Position numbers and translations under genes: made by a program | Shown: positions 1 to 64,000 of the stretch, piece after piece | How positions within the stretch are numbered: the first letter of the stretch is position 1 | How the letters are laid out: each line of letters starts with the position of its first letter | From: Ectothiorhodospiraceae bacterium BW-2 | GTDB taxonomy: Bacteria; Pseudomonadota; Gammaproteobacteria; Thiohalomonadales; Thiohalomonadaceae | Assembly (NCBI GenBank): GCA_008375315.1 | Contig: CP032507.1 | Span: 3,000,071-3,064,070 of the forward strand | Direction: 5' to 3' | Length of the DNA stretch: 64,000 nucleotides | Notes under the pieces: generated by a model | Databases searched by the model: none | Told to the model about the DNA's origin: nothing | The model's input: only the letters and a program-made list of their open reading frames with translations

Positions 1-641
1 AGCCCTAACGCTCGCTGCTTGCGCAGGGTTAGAAACTGCTCATCGGAGAGAGTATTGAGCGCCTCCTCATTCACCGCATAGAGTCCGGTCAGATTACGGT
101 TCTGCGTCCCCTGCTTAAACTGTAGATTGAGGGGGCGTATTAGCTCTAGCTCCTGTAGCGTTTTGCAAAACTGTAGGGTTAACTGCTCCATCTGATGTAG
201 CTCGGTGAGAAATTTGCGTACATTCTCCAGCAGCGGGCTCTCTTGACCCTCGTTATCAAACAGCGGCTGCCCCTCACTCTCATTGACCAGCTCGCTCTCC
301 TCATCTAGGCAGATAGCATAGTTCTGCCCCTCAGCGCTGATCTCGGTCTGCGCTAACGAGAAGGGGTAGCGGCGCAAAATAGCCGGAATGTAGGGGGCGT
401 TCCAGACTCCCTGCTCATCTAAAAACAGATTCTGCTCCTGCTCTAGGCCAAAAATTGTTGCTAACCGATACTGCTCACCGGCCTGAATCAGCACCACAGG
501 GTAGGTGGTAGCGGCTTGGGGCAGTTCGTTCACCATCACGGTGGCGAGATTTAGCCCTTTGGCAAACTTGTAGTTAACTAACTGTTTTATTTTTGTTTTT
601 TTATGTTGTTCCGTCGAAATGGGCACGATTTTTTTAAACAT
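1..641 (-). CDS. SapC family protein, C-terminus cut by window edge
   Basis: Reading the minus strand from an ATG at 641 gives 213 codons with no stop before the window edge, so the C-terminus is missing. The start is supported by CAGGAG about 8 bases upstream. The protein begins MFKKIVPIS and contains stretches such as YPVVLIQAGEQY, YIPAILRRYPF and ENVRKFLTELH. These resemble the SapC family, named after a protein encoded beside a Campylobacter S-layer gene and common in marine and sulfur-oxidising proteobacteria. The biochemical role of the family is not established. No signal peptide or membrane segment is visible. It is divergent from pcnB. The family call rests on recalled motifs, so moderate confidence. 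Confidence 0.65.
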   Translation of the reverse strand, partial: MFKKIVPISTEQHKKTKIKQLVNYKFAKGLNLATVMVNELPQAATTYPVVLIQAGEQYRLATIFGLEQEQNLFLDEQGVWNAPYIPAILRRYPFSLAQTEISAEGQNYAICLDEESELVNESEGQPLFDNEGQESPLLENVRKFLTELHQMEQLTLQFCKTLQELELIRPLNLQFKQGTQNRNLTGLYAVNEEALNTLSDEQFLTLRKQRALG

Positions 642-782
642 GAATAGACTCCTGAAATGGCTGTATAGCGTATGTTAATAGGGACTCGAAGCAGTGCTAC
701 GGCCCCTATTTTACCCACTTAGCTAGAGTCAGGGCAATGGAGTTGATTTGCCGCCAGAGTTAATCATGCTATGATTTAAGCC

Positions 783-2129
783 ATGATTAGATGGATTAAA
801 CGCAAATTAGCGCTCTCCAGAGCCTCAGTGCTGCCTGTTGCTAGGCAGCCACAACGAGTGGCTGCAGCTCAGCTCAATATCGGCCTTGAGCAGATGGGAA
901 AAAGCAGTGTTAAGGTGATGCAGAAGTTACATCAGGCGGGCTTTGAGGTCTCGATGGTTGGTGGCGGGGTGAGAGATCTACTGCTTCGCCAACGGCCTAA
1001 AGATTTCGATATTGTGACGAACGCTAGACCGGAACAGGTGCGTTCCCTGTTTCGTAATAGTCGGTTAATAGGGCGCCGATTCCGCTTAGCCCATGTCTAT
1101 TTTGGCAACGATATCGTTGAAGTGGCGACCTATCGTGGCAGTGATGAGAGCGGTCAAAAACTTAATGATGAGGGGATGGTACTGCGTGACAATGTCTATG
1201 GCGATCTACAGAGTGATGCTTGGCGACGCGACTTTACGGTTAACGCCCTCTACTTTGAGTTCGCCTCGCAGAGTGTTATCGACTATACCGGCGGCCTAGA
1301 GGATCTGAATCAGCGCAAACTAGTGACGATCGGCGAGCCACTGCTGCGTTTTCGTGAAGATCCGGTGCGAATGATTCGGGCGGTCAGGTTTGCCGCGAAA
1401 CTAGATCTCCAGCCGGATAGGGCGATTGACGCGGCGATTGAGCAGTCGGGTGCCTTGCTGCAAGGAGTCTCACCCTCTCGACTATTCGATGAGGCGGCAA
1501 AACTGTTTCTTACCGGACACGGTGAAGCGAGCTTTCGGCTGCTACGAACCTATGAGCTACTCCCGCTCCTCTATCCCCACCTCAATGAGACTCTACTGAG
1601 CGAGCCGATAACGGCGCGTTTTATCAAAGTGGCGCTGCAAAATAGCGATCGGCGTGTCGCGGAGGGGAGACCGGTCACCCCCGCCTTTCTGCTAGCGGCG
1701 CTGCTATGGCCGCAGGTAAATCGACTCATCGAAGGGGGAGATAGCTCCAGCGGGCAATATCTACAGCAGCTACAACAGATCGGAGATGAGGTGCTGACAC
1801 AGCAGCAGAGATATACCGCCGGCCCTCGGCGCCACCTAATGATGGCACGCGATATTTGGGTGGTACAGCATCGGTTGATCTTAAAGCGGCAACCGGAGCG
1901 GACTTTGGCAAACCCCAGTTTTCGGGCCGCCTTCGATTTTCTGCAACTACGAGCGCTCGCCGGAGAGGAGGAACTACAGCCACTGGTCGAGTGGTGGGAG
2001 CAGTTTCAACTAGGTTCAGCGCCAGAGCGGCAGCAGATAGCTGTCGAGCCTTCTGATGAACGGCGTCGCCGTCGCCGTCGGCGCGGGCCGGGGCGAACCC
2101 TCACCGCACCACAACGCAGCGAGGCCTAG
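783..2129 (+). CDS. pcnB: Poly(A) polymerase I
   Basis: Adds 3' poly(A) tails to RNA and so promotes decay; a class II nucleotidyltransferase related to the CCA-adding enzymes. Visible motifs: VGGGVRDLL (59-67), DFDIVT (74-79, two metal-binding Asp), and RRDFTVNAL (148-156). The C-terminus (about 428-437) is a run of eight arginines before GPGR, matching the basic RNA-binding tail of the family. The length of 448 aa is normal. The ATG at 783 has no clear Shine-Dalgarno site and lies only seven bases after a TGCTATGAT extended -10-like element, so the mRNA may be leaderless or the true start may be slightly downstream. It heads a pcnB-folK-panB-panC cluster, a common gammaproteobacterial order. 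Confidence 0.95.
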   Translation: MIRWIKRKLALSRASVLPVARQPQRVAAAQLNIGLEQMGKSSVKVMQKLHQAGFEVSMVGGGVRDLLLRQRPKDFDIVTNARPEQVRSLFRNSRLIGRRFRLAHVYFGNDIVEVATYRGSDESGQKLNDEGMVLRDNVYGDLQSDAWRRDFTVNALYFEFASQSVIDYTGGLEDLNQRKLVTIGEPLLRFREDPVRMIRAVRFAAKLDLQPDRAIDAAIEQSGALLQGVSPSRLFDEAAKLFLTGHGEASFRLLRTYELLPLLYPHLNETLLSEPITARFIKVALQNSDRRVAEGRPVTPAFLLAALLWPQVNRLIEGGDSSSGQYLQQLQQIGDEVLTQQQRYTAGPRRHLMMARDIWVVQHRLILKRQPERTLANPSFRAAFDFLQLRALAGEEELQPLVEWWEQFQLGSAPERQQIAVEPSDERRRRRRRRGPGRTLTAPQRSEA

Positions 2130-2130
2130 G

Positions 2131-2616
2131 GTGGTGACGGTCTATATCGGTCTAGGCAGCAATCTACAGCAGCCGTTGCAACAGATAGAGCGGGCGCTTA
2201 AAGCGCTGTCACAGCTACCGCAGACTCGCCTTAAAGCCGTCTCGAACCGCTACCGTAGCGCCCCGTTAGGCAATATGGCGCAACCTGACTACCTTAATGC
2301 CGTGGCCAAGCTTGAGACCCTGCTAGAGCCGCAACCATTACTGCAGCAGCTACAGCAGCTTGAGCGGCAGCAGGGGCGACAGCCTAGCTGCGAGCGATGG
2401 CAGGCGCGGACGCTTGATCTCGACCTACTGCTCTATGGCAACTTAGAGCAGCAACAGCCGCAGCTAACGCTCCCCCATCCAGGTCTCACCGAACGACCCT
2501 TTGTCGCGATCCCACTGCTAGAGCTCGATCCCGATCTAACCCTACCTAACGGGGTGCGGCTAGATCACTATCCAGCTGCAGCCAAACAGAGTGAACTACT
2601 ATTGTGCCAAGATTGA
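2131..2616 (+). CDS. folK: 6-hydroxymethyl-7,8-dihydropterin pyrophosphokinase
   Basis: Transfers pyrophosphate from ATP to hydroxymethyl-dihydropterin in folate synthesis. I start it at GTG 2131, one base after the pcnB stop, because the family begins at the strand that reads TVYIGLGSNL here. GTG 2134 is equally possible. An in-frame ATG at 2056 would add 25 low-complexity residues inside pcnB and looks artefactual. The signature RTLDLDLLLYG is at about residues 93-103 and PHPGLTERPFV at 115-125. From 2131 the protein is 161 aa, close to the usual 159. The middle is glutamine-rich (LQQLQQLERQQGRQ). The 3' end overlaps panB by 13 bases, suggesting coupled translation. Confidence 0.93.
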   Translation: MVTVYIGLGSNLQQPLQQIERALKALSQLPQTRLKAVSNRYRSAPLGNMAQPDYLNAVAKLETLLEPQPLLQQLQQLERQQGRQPSCERWQARTLDLDLLLYGNLEQQQPQLTLPHPGLTERPFVAIPLLELDPDLTLPNGVRLDHYPAAAKQSELLLCQD

Positions 2617-3401
2617 CTTTAAGCCACTTTCGCCAGCTACATCAGCAGGGGGAGCGCTTTGCGACGCTCACCGCCTATGATGCGACCCTAGCCCGCCTGT
2701 TTGAACAGCAGGGGGTAGAGCTGCTATTAGTCGGCGACTCGCTCGGTATGGTCGTGCAAGGGGAGGAGAGTACCGTCGCGGTCTCGATGGAGGCGATGCT
2801 CTACCATACCCGCATGGTGGTTCGCAGTACCGAAACGGCGCTTGTGATGGCCGATATGCCGTTTATGAGCTACCGTCATCCACAACAGGCGCTCAAAAAT
2901 AGCGGGCGCTTACTAGCAGAGGGCGGCGCACAGCTAGTCAAATTAGAGCTGCACGCAGAACAGATCGACTTAGTGGCGACCCTCTCCAGAGCGGGGGTAC
3001 CGGTCTGTGCCCACCTCGGACTACTGCCACAGCAAGTGCATCAACTAGGGGGGTATCGGGTACAGGGTCAAAATGCAGAGCAGGCCGCAGCACTACTCGA
3101 CTCTGCCATAGCGTGTGAGCAGGCTGGTGCCTCAATGCTACTACTAGAGTGCGTATCGCAACAGGTGAGTCGCGCGGTATCAGAGCGGCTATCGATTCCA
3201 GTCATCGGCATCGGTGCGGGGCCGGCGTGCGCCTCTCAAGTACTCGTCTGTTACGATATGTTAGGCCTCACGCCAGGACGGCGGCCACGATTTGTCAAAA
3301 ACTATATGGAGGGGGCCAGTAGCATAGCCGATGCGATCACCCGCTATGTGACCGAGGTCAAACAGGGACAGTTTCCGGCACCGGAGCACTGTTTTGCATA
3401 G
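2604..3401 (+). CDS. panB: 3-methyl-2-oxobutanoate hydroxymethyltransferase
   Basis: First committed step of pantothenate synthesis: adds a hydroxymethyl group from methylene-tetrahydrofolate to alpha-ketoisovalerate, giving ketopantoate. The 265 aa match the family length (264 in E. coli). Motifs: LTAYDATLARLFE (22-34), LLVGDSLGMVVQG (41-53, metal-binding Asp), VCAHLGLLPQ and PVIGIGAG. The start is GTG at 2604 within the last codons of folK, and the 3' end overlaps panC. Its position next to folK is sensible because the enzyme uses a folate cofactor. A cytoplasmic enzyme with nothing unusual apart from the GTG start. Confidence 0.96.
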   Translation: MPRLTLSHFRQLHQQGERFATLTAYDATLARLFEQQGVELLLVGDSLGMVVQGEESTVAVSMEAMLYHTRMVVRSTETALVMADMPFMSYRHPQQALKNSGRLLAEGGAQLVKLELHAEQIDLVATLSRAGVPVCAHLGLLPQQVHQLGGYRVQGQNAEQAAALLDSAIACEQAGASMLLLECVSQQVSRAVSERLSIPVIGIGAGPACASQVLVCYDMLGLTPGRRPRFVKNYMEGASSIADAITRYVTEVKQGQFPAPEHCFA

Positions 3402-4251
3402 CGTGACCAGCATAACCGAGCTGCGCCAGCGGCTGCATAGGTGGCGAGCACAGCAGCAGAGCATCGCTCTAGTACCGACGCTAGGCAATCTCCACCAAGG
3501 GCATTTGGCGCTAGTAGAGCGGGCGCAGCAGCGTGCCGATCGAGTGGTTGTCTCTGTGTTTGTCAATCCACTACAGTTTGGGCATAACGATGATCTAGCC
3601 CGCTATCCACGGACACCACAGCAAGACGAGCAGCAGCTAAGGCAGGCGGGGGTCGATCTGCTATTTATGCCGACGACTGAGGAGATCTATCCGGCCGGAG
3701 CGCAAGCCGTGACCGTCGTGGAGGTGCCTGAACTATCCGATATCTTATGTGGTGCCCAACGACCGGGTCACTTTCGCGGCGTCGCGACGGTAGTGACCAA
3801 ACTGTTCAATATGGTGCAGCCCGACATAGCCCTCTTTGGCGAAAAGGATTGGCAGCAGCTAACCATTATTCGACGGTTAGTGGCTGATCTGAACCTCTCA
3901 GTTGAGATTATCGCTGTGCCGATAGTTCGTGATAGTGATGGCTTAGCCCTAAGCTCACGCAACAGCTACCTTAGCACGCGAGAACGGCAGCTCGCGCCAG
4001 AACTCTATCGCACCTTGCGCCTGATTGCCCACCGGCTATCCTTAGGGGAGGATAATCTGCTCGCACTGGAAGAGGAGGGGTTAAACCGACTGCGACAGGC
4101 CGGCTTTCAACCCGACTATGTGGCGATTCGCGCCGCCGAGAGCCTCGCTCTGCCGCAGTCGGTAGATAGGAAATTAGTTATTTTAGCAGCCGTTCGATTA
4201 GGGCAGACGCGCTTAATTGACAATCTGCTCTGGAACGCTATTTCGGTCTAG
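3394..4251 (+). CDS. panC: Pantoate--beta-alanine ligase
   Basis: Condenses pantoate with beta-alanine using ATP to make pantothenate. Nucleotidyltransferase-type motif VPTLGNLHQGH (28-38) carries the HxGH at 34-37; GEKDWQQL and LALSSRNSYL are the other conserved blocks. Length 285 aa, normal. I keep the TTG at 3394 because GGAG at 3383-3386 is seven bases upstream. An alternative GTG at 3403, just after the panB stop at 3401, would need a spacing of about sixteen. It follows panB with a few bases of overlap, and panD follows under what looks like its own promoter. Confidence 0.95.
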   Translation: MHSVTSITELRQRLHRWRAQQQSIALVPTLGNLHQGHLALVERAQQRADRVVVSVFVNPLQFGHNDDLARYPRTPQQDEQQLRQAGVDLLFMPTTEEIYPAGAQAVTVVEVPELSDILCGAQRPGHFRGVATVVTKLFNMVQPDIALFGEKDWQQLTIIRRLVADLNLSVEIIAVPIVRDSDGLALSSRNSYLSTRERQLAPELYRTLRLIAHRLSLGEDNLLALEEEGLNRLRQAGFQPDYVAIRAAESLALPQSVDRKLVILAAVRLGQTRLIDNLLWNAISV

Positions 4252-4261
4252 TGGCAACCCT

Positions 4262-4270
4262 TGTTATAAT
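4262..4270 (+). promoter_or_regulatory. Extended -10 promoter for panD
   Basis: TGTTATAAT matches the extended -10 consensus TGnTATAAT exactly. The -35 position (about 4242-4247, TTCGGT) is poor, as is usual for extended -10 promoters. It lies 42 bases upstream of the panD ATG, which would allow panD to be transcribed independently of pcnB-folK-panBC. Confidence 0.55.
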
Positions 4271-4311
4271 CCACGCCTTTATGAATAATCGGGAGCTATC
4301 CAATCTGAACC

Positions 4312-4692
4312 ATGATCACCATGATGTTAAAAGCCAAACTGCACCGAGTGCAGGTGACTCACGCTGAACTCGATTATGAGGGCTCTTGTGCGATTGACAG
4401 CTCCCTGCTGGAGTTAGCAGGGATCCGAGAGTATGAGCAGATTGAAATTTACAATGTGACCAATGGAGAGCGTTTTACCACCTACGCCATTAGTGCTGAA
4501 CCCCATTCGGGGACGATTTCGGTTAACGGTGCCGCCGCTCACAGAGCCCGCCCGGGCGATTTAGTGATTATTTGCGCCTATATCGGCCTTAACCATGAGG
4601 AGCTGCTGCGCCATAAGCCCAATTTAATCTATGTCGGTGACGGTAATCGGATCAAGCGCCGCGATCATACCATCGCCATGCAGGCTGCCTGA
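4312..4692 (+). CDS. panD: Aspartate 1-decarboxylase, pyruvoyl enzyme precursor
   Basis: Makes beta-alanine from aspartate for the PanC reaction. The proenzyme cleaves itself between Gly24 and Ser25 (YEGSCAID, 22-28) to create the pyruvoyl group; that motif is intact. The N-terminus [20 protein letters not shown] aligns with the E. coli start, and 126 aa is the same length. The lysine and tyrosine region ([13 protein letters not shown]) is also present. The last 69 bases overlap the 3' end of the convergent acyltransferase-like gene on the other strand. Because panD has its normal length, the overlap reflects an extension of the neighbour. Confidence 0.97.
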
Positions 4693-5868
4693 TGGTTGAC
4701 CATGAAGCGCGAAGGGCGAGCGCTCCATTAACTCAGCACAGTAGCTCGCTACCGCCGTGCGTTCGTGGTTAGCCCAGCGCTCAATGGGGTAGAGAAACTG
4801 CTCGTTATTAATATAGTGGCTAGAGCGGGTCAATACCGGCATAAAGCCGCGTGCGAGTTTGTGCTCCCCTTGGGCACCTGGCTCAAAAAACTGTAACTGC
4901 TGCTCAATGGCATACTCAATACCACGATAGTAGCAGGTCTCGAAGTGGAGGGCGCTATGGTGCTCAATCGCCCCCCAGTGACGGCCATAGAGGCGCTCAT
5001 TATCGCGAAATAGCAGCGCTCCGGCGATCGGAGTGTGGTTGCGTTCAGCAAAGATAAGCACGACTTGAGAGCCGAGCGTGGCAGCTATTTCGGTAAAAAA
5101 ACCGAAATTGAGCGTCGCCAAGCTCCACTTTTCCTCAAACGTCTGTTGATAGAAGCGGCTAAAGTGGTGCCAGTCGGCCTCACAGCTCTCATGGCCATGG
5201 ACAATACGGAAACTGATATCGCTATTGGCCACTTTTTTGCGCTCCTGATGGATATTTTTGCGCTTTTTGTGGGTTAACTCCCCTAAAAAATGTTCAAAAT
5301 GGGTGTAATTGGCATTCTCCCAGTGGAACTGAATATCGCTACGAGCAAAGAAGTGTTGCCGCTGCCACAACTCGTGCTCCTCATCTTGTTGAAACAGCAG
5401 ATGGGCACTGGAGTAGTCTCCCTGTTGGAGTAGTTGGTGCAGTAGCTGTTCAAAGAGGGGCTGCACCTCAGCCAGTGGCAGCGAACTAATCACCCTCGGG
5501 CCAGTCACCGGCGTATAGGGGATAGCGCTAACCAATTTGGGATAGTAGCTGAGCCCCCGCTGGCCAAAAGCGTTAGCCCAAGCGTGATCAAACACCAGCT
5601 CGCCGTATGAGTTGTGCTTCTCGTATAGCGGCAGAGCGGCGACTAACTGCCTATCACGGTAGAGCGCTAGATGGCACGGTAGCCAGCCAAAATGTTCGCC
5701 GACGCAGTGGTTATGCTCTAGCGCTGCCAGAAATTGGTGCTGAATAAAGGGGTTACTACCACGAATAAGAGCATTCCAGCTCTGCTGGGGGATCTCATCA
5801 ATCGAACTGTGCAGCCGTAGCTCCAGTTTGGACTCTGCTGCCGTATTGAGGGGGGAGGTGGCGTACAT
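4624..5868 (-). CDS. GNAT-fold N-acyltransferase-like protein (DUF482/COG3146 type)
   Basis: A 414-aa protein resembling the DUF482 group of predicted N-acyltransferases, related in fold to FemAB/GNAT enzymes. Family-like blocks include [20 protein letters not shown] near 28-47, [32 protein letters not shown] and [17 protein letters not shown] near 350. The substrate is not known; a role in acylating amines or in envelope chemistry is only a guess. No membrane segment is visible. The start at 5868 has an AT-rich upstream sequence and no Shine-Dalgarno site. The C-terminal 23 residues lie opposite the end of panD and appear to be an extension beyond the usual family length, which I recall as about 380-390. 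Confidence 0.7.
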
Positions 5869-5897
5869 TAAATATAAACAATAAATATCGACCTAAC

Positions 5898-5934
5898 GCC
5901 TCTGATAGCGATTCACTATTCACTTATCAGAGGC
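5898..5934. repeat. Perfect 10-bp inverted repeat between apbC and the acyltransferase gene
   Basis: GCCTCTGATA (5898-5907) and TATCAGAGGC (5925-5934) are exact complements around a 17-base spacer. It sits just after the apbC stop in the minus-strand direction, so it could be a transcript-end stem or mRNA-stabilising structure. The minus-strand sequence beyond it is AT-rich but has no clean T run, so it is not a textbook intrinsic terminator. Confidence 0.5.
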
Positions 5935-5953
5935 AGAGGCTGATAACTTCAAA

Positions 5954-7051
5954 TTAATCGTTAGAGATGACGATTTTGGGGAACTTAGCGCTATAATCCT
6001 TCGCCTGTTGCGACAATTTAGCGGCGGTGCGGCGGGCGATCTCTTTATAGATCTCCGTCACACGCCCGTTCGGATCGGCAATAACAGTCGGCTTGCCGCT
6101 GTCGGCCTCTTGCCGAATCTGAATATCGAGTGGCAGTGCGCCGAGGAAGTTGACATGATAGTCATCGGCCATCTTAGTCCCACCCCCCTGACCGAAAATA
6201 TGCTCCTCATGGCCACACTTAGAGCAGATATGGATACTCATATTTTCGACCACACCGAGGATCGGCACCTCGACCTTCTCGAACATTTTATAGGCCTTAC
6301 GGGCGTCGAGCAGGGCGATATCCTGCGGCGTGGTGACAATCACCGCACCACTGACAGGCACTTTTTGCGCTAGGGTTAACTGGGTATCGCCGGTACCGGG
6401 GGGGAGATCGATAACCAGATAATCGACCTCACGCCACTGAGTATCGTTCAATAGCTGCTCTAAGGCTTGAGTTACCATCGGGCCACGCCAGATCATGGGT
6501 GTATCCTCATCAATCAGATACCCTATCGACATCGACTGTAGGCCGTGGCTCATCACCGGCTCCATCGTCTGGCCATCGCTCGATTCGGGTTTGGCATCGG
6601 CAACACCCAACATCCTAGGTTGACTAGGGCCGTAGATATCGGCATCCAAAATGGCCACACTCGCCCCTTCGGCGGCTAAAGCTAAGGCCAAATTGACCGA
6701 AGTAGTCGATTTGCCCACCCCCCCTTTACCGGAGGCGACGGCAATAATATTCTTCACCCCTTTAATGTGTTTTACCCCTTTTTGCGCAGCGTGGGAGACG
6801 ATTGCGTTACTAATATCGATCTCGACACAACTGACCCCCTCGACAGCGCCCACACGCTGCTCCAAATCTTGCTTCAGCGTCTGCTGGTAGCCTTGTGAGG
6901 GGAAACCGAGCGCTACAGAAAAAGAGACCTTGCCATCAGCGGCGAGCTCCAGATGCTTAATGCAGCCGGCACTCATGAGATCCTTCTCCAGATAGGGGTC
7001 GATATACTGCTTGATTGCCGCTTCAACAGCCGCCTTTTCGATGTCGGACAT
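5954..7051 (-). CDS. apbC: Iron-sulfur cluster carrier ATPase, Mrp/NBP35 family
   Basis: Cytoplasmic P-loop ATPase that binds and transfers [4Fe-4S] clusters to apoproteins. An N-terminal MIP18/DUF59-like domain (about 1-90) is followed by the deviant Walker A motif GKGGVGKST at 108-116. The CxxC that bridges a cluster between two subunits is CSKC at 276-279, and VIDLPPGTGD forms the Walker B area. Length 365 aa, as in E. coli Mrp/ApbC. It often lies beside metG, as it nearly does here (metG starts 4 kb away on the other strand). Start ATG 7051; upstream TCAGGAATCTACT gives a Shine-Dalgarno AGGA. Confidence 0.95.
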   Translation of the reverse strand: MSDIEKAAVEAAIKQYIDPYLEKDLMSAGCIKHLELAADGKVSFSVALGFPSQGYQQTLKQDLEQRVGAVEGVSCVEIDISNAIVSHAAQKGVKHIKGVKNIIAVASGKGGVGKSTTSVNLALALAAEGASVAILDADIYGPSQPRMLGVADAKPESSDGQTMEPVMSHGLQSMSIGYLIDEDTPMIWRGPMVTQALEQLLNDTQWREVDYLVIDLPPGTGDTQLTLAQKVPVSGAVIVTTPQDIALLDARKAYKMFEKVEVPILGVVENMSIHICSKCGHEEHIFGQGGGTKMADDYHVNFLGALPLDIQIRQEADSGKPTVIADPNGRVTEIYKEIARRTAAKLSQQAKDYSAKFPKIVISND

Positions 7052-7151
7052 AGTAGATTCCTGAGGTTTTGTCTAGTTGAGTGAAACTGTCAATTGCTGT
7101 AGCCAGCAGAGAGTGACACCACCCGCCGCTACTGGCATGATAGGGCACTTA

Positions 7152-7166
7152 TTTGGTATGGTTAGC
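7152..7166 (+). repeat. 15-bp direct repeat, copy 1, upstream of PilZ-GGDEF-EAL gene
   Basis: TTTGGTATGGTTAGC occurs here, 45 bases before the ATG at 7211, and again identically at 10947-10961, 64 bases before the metG ATG. The internal TATGGT could serve as a -10 element, but no good -35 is seen at either place. It may be a shared regulatory site or a remnant of a duplication. Confidence 0.45.
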
Positions 7167-7210
7167 CACTTTTTCAACTTTTTTACACACTACCGGAGTG
7201 ATCTGCTGCG

Positions 7211-10200
7211 ATGAGTCGGGATAAGCGGCGTCATAAACGCTACCCCATTACCCTTGAGGTTGTGTTGTCTTTTAGTGGCCGTTCGCCGCTTCGCTGTCAG
7301 GCACGCGACTTCTGTGTCGGCGGGCTCTATGTCGATATCGATCAGGGGGTGTCAGGGGTTAAGCTAGGGGAGCCACTAACGGTCGAATTCGATACCCCTG
7401 AGGGGGGGCATTTTCTCGAAGCGGAGGTGGTACGCATCGTCGATCAGGGGCTAGGGATCCACTTTACGCGGCAAGATATGGCCGCGTTGGCCTTTATGCA
7501 GCGCTGCACCGCCTCCTCCCCCCCGAACCTAGCGGCAGCGGCACAGATAGCAGCGCAGCTAGAGGAGGGGGTAACGCTGCTATTTAAACGAGCGCTTGAG
7601 CAGGTGAGTGAGGCGCTGCTACAGCGTACCGATTCGCTCTCTGAGCAGGGGGAGCGCTACGAACTCTATCAACTAGCGCAACAGCTAGCGCAACCTAAAC
7701 GGCAGCAGCGACTATTACAACAGCTAGAGCAGTTATGGCAGCAGCGATACGAACACCCCCTAAAAGAGAGCGTTAGTGAATCGGCCGAGCTCTCGTTAAT
7801 CGATACCGAACAGTTTGAGCGCTGGTTACTGCTAGATAGGTGTGCGGCTGAACTGAGAGAGCGTTGTGAAGAGCCTAACCATCAGCTAGAGCTGAGCCTA
7901 CGGCAGTTACCACGGTTTAATCGTGGTGAGCAGGAGCCGCCTTGGGCGATTAAACCACTACTACAGTGCTGGATTGATGGGCTTGAACCGCTCTGTCAGC
8001 AGCTAATAGCGGTGCGCCTGCTGCTCGATTTCTGGCGTGACGAGATGGCTTTGCCCTATCTGCGACTTCTACAACAGCTTACCCAGACGCTACAGCAGCA
8101 CGGCATCGGCCCTGAACGCCCGCCCTCTATCGAACAGACGCTTTTTAGCCGTCACAGTCGTCGCAGTGAAGGGGAGAGAGAGAGAGAGAGGGAGAGTCGA
8201 GAGGTGATCGATAGCCCTCAAAAGAGCGCCGAGGAGTCGAGTGGCACGGCCCCCCCGCTAACCGCGCTGCGACACTACCTGCGCCATCTAAACAGCGCGA
8301 TTGCCGCATCGCCATCGTCGCCACTAGCGGCAACCCCTCTTCGAATCAGCCGAGAGCGCCTGCTCGCCGCTGCGCATCAACTCCCTCCTGAGCGCCATAC
8401 GGGGCGCTATGAGCAGCTACAGCAGATTCTGGCACAGCAGGGGGAGGGGCAGATAGAGCCAGAGCTAGCGGAGTCGATACAGTTAGCCGATACGCTGTTT
8501 AGCTATGTGCGTCGAGATCAACGCTACTCCCCATCGAGCCAGCGCTGGTTTGATCAGCTTGAACCCTCACTGTTTAAGGCACTGATACAGCGGCCCACCC
8601 TGCTAGAGAGCGAAAGTGATCTACTCAATACCCTCTGTCAGAGCCTAAATGAGTTAGCCTATCTGGTGCCAGAGCAGCGTAGAGCCGATTATGAACGAGT
8701 TGACCAGGTAGTGCGGCAGCAGTTTGAACAGCTACATGAGCGTATCGAGTGTGATGAGCAGGCACTACAACAGAGCTGCGATAAAATTAGCGCGTTAACC
8801 GAAGAGTATCAGCAACACTACCAACAGCAGCGCAGGGTACAAATTGAGGCGATGGAGCAGCAGCAGCGCCACTCTGTTGCCGAACAGAGAGTGGCGAGAG
8901 AGCTCGATCACCGTTTTGCCGCTCGCCAGCTACCGACGCTACTCGGAGAGATTATTGAGGCGGGTTGGTACCCATTACTGCGACAGGTTGTGCTGCGAGA
9001 GGGGGAGGAGAGCCCGCAGTACCAGATCTACCTAAAGGGGCTAGAGCAGCTCCTGCTCTTTCTCGACTACCCTCAAGACTACAATAGCGTACAGCAGCAG
9101 CGGGCGTTTAAGCTCTACGCTTGGTTTGAAAAGATGTTACGGCTAAATAGCACTCAACCGCACCGGCTGACAACCCTGCTATCGACCCTCTCCTTAGCGC
9201 TAGCGACATCGGCCAACTATCGTATCCAGCTACCACGAGAGCGAGTCGAGGCAAGGCTGCCTAAACTGCAACCTTCGGTAGAGAGCTGGCGTCCACAAGA
9301 GTTAACGGCCAAAAGGTGGCAACACTTTGTGCGTCAGGGGCAGAATTTAGGGGAGGGGGATCGAATCCTGTTTCAGCGCCAGCCCGATACCGCGGCGGAG
9401 CCGCTAGAGCTCGCATGGTCGGATCAGCAGCGGCAGCGCTATCTATTTATCGACCACTCAGGCCAAGCCGCACTCGACTGCTCTTTAGGGGAGTTAGCAC
9501 AAAAGTTCCACCAAAAGACGGTGAGCCTCTTAGAGCGCAGCGGCTTAAAGATAAATGAGCGAGCCTCGCAACAGCTACTGCAAGATCTGCACCAGTCGGT
9601 GCTACAGCAGGCTAATCGGGACGAGTTGACCCTACTTTTAGGTCGTCGTGCCTTTTTACGCGAGCTAGAGCGGGCGATCTTTATCGTACTGCACCAGCAG
9701 CTAACCGCACTACTGCTCATCGTGAATGTTAACCAGTTTCGGCTGATTAATCAGCTCTATGGTAACGAGGGGGGCGATCAACTGCTGCGCCAACTTGCCA
9801 CCGTGATGAGGGCACAGCTAGGTGACGCGTCGATAGCAGCCCGCATTAATGGTGATGAGTTTGCGCTGCTGCTACGGGCGGATTCAGTCGAGGAGGCGAG
9901 TCAGCAGGCAGTCGCGCTCACAACCGCTTTAGCGGGGAGCGTTTTTCTCTGGCAGGGGAGCCCCATCCCCTTTTCGCTGCGAGCCGGAGCGGTAGTGTTA
10001 AGCGAGGCGTTGATCTCAGCTAGCGAGCTAATTAACCTAGCGAATAAGGCCTGCCAGCGAGCATTAGAGCGGCGTGTTACGGTGATTATCATCGACATAG
10101 AGGAGTCGATAGCACTGCTGCAGCAGGGGAGTGTCCAGCAGTTAATGGGCCGTTTGACCGAGATGATGACACAGAATCGGCTACGCTTGCGGGCACAGGA

Positions 10201-10894
10201 GATTGCGCCGATAGATCGCGCCAGCGGCTATCTTAAACATTACGAAATTCTCCTCTCAGTGGTCGATGAGGATGAGACTCCGCTACCGCTGTTTGAGTTC
10301 ATTCAGGCGGCGGAGAGCTTCGGCCGGATGCAGGAGGTTGATCGCTGGGTGGTGGAGGCGACCTTTCGTTGGTTAAATCAGCACCACCACCAGCTACGGC
10401 AGTGTGCTGGGGTATCGATTAACCTCTCTGGACAGAGCGTGGGAGAGAGCGCTTTTCTTGAGTTTGTCCAGCAGCAGCTAGCGGCGGCGCAATTTAGCCC
10501 GACACTGGTCTGTTTCGAGGTGACAGAGACCTCGGCTGTGACCAACATAGACGATGCGATCTATTTTATTAACTCGCTTAAAGCGAGCGGCTGTCGTTTC
10601 TCGTTAGACGATTTTGGTACTGGCTACGCCTCTTATGCCTATCTACAGCGACTTCCGGTGGATTATCTGAAGATTGATGGGGTATTTATTAAAACTATCG
10701 CTAGCTCTGAGCAGGACTATCTGTTAGTGAAGTCGATTAACGATATTGGCCATATTCTCGGCAAACGGACGGTAGCCGAATATGTTGAAAATAGCCAAAT
10801 TCTTGACCGGCTCCAAACGCTAGGGGTCGATTATGGCCAGGGGTACCAAATCCATCGACCGGTACCGCTTGAGCAGCTAATGATCACGATCTAA
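7211..10894 (+). CDS. PilZ-DUF1631-like-GGDEF-EAL cyclic-di-GMP protein
   Basis: A 1227-aa multidomain signalling protein. Residues 1-100 are PilZ-like: RRHKR gives the RxxxR motif and RDFCVGGLY the D-x-S-x-x-G motif with Cys replacing Ser. The long glutamine-rich middle (about 110-790) resembles DUF1631, ending in RYLFIDHSGQAALDC near 745. GGDEF spans about 800-960, with the signature degenerate as NGDEF near 878-882. EAL spans about 980-1225: the EAL triplet is EIL (KHYEILLS near 1010), but FEVTET, DDFGTGYASY, YLKIDG and AEYVEN are kept, so phosphodiesterase activity is plausible while cyclase activity is doubtful. No membrane segment is visible. A (GA)8.5 tract near codon 321 could shift the frame. 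The paralogue without GGDEF-EAL lies just beyond metG. Confidence 0.8.
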   Translation: MSRDKRRHKRYPITLEVVLSFSGRSPLRCQARDFCVGGLYVDIDQGVSGVKLGEPLTVEFDTPEGGHFLEAEVVRIVDQGLGIHFTRQDMAALAFMQRCTASSPPNLAAAAQIAAQLEEGVTLLFKRALEQVSEALLQRTDSLSEQGERYELYQLAQQLAQPKRQQRLLQQLEQLWQQRYEHPLKESVSESAELSLIDTEQFERWLLLDRCAAELRERCEEPNHQLELSLRQLPRFNRGEQEPPWAIKPLLQCWIDGLEPLCQQLIAVRLLLDFWRDEMALPYLRLLQQLTQTLQQHGIGPERPPSIEQTLFSRHSRRSEGERERERESREVIDSPQKSAEESSGTAPPLTALRHYLRHLNSAIAASPSSPLAATPLRISRERLLAAAHQLPPERHTGRYEQLQQILAQQGEGQIEPELAESIQLADTLFSYVRRDQRYSPSSQRWFDQLEPSLFKALIQRPTLLESESDLLNTLCQSLNELAYLVPEQRRADYERVDQVVRQQFEQLHERIECDEQALQQSCDKISALTEEYQQHYQQQRRVQIEAMEQQQRHSVAEQRVARELDHRFAARQLPTLLGEIIEAGWYPLLRQVVLREGEESPQYQIYLKGLEQLLLFLDYPQDYNSVQQQRAFKLYAWFEKMLRLNSTQPHRLTTLLSTLSLALATSANYRIQLPRERVEARLPKLQPSVESWRPQELTAKRWQHFVRQGQNLGEGDRILFQRQPDTAAEPLELAWSDQQRQRYLFIDHSGQAALDCSLGELAQKFHQKTVSLLERSGLKINERASQQLLQDLHQSVLQQANRDELTLLLGRRAFLRELERAIFIVLHQQLTALLLIVNVNQFRLINQLYGNEGGDQLLRQLATVMRAQLGDASIAARINGDEFALLLRADSVEEASQQAVALTTALAGSVFLWQGSPIPFSLRAGAVVLSEALISASELINLANKACQRALERRVTVIIIDIEESIALLQQGSVQQLMGRLTEMMTQNRLRLRAQEIAPIDRASGYLKHYEILLSVVDEDETPLPLFEFIQAAESFGRMQEVDRWVVEATFRWLNQHHHQLRQCAGVSINLSGQSVGESAFLEFVQQQLAAAQFSPTLVCFEVTETSAVTNIDDAIYFINSLKASGCRFSLDDFGTGYASYAYLQRLPVDYLKIDGVFIKTIASSEQDYLLVKSINDIGHILGKRTVAEYVENSQILDRLQTLGVDYGQGYQIHRPVPLEQLMITI
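8174..8190 (+). repeat. (GA)8.5 dinucleotide tract inside coding sequence
   Basis: Seventeen bases of uninterrupted GA alternate inside the PilZ-GGDEF-EAL gene and encode GERERERES. A change of one repeat unit would shift the frame about a quarter of the way into the protein, removing GGDEF and EAL. Confidence 0.8.
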
Positions 10895-10946
10895 AAACCG
10901 TCATGGCGATTTAACTGTACAGTTGACTAGCGCATAGTGGGGCTAT

Positions 10947-10961
10947 TTTGGTATGGTTAGC
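10947..10961 (+). repeat. 15-bp direct repeat, copy 2, upstream of metG
   Basis: Identical copy of TTTGGTATGGTTAGC found at 7152-7166. Here it lies in the 130-base gap between the GGDEF-EAL gene and metG. A TTGACT stands at 10923-10928, but 23 bases from TATGGT is too far for a standard promoter. Confidence 0.45.
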
Positions 10962-11024
10962 GGCTTGCAGTTTGGGTAAACAGGCCAGTTTAAAATTTTA
11001 ACTTAACAGGAAACCGTCACCACT

Positions 11025-13025
11025 ATGCCAACCTCTTTGCGCAAAATCGTTGTTACCAGTGCTCTCCCTTATGCCAACGGGCCGATCCATTTAGGCCATT
11101 TAGTGGAGTATATTCAGACCGATATCTGGGTTCGGTTTCAGCGGTGTCGGGGTCACGAGTGCCACTATGTCTGCGCCGATGATGCTCACGGCACCCCCAT
11201 TATGTTGCGTGCCCAGAGCGAAGGGGTAGAGCCAGAGACGCTGATTGAGCGGATAGCGCAGGAGCATAAAGCCGATTTTGCCGCCTTTGCCATCGGTTTT
11301 GATAACTACTACACCACCCATAGCGACGAGAATCGCTACTTTGCCGAGCTGATCTATACCCGCCTGAAGGAGGGGGGCTACATTAACCAGCGTACCATTA
11401 CCCAAGCCTATGATGCCGACAAAGAGATGTTTTTGCCCGATAGGTTTGTGACGGGGGAGTGTCCGAAGTGTGGCGCAGCTAATCAGTATGGCGATTCGTG
11501 TGAACAGTGTGGTGCGACCTATACCCCGACCGAGTTAAAAAATCCGCGTTCAGTACTCTCCGGCTCCACACCCATTGAGCGAGAGTCGGAGCACTACTTT
11601 GTCGATCTCTCCCGCTTTGAGGCGACATTAAAGCAGTGGATTCGCGATAGTCAGCTACAAGGGGCGATTGCGAGTAAGCTCAATGAGTGGTTCGAGGCGG
11701 GACTCAGTGATTGGGATATCTCTCGTGACGCCCCCTACTGGGGGTTTAAGATCCCCGGTACCGATGACAAATATTTCTATGTCTGGCTCGATGCCCCGAT
11801 AGGCTATATGGCCAGTTTTCAGAACTACTGCCGTCAACACAACCTTGAGTTTGATCGCTACTGGGGGGCCGATAGTCAGAGTGAGCTCTACCACTTTATC
11901 GGTAAGGATATCGCCTATTTTCACACCCTATTTTGGCCGGCGATGCTCTATGGCGGCGGTTTTCGGCTGCCAACGGCGGTCTATTGTCACGGCTTTTTAA
12001 CGGTGAATGGCCAGAAGATGTCCAAATCGCGCGGCACCTTCATTATGGCTCGCAGCTACCTTAACCATCTGAATCCGGAGTATTTGCGCTACTACTTCGC
12101 CTCGAAATTGAGTGACGGTATCGACGATCTTGATCTCAATTTGGACGATTTTATCCAAAAGGTGAACTCCGATTTAGTCGGCAAAGTGGTGAATATTGCT
12201 AGCCGCTGCGCCGGATTTATTAGCAAACGCTTTGAGGGCCAACTCTCCGAGACTTTAGCCGATGAGGCGCTGTGGCAGCAAGGGGTTGGTGCCGGTGAGG
12301 AGATTGCCGCCTGCTATGAAGTGCGACAATATAGCAAAGCGATGCGACTGGTGATGCAGTTAGCCGATCGCGCCAATGGCTATATCGATGAACAGAAACC
12401 GTGGCTGGTGGCCAAAGAGGAGAGTCGGGCACTCGAACTACAACAGATCTGTACCATGGGGCTCAACCTCTTTTACCAATTAGTGATCTATCTAAAGCCG
12501 GTACTGCCGCTACTAGCCCATCAAGCCGAGCAGTTTTTGGCTACCGGGCCGCTGTGCTGGCAGCAGCTAGCACAGCCGCAGTTAGGGCGTAAAATTGAGC
12601 GTTATCAGCCTCTTATGCAACGAGTAGATCCCAAGGCGGTTGCGGCGATGGTGGAGCAGTCGCAGCCGTCAGAAGCCTCGACAGGGTTGAGCGATCTGGC
12701 ACAGCGCATCAGTATCGACGAGTTTGCCAAAGTCGATCTGCGCGTGGCCAAAATTGTCGCGGCCGAAGCGGTCGAAGGGGCCGATAAGCTGCTACGGCTT
12801 CAGCTCGACTTAGGGCCGGAGCAGCGACAGGTCTTTGCCGGCATTAAGTCAGCCTACGCCCCAGACGATCTGATAGGGCGCCTAACCGTGATGGTGGCTA
12901 ATCTACAGCCGCGCAAAATGCGCTTTGGCCTCTCTGAAGGGATGGTATTAGCGGCAGGAGGGGAGGCAGGGCTGTTTCTACTACAGCCCGATAAGGGTGC
13001 TGAACCCGGGATGCCTATTCGCTAA
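11025..13025 (+). CDS. metG: Methionyl-tRNA synthetase
   Basis: Charges tRNA-Met. A class I synthetase of 666 aa, the usual length for the form with a C-terminal tRNA-binding domain. The HIGH-type signature is HLGH (22-25), the KMSKS loop is QKMSKSRG near 329-336, and the zinc knuckle contains CPKCG and CEQCG near 147-166. The last roughly 110 residues (from [20 protein letters not shown]) are the EMAP/Trbp111-type dimerisation and tRNA-binding domain. The ATG at 11025 is preceded by an AACAGGAAACC ribosome site. It sits between two paralogous PilZ/DUF1631-like genes, which is not a usual context. Confidence 0.98.
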
Positions 13026-13051
13026 CCGTATTTAAGAGCAGGGAGAGAGTT

Positions 13052-14911
13052 ATGGGGGAAGAGGCGCGTAGTTATGTCAGACACAAGATCGATCTGGCGG
13101 CAATGACCACCTTTGCCGGTCAGTACTCTACTTTGTGTACCATTCGTGACTTCTGCATTGGGGGGCTATTTCTCGACTGCAAGGAGTTTGTTGGCAATCA
13201 ACTCCCCGCTGAGGTGGGTATGGGATCGGCACTAATCGTCGAGTTTGACACCCCTGAGGGGGGGCTATTTCTGGAAGGGGAGATTGTCAGACTCAGCGAA
13301 GAGAGCGGTATTGGGGTTAAGGTCACCGAGCGTAATCTGGAGGCGATTCTGTTTTTGCAAGCAGAGGCCTCATCCCACGCCAATCGACAGCAGCAGGAGA
13401 GTCGCCGCGAGCTTATTCGCCGCGAGTGTGCTGGGGTTATTTCAGCCTTTTTGAGCTGGTTTTTCGAGTCTGCGCTACAGAAGATTGAAGACTATCTATT
13501 TGAGCTCTATAACCAAGCAGAGGGTAAGGAGAGAGAGCCCTTTCATGAGGCCTTTTTACTGCTGCAACAGAAGAGCTGGCAGGTACGCAACGCTCTGATG
13601 CGGCGAGTTGAGCAGCAGCTTTTGACCCTCTCTGAGAGCGATACGGCAGCGGGTTATCAACTCGCACTAGCGACGCTAGATAAACGGGATGTGGTAGATA
13701 ATGTCTCCTTCAGTAACTGGATCTCTATTACCAATTTGGTCAATGAGATAGAGCATCGCAAAGGGGCGGACATTGTCATTATGGAGGCACGCCTGTCGGA
13801 GATAGCGGTTGTGCCGGTGACTCGGGAGAGTCATCCTGCCGGACCGTTAGCCATTATCAATATATTTGGCAATGTGTTGCAGGAGTTTTTTCCCAATCCT
13901 GAGGTCTCAAACAGTATCTTTAAGACCTTTGCCGCGCTGTTTCAGCGCCGTTACGGTGAGTTACTGAATGAACTTGGCCTCTGTCTCGATAAACACGGCA
14001 TCTCTAAACACTGCGCCACCGACGATGAGCCAGCCCCTCTTGCAGGGGAGAAAACCGACCCGAAACTGGAGTTACCGCTAGCGCTAGAACCTATCCAGCA
14101 ACGGGGTATCGACTCTCATCTGCATAAGATCAATGGTAGCTACACTTGGCCACAGTTACCGGAGGGGGATGAGGGGATAGAGGAGGAGATGGGACTGCCC
14201 CACCAGCTCGCACAGCAGCTCAAACGGGCGATACAACAGGCTAGAACGGCGCGGTTAAAACAGCTTCTCGCTCAAAAGTTGGAGAAGATTCTCTGTGGTC
14301 AGGCGATGCCTGCGATCGTGTTTGAATTTCTCAATTTAGGGTGGAAAAATCTGCTGCTAGCTATTTTGAAACGGGAGGGGGTATCGAGTACCAATTTTGT
14401 CACCTACTTAAAAGTATTGGAGCAGTTGAGCCTGTTTTTAAGCTATCAGAAGCCGTTTAATGAAGATCAACAGCAGCGAGCCAATAGACTACTGCACTGG
14501 CTTGAGCGGGTGTTTCCGGTGGCCGCAACCGATAGCGCAGCGGCAGAGCAGCTATTAGAGCGCCTGCGGCGACTATTGCAGAGAGAACCGGCTGCAAGGT
14601 ATCAGCAGTTGTGGCATAGGATAGAGGCAATGCCTAAAGTGCGGCCTGAATCCTCTCTTAAACGACTAGCCCCTGAGGAGGGGAGTGACACCGAATTGTG
14701 GCAGAGTCTGGTAAAGCGTTGCCAACTACTGCATAAGGGGGAGGGGATGATAGCTAAAGTATCGGGGCATCCGATCTGCTTTAACCTGCTCTGGAAAGAT
14801 GGCTATACCGAGCAGTTACTGTTTATCGATGGTGATCGTAGTCAGCTACTGCAATTAAGCATGGGCGAGCTAGCGCTCGGTATCTATACTCGAAAATATT
14901 ATTGGATCTGA
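13052..14911 (+). CDS. PilZ/DUF1631-like protein without GGDEF-EAL
   Basis: A 619-aa paralogue of the N-terminal two thirds of the 1227-aa protein encoded at 7211. It has a PilZ-like N-terminus with RSYVR (RxxxR) and RDFCIGGLF, again with Cys for Ser in the D-x-S-x-x-G motif. Shared blocks include VEFDTPEGG followed by FLEGEIVR (FLEAEVVR in the paralogue). The C-terminus QLLFIDGDRSQLLQLSMGEL matches the end of the DUF1631-like part of the paralogue. The central part is helical and rich in Gln, Leu and Glu. No enzymatic domain is visible; a c-di-GMP receptor or partner role is inferred. GGGAGAGAG precedes the ATG, and the stop is six bases before the RfaH-like start, suggesting co-translation. 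Confidence 0.7.
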   Translation: MGEEARSYVRHKIDLAAMTTFAGQYSTLCTIRDFCIGGLFLDCKEFVGNQLPAEVGMGSALIVEFDTPEGGLFLEGEIVRLSEESGIGVKVTERNLEAILFLQAEASSHANRQQQESRRELIRRECAGVISAFLSWFFESALQKIEDYLFELYNQAEGKEREPFHEAFLLLQQKSWQVRNALMRRVEQQLLTLSESDTAAGYQLALATLDKRDVVDNVSFSNWISITNLVNEIEHRKGADIVIMEARLSEIAVVPVTRESHPAGPLAIINIFGNVLQEFFPNPEVSNSIFKTFAALFQRRYGELLNELGLCLDKHGISKHCATDDEPAPLAGEKTDPKLELPLALEPIQQRGIDSHLHKINGSYTWPQLPEGDEGIEEEMGLPHQLAQQLKRAIQQARTARLKQLLAQKLEKILCGQAMPAIVFEFLNLGWKNLLLAILKREGVSSTNFVTYLKVLEQLSLFLSYQKPFNEDQQQRANRLLHWLERVFPVAATDSAAAEQLLERLRRLLQREPAARYQQLWHRIEAMPKVRPESSLKRLAPEEGSDTELWQSLVKRCQLLHKGEGMIAKVSGHPICFNLLWKDGYTEQLLFIDGDRSQLLQLSMGELALGIYTRKYYWI

Positions 14912-14916
14912 CGATT

Positions 14917-15411
14917 GTGCAACAGTGGTATCTCATTCAAACGAAGCCGAGACGGGAGAGCTTAGCTGAGAAAAATCTGCAACAGCAGGGGTTTATGACC
15001 TATCTGCCGTGGTTACTAACTCGCAAACGGCTACGCGAGCGCTGGCGTGAGGTAATCGAGCCGCTCTTTCCTCGCTACCTATTTATTCAGCTCGATCTTG
15101 ACACCGATAATTCGGCACCGATTCGCTCTACCTTCGGGGTGAGTCGAATGGTTCGTTTCGGGGATACTCCTGCCACGGTGCCCGATGTAGTGATTACATC
15201 GCTACAGCAGCGTGAGCAGGAGGGGATCATTCGCTTAACCGATCAGACCCGCTTCAAAAAAGGGGATAAGCTGCGTATCGCCGAGGGGCCAATGAAGGAG
15301 TTAGAGGCGATATTTCAGTGCCAGCGTGGCGAGGATCGAGCCATCGTACTCATCACTGTGCTAGGCGAGCTGCGGCAGGTCAATATCGATATTAACCATC
15401 TAGTATTGTAA
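14917..15411 (+). CDS. NusG/RfaH-family transcription elongation factor
   Basis: A 164-aa protein with an NGN domain: QQWYLIQTKPRRESLAEKNL at the start, then EPLFPRYLFIQLD and the C-terminal KOW-like region KGDKLRIAEGPMKELEAIFQ. The pattern fits RfaH-type paralogues of NusG, which bind RNA polymerase at ops-like sites and let it read through long operons, often for surface polysaccharides. I start it at GTG 14917 because family members begin close to QQWYL; a TTG at 14902 would overlap the preceding gene. No polysaccharide operon or obvious target follows, so the target lies elsewhere. It could be a local partner of the PilZ/DUF1631 gene, which is unusual. Confidence 0.8.
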   Translation: MQQWYLIQTKPRRESLAEKNLQQQGFMTYLPWLLTRKRLRERWREVIEPLFPRYLFIQLDLDTDNSAPIRSTFGVSRMVRFGDTPATVPDVVITSLQQREQEGIIRLTDQTRFKKGDKLRIAEGPMKELEAIFQCQRGEDRAIVLITVLGELRQVNIDINHLVL

Positions 15412-15418
15412 CTAGGGG

Positions 15419-15646
15419 TTAATACCACACCGCATAACCACACCCTGTAGCAGCTCCACAGAGCGGGTAGTAGTGCGTGGTGATGGTGTTCGTGGCACAG
15501 GCGGAGTAGCCGCAGCTAGTGGTGGTTGTTAAGGTCGCCGGAACGGTGGTTGCGCCATTGACATAGTAGTGAGAGCAACCGACTAGAAAGGGGGTGGTAA
15601 CTAGGGCGATGGCTAATAGTGGGTAGCGGATGGAGGAAAGTCGCAT
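15419..15646 (-). CDS. Small Cys/Tyr-rich lipoprotein
   Basis: A 75-aa reading frame whose N-terminus MRLSSIRYPLLAIALVTTPF followed by LVGC is a classic lipoprotein signal with the lipidated Cys at position 24. The mature part of 52 residues is rich in Thr, Tyr and Cys, with CGYSAC, HYYPLCG and CGYAVWY at the end. The start is preceded by TCAAGGAGCCTTAAA, a strong ribosome site. I recognise no family. It is convergent with the RfaH-like gene, whose stop is seven bases away. The clear signal peptide and ribosome site argue that it is real; function unknown. Confidence 0.65.
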   Translation of the reverse strand: MRLSSIRYPLLAIALVTTPFLVGCSHYYVNGATTVPATLTTTTSCGYSACATNTITTHYYPLCGAATGCGYAVWY

Positions 15647-15968
15647 TTTAAGGCTCCTTGAGAGTTAGGTGAAGGTCATCGTTAATCACTGCTGAGCGAT
15701 TAGACAACAATTACTAGCGAAAGACAAGAGCTAATCGGGTGTGATTCAAGCTGTGCTTTTTAGGAGGCTATTTCATCACAGTAGGGGCGGGTATCAAGCT
15801 CGTCCCTCCCTTAAATAGAAATCGCGAGCTTGACAGAACGATGAACAAGGCCGTGCTCGGCTATCGGCAAGACGGAAGATACCCAATAATTTCTGTAGTC
15901 ACCTATAGCACTGTCGCGTGCTTTTCGGTACATTAGCGGCCCTTACGAATGGAGAGTGGTGGTGACAA
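15647..15968. other. 322-bp intergenic region before parC
   Basis: Holds the upstream region of the lipoprotein gene, a REP-like hairpin element near 15781-15833, and the parC leader. The parC ATG at 15969 has GGAGAGTGGTGGTGACAA upstream. I see no convincing -35/-10 pair for parC, no tRNA and no small reading frame I would defend. Confidence 0.5.
15781..15833. repeat. REP-like GC-rich hairpin and 9-bp inverted repeat
   Basis: GTAGGGGCGGG at 15781 can fold with CGTCCC at 15801-15806. An overlapping perfect inverted repeat pairs TCAAGCTCG (15794-15802) with CGAGCTTGA (15825-15833). The GGGGCGGG core is shared with hairpins at 41966-41997 (inverted) and, more loosely, 50193-50215. It looks like a dispersed palindromic repeat. 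Confidence 0.45.
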
Positions 15969-18233
15969 ATGGATGAACTGATTACCTTGACCGAAGATGG
16001 CCGAGAGCAGATGCCGCTCTCGGCCTATACCGAACACGCCTATCTCGACTACTCCATGTATGTGATTATGGATCGGGCGCTCCCTTTTATCGGCGATGGT
16101 TTAAAACCGGTACAGCGGCGTATCGTCTATGCGATGTCGGAGTTAGGGCTAAAGGCGAGTAGTAAATATAAAAAATCGGCCCGTACCGTCGGTGATGTAC
16201 TAGGTAAGTACCATCCACACGGTGACTCAGCCTGCTATGAGGCGATGGTGTTGATGGCGCAGCCGTTTAGCTATCGCTATCCGCTCATTGATGGTCAAGG
16301 GAACTGGGGTGCCCCAGATGATCCTAAATCGTTTGCGGCGATGCGCTATACCGAGTCGAAGCTGACCCGATTGAGCGAGATTCTGCTCAGTGAGCTCGGT
16401 CAAGGGACGGTGGAGTGGGGTGATAACTTTGACGGTAGCCTTAAAGAGCCGCTCTTTCTGCCGGCAAGAGCCCCCCACCTGCTACTCAATGGCGCAGCGG
16501 GTATTGCAGTGGGGATGGCGACCGATATCCCGCCCCATAACCTAGTTGAGGTAGTGCGAGCGACTATCCACCTACTACTACATCCTGAGGCGACCTTAAA
16601 TGACCTAATGGCCCACCTCCCCGGGCCAGACTATCCGACCGAAGCGGAGATTATCTCGCCTCCCGATGAGTTAGAGAAGATCTATCGCAGCGGGGGGGGC
16701 TCGGTCAGAATGCGAGCGCGGTGGCAGCAGGAGAAGGGGGGCGATATTGTGATTGATGCCCTGCCGCACCAAGTCTCCGGGGCACGCATTATGGAGCAGA
16801 TTGCCCAACAGATGCGGGCTAAAAAGTTACCGATGGTCGATGATCTGCGTGATGAGTCGGATCACGAACACCCGACCCGCCTAGTCGTTGTGCTGCGCTC
16901 GAATCGCATTGATGCCGAACAGGTGATGAACCACCTATTCGCCACCACGGATCTAGAACGCAGCTATCGGGTCAACATGAATATGATTGGACTCGACCGC
17001 CGACCGCAGGTGAAAAATCTACCGCAGATATTGAACGAGTGGCTCACCTTTCGGGTACAGACAGTGCGCCGCCGCCTAGAGCATCGGCTAGAGAAGATTA
17101 ATCAGCGCCTCCACCTACTAGAGGGGCTGCTCATCGCCTATCTTAATATTGATGAGGTGATTGCGATTATTCGCAGTAGCGATGAGCCGAAAGCAGCGCT
17201 CATCGCCCACTTTAAGCTGACCGAGGCGCAGGCGAACTTTATTTTAGAGACGAAACTGCGCCAATTAGCCCGTATTGAGGAGATGGAGCTACGAGGCGAG
17301 CAGCAGGCGCTAGAGTCGGAGCGAGCTCAAATCGAGCAGATTCTTGGTTCCAAACAGCGAATGCAGACCCTGATACGCAAAGAGCTAGAGGCAGTTATCG
17401 ACGAGTATGGCGATGAGCGCCGCTCCCCGATCGTCTCGCGTCAGGCGGCTAAAGCGATGGATGAGAGCGATAGGGTGCCTAGCGAAGCGGTGACAGTCGT
17501 CCTATCGGCCAAAGGGTGGGTAAGAGCCGCGAAAGGGCACGATACCGACCCGACGCAGCTCAGTTATAAAGCGGGTGATCACTACCGCAGCCATGCGCTA
17601 GGCAAGAGTCATCAGCAGGCCATCTTCTTCGACTCCTCCGGCCGTAGCTACACCCTAATGGCGCATACGCTCCCCTCTGCAAGGGGTCAAGGAGAGCCGC
17701 TGAGTGGTCGAATTAACCCCCCCTCCGGCGTCACCTTTGAGGCGGTGATTATGGACGGCGATGAGGGGGAGTGGCTACTGTTGAGCGATAGCGGTTACGG
17801 CTTTATTACCCCCTTTAGTGAGCTGCTCAGTCGCAACAAGAGCGGTAAGAGCGTGATCAATCTAGGCGGACAGGGGCGGCTGCTGTCGCCGCTGCGGCTA
17901 GAGAGCGCCACGACCCATCTAGCGCTGCTCAGTAGTGAGGGTAGGCTACTTATCCTCCCTGTAGAGGAGGTGCCGCGTCTTAACCGAGGGAAGGGGAATA
18001 GACTGCTCGCGATTCCTACCATGGCCCATGCAAGTGGCGAAGAGCGCCTACTCGCCGCACAGCTCATCTCCTTACCGCAACAAGGGGTCGTGGTGGGTGC
18101 GGGTAAACGGCGCTTAACGCTAAAGGGGGAGGAGCTGCACCACTACCTAGGTGAGAGAGGACGGCGGGGTACCAAACTGCCGCGTGGCTTTCAGCGGGTA
18201 GAGAGTATGGAGCCATTAACAGTTCTAGGATAA
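15969..18233 (+). CDS. parC: DNA topoisomerase IV subunit A
   Basis: Breakage-reunion subunit that decatenates daughter chromosomes with ParE. The 754 aa are within two residues of E. coli ParC. The N-terminal winged-helix region carries [12 protein letters not shown] (82-93), where Ser87 and Glu91 match the quinolone-determining positions. The catalytic tyrosine is Tyr127 in AAMRYTES. The C-terminal beta-pinwheel (about 500-754) is of ParC type, shorter than in GyrA. ParE is not in the window. ATG 15969 is supported by GGAGAG upstream. Quinolone-sensitive residues are present, as in wild-type enzymes. Confidence 0.97.
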
Positions 18234-18298
18234 ACAGCACTGGCCCCTGATGAGATAGTGCTTGCCTGATTAAAGCTGCGGCAACGGCGGCGATTCTC

Positions 18299-18307
18299 TG
18301 CTATGCT
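18299..18307 (+). promoter_or_regulatory. Possible extended -10 element for leuS
   Basis: TGCTATGCT fits the extended -10 pattern TGnTATnnT, 41 bases before the leuS ATG and after the parC stop. No recognisable -35. The placement fits a start for leuS-lepA-lepB transcription. Confidence 0.35.
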
Positions 18308-18348
18308 ACGCCCCTTTGAGCCAACCCTAACCCTATCCGAAGAGACTT

Positions 18349-20799
18349 ATGGCACTGGACGACACTTATCAACCGCAACAGCTTGAGCGGGCAGCCCAAG
18401 ATTATTGGCAACAAAATCAATCTTTTATTGCAGAAGATAACCCCGAACGGGAGAAATATTACTGCCTATCGATGTTTCCCTACCCCTCGGGAAAGCTGCA
18501 TATAGGCCATGTCCGCAACTACACCATTGGCGATGTCGTGAGCCGTTACCAGCGGATGCTGGGCAAAAATGTGCTACAGCCGATGGGGTGGGATGCCTTT
18601 GGCCTGCCGGCGGAGAATGCGGCGATTCAGAACCAAGTTCCCCCAGCGCAGTGGACCTATGCCAATATCGACTACATGAAGCAGCAGCTTAAGCGGCTAG
18701 GTTTTGGCTATGATTGGAGCCGCGAGCTAGCCACCTGCCACCCCGACTACTATCAATGGGAGCAGTGGCTCTTTACCCGACTGTTTAAAAAGGGGTTAGT
18801 GGTTAAAAAAACGGCGCCGGTCAACTGGTGCCCCCACGATGTCACCGTACTGGCTAACGAGCAGGTGATCGATGGCCGCTGCTGGCGCTGCGATACGGTG
18901 GTGGAGCGGCGCGAAATTCCGCAATACTTCATGCGCATTACCGCCTATGCCGAGGAGCTACTGGCCGATCTACAGCAGCTAGAACAGTGGCCAGAGCAGG
19001 TACGCACCATGCAGCAGAACTGGATTGGCCGTTCGGAGGGGGTTGAGTTAAGCTTTTTGGTCAATGGCGAGCCGCTAAAGGTCTTTACCACCCGTCCCGA
19101 TACCCTCATGGGGGTCACCTATGTCGCCGTAGCCCCCGAACACCCGTTAGCCGAACAGGTGGCCCGAGACGATCCCGCTCTGGCCGAGTTTATTCACTCA
19201 TGTCAGCAGATGGAGACATCAGAGGCGGCGCTGGAGACGATGGAGAAGCGTGGCTACCCGACCGGACTCCAAGCCGACCACCCTTTAACTGGCGAGAGTG
19301 TGCCTGTCTATGCGGCTAATTTTGTCCTGATGGGCTATGGTGAAGGGGCGGTGATGGCGGTACCGGGCCACGACCAGCGCGACTGGGAGTTTGCTCAGAA
19401 GTATGGCCTTGAGATTAAACAGGTGATTGAACCGCTCGATGGTAGTGAGATCGATCTGAACCGTGTTGCCTATACGGATAAGGGGCGTCTGATCAACTCG
19501 GGTGAGTTTAGCGGCCTAACCTTTCAGCCAGCGTTAGAGGCGATAGCCGCTAAACTGGAGGCGATGGGGCGAGGGCGAAAGAGTGTTAACTACCGTCTGC
19601 GTGACTGGGGCGTGTCGCGACAGCGCTACTGGGGCTGCCCGATCCCGATTATTAACTGCCCTAAGTGTGGCGCAGTGCCGGTGCCCGATGAGCAGCTACC
19701 GGTGGTGCTGCCGGAGGAGATTGAGTTTAGCGGCGTCGGTTCGCCGCTTAAACAGATGCCGCAGTTTTACCAAACTAGCTGCCCTCAGTGTGGTGGGGCG
19801 GCGGAGCGTGAGAGCGACACCTTTGATACCTTTATGGAGTCATCGTGGTACTACGCCCGCTACACCTGTCGCGACCAGAGGGGGGCGATGCTCGATGAGC
19901 GGGCTAACTACTGGCTGCCGGTTGATCAATATATTGGCGGCATTGAACATGCGATCCTCCACCTGCTCTACGCCCGCTTCTACCATAAACTGCTACGAGA
20001 TGAGGGGATGGTGAGCTGTGATGAGCCCTTTAGCGCCCTGTTGACACAGGGGATGGTGTTAAAGGATGGCTCTAAAATGTCTAAATCGAAGGGCAATACC
20101 GTCGATCCACAAGAGCTCATTGATCGCTACGGTGCCGATACGGTAAGGCTATTTACGATGTTTGCCGCCCCACCGGAGCAGTCGCTAGAGTGGAAGGAGT
20201 CTGGGGTTGAGGGGGCGCACCGCTTTTTGCGCCGCGTGTGGCAGTTTGCCGCTGACCATGAGCCGGCATTGCAATCGTCAGCTCCGCTGCTAGAGCCACT
20301 TCCGGAGCCGTTGCAGCGCATTCGGCGCGAGGTGCATGAGGTGCTGCAGACGGCGCTGCGCGACTTCGATAAGTATCAGTTTAATACTGTGGTCGCCGGC
20401 TGTATGAAGATCCTTAATAGTCTCGGTCAGTGCCAAGGGGAGGGAGAGGCAGCCGCTGCGGTGCGGCAGGAGGGGTTTGCTATCTTGCTACGCCTGCTCT
20501 CGCCGATAGCCCCCCACCTCTGCCATACGCTGTGGCGTGAGTTGGGGTATGGTGAGGATATTTTACAAGCGGCGTGGCCAAAGGTTGATGAAAAAGCGCT
20601 AGTTAGGAGTCATATGATGTTGGTTGTTCAGGTCAACGGTAAGGTGCGAGATCAAATTGAGATCTCTGCCGATGCGACAAAAGAGACGATTGAGGCGCAA
20701 GCGTTAGCCTCTGCTAACATTAGTAAATTTATTGAGGGAAAGAGTGTGCGTAAAGTGATTGTGGTACCAAATAAACTGGTTAATGTGGTCGCGAATTGA
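18349..20799 (+). CDS. leuS: Leucyl-tRNA synthetase
   Basis: Charges tRNA-Leu. Class I synthetase with KLHIGHVRN near 49-57 (HIGH motif), the editing domain in the middle ([12 protein letters not shown] near 246), two CxxC pairs of the zinc insert (CPKCG and CPQCGG), and GSKMSKSKG near 574-582. At 816 aa it is somewhat shorter than the 860 of E. coli, but all main blocks are present. The C-terminal domain ends in [17 protein letters not shown], as expected. It is followed after one base by lepA, so the two may be co-transcribed. Confidence 0.97.
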
Positions 20800-20800
20800 G

Positions 20801-22609
20801 ATGCCCGAACTGAGTCATATTCGTAACTTTTCGATTATCGCCCACATAGATCACGGTAAATCGACCCTCTCTGATCGCTTTATTCAGATCTGTGGCGGCT
20901 TGAGTGCGCGGGAGATGGCCGAACAGGTGCTCGATTCGATGGATCTGGAGCGGGAACGGGGGATCACTATTAAAGCTCAGAGTGTCTCGCTCGACTATCC
21001 GGCCAAAGATGGCCAGATCTACCGGCTCAATTTTATTGATACCCCCGGCCATGTTGACTTCTCTTATGAGGTCTCTCGCTCACTCGCCGCCTGTGAGGGG
21101 GCGCTATTGGTCGTTGATGCCTCACAGGGGGTCGAAGCGCAGACGGTAGCTAACTGCTATACCGCGCTTGAGCAGGGGCTAGAGGTAGTCCCGGTATTGA
21201 ATAAGATCGACCTACCGGCAGCCGATGCCGATCGAGTGATCGGTGAGATTGAGGATATTGTCGGTATTGAGGCGAGCGATGCGGTACGAGTTAGCGCTAA
21301 ATCGGGGATTGGGGTCGATGAGCTGCTCGAAGAGTTGGTGAAAAAGATCCCCTCCCCTGAAGGGGATCGTGATGCGCCACTTAAGGCGCTCATTATCGAC
21401 TCTTGGTTCGATAACTATCTTGGCGTGGTATCGTTAGTGCGGGTGGTGCAGGGGAGGCTAAAAAAACGGGGTAAAATTCAGGTGATGTCAACTGGCCGTA
21501 ACTGGCAGGCCGATAGAGTGGGCATCTTTACCCCTAAGATGAGCGACCGAGATCAGCTCGAAGCGGGCGATGTCGGTTTTATTGTCGCCGGGATTAAGGA
21601 GATTGACGGGGCACCGGTTGGAGATACCATCACCAGCACAGAGACTCCGGCAGATAGGGCGTTGCCGGGTTTTAAACCGGCGCAGCCGCGGGTCTTTGCC
21701 GGCCTCTTTCCTATTAGTAGCGATCAGTACGAAGATCTGCGCGAGGCGCTAGCGAAACTGCGGTTAAATGACGCCTCACTCTTCTATGAACCGGAGACAT
21801 CAAAGGCACTCGGGTTTGGCTTTCGTTGCGGCTTTCTCGGTATGCTGCACATGGAGATTGTGCAGGAGCGGTTAGAGCGAGAGTATGAGCTGAATCTGAT
21901 CACGACCGCTCCGACCGTTATCTATGAGGTCGAGACCACTAAAGGCGAAGTGCTTAATATCGATAACCCCGCCTCGCTGCCGGCGATTAATACCATTAGT
22001 GAGATTCGCGAACCGATTATTGAGGCTAACATTCTGCTGCCACAGAGCTACCTAGGCAATGTGATCACGCTTTGTGAGGAGAAGCGCGGTGTGCAGCAGA
22101 ATTTGCAATACATGGGTTCACAGGTTTCGCTGACCTATGAGCTGCCTCTGAGTGAGGTGGTGCTCGACTTTTTTGACCGCTTAAAGTCGTGCAGTCGCGG
22201 CTTCGCCTCGCTCGACTACCACTTTCGCCGCTTTCAAGCGGCTAATCTGGTTAAGCTTGATGTCTTAATTAACGGCGAAGTGGTCGATGCCCTAGCGCTC
22301 ATTGTCCATAAAGAGATGGCACAAGTTCGTGGGCGCGAGCTAGCAGAGAAGATGCGGGAACTGATCCCCCGACAGATGTTTGATGTCGCGATTCAGGCGG
22401 CTATTGGCAGCCACATTATCGCCCGCACTAATGTGAAGGCGCTGCGCAAAAATGTCACCGCTAAGTGTTATGGCGGCGATGTGACCCGAAAGCGCAAGCT
22501 GCTAGAGAAGCAGAAAGCGGGCAAAAAGCGGATGAAGCAGCTCGGCTCGGTCGAGATTCCACAAGAGGCCTTCTTTGCCGTGCTACATGTTGGCAAGAGC
22601 GACAGTTGA
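20801..22609 (+). CDS. lepA: Elongation factor 4 (back-translocating GTPase)
   Basis: Ribosome-binding GTPase. I start it at ATG 20801, one base after the leuS stop, which gives [20 protein letters not shown] and 602 aa (599 in E. coli). G1 is [10 protein letters not shown]3 DTPGHVDF, and G4 NKIDLPAAD. The C-terminal domain with [20 protein letters not shown] is diagnostic of LepA. An in-frame GTG at 20759 inside leuS would add 14 unlikely residues. LepA-lepB-rnc-era is a conserved gammaproteobacterial order. Confidence 0.97.
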
Positions 22610-22639
22610 TAGCGATTGATACCAAGGATAGTAGTAGTG

Positions 22640-23434
22640 ATGAACTTCGATTTTCCCGCCTTTTTAGTCCTATTTACCGCCATGACGGGGCTAATCTGGC
22701 TATTAGATGTCAAGGTATGGGCACCGAAACGGCGTCAGCGCAGTAGCGCGACGGGACAGCCGCTGAAGGAGCCGGCGCTAGTTGAGATGTCGCGCTCCTT
22801 TTTTCCGGTGATACTGATTGTATTACTCATTCGCTCCTTTGTTGCCGAGCCGTTTCGCATCCCCTCCGGCTCGATGATGCCGACTCTGCTAGTGGGTGAC
22901 TTTATCTTAGTTAATAAATTTGCCTATGGTATAAGATTACCAGTTTTAAATCAGAAAATTATCGATATAGGTGACCCAAAAGTGGGCGATATTATTGTGT
23001 TTCGCTATCCCGAAGATCCCACGATTGACTATATTAAACGGGTGGTCGGGGTGGCGGGGGATAGGGTCGCCTACCGCAATAAACAGCTCTATGTTAACGG
23101 TGAACTTTTGCCACAGGAGAGCCTCGGGCGCTATATCGGCAGAGGGGGCGGGGCGATGATGACAGGCGCCTGGCACCAGCGGGAGATGATTAACGGGAAG
23201 GAGCACGATATTTTAGTGATGCCCTCACCGCCGATCTTTAACTTTGAGACTGTCGTGCCGGCCGATAGCTACTTTGTGATGGGCGATAATCGCGATAACA
23301 GCCGCGATAGCCGTTTTTGGGGGGTTGTTCCGGATGAGAACCTAATTGGTAAGGCGTTTATGATCTGGATGAACTGGGATAGCGCTAGCGATGATATTAT
23401 TAACATAAAACGGATAGGAAAATGGGTCGATTAG
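22640..23434 (+). CDS. lepB: Signal peptidase I
   Basis: Inner-membrane protease that removes signal peptides of secreted proteins. From ATG 22640 the protein has 264 aa; the catalytic Ser78 lies in IPSGSMMPTLLVGD and the general-base Lys133 in DYIKRVVGVAGD. GDNRDNSRDSRFWG is the third conserved box. Two hydrophobic segments at about 5-23 and 53-68 fit the usual two-helix anchor. AAGGA at about 22624 lies upstream. An in-frame TTG at 22616 is less likely. Shorter than E. coli LepB (324 aa) but typical of many species. Confidence 0.96.
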   Translation: MNFDFPAFLVLFTAMTGLIWLLDVKVWAPKRRQRSSATGQPLKEPALVEMSRSFFPVILIVLLIRSFVAEPFRIPSGSMMPTLLVGDFILVNKFAYGIRLPVLNQKIIDIGDPKVGDIIVFRYPEDPTIDYIKRVVGVAGDRVAYRNKQLYVNGELLPQESLGRYIGRGGGAMMTGAWHQREMINGKEHDILVMPSPPIFNFETVVPADSYFVMGDNRDNSRDSRFWGVVPDENLIGKAFMIWMNWDSASDDIINIKRIGKWVD

Positions 23435-23436
23435 CC

Positions 23437-23823
23437 ATGTTAGAGAGAAGATCGTTGCCCGCCTCAAATCGGGGCGGAAGTCTTATTGGAATAGTGTTTA
23501 TTCTGTTTGGCATTTGGGTCATGCTTACCTTCGGCTTTAAGCTCGGGCCGGCCTATATCGGCAATATGGAGGTTAAATCGGTACTACAGCAGCTAGAGGA
23601 TGATCTGCGCTGGCAGACCCAACACTCACTTAGGGGCCGTTTTCTCCATCTAGTCAAAGACTCTAGTGTCTATACTAACGAGCTTAAAGCAGACAATGTC
23701 GAGGTTGAGCGGGTGGCTGACAAGTTTCGTATTAGCGTCAGTTACGATGCTGTGATCCCGATTATGGGTAACCTCTCTTTTCTGATTCAGTTTCGGGAGC
23801 AGGGTGAGGTGACCCGGCGTTAA
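23437..23823 (+). CDS. DUF4845 membrane protein
   Basis: A small protein of 128 aa from ATG 23437 (or 133 aa from ATG 23422, which would overlap lepB). One hydrophobic helix (SLIGIVFILFGIWVMLTFGF, residues about 15-34) is followed by a soluble domain with GPAYIGNMEVKSVLQQLEDD. Genes of this family sit between lepB and rnc in many gammaproteobacteria, as here. No biochemical role is established. The stop overlaps the rnc start by one base, implying translational coupling. Confidence 0.85.
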   Translation: MLERRSLPASNRGGSLIGIVFILFGIWVMLTFGFKLGPAYIGNMEVKSVLQQLEDDLRWQTQHSLRGRFLHLVKDSSVYTNELKADNVEVERVADKFRISVSYDAVIPIMGNLSFLIQFREQGEVTRR

Positions 23824-24512
23824 TGGTGGCCGAGACTGCCCGCCTTGAGGCGGCTCTAGGGTATCGGTTTCAGCAGCCAGAGCGGTTAATCGAGGCGCTG
23901 ACCCACCGTAGCGCCGGTCGTCACCATAATGAGCGGCTGGAGTTTTTAGGCGACTCTATCCTCAGCTTTGTGATAGCCGATATGCTCTACCACCGTTTTC
24001 AGACTGTCGATGAGGGGCAGCTAAGCCGTCTGCGCTCCACCCTAGTTAAGGGGGAGACTCTGGCCACGCTAGCGCAACAGATCGAGCTAGGCGACTATAT
24101 CTACCTCGGCAGTGGGGAGCTAAAGAGTGGCGGTAAGCGGCGCAAATCGATTCTGGCCGATAGTTTTGAAGCGCTGTTAGGGGCGATCTACCTCGACTCT
24201 AATGAGGCGACGGTGCGGCAGGTGATAGCTCGGCTGATGGCTAGGCAGTTAGAGCAACTTAGCCCCAATATGGCCCTCAAGGATAGCAAGACCCGTCTGC
24301 AAGAGTTTCTGCAAGGGCGGGGATTAGGGCTGCCCGACTATCAGGTGGCCAACATTAGCGGCAAGGCGCACTGCCAGCAGTTTACCGTCAGTTGCCATAT
24401 TGAGAACTTTGACCGTACCGAAACGGCTGTCGCAAGCAGCCGTCGTAAAGCGGAACAGCAGGCGGCAACCCAATGGATTGAGTGGTTAACAACCGCAGGA
24501 GAGAGCTTGTGA
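23823..24512 (+). CDS. rnc: Ribonuclease III
   Basis: Cleaves double-stranded RNA in rRNA processing and mRNA turnover. The signature HNERLEFLGDSIL (35-47) contains the metal-binding Glu and Asp; a second acidic pair lies in ADSFEALLGAIYLD near 116-129. The C-terminal part from about 155 is the double-stranded RNA-binding domain (KTRLQEFLQGRG; RKAEQQAATQWIEWL). 229 aa, near the 226 of E. coli. Start ATG shares its A with the preceding TAA; the stop overlaps the era GTG. Confidence 0.97.
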   Translation: MVAETARLEAALGYRFQQPERLIEALTHRSAGRHHNERLEFLGDSILSFVIADMLYHRFQTVDEGQLSRLRSTLVKGETLATLAQQIELGDYIYLGSGELKSGGKRRKSILADSFEALLGAIYLDSNEATVRQVIARLMARQLEQLSPNMALKDSKTRLQEFLQGRGLGLPDYQVANISGKAHCQQFTVSCHIENFDRTETAVASSRRKAEQQAATQWIEWLTTAGESL

Positions 24513-25405
24513 ACGAACCGTTTAGAGCCGGCTATGTCGCGATTGTCGGACGCCCTAATGTGGGTAAATCGACGCTAATGAACCACCTAATCGGGCAAAA
24601 ACTGAGCATTACCTCCCGTAAACCGCAGACCACCCGCCACCGTATTATCGGCATTCAGACCCTCGCGGCGGGGCAGCTAATCTATGTCGATACCCCCGGA
24701 ATCCACCGTCAGGGGAGAAAGGCGATGAATCGCTATCTGAACCGAACCGCTGCCCTCTCACTCGATGGGGTCGATCTCATTCTATTTGTCGTCGAGGCGG
24801 GGCAGTGGCAGGAGGATGATCAGCAGGTGTTAGGCTATCTGCAACAGCAGTCGCAGCCAGTCATTGCCGTAGTGAACAAAATTGACCAGCTACCTCGGCG
24901 CGAGGCGCTGCTACCGCTGCTTGAGCAGCTAACACAGCGGGGGGAGTTTATCGAAGTGGTACCGGTGGCGGCGCTGAAACAGACCAATTTAGAGCGGCTA
25001 CAGCAGCGGGTGCTCTCCTATCTGCCCCTTAGCGAGCCTATCTATCCCGACGATCAGCTCACCGATCGTAGTGAACGCTTTTTGGCCGCCGAGATTGTGC
25101 GGGAGAAGCTGACCCGACAGCTAGGCAATGAGCTCCCCTACGCGCTGACGGTTGAAATTGAACAATTTACTATCGATAAGGGGCTGCTACGCATCGCCGC
25201 CCTCATCTGGGTGGAGCGAGAGGGGCAGAAGCGGATTATTATTGGCAAGGGGGGAGAGCGGCTGAAGCTCGTTGGCGCTCAGGCGCGAGCCGATATGGAG
25301 CAGCTATTTGGCCATAAAATCTATCTACAACTATGGGTTAAAATTAAACAGGGGTGGTCTGATAGTGAACGGTTACTCGGACAGCTCGGTTATGGAGAGC
25401 CGTAG
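24509..25405 (+). CDS. era: GTPase Era
   Basis: Essential GTPase that helps mature 16S rRNA and the small ribosomal subunit. I take GTG 24509 as start (four bases overlapping the rnc stop), giving VNEPFRAGYVAIVGRPNVGK. G1 is GRPNVGKST (14-22), G3 DTPGIHRQG, G4 NKIDQLPR. The C-terminal KH domain contains GKGGERLKLVGAQARADME. Length 298 aa (301 in E. coli). The stop overlaps the recO start. Confidence 0.97.
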   Translation: MNEPFRAGYVAIVGRPNVGKSTLMNHLIGQKLSITSRKPQTTRHRIIGIQTLAAGQLIYVDTPGIHRQGRKAMNRYLNRTAALSLDGVDLILFVVEAGQWQEDDQQVLGYLQQQSQPVIAVVNKIDQLPRREALLPLLEQLTQRGEFIEVVPVAALKQTNLERLQQRVLSYLPLSEPIYPDDQLTDRSERFLAAEIVREKLTRQLGNELPYALTVEIEQFTIDKGLLRIAALIWVEREGQKRIIIGKGGERLKLVGAQARADMEQLFGHKIYLQLWVKIKQGWSDSERLLGQLGYGEP

Positions 25406-26139
25406 TGGCGGTGGAGGGGAGCGCCTCTGCCGCCGTGGTGCTCCACCGTCGCCCGTGGCGAGAGCGGGATCTGCTGCTCGACTGCTTTAGCGCCGATGCC
25501 GGACGACTGCGGCTACTTGCCCGTGGGGCAGCGACGGGGGAGCGCTCGGCACTATTACAGCCGGCGATACCGCTACTGCTCTCCTGGCGCGGGCAGCGGG
25601 AGTTAAAAACATTAACCGCCGTGGAGGCGGGAGAGGGGCGAGCGCTAGCGCTCTCGGCAGAGCAGCTCTGGCTCACCTACTATCTGCATGAGCTGCTACT
25701 GCGACTGCTGCCGCTGGAGGTGCCGCTGCCGTTACTGTTTCACCACTACTGGCAGACGCTACAGCGCCTCAGTGGGGGGGAGGCAGTGGAGTGGCCGCTA
25801 CGGCAGTTTGAGGCCGCGCTGTTAGCTGAGCTGGGGGTCGAGTGGCTGTTCGATGGGGAGGGGCATAGGGTTGAGGCGCAGCGCTATTACCGTTACGATG
25901 GTGTCGCCTTATGGCCGGTGGCGGGTGCGAGAGCTAGGGGAGGCGTTACGGTAGAGGGGCGCTGGATAGCGGCATTGGCGCAGTCGCAGCGGCCACCCGC
26001 CTCGGGACTTGCCGAGCTAAAACGCTTTATGCGACAGGTCATTGACCACTGGTTGGATGGACGGCCACTGCGTAGCCGGTTACTCTATCGGCAGATGGTA
26101 GTGAGACAGGGGATTAGAGATAGGGCAACAGAGTGTTAA
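25405..26139 (+). CDS. recO: DNA repair protein RecO
   Basis: Loads RecA at gaps with RecF and RecR and anneals single strands. The N-terminal OB fold reads [20 protein letters not shown] (10-29) with [10 protein letters not shown], followed by an alpha-helical domain with [19 protein letters not shown]. 244 aa, normal. The start GTG at 25405 overlaps the era stop by one base. Position era-recO-pdxJ is the standard gammaproteobacterial order. The sequence is very GC-rich and leucine-rich compared with its neighbours. Confidence 0.92.
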
Positions 26140-26888
26140 CAGAGAGAGCAACGATTTTATTAGGGGTCAATATCGACCATATCGCCACGCTGCGGCAGGC
26201 GCGGGGTACCCGCTATCCCGATCCGGTTGAGGCAGCGCTGGATGCCCAACGCGCCGGTGCCGATGCGATTACGCTCCATCTACGAGAAGATAGGCGTCAT
26301 ATTCAGGTGCGCGATGTGGAGCTCATTCAGCAGCTCATAGCGGTGCGTATGAATTTGGAGATGGCGATTACCGAGGAGATGGTCAGTTTTGCCGAGCAGC
26401 ATCGACCCAACGACTGCTGCCTAGTACCGGAGAAGCGGCAGGAGTTAACCACTGAGGGGGGGCTCGATGTGGCAGGCCAACCTGAGCGAGTTAAAGAGGC
26501 TGTCGAGCGCCTGACTGCCGCTGGGATTCGGGTATCGCTCTTTATCGATGCCGACCCGCACCAACTTGAGGCGGCAGCGGCCTGCGGTGCGCCGGTGATC
26601 GAGCTTCATACCGGCCACTATGCCGATGCAACGACACCACAGCATGAACTAGAGCGGCTCCGTTACGCCGCCTGGTTAGGGGAGGGGCTCGGGTTAACGG
26701 TCAATGCCGGGCATGGGCTGCACTACCACAATACCGCCGCGATTGCCGCAATAGCGCAAATTCGGGAGCTAAATATTGGCCACGCCATTGTGGCTAGAGC
26801 CCTCTTTTGTGGTCTGTCGCAAGCGGTGACGGAGATGAGAGAGCTCATGCAGCAGGCGCGATTCGGAGGGCGTGATGGTAGAGTTTAG
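26133..26888 (+). CDS. pdxJ: Pyridoxine 5'-phosphate synthase
   Basis: Closes the pyridine ring in vitamin B6 synthesis from aminoacetone phosphate derivative and deoxyxylulose phosphate. A TIM barrel with [20 protein letters not shown] (9-28), [24 protein letters not shown] and [11 protein letters not shown]. 251 aa, slightly longer than E. coli (243). Start GTG 26133 within the recO stop region; the end overlaps the HDOD gene by 14 bases. No pdxA in the window. Confidence 0.96.
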
Positions 26889-27735
26889 TGGCGATGAGGC
26901 GCAGGTTTTGGCACGAATTGTCGATACCTTGCCCGCCTTTCCGGCCAGTGTTCAGGCGATTTTGGAGCTAACGGGCGATATTAATATCGACCCGCGTAAA
27001 CTGATTGAGGTCATTGAACACGATCCGGTGTTAACCCTCAAAATATTGCGACTGGTCAACTCGGCGGCGTTCGGACTGCGCCAGCGGATGAGTAGTATTA
27101 AACAGGCCTTTGTCTATGTCGGCATTAATACGGTTAAAAACCTCGCCATTTCGGTCGCTGCTATGGGGACGATGCCGCATACCAACATGGGTAGCTGTCG
27201 TATGGAACTCTTTTTGGAGCACTGCGTGACCACCGCTGCGGTAGCACGACTCTTTGCTCGCCATCGAGGTGTGACCGAGAGTGATTTAAGCGACTACTTT
27301 GTTGCCGGTCTGCTGCACGATATCGGCATGATTATTTTGGCGCGCTGGCAGAACGATAGCTACGCGACGCTACTAGAGCAGGCGCGTAGCCAGCAGCTAC
27401 CGATAGTGCTGCTGGAGCGACAGTATTTAAAATATGATCACCCCCAAATTGCCTCCCTAGTGCTGTCGCGCTGGCAACTGCCAGAACAGATTGTGACAGC
27501 GGTCGCGACCCACCACTCACCGCTAGAGCGGCAGCTCACACAGCTCGATATGGTGCTCTTTGTAGCCAACCAGGTCAGTAAACTGCTGATGTCGGAGGCG
27601 GGCCACCCCTTCTCAAAGATCGAGGCGCTACCTGAGCCGATGCAGGCTTGGTTAGGGTGTGAGCTGTCCGAAGTTCCGGCACTGCTTGGAAAGCTGGAGG
27701 CCGAGATTGAGGTGACCCGGCAATTTTTGCAATAG
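26875..27735 (+). CDS. HDOD domain signalling protein
   Basis: A 286-aa protein with an HDOD domain, a non-catalytic relative of HD phosphohydrolases. Conserved features: [56 protein letters not shown] and [14 protein letters not shown] near 143-156. HDOD proteins commonly modulate motility, biofilm and c-di-GMP signalling, but the partner is unknown. ATG 26875 is chosen over GTG 26872 because GGAGGG at 26865-26870 is better spaced. It overlaps pdxJ, so expression is probably tied to the housekeeping run, which is odd for a regulator. Confidence 0.88.
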
Positions 27736-27771
27736 AGTGGCTTAAGCTTAAACTAGATAGATAGTCGAACG

Positions 27772-28659
27772 ATGAAAATTACTTTACGAGGCACCCGAGG
27801 CTCGATCCCCGTACCTGGGGCAGAGAGCTATATCTATGGCGGTAACACCACCTGTATTGAAGTGGTGGCTCAAAGCGGTGAACGGGTGATTATTGACGCC
27901 GGTTCCGGTATTCGGCCCCTAGGGAATCAGATGGTGAACCAAGAGGGGCCGTCACACTGCCATATCTTTCTCACCCACACCCACTGGGATCATATTCAGG
28001 GGCTCCCCTTTTTTGTGCCGCTCTTTATTCCCGGGTTTACTATCGATCTGTTCGGGCCGGTCGATCCGGTTTATAACAATTCACTACGACATGTATTAAG
28101 CCGACAGATGGAGTACTGCTACTTTCCGGTACTGGAGAGCGAATTAAAGGCCAAGATTCGCTATACCGATCTACAAGATGGGGTTAGCTACCAGATCGGT
28201 TCGCTAACCGTGCAGCCGATCTTAACCAACCATCCTGTGGTCAATTTTGGTTACCTTATCACCGAAGGGGAGCGACGATTCTTCTTCACCGGTGATCATG
28301 AGCCGCCACAAAACCTCTATCAGCGCGGTGAGGAGGGGTACGAGGAGTATCAGCGTCTGATTGATGAGCGGCTAGCGCTCTTAGATGGGCCGATGCAGGG
28401 GGTCGATCTCGTGGTGGCTGACTCTATGTTTACCCGTGAGGAGTATTTTTCTAAACGCATGGGGTGGGGACATAGCTACTACGACTGGTGGATTGAGCGG
28501 GTCGAGCGGCTCAATATCGAGCTAATTATGTTAACGCACCACGATCCCGAACGGACAGATAGGGCGCTAGATGCCATCTTTAGCGAACTACAGGAGAGCT
28601 ATCCGCACCTTATTGGTCGGTTTGCTATCGCGACTGAGGGGATGGTGTTTGAGCTTTAG
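27772..28659 (+). CDS. Metallo-beta-lactamase-fold hydrolase
   Basis: A 295-aa soluble protein with the zinc motif THTHWDH (about 70-76) following IFL, and later zinc ligands in FTGDHEPP and LTHHDPE. The start MKITLRGTRGSIPVPG and YGGNTTCIEV resemble the subgroup of MBL-fold proteins related to PhnP and cyclic-nucleotide phosphodiesterases. The substrate cannot be told from sequence. A 36-base gap separates it from the HDOD gene and 43 bases from uppP. It may act in a signalling path with the HDOD protein, but that is a guess from position only. Confidence 0.8.
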   Translation: MKITLRGTRGSIPVPGAESYIYGGNTTCIEVVAQSGERVIIDAGSGIRPLGNQMVNQEGPSHCHIFLTHTHWDHIQGLPFFVPLFIPGFTIDLFGPVDPVYNNSLRHVLSRQMEYCYFPVLESELKAKIRYTDLQDGVSYQIGSLTVQPILTNHPVVNFGYLITEGERRFFFTGDHEPPQNLYQRGEEGYEEYQRLIDERLALLDGPMQGVDLVVADSMFTREEYFSKRMGWGHSYYDWWIERVERLNIELIMLTHHDPERTDRALDAIFSELQESYPHLIGRFAIATEGMVFEL

Positions 28660-28702
28660 CCGGATAACTTAATAATTTAATCATTTAGAGGAGTCACAGT
28701 GA

Positions 28703-29503
28703 ATGGAGTGGTATCAAATTACCCTACTGGCGCTGTTGCAGGGGGTGACCGAATTTTTGCCCATCTCTAGCTCGGCCCATCTGATTCTGCTGCCGTGGCT
28801 AACGGGCTGGGCTGATCAGGGGTTGGCGTTTGATGTCGCAGTCCATTTAGGAACGCTGTTGGCGGTAGTTGGCTACTTTCGCCGAGAGGTTGTCGTTCTC
28901 ATGCAAGATTGTTGGGCTTCAATCATGCAGCGCCGAGTGGTAGGCGAGAGCCGGTTGGCGTGGGCGGTACTGCTCGGTACCATTCCGGTCGGGCTAGCGG
29001 GGCTGCTATTTAAAGAGATCGTTGAGAGCGAACTGCGCACGCCACAGGTGATTATTGTGACCACAATTCTATTTGGGCTACTACTCTGGTGGGCCGATCG
29101 CTATGGTCGCGGCGAGCGGGACGAATCGAGCTTAACTTGGCGAGATATTGCCATTATCGGTCTCGCTCAGGCGGTGGCGCTGATTCCGGGAACCTCTCGT
29201 TCTGGTATCACCATGACCGCAGCGCTGATGTTGGGGCTAAGTCGGAGCGCGGCGGCACGATTTTCGTTTCTGCTCTCGATTCCGGTGATTGTGCTGGCCG
29301 GCGGATTAAATGGGCTCGATCTAATCCAGCAGTCGGAGCCGGTCGATTGGTTCAGCCTAGGGCTAGGCACGGTGCTAGCGGCACTGAGTGCCTATGCTGC
29401 GATTCATACTTTTTTAAAGTTATTAGAACAGATCGGCATGGTGCCGTTTGTGATCTATCGGCTGCTACTCGGTGGCCTGCTGTTGTGGCTCTATGGCCTC
29501 TGA
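28703..29503 (+). CDS. uppP: Undecaprenyl-diphosphatase
   Basis: Integral membrane phosphatase that recycles undecaprenyl diphosphate to the lipid carrier for peptidoglycan, and confers bacitracin tolerance when abundant. Motif 1 LQGVTEFLPISSSAHLIL (13-30) and motif 2 PGTSRSGITMTAALMLGLSR are intact. About eight hydrophobic helices; 266 aa (273 in E. coli). AGAGGAGTCACAGTGA precedes the ATG. Overlaps the VanZ-like gene by 11 bases. Confidence 0.96.
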   Translation: MEWYQITLLALLQGVTEFLPISSSAHLILLPWLTGWADQGLAFDVAVHLGTLLAVVGYFRREVVVLMQDCWASIMQRRVVGESRLAWAVLLGTIPVGLAGLLFKEIVESELRTPQVIIVTTILFGLLLWWADRYGRGERDESSLTWRDIAIIGLAQAVALIPGTSRSGITMTAALMLGLSRSAAARFSFLLSIPVIVLAGGLNGLDLIQQSEPVDWFSLGLGTVLAALSAYAAIHTFLKLLEQIGMVPFVIYRLLLGGLLLWLYGL

Positions 29504-29924
29504 GTCGATCAGTCCGCTAAGGTGGGCCGGGGTATGGTTAACTATCGGTTGGACGATGGTGCTGTTGGTGATCTATCTGTCGCTAGCGGGGAGGCCGCCG
29601 CAGCCGCTTAGCTTCCACTACAGTGATAAGCTGATGCATTTGAGCGGATATGCTACGCTGATGGCTTGGTTTGGGATGATTCACCGCCGCGCCTCTAGTC
29701 GCTGGCGCTATGTGGCGCTCTTTATTGCAATCGGCGTTGTGCTGGAGTTTCTACAGCAGTGGGGTGGGGTGCGCTATTTTGAGTTAACCGATATGGCTGC
29801 TAATACAGTAGGGGTGCTACTCGGCTGGCTCTGGTGCCGCCTCCCTAGTGGGGAGCTTCTCTATCGGCTGGAGCAGAGGGGGCGCTCAAGGGTATGGTTT
29901 AACCGAGGAGGGGGCGATGTCTAA
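29493..29924 (+). CDS. VanZ-like membrane protein
   Basis: A 143-aa protein from ATG 29493, with hydrophobic helices at about 14-32, 45-60, 70-85 and 108-122. DKLMHLSGYATLMAWFGM and VLEFLQQWGGVRYFELTDMA followed by ANTVGVLLGW match the VanZ-like family (also seen in teicoplanin-resistance VanZ). Gammaproteobacterial members are of unknown function. The start lies within the uppP 3' end and the stop overlaps the oadG start, bridging two functional units. An upstream in-frame start at 29472 is less likely. Confidence 0.78.
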   Translation: MASESISPLRWAGVWLTIGWTMVLLVIYLSLAGRPPQPLSFHYSDKLMHLSGYATLMAWFGMIHRRASSRWRYVALFIAIGVVLEFLQQWGGVRYFELTDMAANTVGVLLGWLWCRLPSGELLYRLEQRGRSRVWFNRGGGDV

Positions 29925-30123
29925 TAGCGATCTGCTTTGGGTTGGGCTGGAGTTAATGGTACTGGGCATGGGTGTTGTGGTGCTCTTCTTAATGCTGCTG
30001 ATCGCTGTGTTAAGGCTCAATAGCCGCTTTTGGCGCCAATATGCTAATAAAATGGAGGCACCTTCCCCCCACTTAATGGCGGTCATAGCTGCCGCTATTC
30101 ATCACCACCGTCAACGAGAGTAA
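29917..30123 (+). CDS. oadG: Oxaloacetate decarboxylase gamma subunit
   Basis: A 68-aa protein with one N-terminal membrane helix (LELMVLGMGVVVLFLMLLIAVL, about 11-32) and a hydrophilic tail rich in His (IHHHRQRE). OadG holds the alpha subunit on the membrane-bound beta subunit and in known cases binds zinc through the C-terminal part. Identity rests on size, topology and position just before oadA and oadB. ATG 29917 has GGAGGGGGCG upstream and overlaps the VanZ-like stop. Confidence 0.85.
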   Translation: MSNSDLLWVGLELMVLGMGVVVLFLMLLIAVLRLNSRFWRQYANKMEAPSPHLMAVIAAAIHHHRQRE

Positions 30124-30132
30124 GGAGTCGCT

Positions 30133-31893
30133 ATGTCTCTCCCCCCGTTAGCCATCACCGAGGTTGTATTACGAGATGCCCACCAGTCGCTATTAGCGAC
30201 CCGTATGCGACTGCAAGATATGTTACCGATAGCCGATAAGCTCGATAGCGTAGGTTACTGGTCGATCGAGAGCTGGGGCGGGGCGACCTTCGATGCGGCT
30301 ATTCGCTATTTAGGTGAAGATCCGTGGCAGCGACTGCGGGCGTTAAAAAGTGCCATGCCGAAGACGCCGCAGCAGATGCTGCTGCGGGGGCAGAATCTAC
30401 TCGGCTATCGCCACTATGCCGATGATGTGGTCGAGCGATTTGTCCACCATGCCGCTCGCAACGGTGTCGATATTTTCCGTATTTTTGATGCGCTCAACGA
30501 TCTGCGCAACCTAAAAACGGCGATTGAGGCGACCCTAAAAGCGGGTAAACACCCCCAAGGCACGATCTGCTATACCGTTAGTCCCGTCCATACACTAGAG
30601 CAGTTTGTGACTCAAGGGCAGGAGCTACAGCAGATGGGGTGCCACTCGATTGCGATTAAGGATATGGCGGGGCTATTGACCCCCTATAACGCCTATGAGC
30701 TAGTGAGTCGGCTAAAGGAGCGGGTTGATCTACCGCTTGCGCTCCATAGCCATGCCACGACCGGCCTCAGTACCGCCACCGCTTTGAAAGCGGCTGAGGC
30801 GGGGGTCGATATTCTCGACTGCGCTATCTCCTCCATGTCGCAGACCTATGGCCACTCTGCCACTGAATCGGTGGTGGCGATGCTGCAGCAGAGTGACCGC
30901 GAGACAGGGCTTGATCTTAAACAGCTAGAGCAGATTGCCGCTTGGTTTCGGCAGGTACGGCAGCGCTATCAGGCGTTTGAGGGGAGTCTGCGCGGGGTGG
31001 ATAGTCGAATTCTGGTCTCCCAGGTGCCAGGCGGGATGTTAACCAATCTGGAGAGTCAGTTACGGCAACAGCAGGCGCAACATCGGCTCGATGAGGTGTT
31101 AGCCGACATTCCCAAGGTACGCCGTGAGTTAGGCTATCCGCCGCTAGTGACCCCGACTTCGCAAATTGTCGCTACCCAAGCGGTGATGAATGTCCTTGCG
31201 GGGGAGCGCTACCGCACCATTAGTCGCGAAACGGCGGCGCTGTTGCGGGGGGAGTACGGTGCTACGCCAGCGACTGTCGATACGGCGCTACAGCAGCGAG
31301 TCTGTCAGCAGGGGGAGGTCGTGATTCACTCTCGCCCTGCCGACAGCCTCCCCCCTGAATTGGCGTCGCTGACCGCTGAGCTAGCCGAACTAGCGCGGCA
31401 GCATCAGTTTGAGCTATCGTCGTCGCCCGATGAGGATACGCTCATCTATGCTCAGTTTCCGCAGGTGGGGCTAAAGTTTCTGCAACAGCGCCACCTTCCC
31501 GACGCTTTTGAGCCAGAGCCAACACCAACACCGGCACCAACACCGGCACCAACAGCTACAACGGCCACAGCTGCCACCTACGAAGTGACCGTGGAGGGGA
31601 GAAATTATCGGGTGAAGGTCTCTGAGGTCGGAGAGATAGAGAGAGTGACCCCGCTCAAAGAGACAACCCTACCTAGAGAGGTAGTGACTGCACCGATGGC
31701 GGGGCGGGTGGTGAAAATTATGGTGCAGGAGGGGGCGAGAGTCGCGAGTGGTGAGACGCTGCTGATTTTAGAGGCGATGAAGATGGAGACAGAGCTTGCC
31801 GCCTCGACTGATGGGGTGGTCGATAAGATTTTGGTCACGGCCGGTGAGGAGGTAGCGGTTAGGAGCCCGCTGCTACAGTTGCAGCCATGCTAG
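30133..31893 (+). CDS. oadA: Oxaloacetate decarboxylase alpha subunit, biotin-carrying
   Basis: Carboxyltransferase that moves CO2 from oxaloacetate to biotin, the first step of the sodium-pumping decarboxylase. The TIM barrel contains [14 protein letters not shown] (13-26), [18 protein letters not shown] and [16 protein letters not shown]. The C-terminal biotinyl domain has EAMKME with biotin Lys550, 36 residues from the end. The two are joined by a Pro-Thr-Ala linker (about 460-480) coded by short tandem repeats. 586 aa, as in Klebsiella. TAAGGAG precedes the ATG. Overlaps oadB by seven bases. Confidence 0.95.
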
Positions 31894-33017
31894 AGCGGTT
31901 AATCGCCCTGTGGCATGCCACCGGCCTAGCTCACATCGGTTGGGGCGAGCTAATAATGGTAGCGGTGGGGCTAGGGTTGATCTATTTAGCGATTGGGCGT
32001 CGTTATGAGCCGCTGCTGCTGCTACCGATAGGTTTTGGGGCGGTATTGGCCAATACGCCGTTAGCGGCGATCGCCGAGCCGGGGCAGTTTTTAGGTCAAA
32101 TTTACCATCTAGGTGTCGCCTCAGGGCTCTTTCCATTGCTGATTTTTATGGGGGTAGGGGCGTTAACCGACTTCTCGGCGCTCATTGCCCGACCGGTGAC
32201 GCTACTACTAGGGGCTGCGGCACAGTTTGGTATCTTCGCTACCCTCTTAGGTGCGCTGCTGCTGAACTATCTGCCCGGTTTTTCGTTCTCTCTGGAGCAG
32301 GCGGCGGCAGTGGCCATGATTGGCGGGGCCGATGGACCGACGGCGATCTTTCTCGCCTCCAGATTAGCGCCAGAGCTACTAGGGGCGATTGCGGTAGCGG
32401 CCTACTCCTACATGGCGCTAGTGCCGCTGCTACAGCCGCCGGTGATGCGGCTATTAACGACCGAGGCGGAGCGGATGACGCCGATGCGAGAGCTACGAGA
32501 GGTCACCTCTCAGGAGCGGATTCTGTTTCCGCTGCTACTGCTACTGTTAACGCTACTCTTTCTGCCGGCGGCGGTGCCACTGATTGGTATGCTCTCCTTT
32601 GGGAATCTGCTGCGAGAGGCGGGTGTGGTTGAGCGGTTAAGTCGCGCGGCGCAAAATGAGATTATCAATAGCGTCACCCTGCTGCTAGGGCTGGCGGTGG
32701 GGTCGAGATTGAGCGCAGATACCTTTTTAACGCTACAGACTTTAGGCATTTTGGCGTTAGGCGCGATAGCGTTTACTATTGGTACGGCTAGTGGGATCTT
32801 AATGGGCAAGCTGATGTATCGCCTGACTGGTGGGGCGATTAATCCGCTTATCGGCGCCGCTGGCGTTTCGGCGGTCCCGATGTCAGCGCGGGTGGTCAAC
32901 CGTGTCGGTCTGGAGAGTAACCGCCACAATGTGCTGCTAATGCATGCGATGGGGCCAAATGTGGCTGGGGTTATTGGATCAGCGGCCACGGCTGGCATCT
33001 TATTGACACTGGTGTGA
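31887..33017 (+). CDS. oadB: Oxaloacetate decarboxylase beta subunit, Na+ pump
   Basis: Membrane subunit that decarboxylates carboxybiotin and exports Na+. Highly hydrophobic with about nine or ten helices; the conserved ion-site loop [15 protein letters not shown] lies near 146-160, and [20 protein letters not shown] near 314-333 is another invariant block. 376 aa, like glutaconyl- and methylmalonyl-CoA decarboxylase beta subunits, shorter than the 433 of some OadB. OadGAB together fits oxaloacetate decarboxylase best. The last 18 bases overlap the convergent nhaR-like gene. Confidence 0.94.
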
Positions 33018-33905
33018 GGTGAGCCACTGGCGGGCGGTGGTGGTAATGAGAGCGATGGCCGGATGGGTGATTTTGCGCTCTATCGAGATGGCGTAGTAGT
33101 GCTCTTCAACCTCGGTGGTTTGACCGAGGGTGACTGCGTCGAACTGCTGCTCTACCTCAGTCGCTATGACGGTGGGGGTGATAAAGATGCCGTTGCCGGC
33201 GCGACCGAACGCCTTCATCAGAGCGCTGTCGTCAAACTCGGCCACAATTTGCGGCAACAGATGGTGGCGCTCAAACCACTCTGTCAGGCGGCTACGAATA
33301 GCGGTTGACTTCCCGGGGAGCATCATGGGTTGGCGATCAAGGAGTTGCGGGAATGGAGTACTAAGCTGTTGCGCGAGTGCTGGGGTCGCCATAAACGAAA
33401 TACCGCTATGGCCTAGCGGATGGGTATAGCCACGAATACTGACACTGCTCGGCAGAGGGGAGTCGGCAATCACTAGATCGAGTCGGTGTAGCGCGAGTTC
33501 GGCGAGTAGCGGCTCGACTGAACCTTCGCGGCAGATGAGCTTAATCGGTTTATCGAACGCGAAGGCGGGGGCTAATAGGCGGTAGGCGATCGATTTGGGC
33601 ACCACATCGGCAATGCCGACCCGAAATGGCAGTCGCGTTTGGGAGGGCGGGTGGCGCAATATCTGCTCTAGTTCGCTGCCGAGGGAGAAGATCTCGTTGG
33701 CATAGCCGAGGGCAAAGCGACCGGAGTCGGTCAACTGTAACTGGCGTCCGGTTCGGGTAAATAGCGGCTCCCCGAGCTGCTCCTCTAGCAGACTAATTTG
33801 ACCACTAATTGTCTGTGGGGTCAGGTGGAGTCGCTCACTAGCGCGGCTAATTGTCCCGTCGCGAGCGACACACCAAAAGTAGTAGAGATGTTTGTAGTTA
33901 ATCAT
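33000..33905 (-). CDS. nhaR: LysR-family regulator, NhaR-like
   Basis: A 301-aa transcription regulator. The N-terminus [20 protein letters not shown] and [20 protein letters not shown] followed by LFTRTGR closely resemble E. coli NhaR, the Na+-responsive activator of the NhaA antiporter gene; the rest is a periplasmic-binding-protein-like effector domain. LysR regulators usually act on a divergent neighbour, and the divergent gene here is the YccA-like membrane protein. The convergent partner is the sodium-pumping oadGAB. Whether it senses Na+ is inferred from similarity. Confidence 0.85.
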
Positions 33906-33987
33906 AATTCGTCTTTTCCGAACTGTTCATCAGTTATATTCGAGTTTATTTATGCCGTGAGTTCCATTATGCTCTCAATCAAATCGT

Positions 33988-34041
33988 AATGGTATGGCGC
34001 GGTGGTCGTCTCTATTGAACTCTCGTCGTGCCACTACCATT
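33988..34041 (+). other. Imperfect stem-loop in the yccA leader
   Basis: AATGGTATGGC (33988-33998) pairs with GCCACTACCATT (34030-34041) with a single bulged C. It lies 57 bases before the YccA-like ATG and downstream of a weak -10-like TATGCT at 33968-33973. It could be a leader structure or a LysR-type binding region; no T run follows, so not a terminator. Confidence 0.35.
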
Positions 34042-34097
34042 GTGAAAGGTGTCGTTTAACCCTTACCTCATGTTGATTATTAATTAAGGAGTGAGTT

Positions 34098-34784
34098 ATG
34101 AACTGGCCTAATGCCTCTTCTGAAACCCTACAATCGACCGCGCAGCCGCAGGGCTCGCTGGTCTCAACTAACAAGGTTTTGCGCAATACCTACTCGTTGC
34201 TCTCAATGACACTGCTATTTAGTGCTCTGGTCGCTGGGGTATCGATGGCGCTTAACCTACCCCACCCGGGTATCATTATCACCCTAATCGGCTATTTTGG
34301 TCTGCTGTTCGCGACAACTAAGTTTCGTAACAGCTCGCTCGGGATTCTGTTTGTCTTTGCGCTAACCGGCTTTATGGGATATACCTTAGGGCCGATCCTC
34401 AACAGCTATCTGTCGCTGCCGAATGGGGCTGAGATTGTGATGATGGCGATGGGGGGCACTGGCATTATCTTTTTGGGTCTCTCTGGCTATGCGCTAGTCA
34501 GTCGTCGTGACTTTAGCTTTATGGGCAGCTTCCTGATGGTGGGAATTCTGGTCGCCTTTATCGCCGGTCTAGCCGCCTTCTTCTTCGAGATGCCGGGGCT
34601 ATCGCTAGCGGTCTCCGCCATGTTTGTGCTGCTGATGGCGGGGCTCATCCTCTATGAGACTAGCAATATTATTCACGGAGGCGAGACCAACTATATTATG
34701 GCGACCGTCACCCTCTATGTCTCTATCTACAATCTCTTCACCAGTCTGCTCCATCTGCTCGGCTTCATGGCCGCAGATGACTAG
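34098..34784 (+). CDS. Bax inhibitor-1/YccA family membrane protein
   Basis: A 228-aa protein with seven hydrophobic helices and a short cytosolic N-terminus. SLLSMTLLFSALVAGVSMAL, ALTGFMGYTLGPILNSYL, MGSFLMVGILVAFIAGLAAF and YETSNIIHGGETNYIMATVT followed by LYVSIYNLFTSLLHLLGF are typical of the BI-1/YccA group. E. coli YccA interacts with the FtsH protease; relatives are calcium-leak channels. ATTAAGGAGTGAGTT gives a strong ribosome site. It is divergent from nhaR across 192 bases and ends in two adjacent terminators, so it is probably a single-gene transcript. Confidence 0.93.
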   Translation: MNWPNASSETLQSTAQPQGSLVSTNKVLRNTYSLLSMTLLFSALVAGVSMALNLPHPGIIITLIGYFGLLFATTKFRNSSLGILFVFALTGFMGYTLGPILNSYLSLPNGAEIVMMAMGGTGIIFLGLSGYALVSRRDFSFMGSFLMVGILVAFIAGLAAFFFEMPGLSLAVSAMFVLLMAGLILYETSNIIHGGETNYIMATVTLYVSIYNLFTSLLHLLGFMAADD

Positions 34785-34808
34785 GTAAAAGAGTTTACTT
34801 CTCCTTTG

Positions 34809-34828
34809 GGTTCAAACTGAACCTTTTT
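34809..34828 (+). terminator. Intrinsic terminator of the YccA-like gene
   Basis: GGTTCA-AAC-TGAACC followed directly by TTTTT. A perfect six-pair stem with a three-base loop, 25 bases after the stop codon. Confidence 0.8.
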
Positions 34829-34868
34829 AGCCGGCTGCCCGTTAGGGTATGCCGGCTCGTTTTATTTT
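34829..34868 (+). terminator. Second, tandem terminator hairpin
   Basis: AGCCGGC (34829-34835) and GCCGGCT (34851-34857) are perfect complements, with an inner CCC/GGG pairing, followed by CGTTTTATTTT on the plus strand. The T run reaches into the recN 3' end, so this pair insulates yccA from recN. On the minus strand no T run follows. Confidence 0.6.
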
Positions 34869-36535
34869 GTCTGCATCCGCTCAATCATCGTTGCAGCATG
34901 GTTGAGTGTCTCCTCGGTCATCTCTAGCCCACCCGACATACGGGCGATCTCGCTAATGCGTTGGGTCTCATTGAGTGGCGTGACGCGGGTCTCGGTGTGG
35001 GTATCGCTCTGTAGCTTGCTGATCTGGTAGTGGAGGTGGCCACTGGCGGCCACTTGGGGTTGATGGGTGACGCAGATCACTTGGCACCGCTCTCCTAACC
35101 GTCGCAGCAGTTGGCCGACCATAGCGGCGGTCTGTCCGCCGATGCCGACATCAATCTCATCGAAAATCATGGTCGGAATTCGACTCTGATCTGCGCTATT
35201 GACCTGAATGGCTAGGCTGATGCGAGAGAGCTCGCCCCCTGAGGCGACCCGTTCTAGTGGCCGCAGCGGCTGTCCCGGATTGAGGCTGATTTGAAAGCTG
35301 ATCTCCTCATTGCCGTAGGCGCAAGGGGCGGTTTGGGGCTGGAGTAGAATCTGCAACTCCCCCTTACTCATGCCTAGATTGCGCATGGTTTTGGTGACAA
35401 TCGCCGCTAGCTCTTGTGCCCCCTGCTGCCGTATGACCGTTAACTGTTGCGCTAGCTGTTGATAGTCCACAAGCGCCTGTGCGATTTGAGTATCGAGCTG
35501 TTGGCTCAACTCGTCTTGATTCTGTAGCTGTTGCAGCTCCTGCTGTAGCTGCTGTAGCCGCTCTGGCAGCTCATGGGGGGCGATGCGCTGTTTGCGGGCG
35601 AGCTGTTGAATATCGGCAAGTCGCTGCTCTAATTGCTGCTGCCGCTCTGGATCGAGCTCTAGCCGGTCGCTATAGTGGCGCAGTTCGTTAATCGCTTCGG
35701 TTAGCTGAATAGAGGCTGAATCGAGCAGTTCGGCACAGCTTTGCAGTGCGGGATCGAGCTCGGCTAGGCCGGCGATATCCTCACTCACCCTCACTAAAGT
35801 GGAGTTAATCGCCGCCTGCTCGCTCTCCTCTAGCAAGAAGAGCGCCTGTTGGCAGCTACTGACAATCTCCTGTAGATGGCTGAGGCGACGGTGATCCTGT
35901 TCAATCTGCTCTAACTCGCCTGGCTGTAGATTGAGTTGCTGTAGTTCATTGGTCTGAAAAAGGAGCAGATCGAGTCTATCTTGGCGCTGCTGCTGGCGCT
36001 GTTGTAGCTGCTGCTGCTGTTGGAGTAATCGATGCCAGTGGTGGTAGCTCTGCTGCACCTGCTGTAACAGTGTGGGTTGATGGCAGTAGAGATCGAGCTG
36101 TTGGCGCTGCACCGCCGCTTTGAGTAGATTTTGATGGGCGTGCTGGCCGTGGAGCTCAATCAGATGCTCTCCTAGTTCGCGAATATGACGCAGCGGGACG
36201 GCTTGGCCATTAATATAGGCGCGGGAGCGACCATCACGATTGATGGTGCGCCGAATGATGCACTCTCCCCCCTCCTCATCGAGTTCGCGCTCAGCTAGCC
36301 ACTGGTGGATAAGTGGCAGATTATCGATATCGAAATTGGCGGAGATATCGGCTCGCTGCTCTTTAGCGGCGATATCGTGGCTGTCGGCGCGATCGCCTAG
36401 GGTGAGGCCGAGGGCATCGAGCAGAATCGATTTGCCAGCACCCGTCTCACCGCTCAAGACGGTCATGCCACGGTGAAACTCCAGCGTTAACTCTGAGACG
36501 ATGGCGTAGTGACGAATATGGAGACGACGAAGCAT
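34862..36535 (-). CDS. recN: DNA repair protein RecN
   Basis: SMC-like ATPase that tethers DNA ends in double-strand-break repair. Walker A is GETGAGKSI near 29-37, the signature is LASGGELSRISLAI-like (VASGGELSRISLAI), and Walker B is TMIFDEIDVGIGG. The long coiled-coil middle (about 150-370) is extremely rich in Gln and Leu, with stretches such as LLQQQQQLQQRQQQRQ. 557 aa (553 in E. coli). Followed toward the left by the yccA terminators and preceded by a DUF3426 gene six bases away. Confidence 0.96.
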   Translation of the reverse strand: MLRRLHIRHYAIVSELTLEFHRGMTVLSGETGAGKSILLDALGLTLGDRADSHDIAAKEQRADISANFDIDNLPLIHQWLAERELDEEGGECIIRRTINRDGRSRAYINGQAVPLRHIRELGEHLIELHGQHAHQNLLKAAVQRQQLDLYCHQPTLLQQVQQSYHHWHRLLQQQQQLQQRQQQRQDRLDLLLFQTNELQQLNLQPGELEQIEQDHRRLSHLQEIVSSCQQALFLLEESEQAAINSTLVRVSEDIAGLAELDPALQSCAELLDSASIQLTEAINELRHYSDRLELDPERQQQLEQRLADIQQLARKQRIAPHELPERLQQLQQELQQLQNQDELSQQLDTQIAQALVDYQQLAQQLTVIRQQGAQELAAIVTKTMRNLGMSKGELQILLQPQTAPCAYGNEEISFQISLNPGQPLRPLERVASGGELSRISLAIQVNSADQSRIPTMIFDEIDVGIGGQTAAMVGQLLRRLGERCQVICVTHQPQVAASGHLHYQISKLQSDTHTETRVTPLNETQRISEIARMSGGLEMTEETLNHAATMIERMQTK

Positions 36536-36541
36536 AGTGGA

Positions 36542-37459
36542 TTACTCCGAAGGTAGTATCGTTAGGGTAAAACCGATGGCGGCGGCACTGCTATCGGCAA
36601 TATCTAGTCCAATATCGACGGTGGTTCGGGGCGGAAACAGCGCCTCTACAGGTGCGGTAAGATAGTGTGCCGAGGTGAAGGTGCGTGCGGCAATCTGATG
36701 GCTAGAGATATCGTGCAGTCGTAGCTGTAGCCGCGGCCACGGCTGGGAAAAATCGGCCAAATTATGGAGACGAGCGCTAATGCGTAGCCCATTTTGATAG
36801 AGGGGGTGGCTGGTAATGGTGCTCTCTAGCAGCTTAAGCTGTTGTAGATCTTGTTGGGGCGGCAGGGAGCAGTGAACATGGTGACAGATCGTCTGTAGCA
36901 GCGCTCGCCCCTGGGGGTGGTGTAACAGCGGTTGCCATTGCCAGTAGAGGAGCTGTGCTACCAAAGTCGTTAATAGTAGTAGCAGTAGCAGTCGCTGCCC
37001 TATACGCTGTAACCGGCTCGGTGTCGCCGCGTGACGGATCCGCTGTCGTTGACGATAGCGGATCGGCTTGGGGGGGGAGGAGGGGGCAGGATTGGCAGTC
37101 CACTGCGGCTCTGTTACCAAGGTAAAGGGGTGGTGGGGGATAATCGGGGTCAAACTAGGTGGCGGGGAGGCCGGATCGGGTTTGGGCTGGTGGCTATCTT
37201 GTAGTAGCTGGGCGATATCCTCCTCATCGATCGGCAAAAAGAGCCGCTCCGGTGGTGGCGTTGAGTGGGCGGGAGTAATGTCGGGGACGATTTGGGTTAA
37301 GGTTGGCCGTTTTAGCGGCTCGCCCTCTGGGGTGACTAGAGCATCAATGGAGTTAAAGGTTGTCAGACACTGGCCACAGCGCACCTCTCCACGGGAGAGA
37401 ACGACCTGCTCTAGGGGGAGACGAAATAGGGTGTGGCAGCTAGGACAACGGGTCTGCAT
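36542..37459 (-). CDS. Zinc-ribbon (MJ0042) and DUF3426 membrane protein
   Basis: A 305-aa protein. N-terminal zinc ribbon: CPSC (5-8) and CGQC (28-31). A proline-rich segment with SPPPSLTP-like runs follows, then one membrane helix (RLLLLLLLTTLVAQLLYW, near 154-171) and a C-terminal DUF3426 domain. Family members are common near prmA in proteobacteria, and prmA is 1.8 kb away here with a chemoreceptor gene inserted between. Function unknown. Six bases upstream of recN in the same direction, so possibly co-transcribed. Confidence 0.85.
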   Translation of the reverse strand: MQTRCPSCHTLFRLPLEQVVLSRGEVRCGQCLTTFNSIDALVTPEGEPLKRPTLTQIVPDITPAHSTPPPERLFLPIDEEDIAQLLQDSHQPKPDPASPPPSLTPIIPHHPFTLVTEPQWTANPAPSSPPKPIRYRQRQRIRHAATPSRLQRIGQRLLLLLLLTTLVAQLLYWQWQPLLHHPQGRALLQTICHHVHCSLPPQQDLQQLKLLESTITSHPLYQNGLRISARLHNLADFSQPWPRLQLRLHDISSHQIAARTFTSAHYLTAPVEALFPPRTTVDIGLDIADSSAAAIGFTLTILPSE

Positions 37460-37630
37460 GGTGAAAAGTCGCTGTAGTTCTCAAATCGTTTCGGGTTATG
37501 ATAGGCACTAGGGATATGATTCAAGTTGCTTGAGCTGCCTGCCGACTGGAGCGGTATGGATAACGCACAGATGTGCCAGCTAAGGCAGTTAAATTAATAT
37601 CGAGACTATATCAAAAACGGAAGGTGGATA

Positions 37631-39247
37631 ATGAGTTTACGCCAAAAATTTTCTTGGTTTGCTGTCGTGATGGGAGCAGGGTTTCTGCTGTTGATTGTGC
37701 TGGTGTTTCTGGTGATGGTCGATGCTAACCGCCTCAATGACCAAATTGAGTACCACTCCGTGCCCCTTCTGACCAAAACGCATGAGCTGCGCTTTCATGT
37801 GGTACAGGTGCAGCAGTGGTTAACCGATATTAGTGCGACTCGGGGGCAGGATGGTCTCAATGACGGCTTTGAGGTGGCCGCAGAGCACGCTACTCTTGTC
37901 AGAGGGATACTCGATGAGCTTTCGGAACTCGATAGCGATAATCGCAACAGCTATGGCCAGATTCGACAACAGTTCGAGAGTTACTATCAGGCAGGGCAGA
38001 AGATGGCTCAGGCATATATTGCGCAGGGACCGGCTGGTGGTAACTCAATGATGGCCAGTTTTGATGCTGAGGCGAGTCGAATTACAACCCAAGTCGAGCA
38101 GCTACTGCAGAGCTCTAACAGCCTAACTGGGAGCCAGTTGAAGGAGCTAGAGAGCGTTTTAGGGGGAATTAACTGGATTATGATCATTGGCGCGGTGATT
38201 CTATTGGGAGTGTTTGGTTATCTGCTTAATATCGTGCTTGATCTGTTAGGCGGCATCGGTAAGGTCGCCGCTGAAATCGGTTCAGTTGCCGAGGGCAATT
38301 TGAGTTCGCACCCGATCTGTGTCGGTAGGCGCCATCAGCACGATGAGCTAGGTCAGCTCTGTCAAGATTTAACCGCGATGAAGAGCAGGCTCGGTCAGCT
38401 ACTACAGGGGATGATAAGCGGTACGATTCAACTAGTCGATGCCTCGGCGAACCTCTCTACGCTCTCGGGTAGCTTTATGAATACCATCTCCGAGCAGCGC
38501 AATGAGACCGACATGGTAGCGACAGCGGTGACCGAGTTGACCGCAAGCAGCAGTGAGGTGGCACAGCAGGCCTCTCAGGCAGCAGAGTCGGCCTCCCTTG
38601 CCGATGCCCAGGCCGCCTCTGGTCGTAAAGTAGTGAGTGATACACTGAAGGTCATTGAGAGGATGTCCAATACGATCAGCTCTACCGCCGAGCTAATTCA
38701 GCAGGTAAATCGTGATAGCGAAAATATCGGTACGATTTTGGAGACGATTCGGGCGATTGCCGATCAGACCAATCTGTTAGCGCTCAATGCCGCGATTGAG
38801 GCGGCGCGTGCCGGGGAGCAGGGGCGTGGTTTTGCCGTTGTTGCCGATGAGGTGCGGACCCTCGCATCGCGAACTCAGGAGGCGACCGGTGAGATTCAGC
38901 AGATGATCGAGAAGCTGCAAAACGGTACCGAAAGTGCCGTAGAGGCGATGACCTCTAGTCGGCAACTGACCGATCAGAGTGTTGAGCAGGCCAATCGTGC
39001 CGGCGAGAGCTTAGAGCAGATTACCGAAGCGGTGAATGCGATTACCGATATGAGTACCCACATCGCAGCCGCAGCTAGAGAGCAGAGCTCGGTAGCCGAA
39101 GATGTCAGTCGTAGCGTGAATGCCATTAGCGATAAAAATAGCCACAATGCCGATAGTAGCTCGCGCGTGACTGAGATGGCCGAACAGCTACAGCAGATGG
39201 CGGCACGACTACAGCAAAATAGCGCCCACTTTCAGTTCGATAAGTAG
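37631..39247 (+). CDS. Methyl-accepting chemotaxis protein
   Basis: A 538-aa chemoreceptor. Helix 1 at about 10-31, a periplasmic four-helix-bundle type domain (32-178), helix 2 at about 179-200, a HAMP linker (200-260) and the cytoplasmic signalling domain. The hairpin tip [20 protein letters not shown] (about 375-394) followed by [14 protein letters not shown] is canonical. The ligand is unknown. AACGGAAGGTGGATA precedes the ATG. No che genes are nearby. It splits the usual DUF3426/prmA neighbourhood and lies on the opposite strand, as if inserted. The 3' end overlaps prmA by 16 bases. Confidence 0.95.
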
Positions 39248-40128
39248 CGTCGCCCCTCGATGCGAACCCAGCCATTGAGTTCAGTGGCTGGGGCAAGATC
39301 GATAGTGGAGCGATAGGCTGACGCAACCGTCTCGGCCTGCTCGGACAGAATACCGGAGAGCACCAACCACCCCCCGGGTCTAATTTTGGCACTGAGCTGG
39401 GGGGCGAACTCAATGAGGGGGGTGGCTAGAATATTGGCGATAACGCCATCGACTCGCTCTCCCAGCGGCACCCTCTCACCGCAGGTGGCGACAAGTTGAG
39501 CCGGTGTGATACCGTTATCATCCCGATTGCGGCAGGTCGCGGCCACCGCTTGGGGATCGATATCGATAGCATCGATATGGCCTGCCCCTAGTTTAGCGGC
39601 GGCGATAGCTAAAATCCCCGAACCGCAGCCAAAATCGATCCAGTGCTTTGCGCTTAGCTCAGCGGCGTGGCTATCGAGCCACTCCAGACAGAGGCGAGTG
39701 GTGGCGTGGGTTCCGGTACCAAAGGCGATACCGGGATCGAGAAGAATATTGACAGCCTCCGGTTGTGGTGGTGGGGTATGCCAACTGGGGACGATCCAGA
39801 GTCGCCGACCAAATCGCATCGGTTCAAACCCCTCCATCCAGCTACGCTCCCACACCTGATCGGCTAGCGGTACAATTTGGTACTCCGGTAGCGCCAGTGA
39901 GAGGGCGAGCTGGTCTAGCTGGGCTCTAAGCGGCGCATCGGCTTCAAATAGCGCCGTCACTTGGGTCGTCTGCCACAGCGGCGTGGTGCCGAGCGGCGGC
40001 TCATAGAGCGGCTCATCTTTACCGTCTCGTAGCGTTACCGCTAGCGCACCGAGCTCAAATAGTCGCGCCTCCCACAGCTCGGCCTCAAGGGCGTGACTTA
40101 ATAGAGTAAGCTGTTGCCAGCTAGCCAT
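39232..40128 (-). CDS. prmA: Ribosomal protein L11 methyltransferase
   Basis: Trimethylates L11 using S-adenosylmethionine. N-terminal L11-recognition domain, then the methyltransferase fold: [35 protein letters not shown] and [17 protein letters not shown] (the NxxxxP-like substrate loop). 298 aa, near the 293 of E. coli. One base separates it from accC. It is the last gene of the aroQ-accB-accC-prmA run. Confidence 0.95.
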
Positions 40129-40129
40129 C

Positions 40130-41470
40130 CTATCGCTCCAGCCTCTTCTCTAAGTAGTGGATATTGGTTCCCCCCTGAAGAAACTGGCAGTCGCGCAGCA
40201 GCTCCCGATGGAGCGGGATATTGGTCTTAATCCCTTCGATAATCGTCTCTTGTAGGGCGGTCCGCATACGGGCGATAGCGACATCGCGATTCTCACCGTG
40301 GGTAATAATTTTACCGATCATCGAGTCGTAGTGGGGAGGGACAGTGTAGCTCTCATAGATATGCGAATCGACCCGCACCCCTGGCCCGCCGGGCATATGG
40401 GCCGAGGTGATCTTGCCGGGGGAGGGCATAAACTTCTCTGGATCTTCGGCGTTAATACGGCACTCAATCGCGTGCCCCTGTAGCTGAATATCGCTCTGGC
40501 GATAGGCGAGCGGCTCGCCGGCAGCAATTCGGATCTGCTCTTTCACAATATCGACGCCGGTGATCATTTCAGTGACCGGATGCTCGACCTGAATTCGAGT
40601 ATTCATCTCGATAAAGTAGAACTGACCCTCTTCGTAGAGAAACTCAAAGGTACCCGCGCCACGGTAGCCGATATCGACACACGCTTTAGCGCAACGGGCC
40701 CCAATTTCGGCCCGTAGTTCGGGGGAGATACCAGGGGCAGGGGCCTCCTCTAGCACCTTTTGGTGACGGCGCTGCATCGAGCAGTCGCGCTCACCGAGAT
40801 GGATCGCATGGCCATAGGTATCGGCCAGCACCTGAACTTCGATATGGCGCGGGTTTTGGAGAAACTTCTCCATATAGACCATCTCGTTACCAAAAAAGGA
40901 GCCCGCCTCAGAGCGGGTTAGGGCGATGGCATCGAGTAGGTTCGATTCGGAGTGGACGACCCGCATTCCCCGTCCTCCCCCCCCACCTGCGGCCTTGATA
41001 ATAATCGGATAGCCGATTTTATGTGCTAAGGCCAGATTGGTCGCATCCTCCTTACCTAACGGGCCATTGGAGCCGGGAACGGTCGGCACACCGGCCTGCT
41101 TCATCGCCTCAATGGCGGAGACCTTATCCCCCATCAATCGAATAGTGTCGGGACGAGGGCCGATAAAGGTAAAACCGCTCTGTTCGACCCGTTCGGCAAA
41201 GTCAGCATTTTCCGATAAAAAGCCGTAGCCAGGATGGATAGCCATCGCATCGGTCACCTCAGCGGCACTAATTAGCGCGGGGATATTAAGATAGCTCTCG
41301 GCAGAGGCCGCCGGACCGACACAGACCGACTCATCGGCTAAGCGCACATGTTTTAAGTCGCGATCGGCCATGGAGTGGATTGCGACCGTCTTTATCCCCA
41401 TTTCGCTACAGGCGCGTAGGATACGCAGCGCAATTTCACCCCGATTGGCGATCACTATTTTATCGAACAT
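40130..41470 (-). CDS. accC: Acetyl-CoA carboxylase, biotin carboxylase subunit
   Basis: Carboxylates biotin on AccB with ATP and bicarbonate, the first step of fatty acid synthesis. ATP-grasp enzyme: [16 protein letters not shown] at the start, [14 protein letters not shown] near 159-172, [30 protein letters not shown] near 288-301. 446 aa against 449 in E. coli. GGAGCTTAAGGCA upstream of the ATG. Twelve bases after accB, as usual. Confidence 0.98.
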
Positions 41471-41482
41471 TGCCTTAAGCTC

Positions 41483-41926
41483 CTACTCAATAACAAACAG
41501 TGGCTGACCAAACTCGACCGGTTCGCCGTTATCGACCAAAATATCCTTAACGACGCCCGACTTATCGGCTTCGATTTGGTTCATAATCTTCATCGCCTCA
41601 ATAATACACAGAGTCTCCCCCGCCTCCACCTGGCGGCCGATCTCAGTAAACGGCTTACTACTAGGCGAGGAGGAGCGGTAGAAGGTACCGACAATCGGCG
41701 AGGTGATAAGATGGCCTGTGGGAATAGCGACCTCATCGTTACGGTTCGAAGTGCTCTCTGGCGCTAGTGCGGCAGGCGCGGCGAAAGGGGGAGGAGCCGG
41801 TGCGATAGGCGCAGGTTGGGCATAGCGGCAGATTCGCACCGACTCCTCCCCCTCTTTAATCTCGATTTCGGCGACACCGGAGTCGTCCAACAGTTCAATC
41901 AGCTTTTTTATTTTACGAATATCCAC
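41483..41926 (-). CDS. accB: Acetyl-CoA carboxylase biotin carboxyl carrier protein
   Basis: Carries the biotin between AccC and the carboxyltransferase. N-terminal [20 protein letters not shown], an Ala/Pro-rich linker (about 34-60) and the biotinyl domain with [15 protein letters not shown]; biotin is on Lys113. 147 aa, slightly shorter than the 156 of E. coli because of the linker. Follows aroQ with a 71-base gap that contains a GC-rich hairpin. Confidence 0.97.
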
Positions 41927-41965
41927 AGGTATTACCCTCTAAGTTTAAATCTCATAGTCGTGTGG

Positions 41966-41997
41966 CCCGCCCCGTCAAAAGCGAAGGAGGGGGCAGG
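41966..41997 (-). repeat. REP-like GC-rich hairpin between aroQ and accB
   Basis: On the minus strand CCTGCCCC and GGGGCGGG form an eight-pair stem with one T-G wobble around a 16-base loop. The GGGGCGGG core also occurs at 15784-15791. No T run follows, so it is not a terminator, but it may shape the aroQ-accB leader. Confidence 0.45.
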
Positions 41998-42483
41998 TTA
42001 GGTCGCCGCCGGCACAGTTTCCAGCCGATGTATCATGGCCGATAGTGCTAGCTGATAGCCATACCCCCCTAAACCCACTATGACGCCGGCGGCAATATCG
42101 GAGCAGTAGGAGTGGTGGCGAAAGGGTTCTCTGGCATGAATATTAGAGAGGTGTATTTCGATAAAGGGGATCGAGACACCACTTAGCGCATCACGCAGGG
42201 CGATACTGGTATGGCTAAAGGCAGCCGGATTAATAATAATGCCAGCAATCTGCTCCTCTCTGGCCTGATGAATACGCTCAATCAGCGCCGTTTCACTATT
42301 ACTCTGTAGATGGTGTAGTCGATAGCCAGCGGTAGTTGCTTGCTGTTGCAGCGTGGCGACGATGGAATCGAGCCTCTCGACACCGTAGTGGCTCGGTTCA
42401 CGGGTTCCTAATAGGTTAAGGTTAGGGCCATTTAACAGCAGTAGGGTAGGGGGGATTGGTAGAGTATTCACAACGAGCGGCAT
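41998..42483 (-). CDS. aroQ: 3-dehydroquinate dehydratase, type II
   Basis: Third step of the shikimate pathway. Conserved blocks: [20 protein letters not shown] (15-34, with the catalytic Tyr33), [36 protein letters not shown] (catalytic His) and [20 protein letters not shown]. 161 aa, a little longer than the usual 145-150 because of about ten extra residues at the N-terminus, so a start a few codons further in is possible. Linked to accB-accC as in many gammaproteobacteria. Confidence 0.96.
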
Positions 42484-42515
42484 TGGGTAGGTTAACAGAA
42501 CAAGAACAGATCAAT

Positions 42516-42550
42516 ACAAAAACGCGGCCATTATGCTGATAATGGCCGCG
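42516..42550 (-). terminator. Intrinsic terminator of the hydrogenase operon
   Basis: A perfect 12-pair stem, CGCGGCCATTAT (42523-42534) and ATAATGGCCGCG (42539-42550), with a four-base loop. On the minus strand it is followed by TTTTTG. It lies 70 bases after the hynL stop and closes the operon; the next gene is aroQ. Confidence 0.88.
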
Positions 42551-42619
42551 ATTGTCCACGATTTTGTCGAGTAGTGCAGCTAATTTAGCACTATCTGCGT
42601 TATCTGGGTGGCAGGCGGG

Positions 42620-44368
42620 TTAACGCACCTTCACCTGAATCTGTTCGCCGCTGTCGGGATCGGTCAGATGGACAGCACAGGCGATGCAGGGATCAAAGCT
42701 ATGGATAGTGCGCAGAATCTCCAGCGGTTGATGAATATCGGCCATTTTATGACCGGCCAGCGCCGCCTCATAGGGGCCGATAGTCCCCTGATGGTCGCGA
42801 GGACCGGCGTTCCAAGTGCTTGGGACGACAGCCTGATAGTTATCTATCACCCCATCTTTAATCACAATCCAGTGGCCTAGGGCACCTCGGGGGGCCTCCA
42901 TATAGCCGGCACCACGCGACTCCTTAGGCCAAGTGGAGGGCTCCCAACGACTCTCATTAAAAGTCTTTAGATCGCCGCTGCGGATATTAGCCAGTAACTG
43001 ATCGAACCACCCCTGCATCTGCTCGACCAAAATCTTACTCTCTAAAGTACGGGCTGCCGTGCGCCCCATGGTAGAGTAGAGCGCCTCTAGCGGCAGATCG
43101 AGTTTTTGCAGCGCAAATCCTGCTAGCTCACGAGTCGGCTCATGGCCGGTCGCGTAGAGCATTAGCACCCGTGCTAACGGGCCGACCTCAACCGCGTGTC
43201 CCTTCCAACGGGGCGACTTAAGCCAAGAGTAGCGGTTATCGACATCGAGATGGTCATAAGGGGGTTTAGGGCCGCTGTAGTTAAACTCGGTCTCACCCTC
43301 ATAGGGGTGGAGGCCACGCCCCTCCCCACCGCGGTAGCGATACCAAGAGTGATCGACAAACTCTTGAATCTGCTCTCGATCATTCAAATCTACCGCATGA
43401 ATTGCCGATAGATCACGGTTGAGAATCGCACCACGGGGGATTAAAAAGCCGGAAGTATCGCTAAATGAGGTAGCCGGAAAGTCACCATAGGTTAAAAAGT
43501 TACCGACCCCCTCGCCCTGTTTGAACCAATCTTTATAAAAGCTGGCAATCGCTAAAGTATCGGGGAGATAGACCTGCTCGACAAAGTCACGCATCTCACC
43601 AATAATCTGCTGTACCTGCTGTAGGCCAGCCATATTGAGCGAGGTAGCGCCGGTGCCCGCAGCCCCTCCCCGAATCTCGGCTTCGATGCTAATCGCACAG
43701 GGAACGCCGCCGACCAAGAAGTTGGGGTGGGGATTTTTACCGCCGAAGATGGTATGCAGTTTGGCCACATTGCGCTGCCATGTGAGCGCCTCTAGATAGT
43801 GGGCTACCGCCATCAGATTGGCCTCCGGCGGCAGTTTGTAGCCGGGGTGGCCCCAGTAGCCGTTAGCAAAGATGCCGAGTTGGCCCGATTCGACCAGATC
43901 CTTAACCCGTTTTTGAATATCGGCAAAGTAGCCGGGGGAGGATTTAGCATAGCGGCTAATCGACTGCGCCAGCTCTGAAGTCGCTTTCGGATCGGCCTTG
44001 AGTGCCGAGACCACATCGACCCAATCGAGGGCGTGCAGATGGTAGAAGTGCATCACATGGTCGTGGATATACTGTCCGGCGATCATCAGGTTGCGAATGA
44101 GCTCGGCGTTATGGGGCAGTTCGATTTTTAAGGCGTCCTCAACCGAACGGACTGAGGCGATGCCGTGTACTAGCGTACAGACGCCACAAATTCGCTGCGC
44201 AAAGGCCCACGCGTCACGAGGATCGCGACCACGCAAGATAATTTCGATACCTCGCACCATGGTGCCGCTGCTAGAGGCGCGGGTAATAGTGCCCTCTTCG
44301 GTTTCGGCCTCAATGCGTAGATGGCCCTCAATACGGGTAACGGGATCGACGACAATCCGTTCGCTCAT
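42620..44368 (-). CDS. hynL: [NiFe] hydrogenase large subunit, Isp-linked (group 1e type)
   Basis: Carries the Ni-Fe active site that oxidises or makes H2. The four cysteine ligands are in RICGVCTLVH (Cys61, Cys64) and DPCIACAVH (Cys561, Cys564). The 15 residues after His567 are the C-terminal peptide removed by the maturation protease. 582 aa, normal for group 1 enzymes. It is separated from its small subunit by isp1, isp2 and one extra gene, the order of the hyn genes in Thiocapsa and Allochromatium apart from that extra gene. TTTCTTGT-rich leader with GGAGAGCAGCC upstream of the ATG. Confidence 0.95.
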   Translation of the reverse strand: MSERIVVDPVTRIEGHLRIEAETEEGTITRASSSGTMVRGIEIILRGRDPRDAWAFAQRICGVCTLVHGIASVRSVEDALKIELPHNAELIRNLMIAGQYIHDHVMHFYHLHALDWVDVVSALKADPKATSELAQSISRYAKSSPGYFADIQKRVKDLVESGQLGIFANGYWGHPGYKLPPEANLMAVAHYLEALTWQRNVAKLHTIFGGKNPHPNFLVGGVPCAISIEAEIRGGAAGTGATSLNMAGLQQVQQIIGEMRDFVEQVYLPDTLAIASFYKDWFKQGEGVGNFLTYGDFPATSFSDTSGFLIPRGAILNRDLSAIHAVDLNDREQIQEFVDHSWYRYRGGEGRGLHPYEGETEFNYSGPKPPYDHLDVDNRYSWLKSPRWKGHAVEVGPLARVLMLYATGHEPTRELAGFALQKLDLPLEALYSTMGRTAARTLESKILVEQMQGWFDQLLANIRSGDLKTFNESRWEPSTWPKESRGAGYMEAPRGALGHWIVIKDGVIDNYQAVVPSTWNAGPRDHQGTIGPYEAALAGHKMADIHQPLEILRTIHSFDPCIACAVHLTDPDSGEQIQVKVR

Positions 44369-44805
44369 GGCTGCTCTCCTTTCTGTTGTGCCAGGAACTG
44401 TTCAATTTCGGTGATCTGTTCGCTGCTAATATCGCTCTCTTCACCATGGGCGAGAGCGGCACAGCTAGCGGCCATGCGGCAATTTTGTACCACTTTAGGG
44501 ATAGCCCCCCCTTTCGGGGTCACAGCGATGGCTGCCGCTGCGGCGCGAGCGATAAAGTAGCCCGCCTGCTCCTGCCAATCCCCCTCCGCACCACAGCGGG
44601 TATGGCGATCAACAACCAGCGATTGAGCTAACTGTCGTACCGCTTGGAGTTCGTTATCGCCGCCGCCCCCCTGCATGACCGCCAGAATCTGTTCTAGGCG
44701 GGAGTCTTCGCAGAAGTTACGGTAGGGGATAATCAGAGTGGCGGCTAGCTGTCGCTGTATCGATGGCGGCAGCGAGGCTGTCTGTTCAATGACCGTGGCG
44801 CTCAT
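44365..44805 (-). CDS. Unrecognised protein inside the hydrogenase operon
   Basis: A 146-aa soluble protein that I do not recognise. I start it at ATG 44805, which overlaps the isp2 stop as ATGA and has AGGAGGAGAG just upstream; the stop overlaps the hynL start in the same way, so it is translated as part of the operon. It begins MSATVIEQTASLPPSIQRQL and is mostly helical, with three cysteines (NFCEDS, TRCGAEGDW, QNCRMAASC gives four in all) and an alanine-rich stretch. No membrane helix, signal peptide or Fe-S motif is visible. Position suggests a hydrogenase assembly or chaperone role, but nothing in the sequence proves it. The published Thiocapsa hynS-isp1-isp2-hynL order lacks it, as I recall. 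Confidence 0.8.
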   Translation of the reverse strand: MSATVIEQTASLPPSIQRQLAATLIIPYRNFCEDSRLEQILAVMQGGGGDNELQAVRQLAQSLVVDRHTRCGAEGDWQEQAGYFIARAAAAAIAVTPKGGAIPKVVQNCRMAASCAALAHGEESDISSEQITEIEQFLAQQKGEQP

Positions 44806-46067
44806 GATCTCTCCTCCTGTAGATGTTCGGCGATCATCTCTGTCAGACCCCAAACCGGTAGATCGATATTGTTCTCCTCCAGCCCCTCTTCGAGCTGAAT
44901 GCGGCAGTTAGCGCAGGCGGTAACGAGTACTTCAATATCAAGCTCTTCGATCTGGCGCTTCTTGCGCTTAAACGCCTTCATTTTCAAAGGCTCAGCCCGC
45001 TCGTTAGCACTGACGCCGCCGCCGGCGCCGCAGCACCAGTTCATGGTACCGTGGTCGGCCATTTCGACAAAGTTCTCCGCCACCTCGGCTAGTAGCCTGC
45101 GAGGCTGCTCGACCACGCCACCCCGACGAGCGATCTGGCACGGGTCGTGATAGGTGAGACGGCTACTCTCCTTATCAGCGATTTTGATCAATTTTTGTGC
45201 TCTGAGTTCATCTAAAATTTCCAAAATGTGCTTAACCTCAAAGCGGTAGGGGCGGCCAATCAGATTAGGCCCCTCCCAACGAATGGCGCTAAAGGCGTGA
45301 CCACACTCGGGGCTAATCACCGTGCCGACTTTGAGATCTTCAGCCGCCTTCACCACTCGGCTCACCAGTTCACGGGCGATATCGGATGAGCCAATTTGAA
45401 TGCCGGAGTTGGTCGCCTCAAAGGCGGTCGAGGAGAGAGTCCAGCTCTTGCCTGCCTGATGGAATATCTTCGCCACCGCTTCGAGATACTCGGGGTAGTT
45501 CATAATCTCCATTGAGGAGAGCAGCAGCATATAGTCGCTCCCCTCTTGATCAAACGGCACCTCAAAGCCGACGGCAGCCTCGATATGTTTTGCTTGCGCT
45601 TTAACCGCCGGTAGTTTGACCCCCATCGGGCTACCGAGTTCGACCGCACGGGTCGCAGCGCCGATAATCCCCTCTGGAGCGTGGCCGGCAGCGGCCATCC
45701 CTTCACGCATTTTGCGAATCATGTAGGCGATATCGTTACCGGCCGGACAGACCATAGAGCAGCGGCCACACATAGAGCAGCTATCATAGACTAGCGGAGC
45801 CCACTCGGCCAGCTCATCATCGGTAATCGGTTTCGATAATCCAAGCTTAGTACCCACTTTACCGAGTAGGGTGTACTCCTGCTGCCAGAGTCGGCGCAAG
45901 GGTTCGAGTTTATAGATCGGGGTGTACTTCTCCTCCCCGGTCTCAGTATAGAAGAGACACGCCTCGGCACAGAGGCCGCAGTGAATACAGCTAGAGAAGT
46001 AGCTAGCTATCGGTCCATCAATAACGGCGCGAAACTCGCGCACCCCCTTTTCGAGTGAAGCGCTCAT
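44802..46067 (-). CDS. isp2: Isp2, HdrD/GlpC-like iron-sulfur electron transfer protein
   Basis: Relays electrons between the hydrogenase and the cytochrome b Isp1. Two ferredoxin-type [4Fe-4S] motifs: CIHCGLCAEAC (27-37) and CSMCGRCSMVC (95-105). The C-terminal half has CCG-type domains: ECGHAF, then HDPCQIARRGG, NWCCGAGGG and TACANCRIQL, as in heterodisulfide reductase subunit D. 421 aa. The overlap with isp1 is four bases and with the next gene four bases. The CCG arrangement is what defines Isp2 and separates it from HyaC-type systems. Confidence 0.93.
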   Translation of the reverse strand: MSASLEKGVREFRAVIDGPIASYFSSCIHCGLCAEACLFYTETGEEKYTPIYKLEPLRRLWQQEYTLLGKVGTKLGLSKPITDDELAEWAPLVYDSCSMCGRCSMVCPAGNDIAYMIRKMREGMAAAGHAPEGIIGAATRAVELGSPMGVKLPAVKAQAKHIEAAVGFEVPFDQEGSDYMLLLSSMEIMNYPEYLEAVAKIFHQAGKSWTLSSTAFEATNSGIQIGSSDIARELVSRVVKAAEDLKVGTVISPECGHAFSAIRWEGPNLIGRPYRFEVKHILEILDELRAQKLIKIADKESSRLTYHDPCQIARRGGVVEQPRRLLAEVAENFVEMADHGTMNWCCGAGGGVSANERAEPLKMKAFKRKKRQIEELDIEVLVTACANCRIQLEEGLEENNIDLPVWGLTEMIAEHLQEERS

Positions 46068-46729
46068 GAGGCCACCCCCTTGCGTCCGAAGTTATCGCCG
46101 GTGTACCAGCGGGCAATAAAGATAGTAAAAGCGTGAGCCAGTTTGGTAAATGGCAGCAGCACCAGTAGTAGCTCGGCACTTAAAATATGCAGCGTTAACA
46201 TCTGCGGATAGGGGAGCAGCATATGGTGGTAGGCGAGATAGCCGGTAAGTAGCGGCAGAAAGGTGACCACCCAAGCGACATAGTCCCCCAACGTTGACAG
46301 CATCCTTTTGACCGGATTATGAATACGGTCAATCAGTAGCACGATCATAGAGACCAGCGCCAGCACAGTCAGAATATCGATGACCATCGTCGGCAGTGCC
46401 GGCCAGCCGAAGCCGAATAGATGGCGGAAGATCTCAATGTGGGGCATGGCAAAAAAGATTGTGGCTAGCAGTCCGATATGGAACAGATAACCGGCACCGT
46501 AGGTGATCGCGGTCTGGCTATTGAGCGCCGGCATAGAGCTAAAGCGGCTCCAGATAGTCTTCACTCCTGAGCCGTGCGAGATGGGTCGAGCCGGAGCCAG
46601 ATCGGTTTTGCGGCTTAGCACCACAATTTCGATAATACGGATAATCACTCCGGCGATAAATATCAGCACAGCCCACTCAAAGCCCGGCCCTCTGGCCCAG
46701 AGCAGTAGTTCGGTCGGTTCGGCTAACAT
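46064..46729 (-). CDS. isp1: Isp1, NarI-like cytochrome b subunit
   Basis: Membrane subunit that links Isp2 and the hydrogenase to the quinone pool. 221 aa with about five hydrophobic helices: FEWAVLIFIAGVIIRIIEIV, GAGYLFHIGLLATIFFAMPH, MVIDILTVLALVSMIVLLID, WVVTFLPLLTGYLAYHHMLL and ILSAELLLVLLPFTKLAHAF. Histidines in the helices (FHIGL, HHMLL, LHILSAE, KLAHAF) are candidates for haem ligands as in NarI. The stop overlaps isp2 and the start is four bases after hynS, so all are co-translated. Confidence 0.92.
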   Translation of the reverse strand: MLAEPTELLLWARGPGFEWAVLIFIAGVIIRIIEIVVLSRKTDLAPARPISHGSGVKTIWSRFSSMPALNSQTAITYGAGYLFHIGLLATIFFAMPHIEIFRHLFGFGWPALPTMVIDILTVLALVSMIVLLIDRIHNPVKRMLSTLGDYVAWVVTFLPLLTGYLAYHHMLLPYPQMLTLHILSAELLLVLLPFTKLAHAFTIFIARWYTGDNFGRKGVAS

Positions 46730-46732
46730 GGT

Positions 46733-47851
46733 TTACTTCTCCAGTTCATGAATTGAGACAGTTTCGTGATCGGTACGCGCCTGCTGTCGTTGCTGGTGGC
46801 TGTGGTAGGCGGTAGCGGCACCGGCAACGGCGCCGACAGCGAGCGCCACTCCCGCCATCGACTCATTGGCAATCGGTACCGAGAGCGCCTTGTAGAAGCT
46901 GCCTGCATCCCAAAAACCGGGCTCTGAGCAGCCGATACAGCCGTGGCCCGACTCAATCGGAAAGCTAGTACCATCGTTCCACTTTAGCGTCGCACAGGCG
47001 TTATAGGTGGTCGGCCCCTTACAGCCGAGTTTATAGAGACACCAGCCGAGTCGGGCACCCTTATCATCAAAAGTTTCGGCAAATTTGCCCTGATCGTAGA
47101 AGGTGCGCCGATAACAGCGATCGTGAACCGTATCGCCATAAAAGGCTTTAGGGCGATTGAGGCGATCAAGCTCCGGCAGGGTACCAAAGGTGAGGTAGTG
47201 GACGATAATACCGGTCATCACTAATGGAATGGGAGGGCAGCCGGGAACATTAACTAGCGGCTTGCGCTCTATCGCTCCCAAATTCATTAGCTCCTCAACC
47301 CCCATCGCACCGGTCGGGTTAGGCTTGGCCTGCGGTAGGCCACCGTAGGCGGCACAAGTGCCGATACTAATCACTGCCGCAGCCCCTCTGACGGTCTCTT
47401 GTAACATCTGTAGATTACTGATACCGGCGATGGTGGAGTAAACCCCCTCATCGCCATAGGGGATGGAACCATCGACTAAGAGGAGATATTCGCCGTCAAA
47501 TTGCGCCATCGCCTCCTCTCGCGCCGCCTCTGCTTGATGGCCTGCAGCTGCCTGTAGCGTATGGTGGTAGTCGAGCGAAATTTGGTCGAAAATTAGCCCT
47601 TCAATGGAGGGAAAGTGGGAGCGGAGTATCGATTCGGTACAGCCGGTGCACTCCTGAAACGACATCCAGATCACCGAGGGGCGTCTAGTGCTGCCTAGCG
47701 CGTGGGCCACTCGCGGTGCGAATGCCGGTGAGAGCGCTAGCGCCGAGGTGATCGCTGTACAGAATTTCAAAAATCCGCGCCGAGATATCCCCTGTTGTTG
47801 CATACGCTCTGTCAGGGTTGGTCGGGCGGCATTAGCAGTCTGTTTCATCAT
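46733..47851 (-). CDS. hynS: [NiFe] hydrogenase small subunit with Tat signal
   Basis: Holds three Fe-S clusters leading from the Ni-Fe site. The N-terminus has the twin-arginine motif SRRGFLKF (23-30), so the enzyme is exported folded. Proximal cluster ligands: ECTGCTES, GTCAAYGG, and PGCPP; the extra cysteines that mark O2-tolerant enzymes are glycines here. Distal ligands: HDRC and WCLYKLGC; medial: NACATLKW and GHGCIGC. A C-terminal hydrophobic stretch (MAGVALAVGAVAGAATAYH) may anchor it. 372 aa. Overlaps the HupH-like gene by 20 bases. Confidence 0.95.
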   Translation of the reverse strand: MMKQTANAARPTLTERMQQQGISRRGFLKFCTAITSALALSPAFAPRVAHALGSTRRPSVIWMSFQECTGCTESILRSHFPSIEGLIFDQISLDYHHTLQAAAGHQAEAAREEAMAQFDGEYLLLVDGSIPYGDEGVYSTIAGISNLQMLQETVRGAAAVISIGTCAAYGGLPQAKPNPTGAMGVEELMNLGAIERKPLVNVPGCPPIPLVMTGIIVHYLTFGTLPELDRLNRPKAFYGDTVHDRCYRRTFYDQGKFAETFDDKGARLGWCLYKLGCKGPTTYNACATLKWNDGTSFPIESGHGCIGCSEPGFWDAGSFYKALSVPIANESMAGVALAVGAVAGAATAYHSHQQRQQARTDHETVSIHELEK

Positions 47852-48290
47852 TAACTCCTTCGTCTGCTGCCTGGGGTAGTTCGGTCTTAATTCGCTGGCG
47901 CAGTAGCTGTTGCGCTAGAGCTATCTCACTTCTGTCGGTAGCGACAATCGCCGGTAACGGGGTGACTTCTAGCTGCTCAGCTAGCAGCTCCCCCTCTTCG
48001 TTATAGTGGCTCAACCACCAGATGCCGGCGATGGCGGTCTCATAAATGTCGGAGCGGCCACAGCTATTGAGGGTAATGGTTACTTCACCGTGACCAAGAA
48101 TGTAGCGTAACTTCTCCCGTTCAGCGATCGAAAGGGGGAGGGTGCGTAGATCGATAGCGCCACTTTCGCCATGACTGAGATAGTGCTGTTGTCGTTCAGT
48201 CAGTTCCATCAAAATCGCCTCAGCGTTGTGGCCGAGCTCAAACTCAGGCCAAGGCTCCTGTTCGATGGTAATGGCATCAAGCGAGCTCAT
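47832..48290 (-). CDS. Hydrogenase expression protein, HupH/HyaF C-terminal domain type
   Basis: A 152-aa protein resembling the C-terminal half of HupH/HyaF, which assists assembly of the small subunit. Family-like features are LRYILGHGEVTITLNSCGRS and IYETAIAGIWWLSHYNEEGE. HyaF of E. coli is about twice as long, so this is a short form. It lies between the protease and hynS with overlaps on both sides (14 and 20 bases). Confidence is moderate because the similarity is short, but the context is strong. Confidence 0.75.
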   Translation of the reverse strand: MSSLDAITIEQEPWPEFELGHNAEAILMELTERQQHYLSHGESGAIDLRTLPLSIAEREKLRYILGHGEVTITLNSCGRSDIYETAIAGIWWLSHYNEEGELLAEQLEVTPLPAIVATDRSEIALAQQLLRQRIKTELPQAADEGVNDETDC

Positions 48291-48744
48291 CGTACCACAC
48301 CTGTGTTAGCTGTTGCGCCTGCTGACAGATAGTCGGTAATGCGGTTTGAACGGCGGGGGTGAGCGCCTCACCCCACCCAATCGATTCAGGCTCGACGGCT
48401 AACAGCGCACGCCGTGTGGGTAGATCACCGCTCAGTTTACCCATGTAGATCAGATCACGCAGACCGACCTCGTGGACTGTCGGGCGGTGTTGATGCTCTA
48501 AAAAGTGATCCATCGCCTCCCCCTGTAGCAGACGGTGGCTGCCGGGGGGAGATCCGATTCGAGCCGCGTCAATGACCACCACTCCCGCTGCCGAGGCTAT
48601 CTCGGCGGCAAGTGGAAAGCTAATCGTACCACCATCAATACAGCGCAGCCATGGCGGCAGAGGTGAGCGCTGCAGATAGCGGATAGCATGACAGCCAATC
48701 CCCTCATCGCTTAGCAGCGAGTTACCTATGCCCAAAATCAACAT
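48277..48744 (-). CDS. hynD: Hydrogenase maturation protease
   Basis: Nickel-dependent endopeptidase that trims the C-terminus of the large subunit after metal insertion. Start ATG 48744 gives MLILGIGNSLLSDEGIGCHA, which matches the family N-terminus; a TTG at 48768 would add eight residues. The nickel-binding Glu/Asp/His are in SDEGIG, VIDAARIG and VHEVGL (the HEVG-type motif). About 155 aa, the normal length. First gene of the hydrogenase operon; the accessory hyp genes are not in this window. Confidence 0.9.
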   Translation of the reverse strand: MLILGIGNSLLSDEGIGCHAIRYLQRSPLPPWLRCIDGGTISFPLAAEIASAAGVVVIDAARIGSPPGSHRLLQGEAMDHFLEHQHRPTVHEVGLRDLIYMGKLSGDLPTRRALLAVEPESIGWGEALTPAVQTALPTICQQAQQLTQVWYDELA

Positions 48745-48801
48745 CACCCTAATGTTCCCTATTCCCAATCGTTCCGATGTGTGTGAACAGATATTGCCAA
48801 T

Positions 48802-48830
48802 AGATTAGAAGGTCAACGGCAAACTGTCAA
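48802..48830 (-). promoter_or_regulatory. Possible sigma-70 promoter of the hydrogenase operon
   Basis: On the minus strand TTGACA (48830-48825) stands 17 bases before TAATCT (48807-48802), about 58 bases upstream of the protease ATG. The -35 is perfect, the -10 weak. I found no sigma-54 site (TGGCAC-N5-TTGCA). Confidence 0.4.
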
Positions 48831-48896
48831 AGATTATTGTCGGGGAGGGGGGAGGCTGTCAGCACCATTTGCGTTGGCATTAGCGTGATGGTTGGA

Positions 48897-48943
48897 GTAA
48901 AATTCCGGTTCTAAATTTTACCATTATAGTTAAGAGAGAACCG
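48897..48943 (+). promoter_or_regulatory. Promoter region with two nested inverted repeats upstream of the DUF302 gene
   Basis: GTAAAATT (48897-48904) and AATTTTAC (48914-48921) are perfect complements around nine bases, placed where a -35 would be. TATAGT at 48925-48930 is a good -10. A second repeat, CGGTTCT (48906-48912) and AGAACCG (48937-48943), brackets the -10. This looks like an operator-controlled promoter, but the regulator is unknown. Confidence 0.45.
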
Positions 48944-48957
48944 AAGGAGAGAGTAAT

Positions 48958-49536
48958 ATGGCGATTTTACGCAATCTGTTGGCATTAATCGGGCTAGTGG
49001 CACTGCTACTGGGGGGGTACCTCTATAGCCAGTATAACCAGCTTTTGGGGGAGTTTGATCCTGACGCTGCTAAAGTCTATGCTGAGCTGGTAGATAAACT
49101 ACGGCATAGCAAAGATGCGGCGACCGCGACGATCTGGAAGGTGCCGGTAGCCGAGGGGCTAAGTGCTGAAGATGTCGAAGAGACCATGCGTATGGTAGCT
49201 AATGAGAAGAACATGAGCAATGTCGGCGAGCTACCCATCTATAAAGACATTGAGGCTAAAACGGGTGAGACCTACCGTTTTGCCAAGATCTATATGTTCT
49301 GTAACTCGCTAATCGCCAAAAAGATGATCGACTATAACGACGACTATTCGGCCTATCTCCCCTGCCGAATTACCCTACTAGAAGATCAACAGGGTAAGCT
49401 GTGGCTCATTGCGCTCAATATGGATTTAATGATCTATGGCGGGGCGCCACTGCCGCCGGAGCTGAAGCGGGAGGCCGAGCAGGTTAAGACCCTTATTTTG
49501 GAGATTATGGAGCGCGGCGCTAAAGGGGAGTGGTAG
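48958..49536 (+). CDS. DUF302 protein, membrane-anchored
   Basis: A 192-aa protein with an N-terminal hydrophobic helix (LRNLLALIGLVALLLGGYLY, about 4-23) and a soluble domain on the other side. The soluble part resembles DUF302 domains, which are common in sulfur bacteria and can bind hydrophobic ligands or haem, but no function is fixed. Features: EDVEETMRMVANEKNMSNVG, IYMFCNSLIAKKMIDYNDDY and ALNMDLMIYGG. GAAGGAGAGAGTAAT precedes the ATG. A putative operator lies just upstream. Convergent with the DUF2062 gene, seven bases away. Confidence 0.75.
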   Translation: MAILRNLLALIGLVALLLGGYLYSQYNQLLGEFDPDAAKVYAELVDKLRHSKDAATATIWKVPVAEGLSAEDVEETMRMVANEKNMSNVGELPIYKDIEAKTGETYRFAKIYMFCNSLIAKKMIDYNDDYSAYLPCRITLLEDQQGKLWLIALNMDLMIYGGAPLPPELKREAEQVKTLILEIMERGAKGEW

Positions 49537-49542
49537 AGCGGA

Positions 49543-50085
49543 CTATTTTGGGCAGTCGATCTTTAACGCTATCTTCTGGCGCAGTTTTCGAGCCTTGATG
49601 TGGTTTAAGATCGCTTGACGCCAGAGGAGACGCAGCCCTAAAAAACCGGCCGCAGCAGAGCAGATACCACAGATGAAGCAGCCGAGTAGAAACGGCTGCC
49701 ACATCGCTCCCATACTGTAAAAGAGCCACTCCCAACTCAGTTCAAACTGAAACGGTTTCGGCTCTAGGCCGAGTAGCAGTGCCCCTAGCTTGTAGGCGAA
49801 AAAGAACATCGCCGGCATAGTAATCGGGTTACTGATCCAGACGAACACGATGGTAATCGGCATATTGATGCGCAACACAATCGCCACCAGTGCCGCTAGC
49901 ACCATCTGAAACGGTATTGGAATCCAAGCGATAAAGAGCCCAGTGGCAACAGCACCCGCTGCCGAGCGACGGTTAAGGTGCCATAGTTTAGGATCGGCTA
50001 GCCATGGCGCTAAGTGGCGAAGTTGTTGGTGGTTACGAATGGTATCATTGTTCGGCATCATTCGTTTGATAAACAGTCTAGGCAT
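49543..50085 (-). CDS. DUF2062 membrane protein
   Basis: A 180-aa protein. MPRLFIKRMMPNN followed by HQQLRHLAPWLADPKLWHLN matches the conserved N-terminus of DUF2062 proteins, supporting ATG 50085. Three hydrophobic helices: AVATGLFIAWIPIPFQMVLA, NPITMPAMFFFAYKLGALLL and FLLGCFICGICSAAAGFLGL. Function unknown; found beside comEC or lipid A genes in several gammaproteobacteria. The region directly before the ATG is a CCA-type triplet repeat rather than a Shine-Dalgarno site. It is divergent from comEC. Confidence 0.85.
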   Translation of the reverse strand: MPRLFIKRMMPNNDTIRNHQQLRHLAPWLADPKLWHLNRRSAAGAVATGLFIAWIPIPFQMVLAALVAIVLRINMPITIVFVWISNPITMPAMFFFAYKLGALLLGLEPKPFQFELSWEWLFYSMGAMWQPFLLGCFICGICSAAAGFLGLRLLWRQAILNHIKARKLRQKIALKIDCPK

Positions 50086-50109
50086 GGTGGTGGTGGTGGT
50101 AGTGGTGGT
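50086..50109 (-). repeat. Triplet repeat at the DUF2062 start codon
   Basis: Plus strand (GGT)5-AGT-(GGT)2 immediately before the start codon, so the mRNA reads as ACC triplets up to the AUG. It occupies the place where a ribosome site would be. Confidence 0.8.
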
Positions 50110-50192
50110 TGCTCTCCTCTGGTCGCCTTAGTGTAGTCTTACCTTATCGGTTGACCAAATAGTTTTTTGCTCTTTTTCATCCCAGTGATTTA

Positions 50193-50215
50193 GGGCAGGC
50201 GTACCAGTCCTGCCC
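50193..50215 (+). repeat. GC-rich stem-loop upstream of comEC
   Basis: GGGCAGG (50193-50199) and CCTGCCC (50209-50215) are exact complements with a nine-base loop, 45 bases before the comEC ATG. Shares the GGGCAGG/GGGGCGGG style of the hairpins at 15781 and 41966, so it may be one of a dispersed REP-like family or a leader structure. Confidence 0.45.
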
Positions 50216-50259
50216 CCCGAGATAACAACAGATAGGGGCGAACGGACAATGTCGGTTGT

Positions 50260-52611
50260 ATGATAACAGCAGCGCTATTTTTGGTCGGCGTGCTTTTGGG
50301 TCACAGCTTGCCGTGGTGGCCGAAACTTGACCCTAGGTGGTGGCTAACAGAGTTGGGGTTGCTGCTGCTGTTATGGCTCGGTCTGACGCTCTCTCAGCGG
50401 TGTCGTTTTGGGCGTTATGGGGTGATGCTGCTGCTCGGCTTGGGGTGGGTTGGGTGGCATATTTCGTTGCAGTTAACGCAGCAGTTGCCGCCTCAGTGGC
50501 TGGGGGAGACGGTGATTATCGAGGGGAGAGTCGATTCCCTAGTCGAAGATCACGGCTATCGTCAGCGCTGGATAGTGGCGCTTGAGTCGATAGAGCAGAA
50601 CTCTTGGCAGGGGCGGATCCGTTTAAGTTGGTATGCGCGTGAGGGGGAGGTTGGGCCTCAGGTTAGAGCCAACGAGCGCTGGCGGATGGCGGTACGGTTG
50701 AAACCGCCTCGGGGCATGGCTAATCCGGGTGGTTTTGATTATGAGCGTTGGCTTTGGCAACAGGGGGTGGTGGCGACCGGCTATGTGCGGGATCGGGAGT
50801 TTACCCCGCAGCGGTTGGCGGCGGCAGAGGCGGGCTCACTCCTAGCCTTTAGAGAGCGGCTACTACAGCGGTTGCAGGCGGTGATGCCCTCTTCGGAGAG
50901 TGCGGCGCTGCTGCCGGCGCTAGCGCTAGGGGAGCGTTCGGCGATGAGTGATAGCCAGTGGCAGCTACTCATTGCGACTGGAACTAGCCATCTGCTGGCG
51001 ATCTCTGGCCTCCATATTGGTGCGGTGGCGACCTCGGTCATCGTGTTGGTGAGCTGGTTGTGGCGTCTCTCTCCGCACTGGTTGACGCCGCCTCTAGCAC
51101 CGCGACGGCTAGCGCTGATCTTGGGGGCGTTAGCGGCGATCAGTTATGCGGCGCTAGCCGGCTTTTCGATCCCGACCCAGCGAGCGCTCTTTATGCTGCT
51201 GCTGGTCGCACTGGCGTGGTGGTGGCAGCGACCGCTATTAAAGCGCCACTGGTTGACTGTGACGGCTGTGGGGCTGGTGATTATCGATCCCTACGCGCCA
51301 CTTAGTGTCGGTTATTGGCTATCGCTCACTGCGGTGGCGCTTATTTTATTGGCGCTAAAACAGCGCTATCGACGCTATCAACGCCGCGCTGCGCCGCTTG
51401 TGAACCCATTGCTGGCGATGGTGCGACTACAGTGGTGGCTCTTTTGGGGGATGGTGCCGCTGCTACTGCTGCTGTTTGGTCAGCTATCGCTACTCGCGCC
51501 ACTGGCTAACAGTTTTGCTGTGCCGTGGGTCACGCTGCTAATTGTGCCGCCGCTGTTATTGGCACTACTGCTGTTACTGATTGGCGGGGAGGGGCTCGCT
51601 GCTTGGCTGCTACTCTGGTCAGATCGGCAGTTAGAGTGGTTGCTACAGACGCTGCGGGGATTGGCGCAATGGCTCGAACCGTGGCAGCACGGCGCTCTAC
51701 CGTGGCCGCTGCTGCTGCTGTCGTTGATTGGGGTGGTGTGGCTGTTGTTGCCAAGGGGCTGGCCGGCGCGTTGGTTAGGGGCGCTGCTGTTGTTACCGCT
51801 ACTGAGCTACACCCCTTCACGACCCGATTATGGCTCGGCGACGGTGACGGTACTCGATGTGGGGCAGGGGCTAGCGGTGGTGGTCGAGACAGAGCGCCAT
51901 CTGTTGATCTACGATACCGGCCCTAGATTTCGTTCTGGATTTAATAGCGGTTCGGCGATTATTCTGCCCTATCTACAGTGGCGAGGCCATCAGCGAGTCG
52001 ATCGGCTGATTCTCAGCCACGGCGATAGCGATCATGTTGGCGGTGCGGCAGCGCTACTACAGCAGCTACCGGTAGCTGAGGTGGTGGGCTCTGATGATGT
52101 TAGAGGGCTAGGGCACAATGTTCGTCGCTGTCTGGCTAAAGAGCAGTGGCACTACGATGGGGTGGCGTTCACCATACTTGCGCCGCAGCGGGAGGATGAT
52201 CGGTTATCGGAGAATAATCGCTCTTGTGTGTTGCTGATTGAGGCGGCAGGGGGGGAGAGGGGGCTACTGACCGGCGATATCGAACAGCAGATGGAGCAGC
52301 GATTAGTCGAGCGTTATGGGGAGCGGCTACAGGCAAACATGATGTTAGCACCACACCACGGTAGTCGTACCTCCTCTACAACAGACTTTATTGAGCAGGT
52401 TCGACCCGAGTGGGTGGTTTTTCCGAGCGGTTTTCGCAATCGTTACGGTTTTCCCCATGCTGATGTGGTGCAGCGCTATCGCGCCGTAGGGAGTCAGATG
52501 GTGGTCACCGCCGAGTCGGGGGCGGTGACCTTCTGTCTCGGGGCGCACTGCCCCGACTCTAAACCGGAGCGCTATCGGCAGCAGCAGCCGCGTTACTGGC
52601 GCAGGGAGTAA
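50260..52611 (+). CDS. comEC: ComEC/Rec2 DNA uptake channel
   Basis: Inner-membrane channel for single-stranded DNA in natural transformation. 783 aa: N-terminal helices and an OB-fold DUF4131 part (RGMANPGGFDYERWLWQQGV near 148-167), the ComEC competence domain with many helices (HLLAISGLHIGAVAT near 244-258; LAGFSIPTQRALFMLLLVAL), and a C-terminal metallo-beta-lactamase-like domain with LSHGDSDHVGGAAAL near 585. MLAPHHGSRTS near 692 is the second metal block. The gene is intact. No clear ribosome site. It convergently abuts csrA with a two-base gap. Confidence 0.96.
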   Translation: MITAALFLVGVLLGHSLPWWPKLDPRWWLTELGLLLLLWLGLTLSQRCRFGRYGVMLLLGLGWVGWHISLQLTQQLPPQWLGETVIIEGRVDSLVEDHGYRQRWIVALESIEQNSWQGRIRLSWYAREGEVGPQVRANERWRMAVRLKPPRGMANPGGFDYERWLWQQGVVATGYVRDREFTPQRLAAAEAGSLLAFRERLLQRLQAVMPSSESAALLPALALGERSAMSDSQWQLLIATGTSHLLAISGLHIGAVATSVIVLVSWLWRLSPHWLTPPLAPRRLALILGALAAISYAALAGFSIPTQRALFMLLLVALAWWWQRPLLKRHWLTVTAVGLVIIDPYAPLSVGYWLSLTAVALILLALKQRYRRYQRRAAPLVNPLLAMVRLQWWLFWGMVPLLLLLFGQLSLLAPLANSFAVPWVTLLIVPPLLLALLLLLIGGEGLAAWLLLWSDRQLEWLLQTLRGLAQWLEPWQHGALPWPLLLLSLIGVVWLLLPRGWPARWLGALLLLPLLSYTPSRPDYGSATVTVLDVGQGLAVVVETERHLLIYDTGPRFRSGFNSGSAIILPYLQWRGHQRVDRLILSHGDSDHVGGAAALLQQLPVAEVVGSDDVRGLGHNVRRCLAKEQWHYDGVAFTILAPQREDDRLSENNRSCVLLIEAAGGERGLLTGDIEQQMEQRLVERYGERLQANMMLAPHHGSRTSSTTDFIEQVRPEWVVFPSGFRNRYGFPHADVVQRYRAVGSQMVVTAESGAVTFCLGAHCPDSKPERYRQQQPRYWRRE

Positions 52612-52613
52612 AA

Positions 52614-52799
52614 TTAACCGTCGCTCTCCTCTCCGCGCTCTTTTTGGATTCGCTCGTAGATCTCCTCCCGATGTACCGATACCTCCTTGGGGGCGTTAAC
52701 ACCGATTCTGACCTGATTTCCCTTGATCCCCAGTACCGTGACGGTGACATCGTCACCAATCACCAAGGTTTCACCAACGCGACGGGTCAATATTAACAT
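52614..52799 (-). CDS. csrA: Carbon storage regulator CsrA
   Basis: RNA-binding dimer that represses or stabilises mRNAs at GGA-loop sites. [20 protein letters not shown] followed by [20 protein letters not shown] and [11 protein letters not shown] is the full family pattern, with Arg44-like VHREE intact. 61 aa, like E. coli. AGAGGACTATAGG precedes the ATG. It controls carbon storage, motility and biofilm in relatives, and so belongs functionally with the c-di-GMP genes in this window, though not linked to them. Confidence 0.97.
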
Positions 52800-52908
52800 C
52801 CTATAGTCCTCTTTCGATTATTGTCATCCTAATATAGCGGCCGGTTTGAGCAGCAAGCTGGTTGTTGCAGCCGTTATAGAGCCATTATTTGGCAAAGCGG
52901 TCGATAAA

Positions 52909-54756
52909 TCAACCAACGCGCGAGACATCACGCACAGCACCGCGAGAGGCTGAAGTCGTGAGCGCGGCGTACGCCTTTAGTGCTGAGGAGATCTGACGGC
53001 GACGAGCTGAAGCTGGCTGCCAAGGGGTAGCTCGCGCGCTCATCGTCTGATGGCGCTGCGCAAGCACACTCTCATCAAGGCGTACATTAATAGTGCGGTT
53101 AGGGATATCGATATCGATACTATCGCCCTCTTCAATGAGAGCAATCGCCCCCCCTTCGGCGGCCTCAGGGGAGACATGGCCGATAGAGAGGCCGGAGGTG
53201 CCGCCGGAGAAGCGGCCATCGGTCAAGAGGGCACACGCCTTGCCGAGCCCTTTCGACTTTAGATAGGAGGTCGGGTAGAGCATCTCCTGCATCCCCGGGC
53301 CACCGCGCGGCCCCTCGTAGCGAATAACCACCACATCGCCGGCGACGATTTGATCGCCTAAAATCGCCTCTACCGCACTATCCTGACTCTCAAAAATGCG
53401 TGCTCGGCCACTAAATTTAAGATTCGACTCATCGACACCGGCTGTTTTTACCACACACCCCTCAAGGGCGATATTGCCGTAGAGTACCGCTAAGCCGCCA
53501 TCTTGGCTGTAGGCGTGCTCTTTGGCACGAATACACCCCCGTTCACGATCGCTATCGAGGCTAGGGTAGCGGTTGGATTGACTAAAGGGCTCGGTGGTCA
53601 GGACGCCTCCGGGGGCGGCGCGGTAGAAGTCGAGCCGCTTGTTATCAGCGGTTAACCGAATATCCCACAGCGCTAGCGCCTCTTCGAGGCTCTGGGCATG
53701 GACGGTATGGACATCCCTATGGAGCAAGCCGGCGCGATCGAGTTCGCCTAGAATGGCCATCACCCCGCCGGCGCGATGGACATCTTCCATGTGGTACTGC
53801 TGGGTGCTCGGGGCGACTTTGCATAGATGGGGAACTTGGCGCGAGAGGCGGTCGATATCGGCCATGGTAAAGTCAACCCCCCCCTCCTGCGCGGCGGCTA
53901 AGAGGTGCAGGATGGTATTGGTCGAGCCCCCCATGGCGATATCGAGCGACATCGCATTCTCAAACGCCTTAAAGTTAGCGATGGAGCGAGGGAGTACCGA
54001 CTCATCCCCCCTCTCATAGTAGCGTTTGGCCAGTGCAACCACAATGTGCCCCGCCTCCAGAAAGAGCCGCTTGCGGTCGCTATGGGTCGCAACGATGGAG
54101 CCGTTACCGGGAAGTGACAGCCCTAGCGCTTCGGTCAGACAGTTCATCGAGTTAGCAGTAAACATTCCCGAGCAGGAGCCGCAGGTGGGGCAGGCGGAGC
54201 GTTCGAGGGTTGCCACGGTCTCATCACTCTGTTCAGGGTTGGCCGCTGAGACCATCGCATCGACTAAATCGAGCGCGACCTCTTGGCCGTTAATAACCGC
54301 TCTACCCGCCTCCATCGGCCCACCGGAGACAAAGATGGCCGGAATATTGAGTCGCATGGCGGCATTGAGCATGCCGGGGGTGATTTTGTCGCAATTGGAG
54401 ATGCAGACTAACGCATCGGCGCAGTGGGCGTTGACCATATACTCCACTGCATCGGCGATAATCTCCCGTGAGGGGAGGGAGTAGAGCATACCATCATGCC
54501 CCATAGCGATGCCGTCATCGACGGCGATAGTATTAAACTCTTTGGCGACCCCGCCCGCTTTCTCTATCTCTCGACAGACCAGTTGCCCTAAATCTTTTAG
54601 GTGAACATGGCCGGGAACGAACTGGGTAAAGGAGTTAGCGACGGCGATAATCGGTTTATTGAAATCATCATCACTCATACCGGTCGCACGCCAGAGTGAG
54701 CGAGCGCCGGCCATATTACGACCTTGGGTAGAGGTATGGGAACGGTAGGTAGGCAT
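52909..54756 (-). CDS. ilvD: Dihydroxy-acid dehydratase
   Basis: Iron-sulfur dehydratase in valine, leucine and isoleucine synthesis, also supplying ketoisovalerate for PanB. 615 aa against 616 in E. coli. Motifs: [34 protein letters not shown] (cluster cysteines), [12 protein letters not shown] and [20 protein letters not shown]. The end KGAVRD-like sequence [11 protein letters not shown] is conserved. AAGGAGCAACCGACT precedes the ATG. Confidence 0.97.
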
Positions 54757-54852
54757 AGTCGGTTGCTCCTTGCTTTAACAGATTGGTAACTTAAGTGGGG
54801 GTTGGGCTAGGATTTTGGCACGCTCTGGCTGTGGTGACAAAGTTTTTAGCGC

Positions 54853-56430
54853 TTAGTCAGGATCGGGGTAGCGCTCCCGTACCGCGATAAACAGGGCTAG
54901 ATTCTCTTTCAGTAGCTGAACTAGTTTCGGATCGAAGTGCTCTCCCGCCTCACGGGTAATTAACTCCATGGTTTTATCGATACTCCACGGCTCTTTATAG
55001 CAGCGCTTGCTCTGTAGGGCGTCAAACACATCAGCTAGAGCGGTAATGCGGGCGGTAAGCTCGATCTCTTCGCTCTTTAGTCCGAGCGGGTAGCCCTTAC
55101 CATTCCACTTTTCGTGGTGTTGGCGGGCGATAGTGGCGGCAAGACGAATAGCATCTCGTTTGGAGCGGCCGAGCAGTTCGCCACCGATTTCGGCGTGTCG
55201 CTGCATAATAGTCCACTCCTCACTGTCGAGCTTACCGGGTTTATGCAAAATAGCGTCAGGGATACCGATTTTGCCAAAGTCGTGTAGTGGCGCGGCGATG
55301 AGTACCCGCCGACATAACTGCTCATCGAGCCCGACTAGACGCGCGAGTAGTTCGCTGTAAGCGGCGACACGATAGACATGGTTACCGGTCTCTTTGGAGC
55401 GGCGCTCAATCGCCTCCCCTAACATATAGACAATTTCGCTTTGAGTCTGCTCTACCTCTTCACGCAGCACGATATTTTGGTAGGCGATGCTAGCGTTGTG
55501 GCAAAAGAGCTTTACTAGCTCATAGTCGATATTGCTTAAACGGTGCGGGGTAGTGAGGTAGAGGACTCCCTCTCGTCCATTAGCGGGACTGAAGTAGGCG
55601 GTGTAGTGGTGTTCTGTCAGTATGTCGTGTTTATGCTGCAAACAGGCATCGATAGCGTTAATAATGTCGTCATCAAAGACATCGTGTGGATCGCGGTTCA
55701 TATAGGCCTCATAGTCACCTGTGGCGGCCGTAATGCGATTCTGTTCATCGTCACACTCCATAGCAAAGCAGCCGGTGTGAACAAAGAGGCTGTTTTTATC
55801 GAGGTAGAGTACCGCAACTAGCTGTTGTAGCACCCCCTGAATAAACTCCGGCAGATGCTGCGGTCGGAACAGCTCTCTGGAGGCGTTAATGACGCGGTGC
55901 AGCCCCTGCCGGTTCGCCTCTAGCGCCATAATATCCTGATAGGAGCGCAGCCCAGCCATAACGGTGGTATAGAGCTTTTGTGATGAGAGCTCGGTCTTCT
56001 CTTTATAGTCGTTAATATCGTAGTCACGAATAATAGAGCGCTCCGGGGCCTGTCCCGGCTGGCCGGTACGCAGCACTAGCCGAGTGGTGCGGTTTTGTAG
56101 ATCGTGACGAATGTGACGCACTAAATCGAGTCCGGCATGATCGGTCTCCATCACCACATCGATAAGTGCCAGCGCGATATCCTGCTCCTGCTGTAGCAGC
56201 GTTAGCGCTTCAGCGGCGGAGTAGGCGTGCAGAAAGTGGAGTGGCCGGCCATTAAACTCAAAGTTTTTCAGCGCTAAAGTGGTGACATCGTGCACACTGC
56301 TGTCATCATCGACCAGTAGCAGCTTCCAGCCGGGCACGACAGAGCGGCTCGGTGAAGGGGGGCGGGTGGCCGCCTCCTCTTCGTTATCGTTAGAAAACAT
56401 TATCTCATCCTCCTCCGGATTCATACTCAT
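54853..56430 (-). CDS. Response regulator: REC-DUF3369-HD-GYP phosphodiesterase
   Basis: A 525-aa output protein. REC domain (about 35-160) with phospho-acceptor Asp91 in ALIDVVM and the acidic triad DDD at 41-43. Next is a DUF3369 sensory-like domain (about 180-340). The HD-GYP domain starts about 350; HD is HDFGKIG (383-389) with the second metal ligands in QHHEKWNGKGYPLG, where GYP is at 446-448. It should degrade c-di-GMP when phosphorylated. The start overlaps the histidine kinase stop by four bases, so they form one system. Confidence 0.93.
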   Translation of the reverse strand: MSMNPEEDEIMFSNDNEEEAATRPPSPSRSVVPGWKLLLVDDDSSVHDVTTLALKNFEFNGRPLHFLHAYSAAEALTLLQQEQDIALALIDVVMETDHAGLDLVRHIRHDLQNRTTRLVLRTGQPGQAPERSIIRDYDINDYKEKTELSSQKLYTTVMAGLRSYQDIMALEANRQGLHRVINASRELFRPQHLPEFIQGVLQQLVAVLYLDKNSLFVHTGCFAMECDDEQNRITAATGDYEAYMNRDPHDVFDDDIINAIDACLQHKHDILTEHHYTAYFSPANGREGVLYLTTPHRLSNIDYELVKLFCHNASIAYQNIVLREEVEQTQSEIVYMLGEAIERRSKETGNHVYRVAAYSELLARLVGLDEQLCRRVLIAAPLHDFGKIGIPDAILHKPGKLDSEEWTIMQRHAEIGGELLGRSKRDAIRLAATIARQHHEKWNGKGYPLGLKSEEIELTARITALADVFDALQSKRCYKEPWSIDKTMELITREAGEHFDPKLVQLLKENLALFIAVRERYPDPD

Positions 56431-57986
56431 TCTCTCTTTTCGGGTAGTTGTATTTGGAATCGGCTATAACTGCCGACTTGACTGCTCACAGTGATAGAAC
56501 CTTGTAGCGTACTAGTAACTAGATTATAGACGATATGTAGCCCTAATCCGCTACCCCCGCTGTGGCGACGGGTGGTAAAAAAGGGGTCAAACAGGTGCTG
56601 CTGCACGGTTTCATCCATACCGTGGCCATTATCGAGATACTCAATCGTGAGATGAGCGTCGCTGCGGTAGGCGTCTATTGTAATAGTGCCCGTCTCATCT
56701 TCGTTAAAGGCGTGGATGAGTGAATTTAGTATCAGGTTGCTAATCATTTGGTAGATGGCCCCAGGATGGGTATAGAGGCTGAGATCAGCGGCAATCTGGT
56801 TTTCAACCGTTATCAGACGCCGTTTTAGTTTGGGGCGCAGGCTGAGGGTGATCTCATCAATATAGTGTCGTAGTCCGAGTTGACGCCACTGATCGCTGCC
56901 TTGATCCACAGCGACCTGTTTAAAGCTACGAATCAGCTCGGCAGCGCGTTGCAGGTTGCTCTGTAAAATATGGCACGCCTGCTCAGCATGGCTAATAAAT
57001 TGGCTGAAGTCGCCCTTTTTGAGGCTGTTGTGATCAAATTGGTGGCGAATTTGAGCGACCTCTTCGTTTAGGCTCGTGGTGGCGGTTAGGCCGACCCCGA
57101 TAGGGGTATTGATTTCGTGGGCGATGCCAGCAACTAGATTGCCAAGAGAGGCCATCTTCTCCGACTGCACTAGCTGCTGCTGCGCAGTCTGGAGGTGGTT
57201 AATAGTCTGCTGTAGATCTGCATTGCTCTGTTGCAACTCAAAAGTGCGTTTGGTCACTAATCGCTCCAGATCGGCGGTAAGCTCCTCTAGCTCCTCTTTT
57301 GCCACCATGGTTTCGTGCTGTTCCGCTAGGAGCTGTTGTTGGGTTTTAGCTGTTTGCAGGAGAATGGAGATCGCCAATAGCAGTGTCACAGGAAAGAGGC
57401 CGAACGCGACTAGCAGCGTGATATAGATACTGTTACGGTTACTCTCGGTCAGTCGCTGCTGGGTCGTATTGATGTGGTGTCGGGTGGTCTCAAACAGATT
57501 GTTAAAGGCTTGTGTCAGGCGGTATTGATCCCGAATCACATCATAAACCCCGGTTCTTAACGCCTCAGGAGTCGCCTCCTCCTCTAATAGCCGCACTACC
57601 CGATCCTGATTGAAAGAGGCGCGGCGCACGGTCGAGAGGAGTTGGTTAAAGGCGTGCTGTTGCGACTCGACGAGAGTGAGCGCTTCAAACTGCTCCCTTA
57701 GCTGAATAAAGTTGGAGGCGAGATAGCGATAGCGAGTGAGATACTCCTCCCGCACAAAGGGATCGTTATTCGTGGTGATAAACATCATGATAAAGACTCG
57801 CTCTAGGCCGATATCACGCATCTGCAAAATAGTCTGGCTAACATGATCTTGGTGAACAAAGAGCTGTTCGAGCTGACGATTACTGCGTTCGAGGTGGAAA
57901 ATACCGTAGCCGGTAACCACAATCGCACTAGTAAAGAGGATTGAAAAGAGCAGTGCTGCCGGTAGGGTGGGGCGAGATAGTCTCAT
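56427..57986 (-). CDS. Membrane sensor histidine kinase
   Basis: A 519-aa kinase. Membrane helices at about 9-28 and 187-210 flank a 155-residue helical periplasmic region that resembles four-helix chemoreceptor sensors. A coiled coil (about 215-275) leads to the HisKA region with the phospho-accepting His290 in GIAHEINTPIG. The ATPase part has NLILNSLIHAF (N box), DNGHGMDE (G1), DPFFTTR (F box) and GGSGLGLHI (G2). It should phosphorylate the HD-GYP regulator encoded next. Overlaps the ferredoxin gene by four bases upstream. Confidence 0.93.
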   Translation of the reverse strand: MRLSRPTLPAALLFSILFTSAIVVTGYGIFHLERSNRQLEQLFVHQDHVSQTILQMRDIGLERVFIMMFITTNNDPFVREEYLTRYRYLASNFIQLREQFEALTLVESQQHAFNQLLSTVRRASFNQDRVVRLLEEEATPEALRTGVYDVIRDQYRLTQAFNNLFETTRHHINTTQQRLTESNRNSIYITLLVAFGLFPVTLLLAISILLQTAKTQQQLLAEQHETMVAKEELEELTADLERLVTKRTFELQQSNADLQQTINHLQTAQQQLVQSEKMASLGNLVAGIAHEINTPIGVGLTATTSLNEEVAQIRHQFDHNSLKKGDFSQFISHAEQACHILQSNLQRAAELIRSFKQVAVDQGSDQWRQLGLRHYIDEITLSLRPKLKRRLITVENQIAADLSLYTHPGAIYQMISNLILNSLIHAFNEDETGTITIDAYRSDAHLTIEYLDNGHGMDETVQQHLFDPFFTTRRHSGGSGLGLHIVYNLVTSTLQGSITVSSQVGSYSRFQIQLPEKRE

Positions 57987-58258
57987 GGCTGTTGTTGTAG
58001 CCAGTGGGCCATTAGTTCGAGTAGGCGGGGGAGTTCGGTCTCGGTGATATGGTGCAGTAGCGGTCCATTGGGCACCAGACGCAGATTGGGGCCGTGCTGG
58101 CAGTGGCCGAGGCAGGCGATCCGCTCCATTGTAACCTGGGGGTAGTGGTGCTGTAGTAACGGCTCTAGTTGTGTCGCGACAACCTCTGCACCGCGAGCGT
58201 GGCAGGAGGGGGAGTGGCGACGCCGTTTGGTACAGATAAGCAGTGTAGGCTGGCTCAT
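57983..58258 (-). CDS. Thioredoxin-like [2Fe-2S] ferredoxin
   Basis: A 91-aa protein with cysteines at 9, 19, 49 and 53: CTKRRRHSPSC and CLGHCQHGPN. This C-x9-C and C-x3-C spacing is that of thioredoxin-like [2Fe-2S] ferredoxins, also found in NuoE-like and hydrogenase subunits. I start it at ATG 58258, which has AGAGG eight bases upstream; an upstream ATG at 58300 has no ribosome site. The stop overlaps the kinase start (ATGA). Joining a ferredoxin to a kinase and HD-GYP regulator in one overlapped set suggests redox input to the signalling pair, an inference. Confidence 0.8.
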   Translation of the reverse strand: MSQPTLLICTKRRRHSPSCHARGAEVVATQLEPLLQHHYPQVTMERIACLGHCQHGPNLRLVPNGPLLHHITETELPRLLELMAHWLQQQP

Positions 58259-58393
58259 TTTAGGGGCCTCTATTCTCCGCATCGTGGGGTTTATTGTCAT
58301 GGTAAGGCTTTTTTTGTGCCCTTTAATCTGCCACTATAAGCGCAATTTTGCAAACAGTTGGTCTATTAATCGAACGGAGTAAAGGGTAACACC

Positions 58394-59326
58394 ATGAAAT
58401 TGGCAATGATTGGACTGGGTCGAATGGGTGGCAACATGGCGCTGCGCTTAGCTCGCGCAGGGCATGAGGTGCTCGCTTATGCGCGTAGCCGTGAGACCGC
58501 CGAAGCGCTAGCGGCTGAGGAGGCTAATATCAGCATCTGCGATAACTTTCAGCAGTTGGTGAACGATTTTCCCTCACCACGAGTCGTCTGGTTAATGATT
58601 CCCTACGAGGCGGTCGATGAGACGATAGAGCAGCTCATTGATGCCGGACTGGATCGCGGTGATGTGATTATTGATGGGGGCAACTCTAACTATAAAGCGT
58701 CGCAGCGACGCGCTGAGAGGTTGCAACGACTTGATATCCATTTTATTGATGCCGGAACCTCAGGGGGGGTCTGGGGGTTGGAGAACGGTTACTCAATGAT
58801 GTGTGGCGGCACGAAAGAGGCGTTCGCCCTGATTGAGCCGGTGGTGAAATCGCTCGCTCCGGCAGAGGATAAGGGGTGGGGGCATGTCGGCCCGGCCGGT
58901 GCCGGCCACTATACCAAGATGATCCACAATGGCATTGAGTACGGCATGATGCAGGCGCTGGCGGAGGGGCTGGAGCTGTTGGATGCGAAACAGGAGTTTG
59001 AGCTCGACCTATTGCAGATAGCTAAGCTGTGGCAGCACGGCAGTGTGGTGCGCTCTTGGCTGCTCGACCTAACTGCCGATGCGTTGCAACGCGATCCCCA
59101 CTTAGAGCAGATTAGTGACTGGGTGGCCGACTCTGGTGAGGGGCGTTGGACTGTGCAGGAGTCGATTGATGCCGCCGTACCGGCACCGGTCTTATCGCTG
59201 GCGCTAATGATGCGGTTTCGCTCCCGTCAGGAGAGCTCGCTGGCAGGGCGGGCACTGGCGGCGATGCGAGCGGGGTTTGGGGGACACGCGACTAAACCGG
59301 CAGAGCCTGAGAGTCACAGGAGTTAA
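58394..59326 (+). CDS. gnd: 6-phosphogluconate dehydrogenase, short (NAD-type) form
   Basis: Oxidatively decarboxylates 6-phosphogluconate to ribulose 5-phosphate. The N-terminal Rossmann fold is MKLAMIGLGRMGGNMALRLA; active-site blocks are IIDGGNSNYKASQRRAERLQ, DAGTSGGVWGLENGYSMMCG and GHYTKMIHNGIEYGMMQALA. 310 aa is the length of the short YqeC/GndA type, usually NAD-preferring, not the 468-aa E. coli Gnd. Cofactor use is inferred. CGGAGTAAAGGG precedes the ATG. First gene of a gnd-zwf-pgl operon, two bases before zwf. Confidence 0.93.
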   Translation: MKLAMIGLGRMGGNMALRLARAGHEVLAYARSRETAEALAAEEANISICDNFQQLVNDFPSPRVVWLMIPYEAVDETIEQLIDAGLDRGDVIIDGGNSNYKASQRRAERLQRLDIHFIDAGTSGGVWGLENGYSMMCGGTKEAFALIEPVVKSLAPAEDKGWGHVGPAGAGHYTKMIHNGIEYGMMQALAEGLELLDAKQEFELDLLQIAKLWQHGSVVRSWLLDLTADALQRDPHLEQISDWVADSGEGRWTVQESIDAAVPAPVLSLALMMRFRSRQESSLAGRALAAMRAGFGGHATKPAEPESHRS

Positions 59327-59328
59327 AG

Positions 59329-60837
59329 ATGGCCACTGATGCGAACTGCCACTGTGGCTCGGGGGCGGCGCAGCTACCACCACCGGCTAATTTAGTTATC
59401 TTTGGGGCGACCGGCGACTTAACTAAGCGCAAGCTCATGCCGGCGTTGTTACGAATGTTGCGCTGCGGTCTGCTCCACCCCGATAGCCAGATTGTCGGCG
59501 TGGTACGAGGTCAGGTCGATAGCTGGCGAGAGAGTATCGCTCAGGCGCTGTTAGACTACTCCCCAGCACCGAAACCGACCCGCGCTGAGGTAGAACAGCT
59601 ACAGGCGATGTTAGTCCCGGTCGAGGGGGCATTGGAGGAGAGGGCGACCTATCAACAGTTGGCTGAGTCACTGAAGATCTATCACGATGCCCAACCGGCA
59701 CTCTTCTACTGCGCTATTCCGCCGCAGTGGTATGAGACGGTGATCAATCAACTCGGGGAGGCTGGACTCGCCGATGAGCAGTATGGCTATCGTCGCATTG
59801 TGATCGAGAAGCCGTTTGGTCACGATCTCAAATCGGCTTTCACTCTGAACCGAATTTTGTGGCAATACTTTAAAGAGACGCAAATCTACCGTATCGACCA
59901 CTATCTGGGCAAAGAGAGTGTGCAAAATCTGTTTGTGTTCCGCTTTGCAAACTCGATTCTGGAGCCCCTATGGAACCGTAACTATATCGACCATATCCAG
60001 ATTTCAGCCGCCGAGACACTCGGTGTGGAGTATCGCGCCCCCTACTATGAGAAGGCAGGAGCCCTGCGGGATATGATTCAGAGCCATCTGATGCAGGTGA
60101 TGACGCTAGTGGCGATGGAACCGCCAGTCGCCTTTAGCGCCGACGATATTCGGGCCGAGAAGGTGAAGGTATTACGGGCGATTAGAGCGCTTACGCCAGA
60201 GGATGTGCCCAAACAGACCTTAGCGGCGCAATACGCCTCAGGGGTCGATAGTGACGGTCATCCGATTCGGGCCTACTGTACCGAAGAGGGGGTAGCGGCC
60301 GATTCGGTGACCGATACCTTTGCGGCGGTTAAGTTCTATATCGATAACTGGCGCTGGCGCGGAGTGCCGTTTGTGCTCTGGAGTGGTAAGCGGCTGCCGA
60401 AAAGGGTCTCAGAGGTGGTGATTCGATTTAAGCAGCCGGCACACAACCTCTTTGGCGAGAGTAATCGGCTCGCTACCCATCCTAATACCCTTATCTTTCG
60501 GTTGCAGCCCGATGAGGGGATGACGCTGCGAATGAACGCTAAACTACCCGGCTTAACGACCGATATGCAGCGACTGGAGATGCGAGCCCCCTATCAGAGT
60601 GATGAGAACCATATCTACGATGCGTATGAGATTCTACTTCACGATGTGCTGCTCGGAGAGGCGACCCTCTTCTCCCACGCTGAAGAGGTCGAGAACTCGT
60701 GGCGAATGGTCGAGCCGATTATGCAGCACTGGTCACAACACTTCTCTATTAATCGCTATCGAGCGGCGACTTGGGATATTCCCGGTATGGATCAGCTATT
60801 AAATGACTGTATTAATGGCTGGTATCGCCCAGTCTAG
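59329..60837 (+). CDS. zwf: Glucose-6-phosphate 1-dehydrogenase
   Basis: First step of the oxidative pentose-phosphate pathway, making NADPH. LVIFGATGDLTKRKLMPALL (22-41) binds the nucleotide, RIDHYLGKESVQN near 190 is the catalytic signature with the active-site His-Tyr-Leu-Gly-Lys. 502 aa (491 in E. coli). The N-terminal ATDANCHCGSGAAQ with two cysteines is an extension not needed for catalysis. CAGGAGTTAAAG precedes the ATG. Ends 31 bases before pgl. Confidence 0.97.
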   Translation: MATDANCHCGSGAAQLPPPANLVIFGATGDLTKRKLMPALLRMLRCGLLHPDSQIVGVVRGQVDSWRESIAQALLDYSPAPKPTRAEVEQLQAMLVPVEGALEERATYQQLAESLKIYHDAQPALFYCAIPPQWYETVINQLGEAGLADEQYGYRRIVIEKPFGHDLKSAFTLNRILWQYFKETQIYRIDHYLGKESVQNLFVFRFANSILEPLWNRNYIDHIQISAAETLGVEYRAPYYEKAGALRDMIQSHLMQVMTLVAMEPPVAFSADDIRAEKVKVLRAIRALTPEDVPKQTLAAQYASGVDSDGHPIRAYCTEEGVAADSVTDTFAAVKFYIDNWRWRGVPFVLWSGKRLPKRVSEVVIRFKQPAHNLFGESNRLATHPNTLIFRLQPDEGMTLRMNAKLPGLTTDMQRLEMRAPYQSDENHIYDAYEILLHDVLLGEATLFSHAEEVENSWRMVEPIMQHWSQHFSINRYRAATWDIPGMDQLLNDCINGWYRPV

Positions 60838-60868
60838 TTTCAATACTGAGTGTGAGTCTATCGCTATC

Positions 60869-61591
60869 ATGCAACAACGACATAAATATTTTTGGCATAT
60901 CGCCACCCATCCTACCGACTGGGCGCGGCTTATTGCGACCAAAATGGCTGAGACTGCCCTAGAGGCGATCCGTGCTCGGGGGATCTGCCATCTGGTACTT
61001 CCTGGGGGGACGACCCCAAAACCGATCGTCGAAGCGCTACTCGACAGAGAGCTGCCGTGGGAGCGGTTTGAGTTCTATCTGACCGATGAGCGTTGCGTTC
61101 GTAAAGGGAGTGCTGAGCGCAATGATCAACTCTTTACCTACATGCTTGAGCAGCAGCCGGCCTTTAGTCCCGACCAGTTCCATCCGATGATGGCGGAGCG
61201 GGGGCCAAAAAACGGGGCTGCGGCGATGCGGCGTAAACTCTTTTCAGTGGTACCGTTTGATCTGGTTGTCACCGGTCTAGGGGAGGATGGCCACACCGCC
61301 AGCCTCTTTCCTGACGATAGCGCAGCGCTAGAGAGCAAAGATAGTGTGGTGGCGATCTATGATGCCCCTAAACCGCCCCCTAATCGCATCTCTTTGGGGC
61401 TATTTCGGCTCCGTAGCGCCCGAGAACGGATCGTGATCGCCCGAGGTGCCGGTAAGCGGGAGATTATTCGCCGCATTCGTGCCGGAGAGCGCTTTCCGGT
61501 CACCGAGATTCGACCTAACCACTGGTTTGTTGATCACGAAGCGCTACCGCTGCAGCCGCCAGAGCCGAACCCTAACGACCCGCTAGTTTAA
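60869..61591 (+). CDS. pgl: 6-phosphogluconolactonase
   Basis: Hydrolyses 6-phosphogluconolactone between Zwf and Gnd. DevB-type protein: VLPGGTTPKPIVEALLDREL, FYLTDERCVRKGSAERNDQL, and VVTGLGEDGHTASLFPDD are the family motifs. I use ATG 60869 (MQQRHKYFWHIA, 240 aa); an in-frame start at 60803 inside zwf adds 22 residues unlike the family. The ribosome site is weak, so translation may depend on coupling to zwf. The 3' end overlaps the convergent membrane protein gene by 20 bases. Confidence 0.92.
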   Translation: MQQRHKYFWHIATHPTDWARLIATKMAETALEAIRARGICHLVLPGGTTPKPIVEALLDRELPWERFEFYLTDERCVRKGSAERNDQLFTYMLEQQPAFSPDQFHPMMAERGPKNGAAAMRRKLFSVVPFDLVVTGLGEDGHTASLFPDDSAALESKDSVVAIYDAPKPPPNRISLGLFRLRSARERIVIARGAGKREIIRRIRAGERFPVTEIRPNHWFVDHEALPLQPPEPNPNDPLV

Positions 61592-62333
61592 GGCCATCAA
61601 AAATAGCATCGAGATCAAAATCTTTCAGCGCTAGCGGATCGTTGCTCTTAAGATCGGCGCTAGCTTGCTGGGTGTGGGGGGTGCGCCTGACCGACTTAAG
61701 GTTCAGATGGATCGTTTCGGGGCGAATGCCGTACTCGACTCCCGGCACTGGGCTACTCTCGACCACCGATAGCAGCTTGCTCTTTAGAGTGTTGATATCG
61801 TCATCGTTCATGAGCTGACCCTCAGCTAGAAAGTCGGCGAAGCTAGGGTCTCGTTTGGAGGCGGCAAATAGAGTTCGCTGTAGCTGCTCCTCTAGCTCCT
61901 TTTCGATGCGGTTAAAGCGAGCGGCGACTCTACGCCCCATATCATCAGCCGAGAGGCGACGCTCAAAGGTGACGGTCACATAGCGCCACTCGTTAGGGGT
62001 ATAGAAGCAGATGGTGGTCTCTAGCGGTTGAGCCAGTGGTACCCAGTAGGCGATCTGGTTGCCAAATAGCGCCCGAAACGGTAGTTCGTGTGGTAGGCAG
62101 GCGCGTTCATTGCGCAAGATGGCGAACCCCTCTTGCAGTTTGGCAGCGATAATTGCTCGTGGTATCGCAGCGACGACCAGCGCGGTGACGGTGGCATGGG
62201 CAATCACTACCGCCTGCATCTCGTGGTTGTCGATCCACTCCCCCCCTAGCATCGTTAACAGTAGATAGTCGAGTGTGGCCGCCATGAGTGGCAGAATAAA
62301 GTCGATGAGATAGCGCACCTTCTCCGGTATCAT
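61572..62333 (-). CDS. Unrecognised membrane-anchored protein
   Basis: A 253-aa protein that I do not recognise. Two hydrophobic N-terminal segments (about 9-27, with LIDFILPLMAATLDYLLLTM, and 41-63, with AVVIAHATVTALVVAAIPRA) are followed by a charged, probably cytoplasmic domain with a helical stretch (RRVAARFNRIEKELEEQLQR). The tail is rich in Asp, Lys and Ser (DLKSNDPLALKDFDLDAIFD). No enzyme motif seen. GCTTATGATACCGG surrounds the start, with no strong ribosome site. It is convergent with pgl and divergent from moaD. Confidence 0.65.
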   Translation of the reverse strand: MIPEKVRYLIDFILPLMAATLDYLLLTMLGGEWIDNHEMQAVVIAHATVTALVVAAIPRAIIAAKLQEGFAILRNERACLPHELPFRALFGNQIAYWVPLAQPLETTICFYTPNEWRYVTVTFERRLSADDMGRRVAARFNRIEKELEEQLQRTLFAASKRDPSFADFLAEGQLMNDDDINTLKSKLLSVVESSPVPGVEYGIRPETIHLNLKSVRRTPHTQQASADLKSNDPLALKDFDLDAIFDGLKLAGR

Positions 62334-62401
62334 AAGCTCGTCACTCCGTTGGTTAGGATGAATTATTTGGGGTACAATGGCCGCCCCGTCCGGAGGTCAA
62401 A

Positions 62402-62430
62402 CTGTCAGCCACCGGAGGGGGGAGTATAAT
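62402..62430 (+). promoter_or_regulatory. Sigma-70 promoter for moaD
   Basis: CTGTCA (62402-62407) and a perfect TATAAT (62425-62430) with a 17-base spacer, 38 bases before the moaD ATG. Four of six matches at -35. Confidence 0.6.
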
Positions 62431-62467
62431 CGCCCAAGGGGCAACGAATAAAGAGGGGAGAGTAAGA

Positions 62468-62701
62468 ATGACCGTTAGAGTAAAATTTTTTGCCTCGCTG
62501 AGGGAGCAGGTCGGTTGCGAAGGGGCAACGGTAGAGATTGGCGAGAGCGCTACGGTGGCTGATATCTGGTTAATGGCCTCGGGGGGGCGGCCTATGCCGG
62601 CTCACACCCTCACTTCGCGCAATCAGGACTACTGCTCGCTGCACGACAGGGTAGAGAGTGGCGATGAGATCGCCTTCTTTCCACCTGTCACCGGAGGGTG
62701 A
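62468..62701 (+). CDS. moaD: Molybdopterin synthase small subunit
   Basis: Ubiquitin-like sulfur carrier for molybdopterin synthesis. MTVRVKFFASLREQVGCEG at the start and the C-terminal EIAFFPPVTGG with the terminal Gly-Gly that is adenylated and thiocarboxylated. 77 aa, like E. coli MoaD (81). AGAGGGGAGAGTAAG precedes the ATG. The usual moaE partner does not follow; a YcjX-type gene does. It has its own promoter, so it may act alone with moaE elsewhere. Confidence 0.93.
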   Translation: MTVRVKFFASLREQVGCEGATVEIGESATVADIWLMASGGRPMPAHTLTSRNQDYCSLHDRVESGDEIAFFPPVTGG

Positions 62702-62745
62702 TCGCAAAAGTTGAGTTTAATCGAATCGAACAGGGAGTTGTGACC

Positions 62746-64000
62746 GTGGCCCACCTACCACACTCTGGCGTACAGCGCTGGTTTGACGGCGTGAGAGATC
62801 GTACCGATGAGTTTGTTGACCGACTACTAGAGCGGCGTCTGACACTCGGTGTCACCGGCTTTAGTCGTAGCGGCAAATCGACCTTTTTAACTAGTTTTAT
62901 CCACCAGCTACGCCACTTTCAAAATGCCCAACTAACGGCACTACCACCCGATACCCGTCATCGCCTCATTGGCGTGGAGCTGATCGATGTGAAGGGTAAC
63001 GGTCTGCCCCGTTTTCCCTATGACCAAGGCATTCGGGCGCTAAGCGACGATCCGCCGCGCTGGCCCGATCCGACCGAGGGGATTAGTACCCTCATGTTGG
63101 AGCTGCGCTGCCGCCCCCGTGGCGGGGTGATGTCGGCGTTAGGGCGGCGTTACGAAAGACTCTATATCGAAATTACCGACTACCCGGGCGAGTGGCTGCT
63201 CGATCTGCCGTTGTTGGGGGTCGATTATCTGGGGTGGTGCGAGCAGTGTCAGTCGCTCTTTAGTCAGCAGCCACGGCAGACGCTATTGGGCTCGCTCTAT
63301 GATGATTTGGCTCGACTTGATCCTTTAGCGCCGTTCGATGAGCACGACATTGAGCGCCACTATCGTAGCTATTTGGCCTTCTTAAAGCGCTGTCGGGCGG
63401 AGAATCTGAATGTGATTCAGCCCGGGCGCTTTTTGTTGGAGGATAAGACCAGTCGAGAGTCGCTCTTCCCCTTTGTGCCGCTGTTAGAGCTGCACCGCTA
63501 CGGAGCAGAGGAGTTAGCTCGCGTGCCGAGTCAGAGTCTGCTCGGGGTGATGCAGCAGCGCTATCAACACTACTGTGAGCATTGGGTCAAACCGTTCTAT
63601 CGCGACCACTTTAGTCGTGTGAGCCGCCATCTAGTGCTGGTCGATGTGCTGCAGGCGCTCAATGGTGGCGAGGGGCATTTGGAGGATATGCAGCTAGGAC
63701 TCACTCAGGTGCTAGGTAGCTTTGATTATGGCCAAAATAGTCTGATTCGGCGGCTGTTCGCCCCTGTGGTCGAAAAGGTGATCTTTGTCGCCTCCAAAAT
63801 TGATCAAGTGCTGCCCGATCAGCACGAAAATATTCGGGTGCTAACCGGCACAATGGTACATGAGGCCTACCGTCGCGCTAGCTATGAACAGGTCGAACTC
63901 CATACCGAGGCGGTGTCGGCGGTACGGACGACCACCAAAGCCACTCATCAACAGCGGCAGATGTTAATGGGGCAAGTTGAGGGGGGAGTGGCGGGCTATT
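62746..64000 (+). CDS. ycjX: YcjX/DUF463 family P-loop NTPase, C-terminus cut by window edge
   Basis: An open frame from 62746 to the window edge (418 codons) with no stop. I take GTG 62746 as start because CAGGGAG is eight bases upstream; GTG 62740 and 62698 are in frame too. The P-loop is GFSRSGKST at 38-46, followed by HDLIDVKG-like VELIDVKGNGLPRFPYD and EITDYPGEWLLDLPLL. E. coli YcjX is 465 aa, so about 50 residues are missing. YcjX is a stress-linked, dynamin-like or GTPase family protein of unclear role, usually beside ycjF. Confidence 0.88.
   Translation, partial: MAHLPHSGVQRWFDGVRDRTDEFVDRLLERRLTLGVTGFSRSGKSTFLTSFIHQLRHFQNAQLTALPPDTRHRLIGVELIDVKGNGLPRFPYDQGIRALSDDPPRWPDPTEGISTLMLELRCRPRGGVMSALGRRYERLYIEITDYPGEWLLDLPLLGVDYLGWCEQCQSLFSQQPRQTLLGSLYDDLARLDPLAPFDEHDIERHYRSYLAFLKRCRAENLNVIQPGRFLLEDKTSRESLFPFVPLLELHRYGAEELARVPSQSLLGVMQQRYQHYCEHWVKPFYRDHFSRVSRHLVLVDVLQALNGGEGHLEDMQLGLTQVLGSFDYGQNSLIRRLFAPVVEKVIFVASKIDQVLPDQHENIRVLTGTMVHEAYRRASYEQVELHTEAVSAVRTTTKATHQQRQMLMGQVEGGVAGY

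Follow-up and report, generated by a model that had tools for sequence, protein, structure and literature searches.

A short thioredoxin-like ferredoxin gene overlapping a histidine kinase and HD-GYP regulator pair in Ectothiorhodospiraceae bacterium BW-2

In Ectothiorhodospiraceae bacterium BW-2 a gene for a short, predicted [2Fe-2S] ferredoxin overlaps the gene for a sensor histidine kinase, which in turn overlaps the gene for a REC-DUF3369-HD-GYP response regulator. The components are of known kinds; the three-gene arrangement is new and was seen once. We tentatively propose that the operon is specific to this lineage and that its ferredoxin adds redox or Fe-S status to c-di-GMP output, perhaps by keeping the HD-GYP iron reduced, a reading that we consider possible and somewhat short of probable.

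Gene layout and predicted products

All three genes lie on the reverse strand of the window, as we call the whole 64-kb stretch of DNA that was analyzed. The ferredoxin gene (57983..58258, -; assigned by ORF, Pfam, profile and fold match) would encode 91 amino acids with cysteines at positions 9, 19, 49 and 53 and nowhere else, the kinase gene (56427..57986, -; ORF and Pfam) 519 amino acids, and the regulator gene (54853..56430, -; ORF, Pfam and ligand alignment) 525. One ATGA holds the ferredoxin stop and the kinase start (57983..57986, -), and another the kinase stop and the regulator start (56427..56430, -). These coordinates and junctions bear out a sequence-only reading of the same DNA, which had described a ferredoxin with these four cysteines, a kinase and a regulator joined by four-base overlaps. 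By eye, the Shine-Dalgarno-like sequence GAGG stands 8 bases 5' of the ferredoxin ATG (58267..58270, -), GAGAGA immediately precedes the regulator ATG, and no Shine-Dalgarno-like run occurs in the 20 bases 5' of the kinase ATG. Such a kinase start fits reinitiation after the ferredoxin, or translational coupling, and together with the overlaps it fits a putative co-translation of ferredoxin, kinase and regulator. The pentose-phosphate genes gnd, zwf and pgl are divergent from the ferredoxin (gnd starts at 58394) and no co-directional gene lies directly 5', which makes the ferredoxin gene the first in its run. By a rough gene call, 5 of the 39 co-directional pairs in the window have a gap of -4, two of the five being these junctions; four-base overlaps are therefore not rare here, and they speak for an operon and say little about a partnership. 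Pattern scans of 54600-58600 gave 4 promoter-like matches against 3.2 in shuffles and 9 terminator-like matches against 3.4, with 8 of the 9 on the opposite strand and the sole same-strand match within the kinase gene, and were not used. Past the regulator, ilvD begins after about 100 bases on the same strand, followed by csrA (94.5 bits) (window 52614-54756, -).

The small protein matches PF01257 with 21.4 bits, under the curated cut-off of 24.8, over profile positions 74-142 of 145, and the FeSI equivalog NF041613 with 26.5 bits, far under its cut-off of 195. A profile built from 15 short homologs matches FeSI (Shethna protein I of Azotobacter, 5abr; E 8.4e-11) and the Aquifex ferredoxin (1f37; E 2.3e-10). 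The four cysteines align with those of FeSI in the pattern C-x9-C...C-x3-C, the FeSI ligands being reported as Cys11/24/56/60 (PMC8561814). Among the 15 aligned short homologs C19, C49 and C53 occur in every one and C9 in 14, the lone exception being truncated by a contig end. An AlphaFold2 model made from 5 sequences (mean pLDDT 84.5) has 5abr as its best PDB match, with a TM score of 0.73 by query length and E 1.3e-5. Taken together, these matches back membership of the PF01257 superfamily for a predicted [2Fe-2S] ferredoxin with a thioredoxin-like fold. By sequence its subfamily is a short one, distinct from the nif-type FeSI, which differs from the protein described here in having 104 resolved residues against 91 amino acids, the two being 24% identical. 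Pfam gave no Response_reg match for the small protein, and its modeled fold is thioredoxin-like, unlike a FixT-type single receiver with a four-cysteine motif. The plasmid collection held no match to the ferredoxin at E 1e-6. In a gene tree of 45 sequences (42 short ferredoxins and 3 outgroup rows) the window ferredoxin sits on a long branch and its placement lacks support, so that neither transfer nor inheritance within the order can be claimed. The same genome also carries a longer FeSI-like paralog near two nitrogenase component 1-type genes (L041:6473-11183; nifE/nifN by eye).

The product of 56427-57986 is a predicted sensor histidine kinase by its HATPase_c domain (residues 409-517; 82.2 bits, far over the cut-off) and its H-box AHEINTP, which starts at residue 289 with His 290; the HisKA model scores 17.4 bits, under its cut-off of 26.9. 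The N-terminal region has a hydrophobic segment by eye and is weakly 4HB_MCP-like (4HB_MCP_1, 22.1 bits, under the cut-off of 27). The single cysteine of the kinase is residue 338, and none lies in the sensor half. Among 369 class genomes the best match by E-value to this sensor half (residues 1-210) is 26% identical, and matches in 20 genomes of the order are 18-33% identical, the 33% spanning 113 residues only; with relatives this distant a phylogenetic profile of the pair is not possible. The regulator has DUF3369 (150.2 bits) and HD_5 (113.5 bits) matches far over their cut-offs and a Response_reg match of 22.9 bits, under the cut-off of 30.2, with Asp 91 at a phospho-acceptor-like place by eye. 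It keeps all eight metal ligands of PmGH (E347, H351, H383, D384, H412, H438, H439 and D467), as matched by hand from an alignment to the PmGH chain (numbering offset by 6) and the published ligand list, and it contains the GYP motif HHEKWNGKGYP. We thus predict a REC-DUF3369-HD-GYP c-di-GMP phosphodiesterase with intact catalytic residues. PmGH is reported to hold three irons (PMC4159591), and HD-GYP enzymes to use Fe or Mn (PMC8177086).

Distribution of the pair and of the short ferredoxin

The kinase and REC-DUF3369-HD-GYP regulator form a common module without a ferredoxin. Three further kinase and regulator pairs of this kind occur in the same genome, one of them similar only in the receiver part of the regulator and with no DUF3369 match, and no short ferredoxin was found in the stretches surrounding them. 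In the class sample there were 29 DUF3369 matches in 17 of 339 genomes, 3 of the 29 belonging to the BW-2 genome. We took 26 stretches round the 28 DUF3369 genes other than that of the window, four of them shorter than 6 kb owing to contig ends, and a kinase like that of the window was present in 16 of the 26. The short-ferredoxin profile, which as a control recovers the window gene and other short-ferredoxin loci, found no short ferredoxin in these stretches beside any of the 28 genes. The arrangement is in this respect as unusual as the sequence-only reading had supposed.

A short ferredoxin was found in 6 of 20 genomes of the order at E 1e-6 or better, BW-2 included, and those of the five other members are 33-39% identical to it over the matched part. 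None of the five has the ferredoxin-kinase-HD-GYP order, and in all five the immediate neighbors are other genes: RdgC and OmpA in one (G006), a RelA/SpoT-type gene in another (G012; the family comes from the Pfam tally and the gene was picked by eye), in a third (G001) a divergent gene weakly matching HTH and then a Fer2-domain gene, and MsrB, HbpS-like and HNH genes in G011, with G002 alike by sequence. In the last two, which belong to one genus, MsrB, HbpS-like, short ferredoxin and HNH endonuclease genes stand together (L034:4002-5533 and L037:1-1473; Pfam was run on L034 only). Both genomes also have a GGDEF-EAL gene 1.0 kb and an HD-GYP gene 3.5-4.3 kb upstream of the ferredoxin on the same strand; G011 has 47 GGDEF matches over 2.5 Mb, a density at which such distances are not rare. 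A genome scan added three Rhodospirillales records with ferredoxins 38-42% identical and other immediate neighbors; at these loci a protein judged receiver-like by eye is encoded some 0.8 kb upstream, where the domain query gave no match.

More widely, a clearly short-type member occurs in 8 of the 369 genomes of the class sample (E 2.9e-19 or better, BW-2 included), with a gap separating the eight from the next group. Two of the eight are fusions behind an epimerase-type domain, the short ferredoxin domain being C-terminal (L108:3228-4403, by Pfam; L109:4262-5482, by sequence). The phylum sample has a short ferredoxin in 42 of 398 genomes at E 1e-16 or better, BW-2 again included, and the class of genome G461, which we take to be possibly Magnetococcia, has one in 34 of 48. 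The three-gene order, which the sequence-only reading had proposed to look for in relatives, was not found beside the other DUF3369 genes, in the order-mates, or at any of 56 short-ferredoxin loci; the genomes searched included no second member of the BW-2 genus. That reading had also named unrelated neighbors in relatives as telling against it; this is what the order-mates have, and it bears on conservation, not on function in the BW-2 lineage.

Signaling genes near short ferredoxins

The 56 loci comprise 5 from the order, 3 from Rhodospirillales, 5 from the class sample and 43 from the phylum sample; that of the window is excluded, and a sixth locus of the class sample (G251, L111) was dropped from the neighbor count because the gene is truncated by a contig end. 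Genes of relatives come from simple ORF calling, by which some neighbors will be wrong, and the Pfam tallies cover the 25 most frequent families. Among 79 non-redundant adjacent proteins Pfam gave MCPsignal in 3 (one added by hand, below its cut-off), GGDEF in 2, HD_5 in 1 and HATPase_c in 1, the last being a hybrid kinase that G446 encodes on the opposite strand at a distance of 83 bases, with a like context at 155 bases in G420. The control, 140 proteins drawn at random out of 278 lying at least three genes from the ferredoxin, gave Response_reg 5, HATPase_c 4 and MCPsignal 2 among its 25 most frequent families. We found no general enrichment of signaling genes, kinases included, beside short ferredoxins at the 56 loci relative to this control. 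Of the earlier claim that the three genes form one signaling set, the single overlapped run and its unusual arrangement are supported; a conserved system is not supported.

Genes of c-di-GMP turnover, located with nine single query sequences that may miss domains, lie within 800 bases of the ferredoxin at 6 of the 56 loci. At five of them (G389, G395, G442, G454 and G509) the GGDEF gene precedes the ferredoxin on its strand, with another on the far side of the ferredoxin in G454; scores are good for the GGDEF genes of G454 and G509 and below the GGDEF cut-off for those of G389 and G395. In G442 (L225:5199-6600, contig C51) a protoglobin-GGDEF gene is directly 5' of the short ferredoxin on the same strand, with 22 bases between them. 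At the sixth locus, in G461 (L193:5813-11810, contig C333), the ferredoxin is about 50 bases 5' of a GAF-HD-GYP gene, which is followed by a PAS/GAF hybrid kinase with receiver and Hpt domains, all on one strand.

From measured GGDEF densities (E 1e-5 cut-off), assuming one gene per 1050 bases and taking one locus in each of 51 genomes (without the 3 Rhodospirillales and two second loci), a GGDEF gene within two genes on each side is expected at 2.0 of 51 loci, or in 0.8 of 20 lineages. Observed were 5 loci in 4 lineages (naive Poisson 0.009), two of the genes being weak. As the G389 and G395 genes probably fail E 1e-5, the like-for-like count is 3 loci in 3 of the 20 lineages (0.048). The two-gene distance was chosen post hoc, and all the GGDEF lineages belong to one class and are not independent. 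Within that class the ferredoxins of G389 and G395 (f208) and of G454 (f226) cluster in the tree (support 97/81), and an MCPsignal neighbor is shared, so inherited synteny explains part of the closeness. We regard it as a weak, post-hoc signal, a hint only, confined to the class of G461.

Possible roles of the ferredoxin

On the reading that we propose, a standard c-di-GMP phosphodiesterase pair of membrane kinase and REC-DUF3369-HD-GYP regulator has a stand-alone short ferredoxin as the first gene of its operon, in this lineage only among those tested. The three proteins would be made together, and the ferredoxin would report or supply redox or Fe-S status to the pathway, most likely through electron delivery that holds the HD-GYP iron center in its active ferrous state; c-di-GMP would then be broken down in reduced cells replete with iron-sulfur clusters, a control added to that by kinase phosphorylation. 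Several observations favor such a role: the overlaps and the kinase start lacking a Shine-Dalgarno-like sequence, the ferredoxin fold with its four aligned ligands, an HD-GYP domain with all eight tri-iron ligands, and the GAF-HD-GYP locus of G461, the protoglobin-GGDEF locus of G442 and the post-hoc GGDEF closeness. It is further favored by the use of Fe or Mn in HD-GYP enzymes and by Bhr-HD-GYP, whose ferrous form is reported to hydrolyze c-di-GMP while no activity was detected for the ferric form (PMC9388753). The same account gives Bhr-HD-GYP two di-iron sites, either of which could carry the redox effect, and this counts against the proposal. Against the proposal stand the finding of the order in no other genome, the order-mates that keep their ferredoxin elsewhere, the lack of general signaling enrichment at the 56 loci, and a kinase sensor half with no cysteine and only distant relatives; moreover, the GGDEF lineages all fall in a single class, their synteny is in part inherited, and the genes of G389 and G395 are below the cut-off. 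Redox or iron input to c-di-GMP turnover, as the sequence-only reading had suggested, is plausible in this lineage, kept alive by the GGDEF and HD-GYP genes near the subfamily in another class and by the redox dependence of one HD-GYP enzyme (PMC9388753).

We give the same weight to co-location without partnership, in which a general-purpose, mobile ferredoxin would have landed upstream of the pair and the overlap would have arisen by operon compaction, giving shared expression and not a mechanism. It is as likely because the ferredoxin neighbors of relatives differ and the three-gene order was seen in no second genome. In its favor, four-base overlaps are common in the window, the 28 other DUF3369 genes examined have no short ferredoxin in their stretches, and the contexts of the ferredoxin are varied: besides the RdgC/OmpA, HNH/HbpS-like/MsrB and RelA/SpoT-type neighbors and the epimerase fusion, they include argG-like (by eye), SRAP, chromate transporter, PEPCK and alpha-2-macroglobulin genes, some of these from the Pfam tally only. 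The kinase start argues the other way, since it points to a kinase output dependent on the ferredoxin gene, as do the c-di-GMP genes near the same ferredoxin subfamily in another class. Control in the manner of FixT, with the ferredoxin binding the cytoplasmic part of the kinase and switching it by cluster state, seems to us quite unlikely. There is precedent for a stand-alone Fe-S protein inhibiting a kinase (PMC7078487), and here the ferredoxin gene is directly 5' of the kinase gene; yet FixT is a receiver domain and the short ferredoxin is not, we recognized no docking element in the kinase, and the like kinases of the three other pairs in the genome do without a short ferredoxin in their stretches. 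That the small protein binds another metal, or is a cluster or iron sensor rather than an electron carrier, is very unlikely: a weak DUF1636 match (E 0.064) and the sub-threshold PF01257 score point that way, but the cysteine pattern aligns with FeSI and the fold matches both FeSI and the Aquifex ferredoxin.

A broader form of the proposed redox role, that short thioredoxin-like ferredoxins act in trans as redox partners for c-di-GMP enzymes containing iron or heme, so that c-di-GMP follows the ferredoxin pool, strikes us as unlikely. The HD-GYP domain would be kept reduced and active here, and protoglobin-GGDEF and GAF-HD-GYP enzymes would be served in the class of G461. Known redox or oxygen control of c-di-GMP works through fused heme or hemerythrin domains; the hemerythrin-fused enzymes resemble our proposal in their iron-based redox control and differ in having a fused sensor, not a free ferredoxin. 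A free ferredoxin with input to a c-di-GMP pair would, if true, be another kind of route, one by which the supply of Fe-S and the flow of electrons bear on biofilm and motility decisions. So far the operon is known from one genome, and its value is that of a testable hypothesis, not of a demonstrated mechanism.

The RpfC/RpfG system, whose signal is DSF, has to our knowledge neither DUF3369 nor a ferredoxin. It is alike in pairing a kinase with a REC-HD-GYP regulator, as described in PMC4212101. By its published description the Vibrio cholerae regulator VCA0210 is like ours, with REC, DUF3369 and HD-GYP domains and intact HD-GYP residues, and is an active c-di-GMP phosphodiesterase; that description mentions no ferredoxin (PMC4212101). 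FixT-FixLJ of Caulobacter is likewise a case of a small, separate Fe-S protein acting on a kinase (PMC7078487), and differs in that FixT is described as a receiver domain with a four-cysteine motif, not a thioredoxin fold, and its action has been shown. In open-license literature, searched by titles and the starts of abstracts, no free ferredoxin gene joined to a kinase and HD-GYP pair was found among the matches listed. A report linking iron with c-di-GMP through IsmP/ImcA (PMC10904736) was dropped as a parallel, its sensor being given as a CHASE4 domain.

Some hydrogenase classes are described as kinase-, cyclase- or MCP-linked (PMC5037454), an analogy that we did not use. In the class of G461, a protein of 212-259 amino acids resembling MCP-signal domains is encoded on the opposite strand, at most 3 kb upstream of the ferredoxin, at 11 loci (L199:2221-2862, L200, L209, L210, L216, L221, L222, L224, L225, L226 and L235); the two scanned, those of L199 and L225, also have weak Rossmann-type matches.
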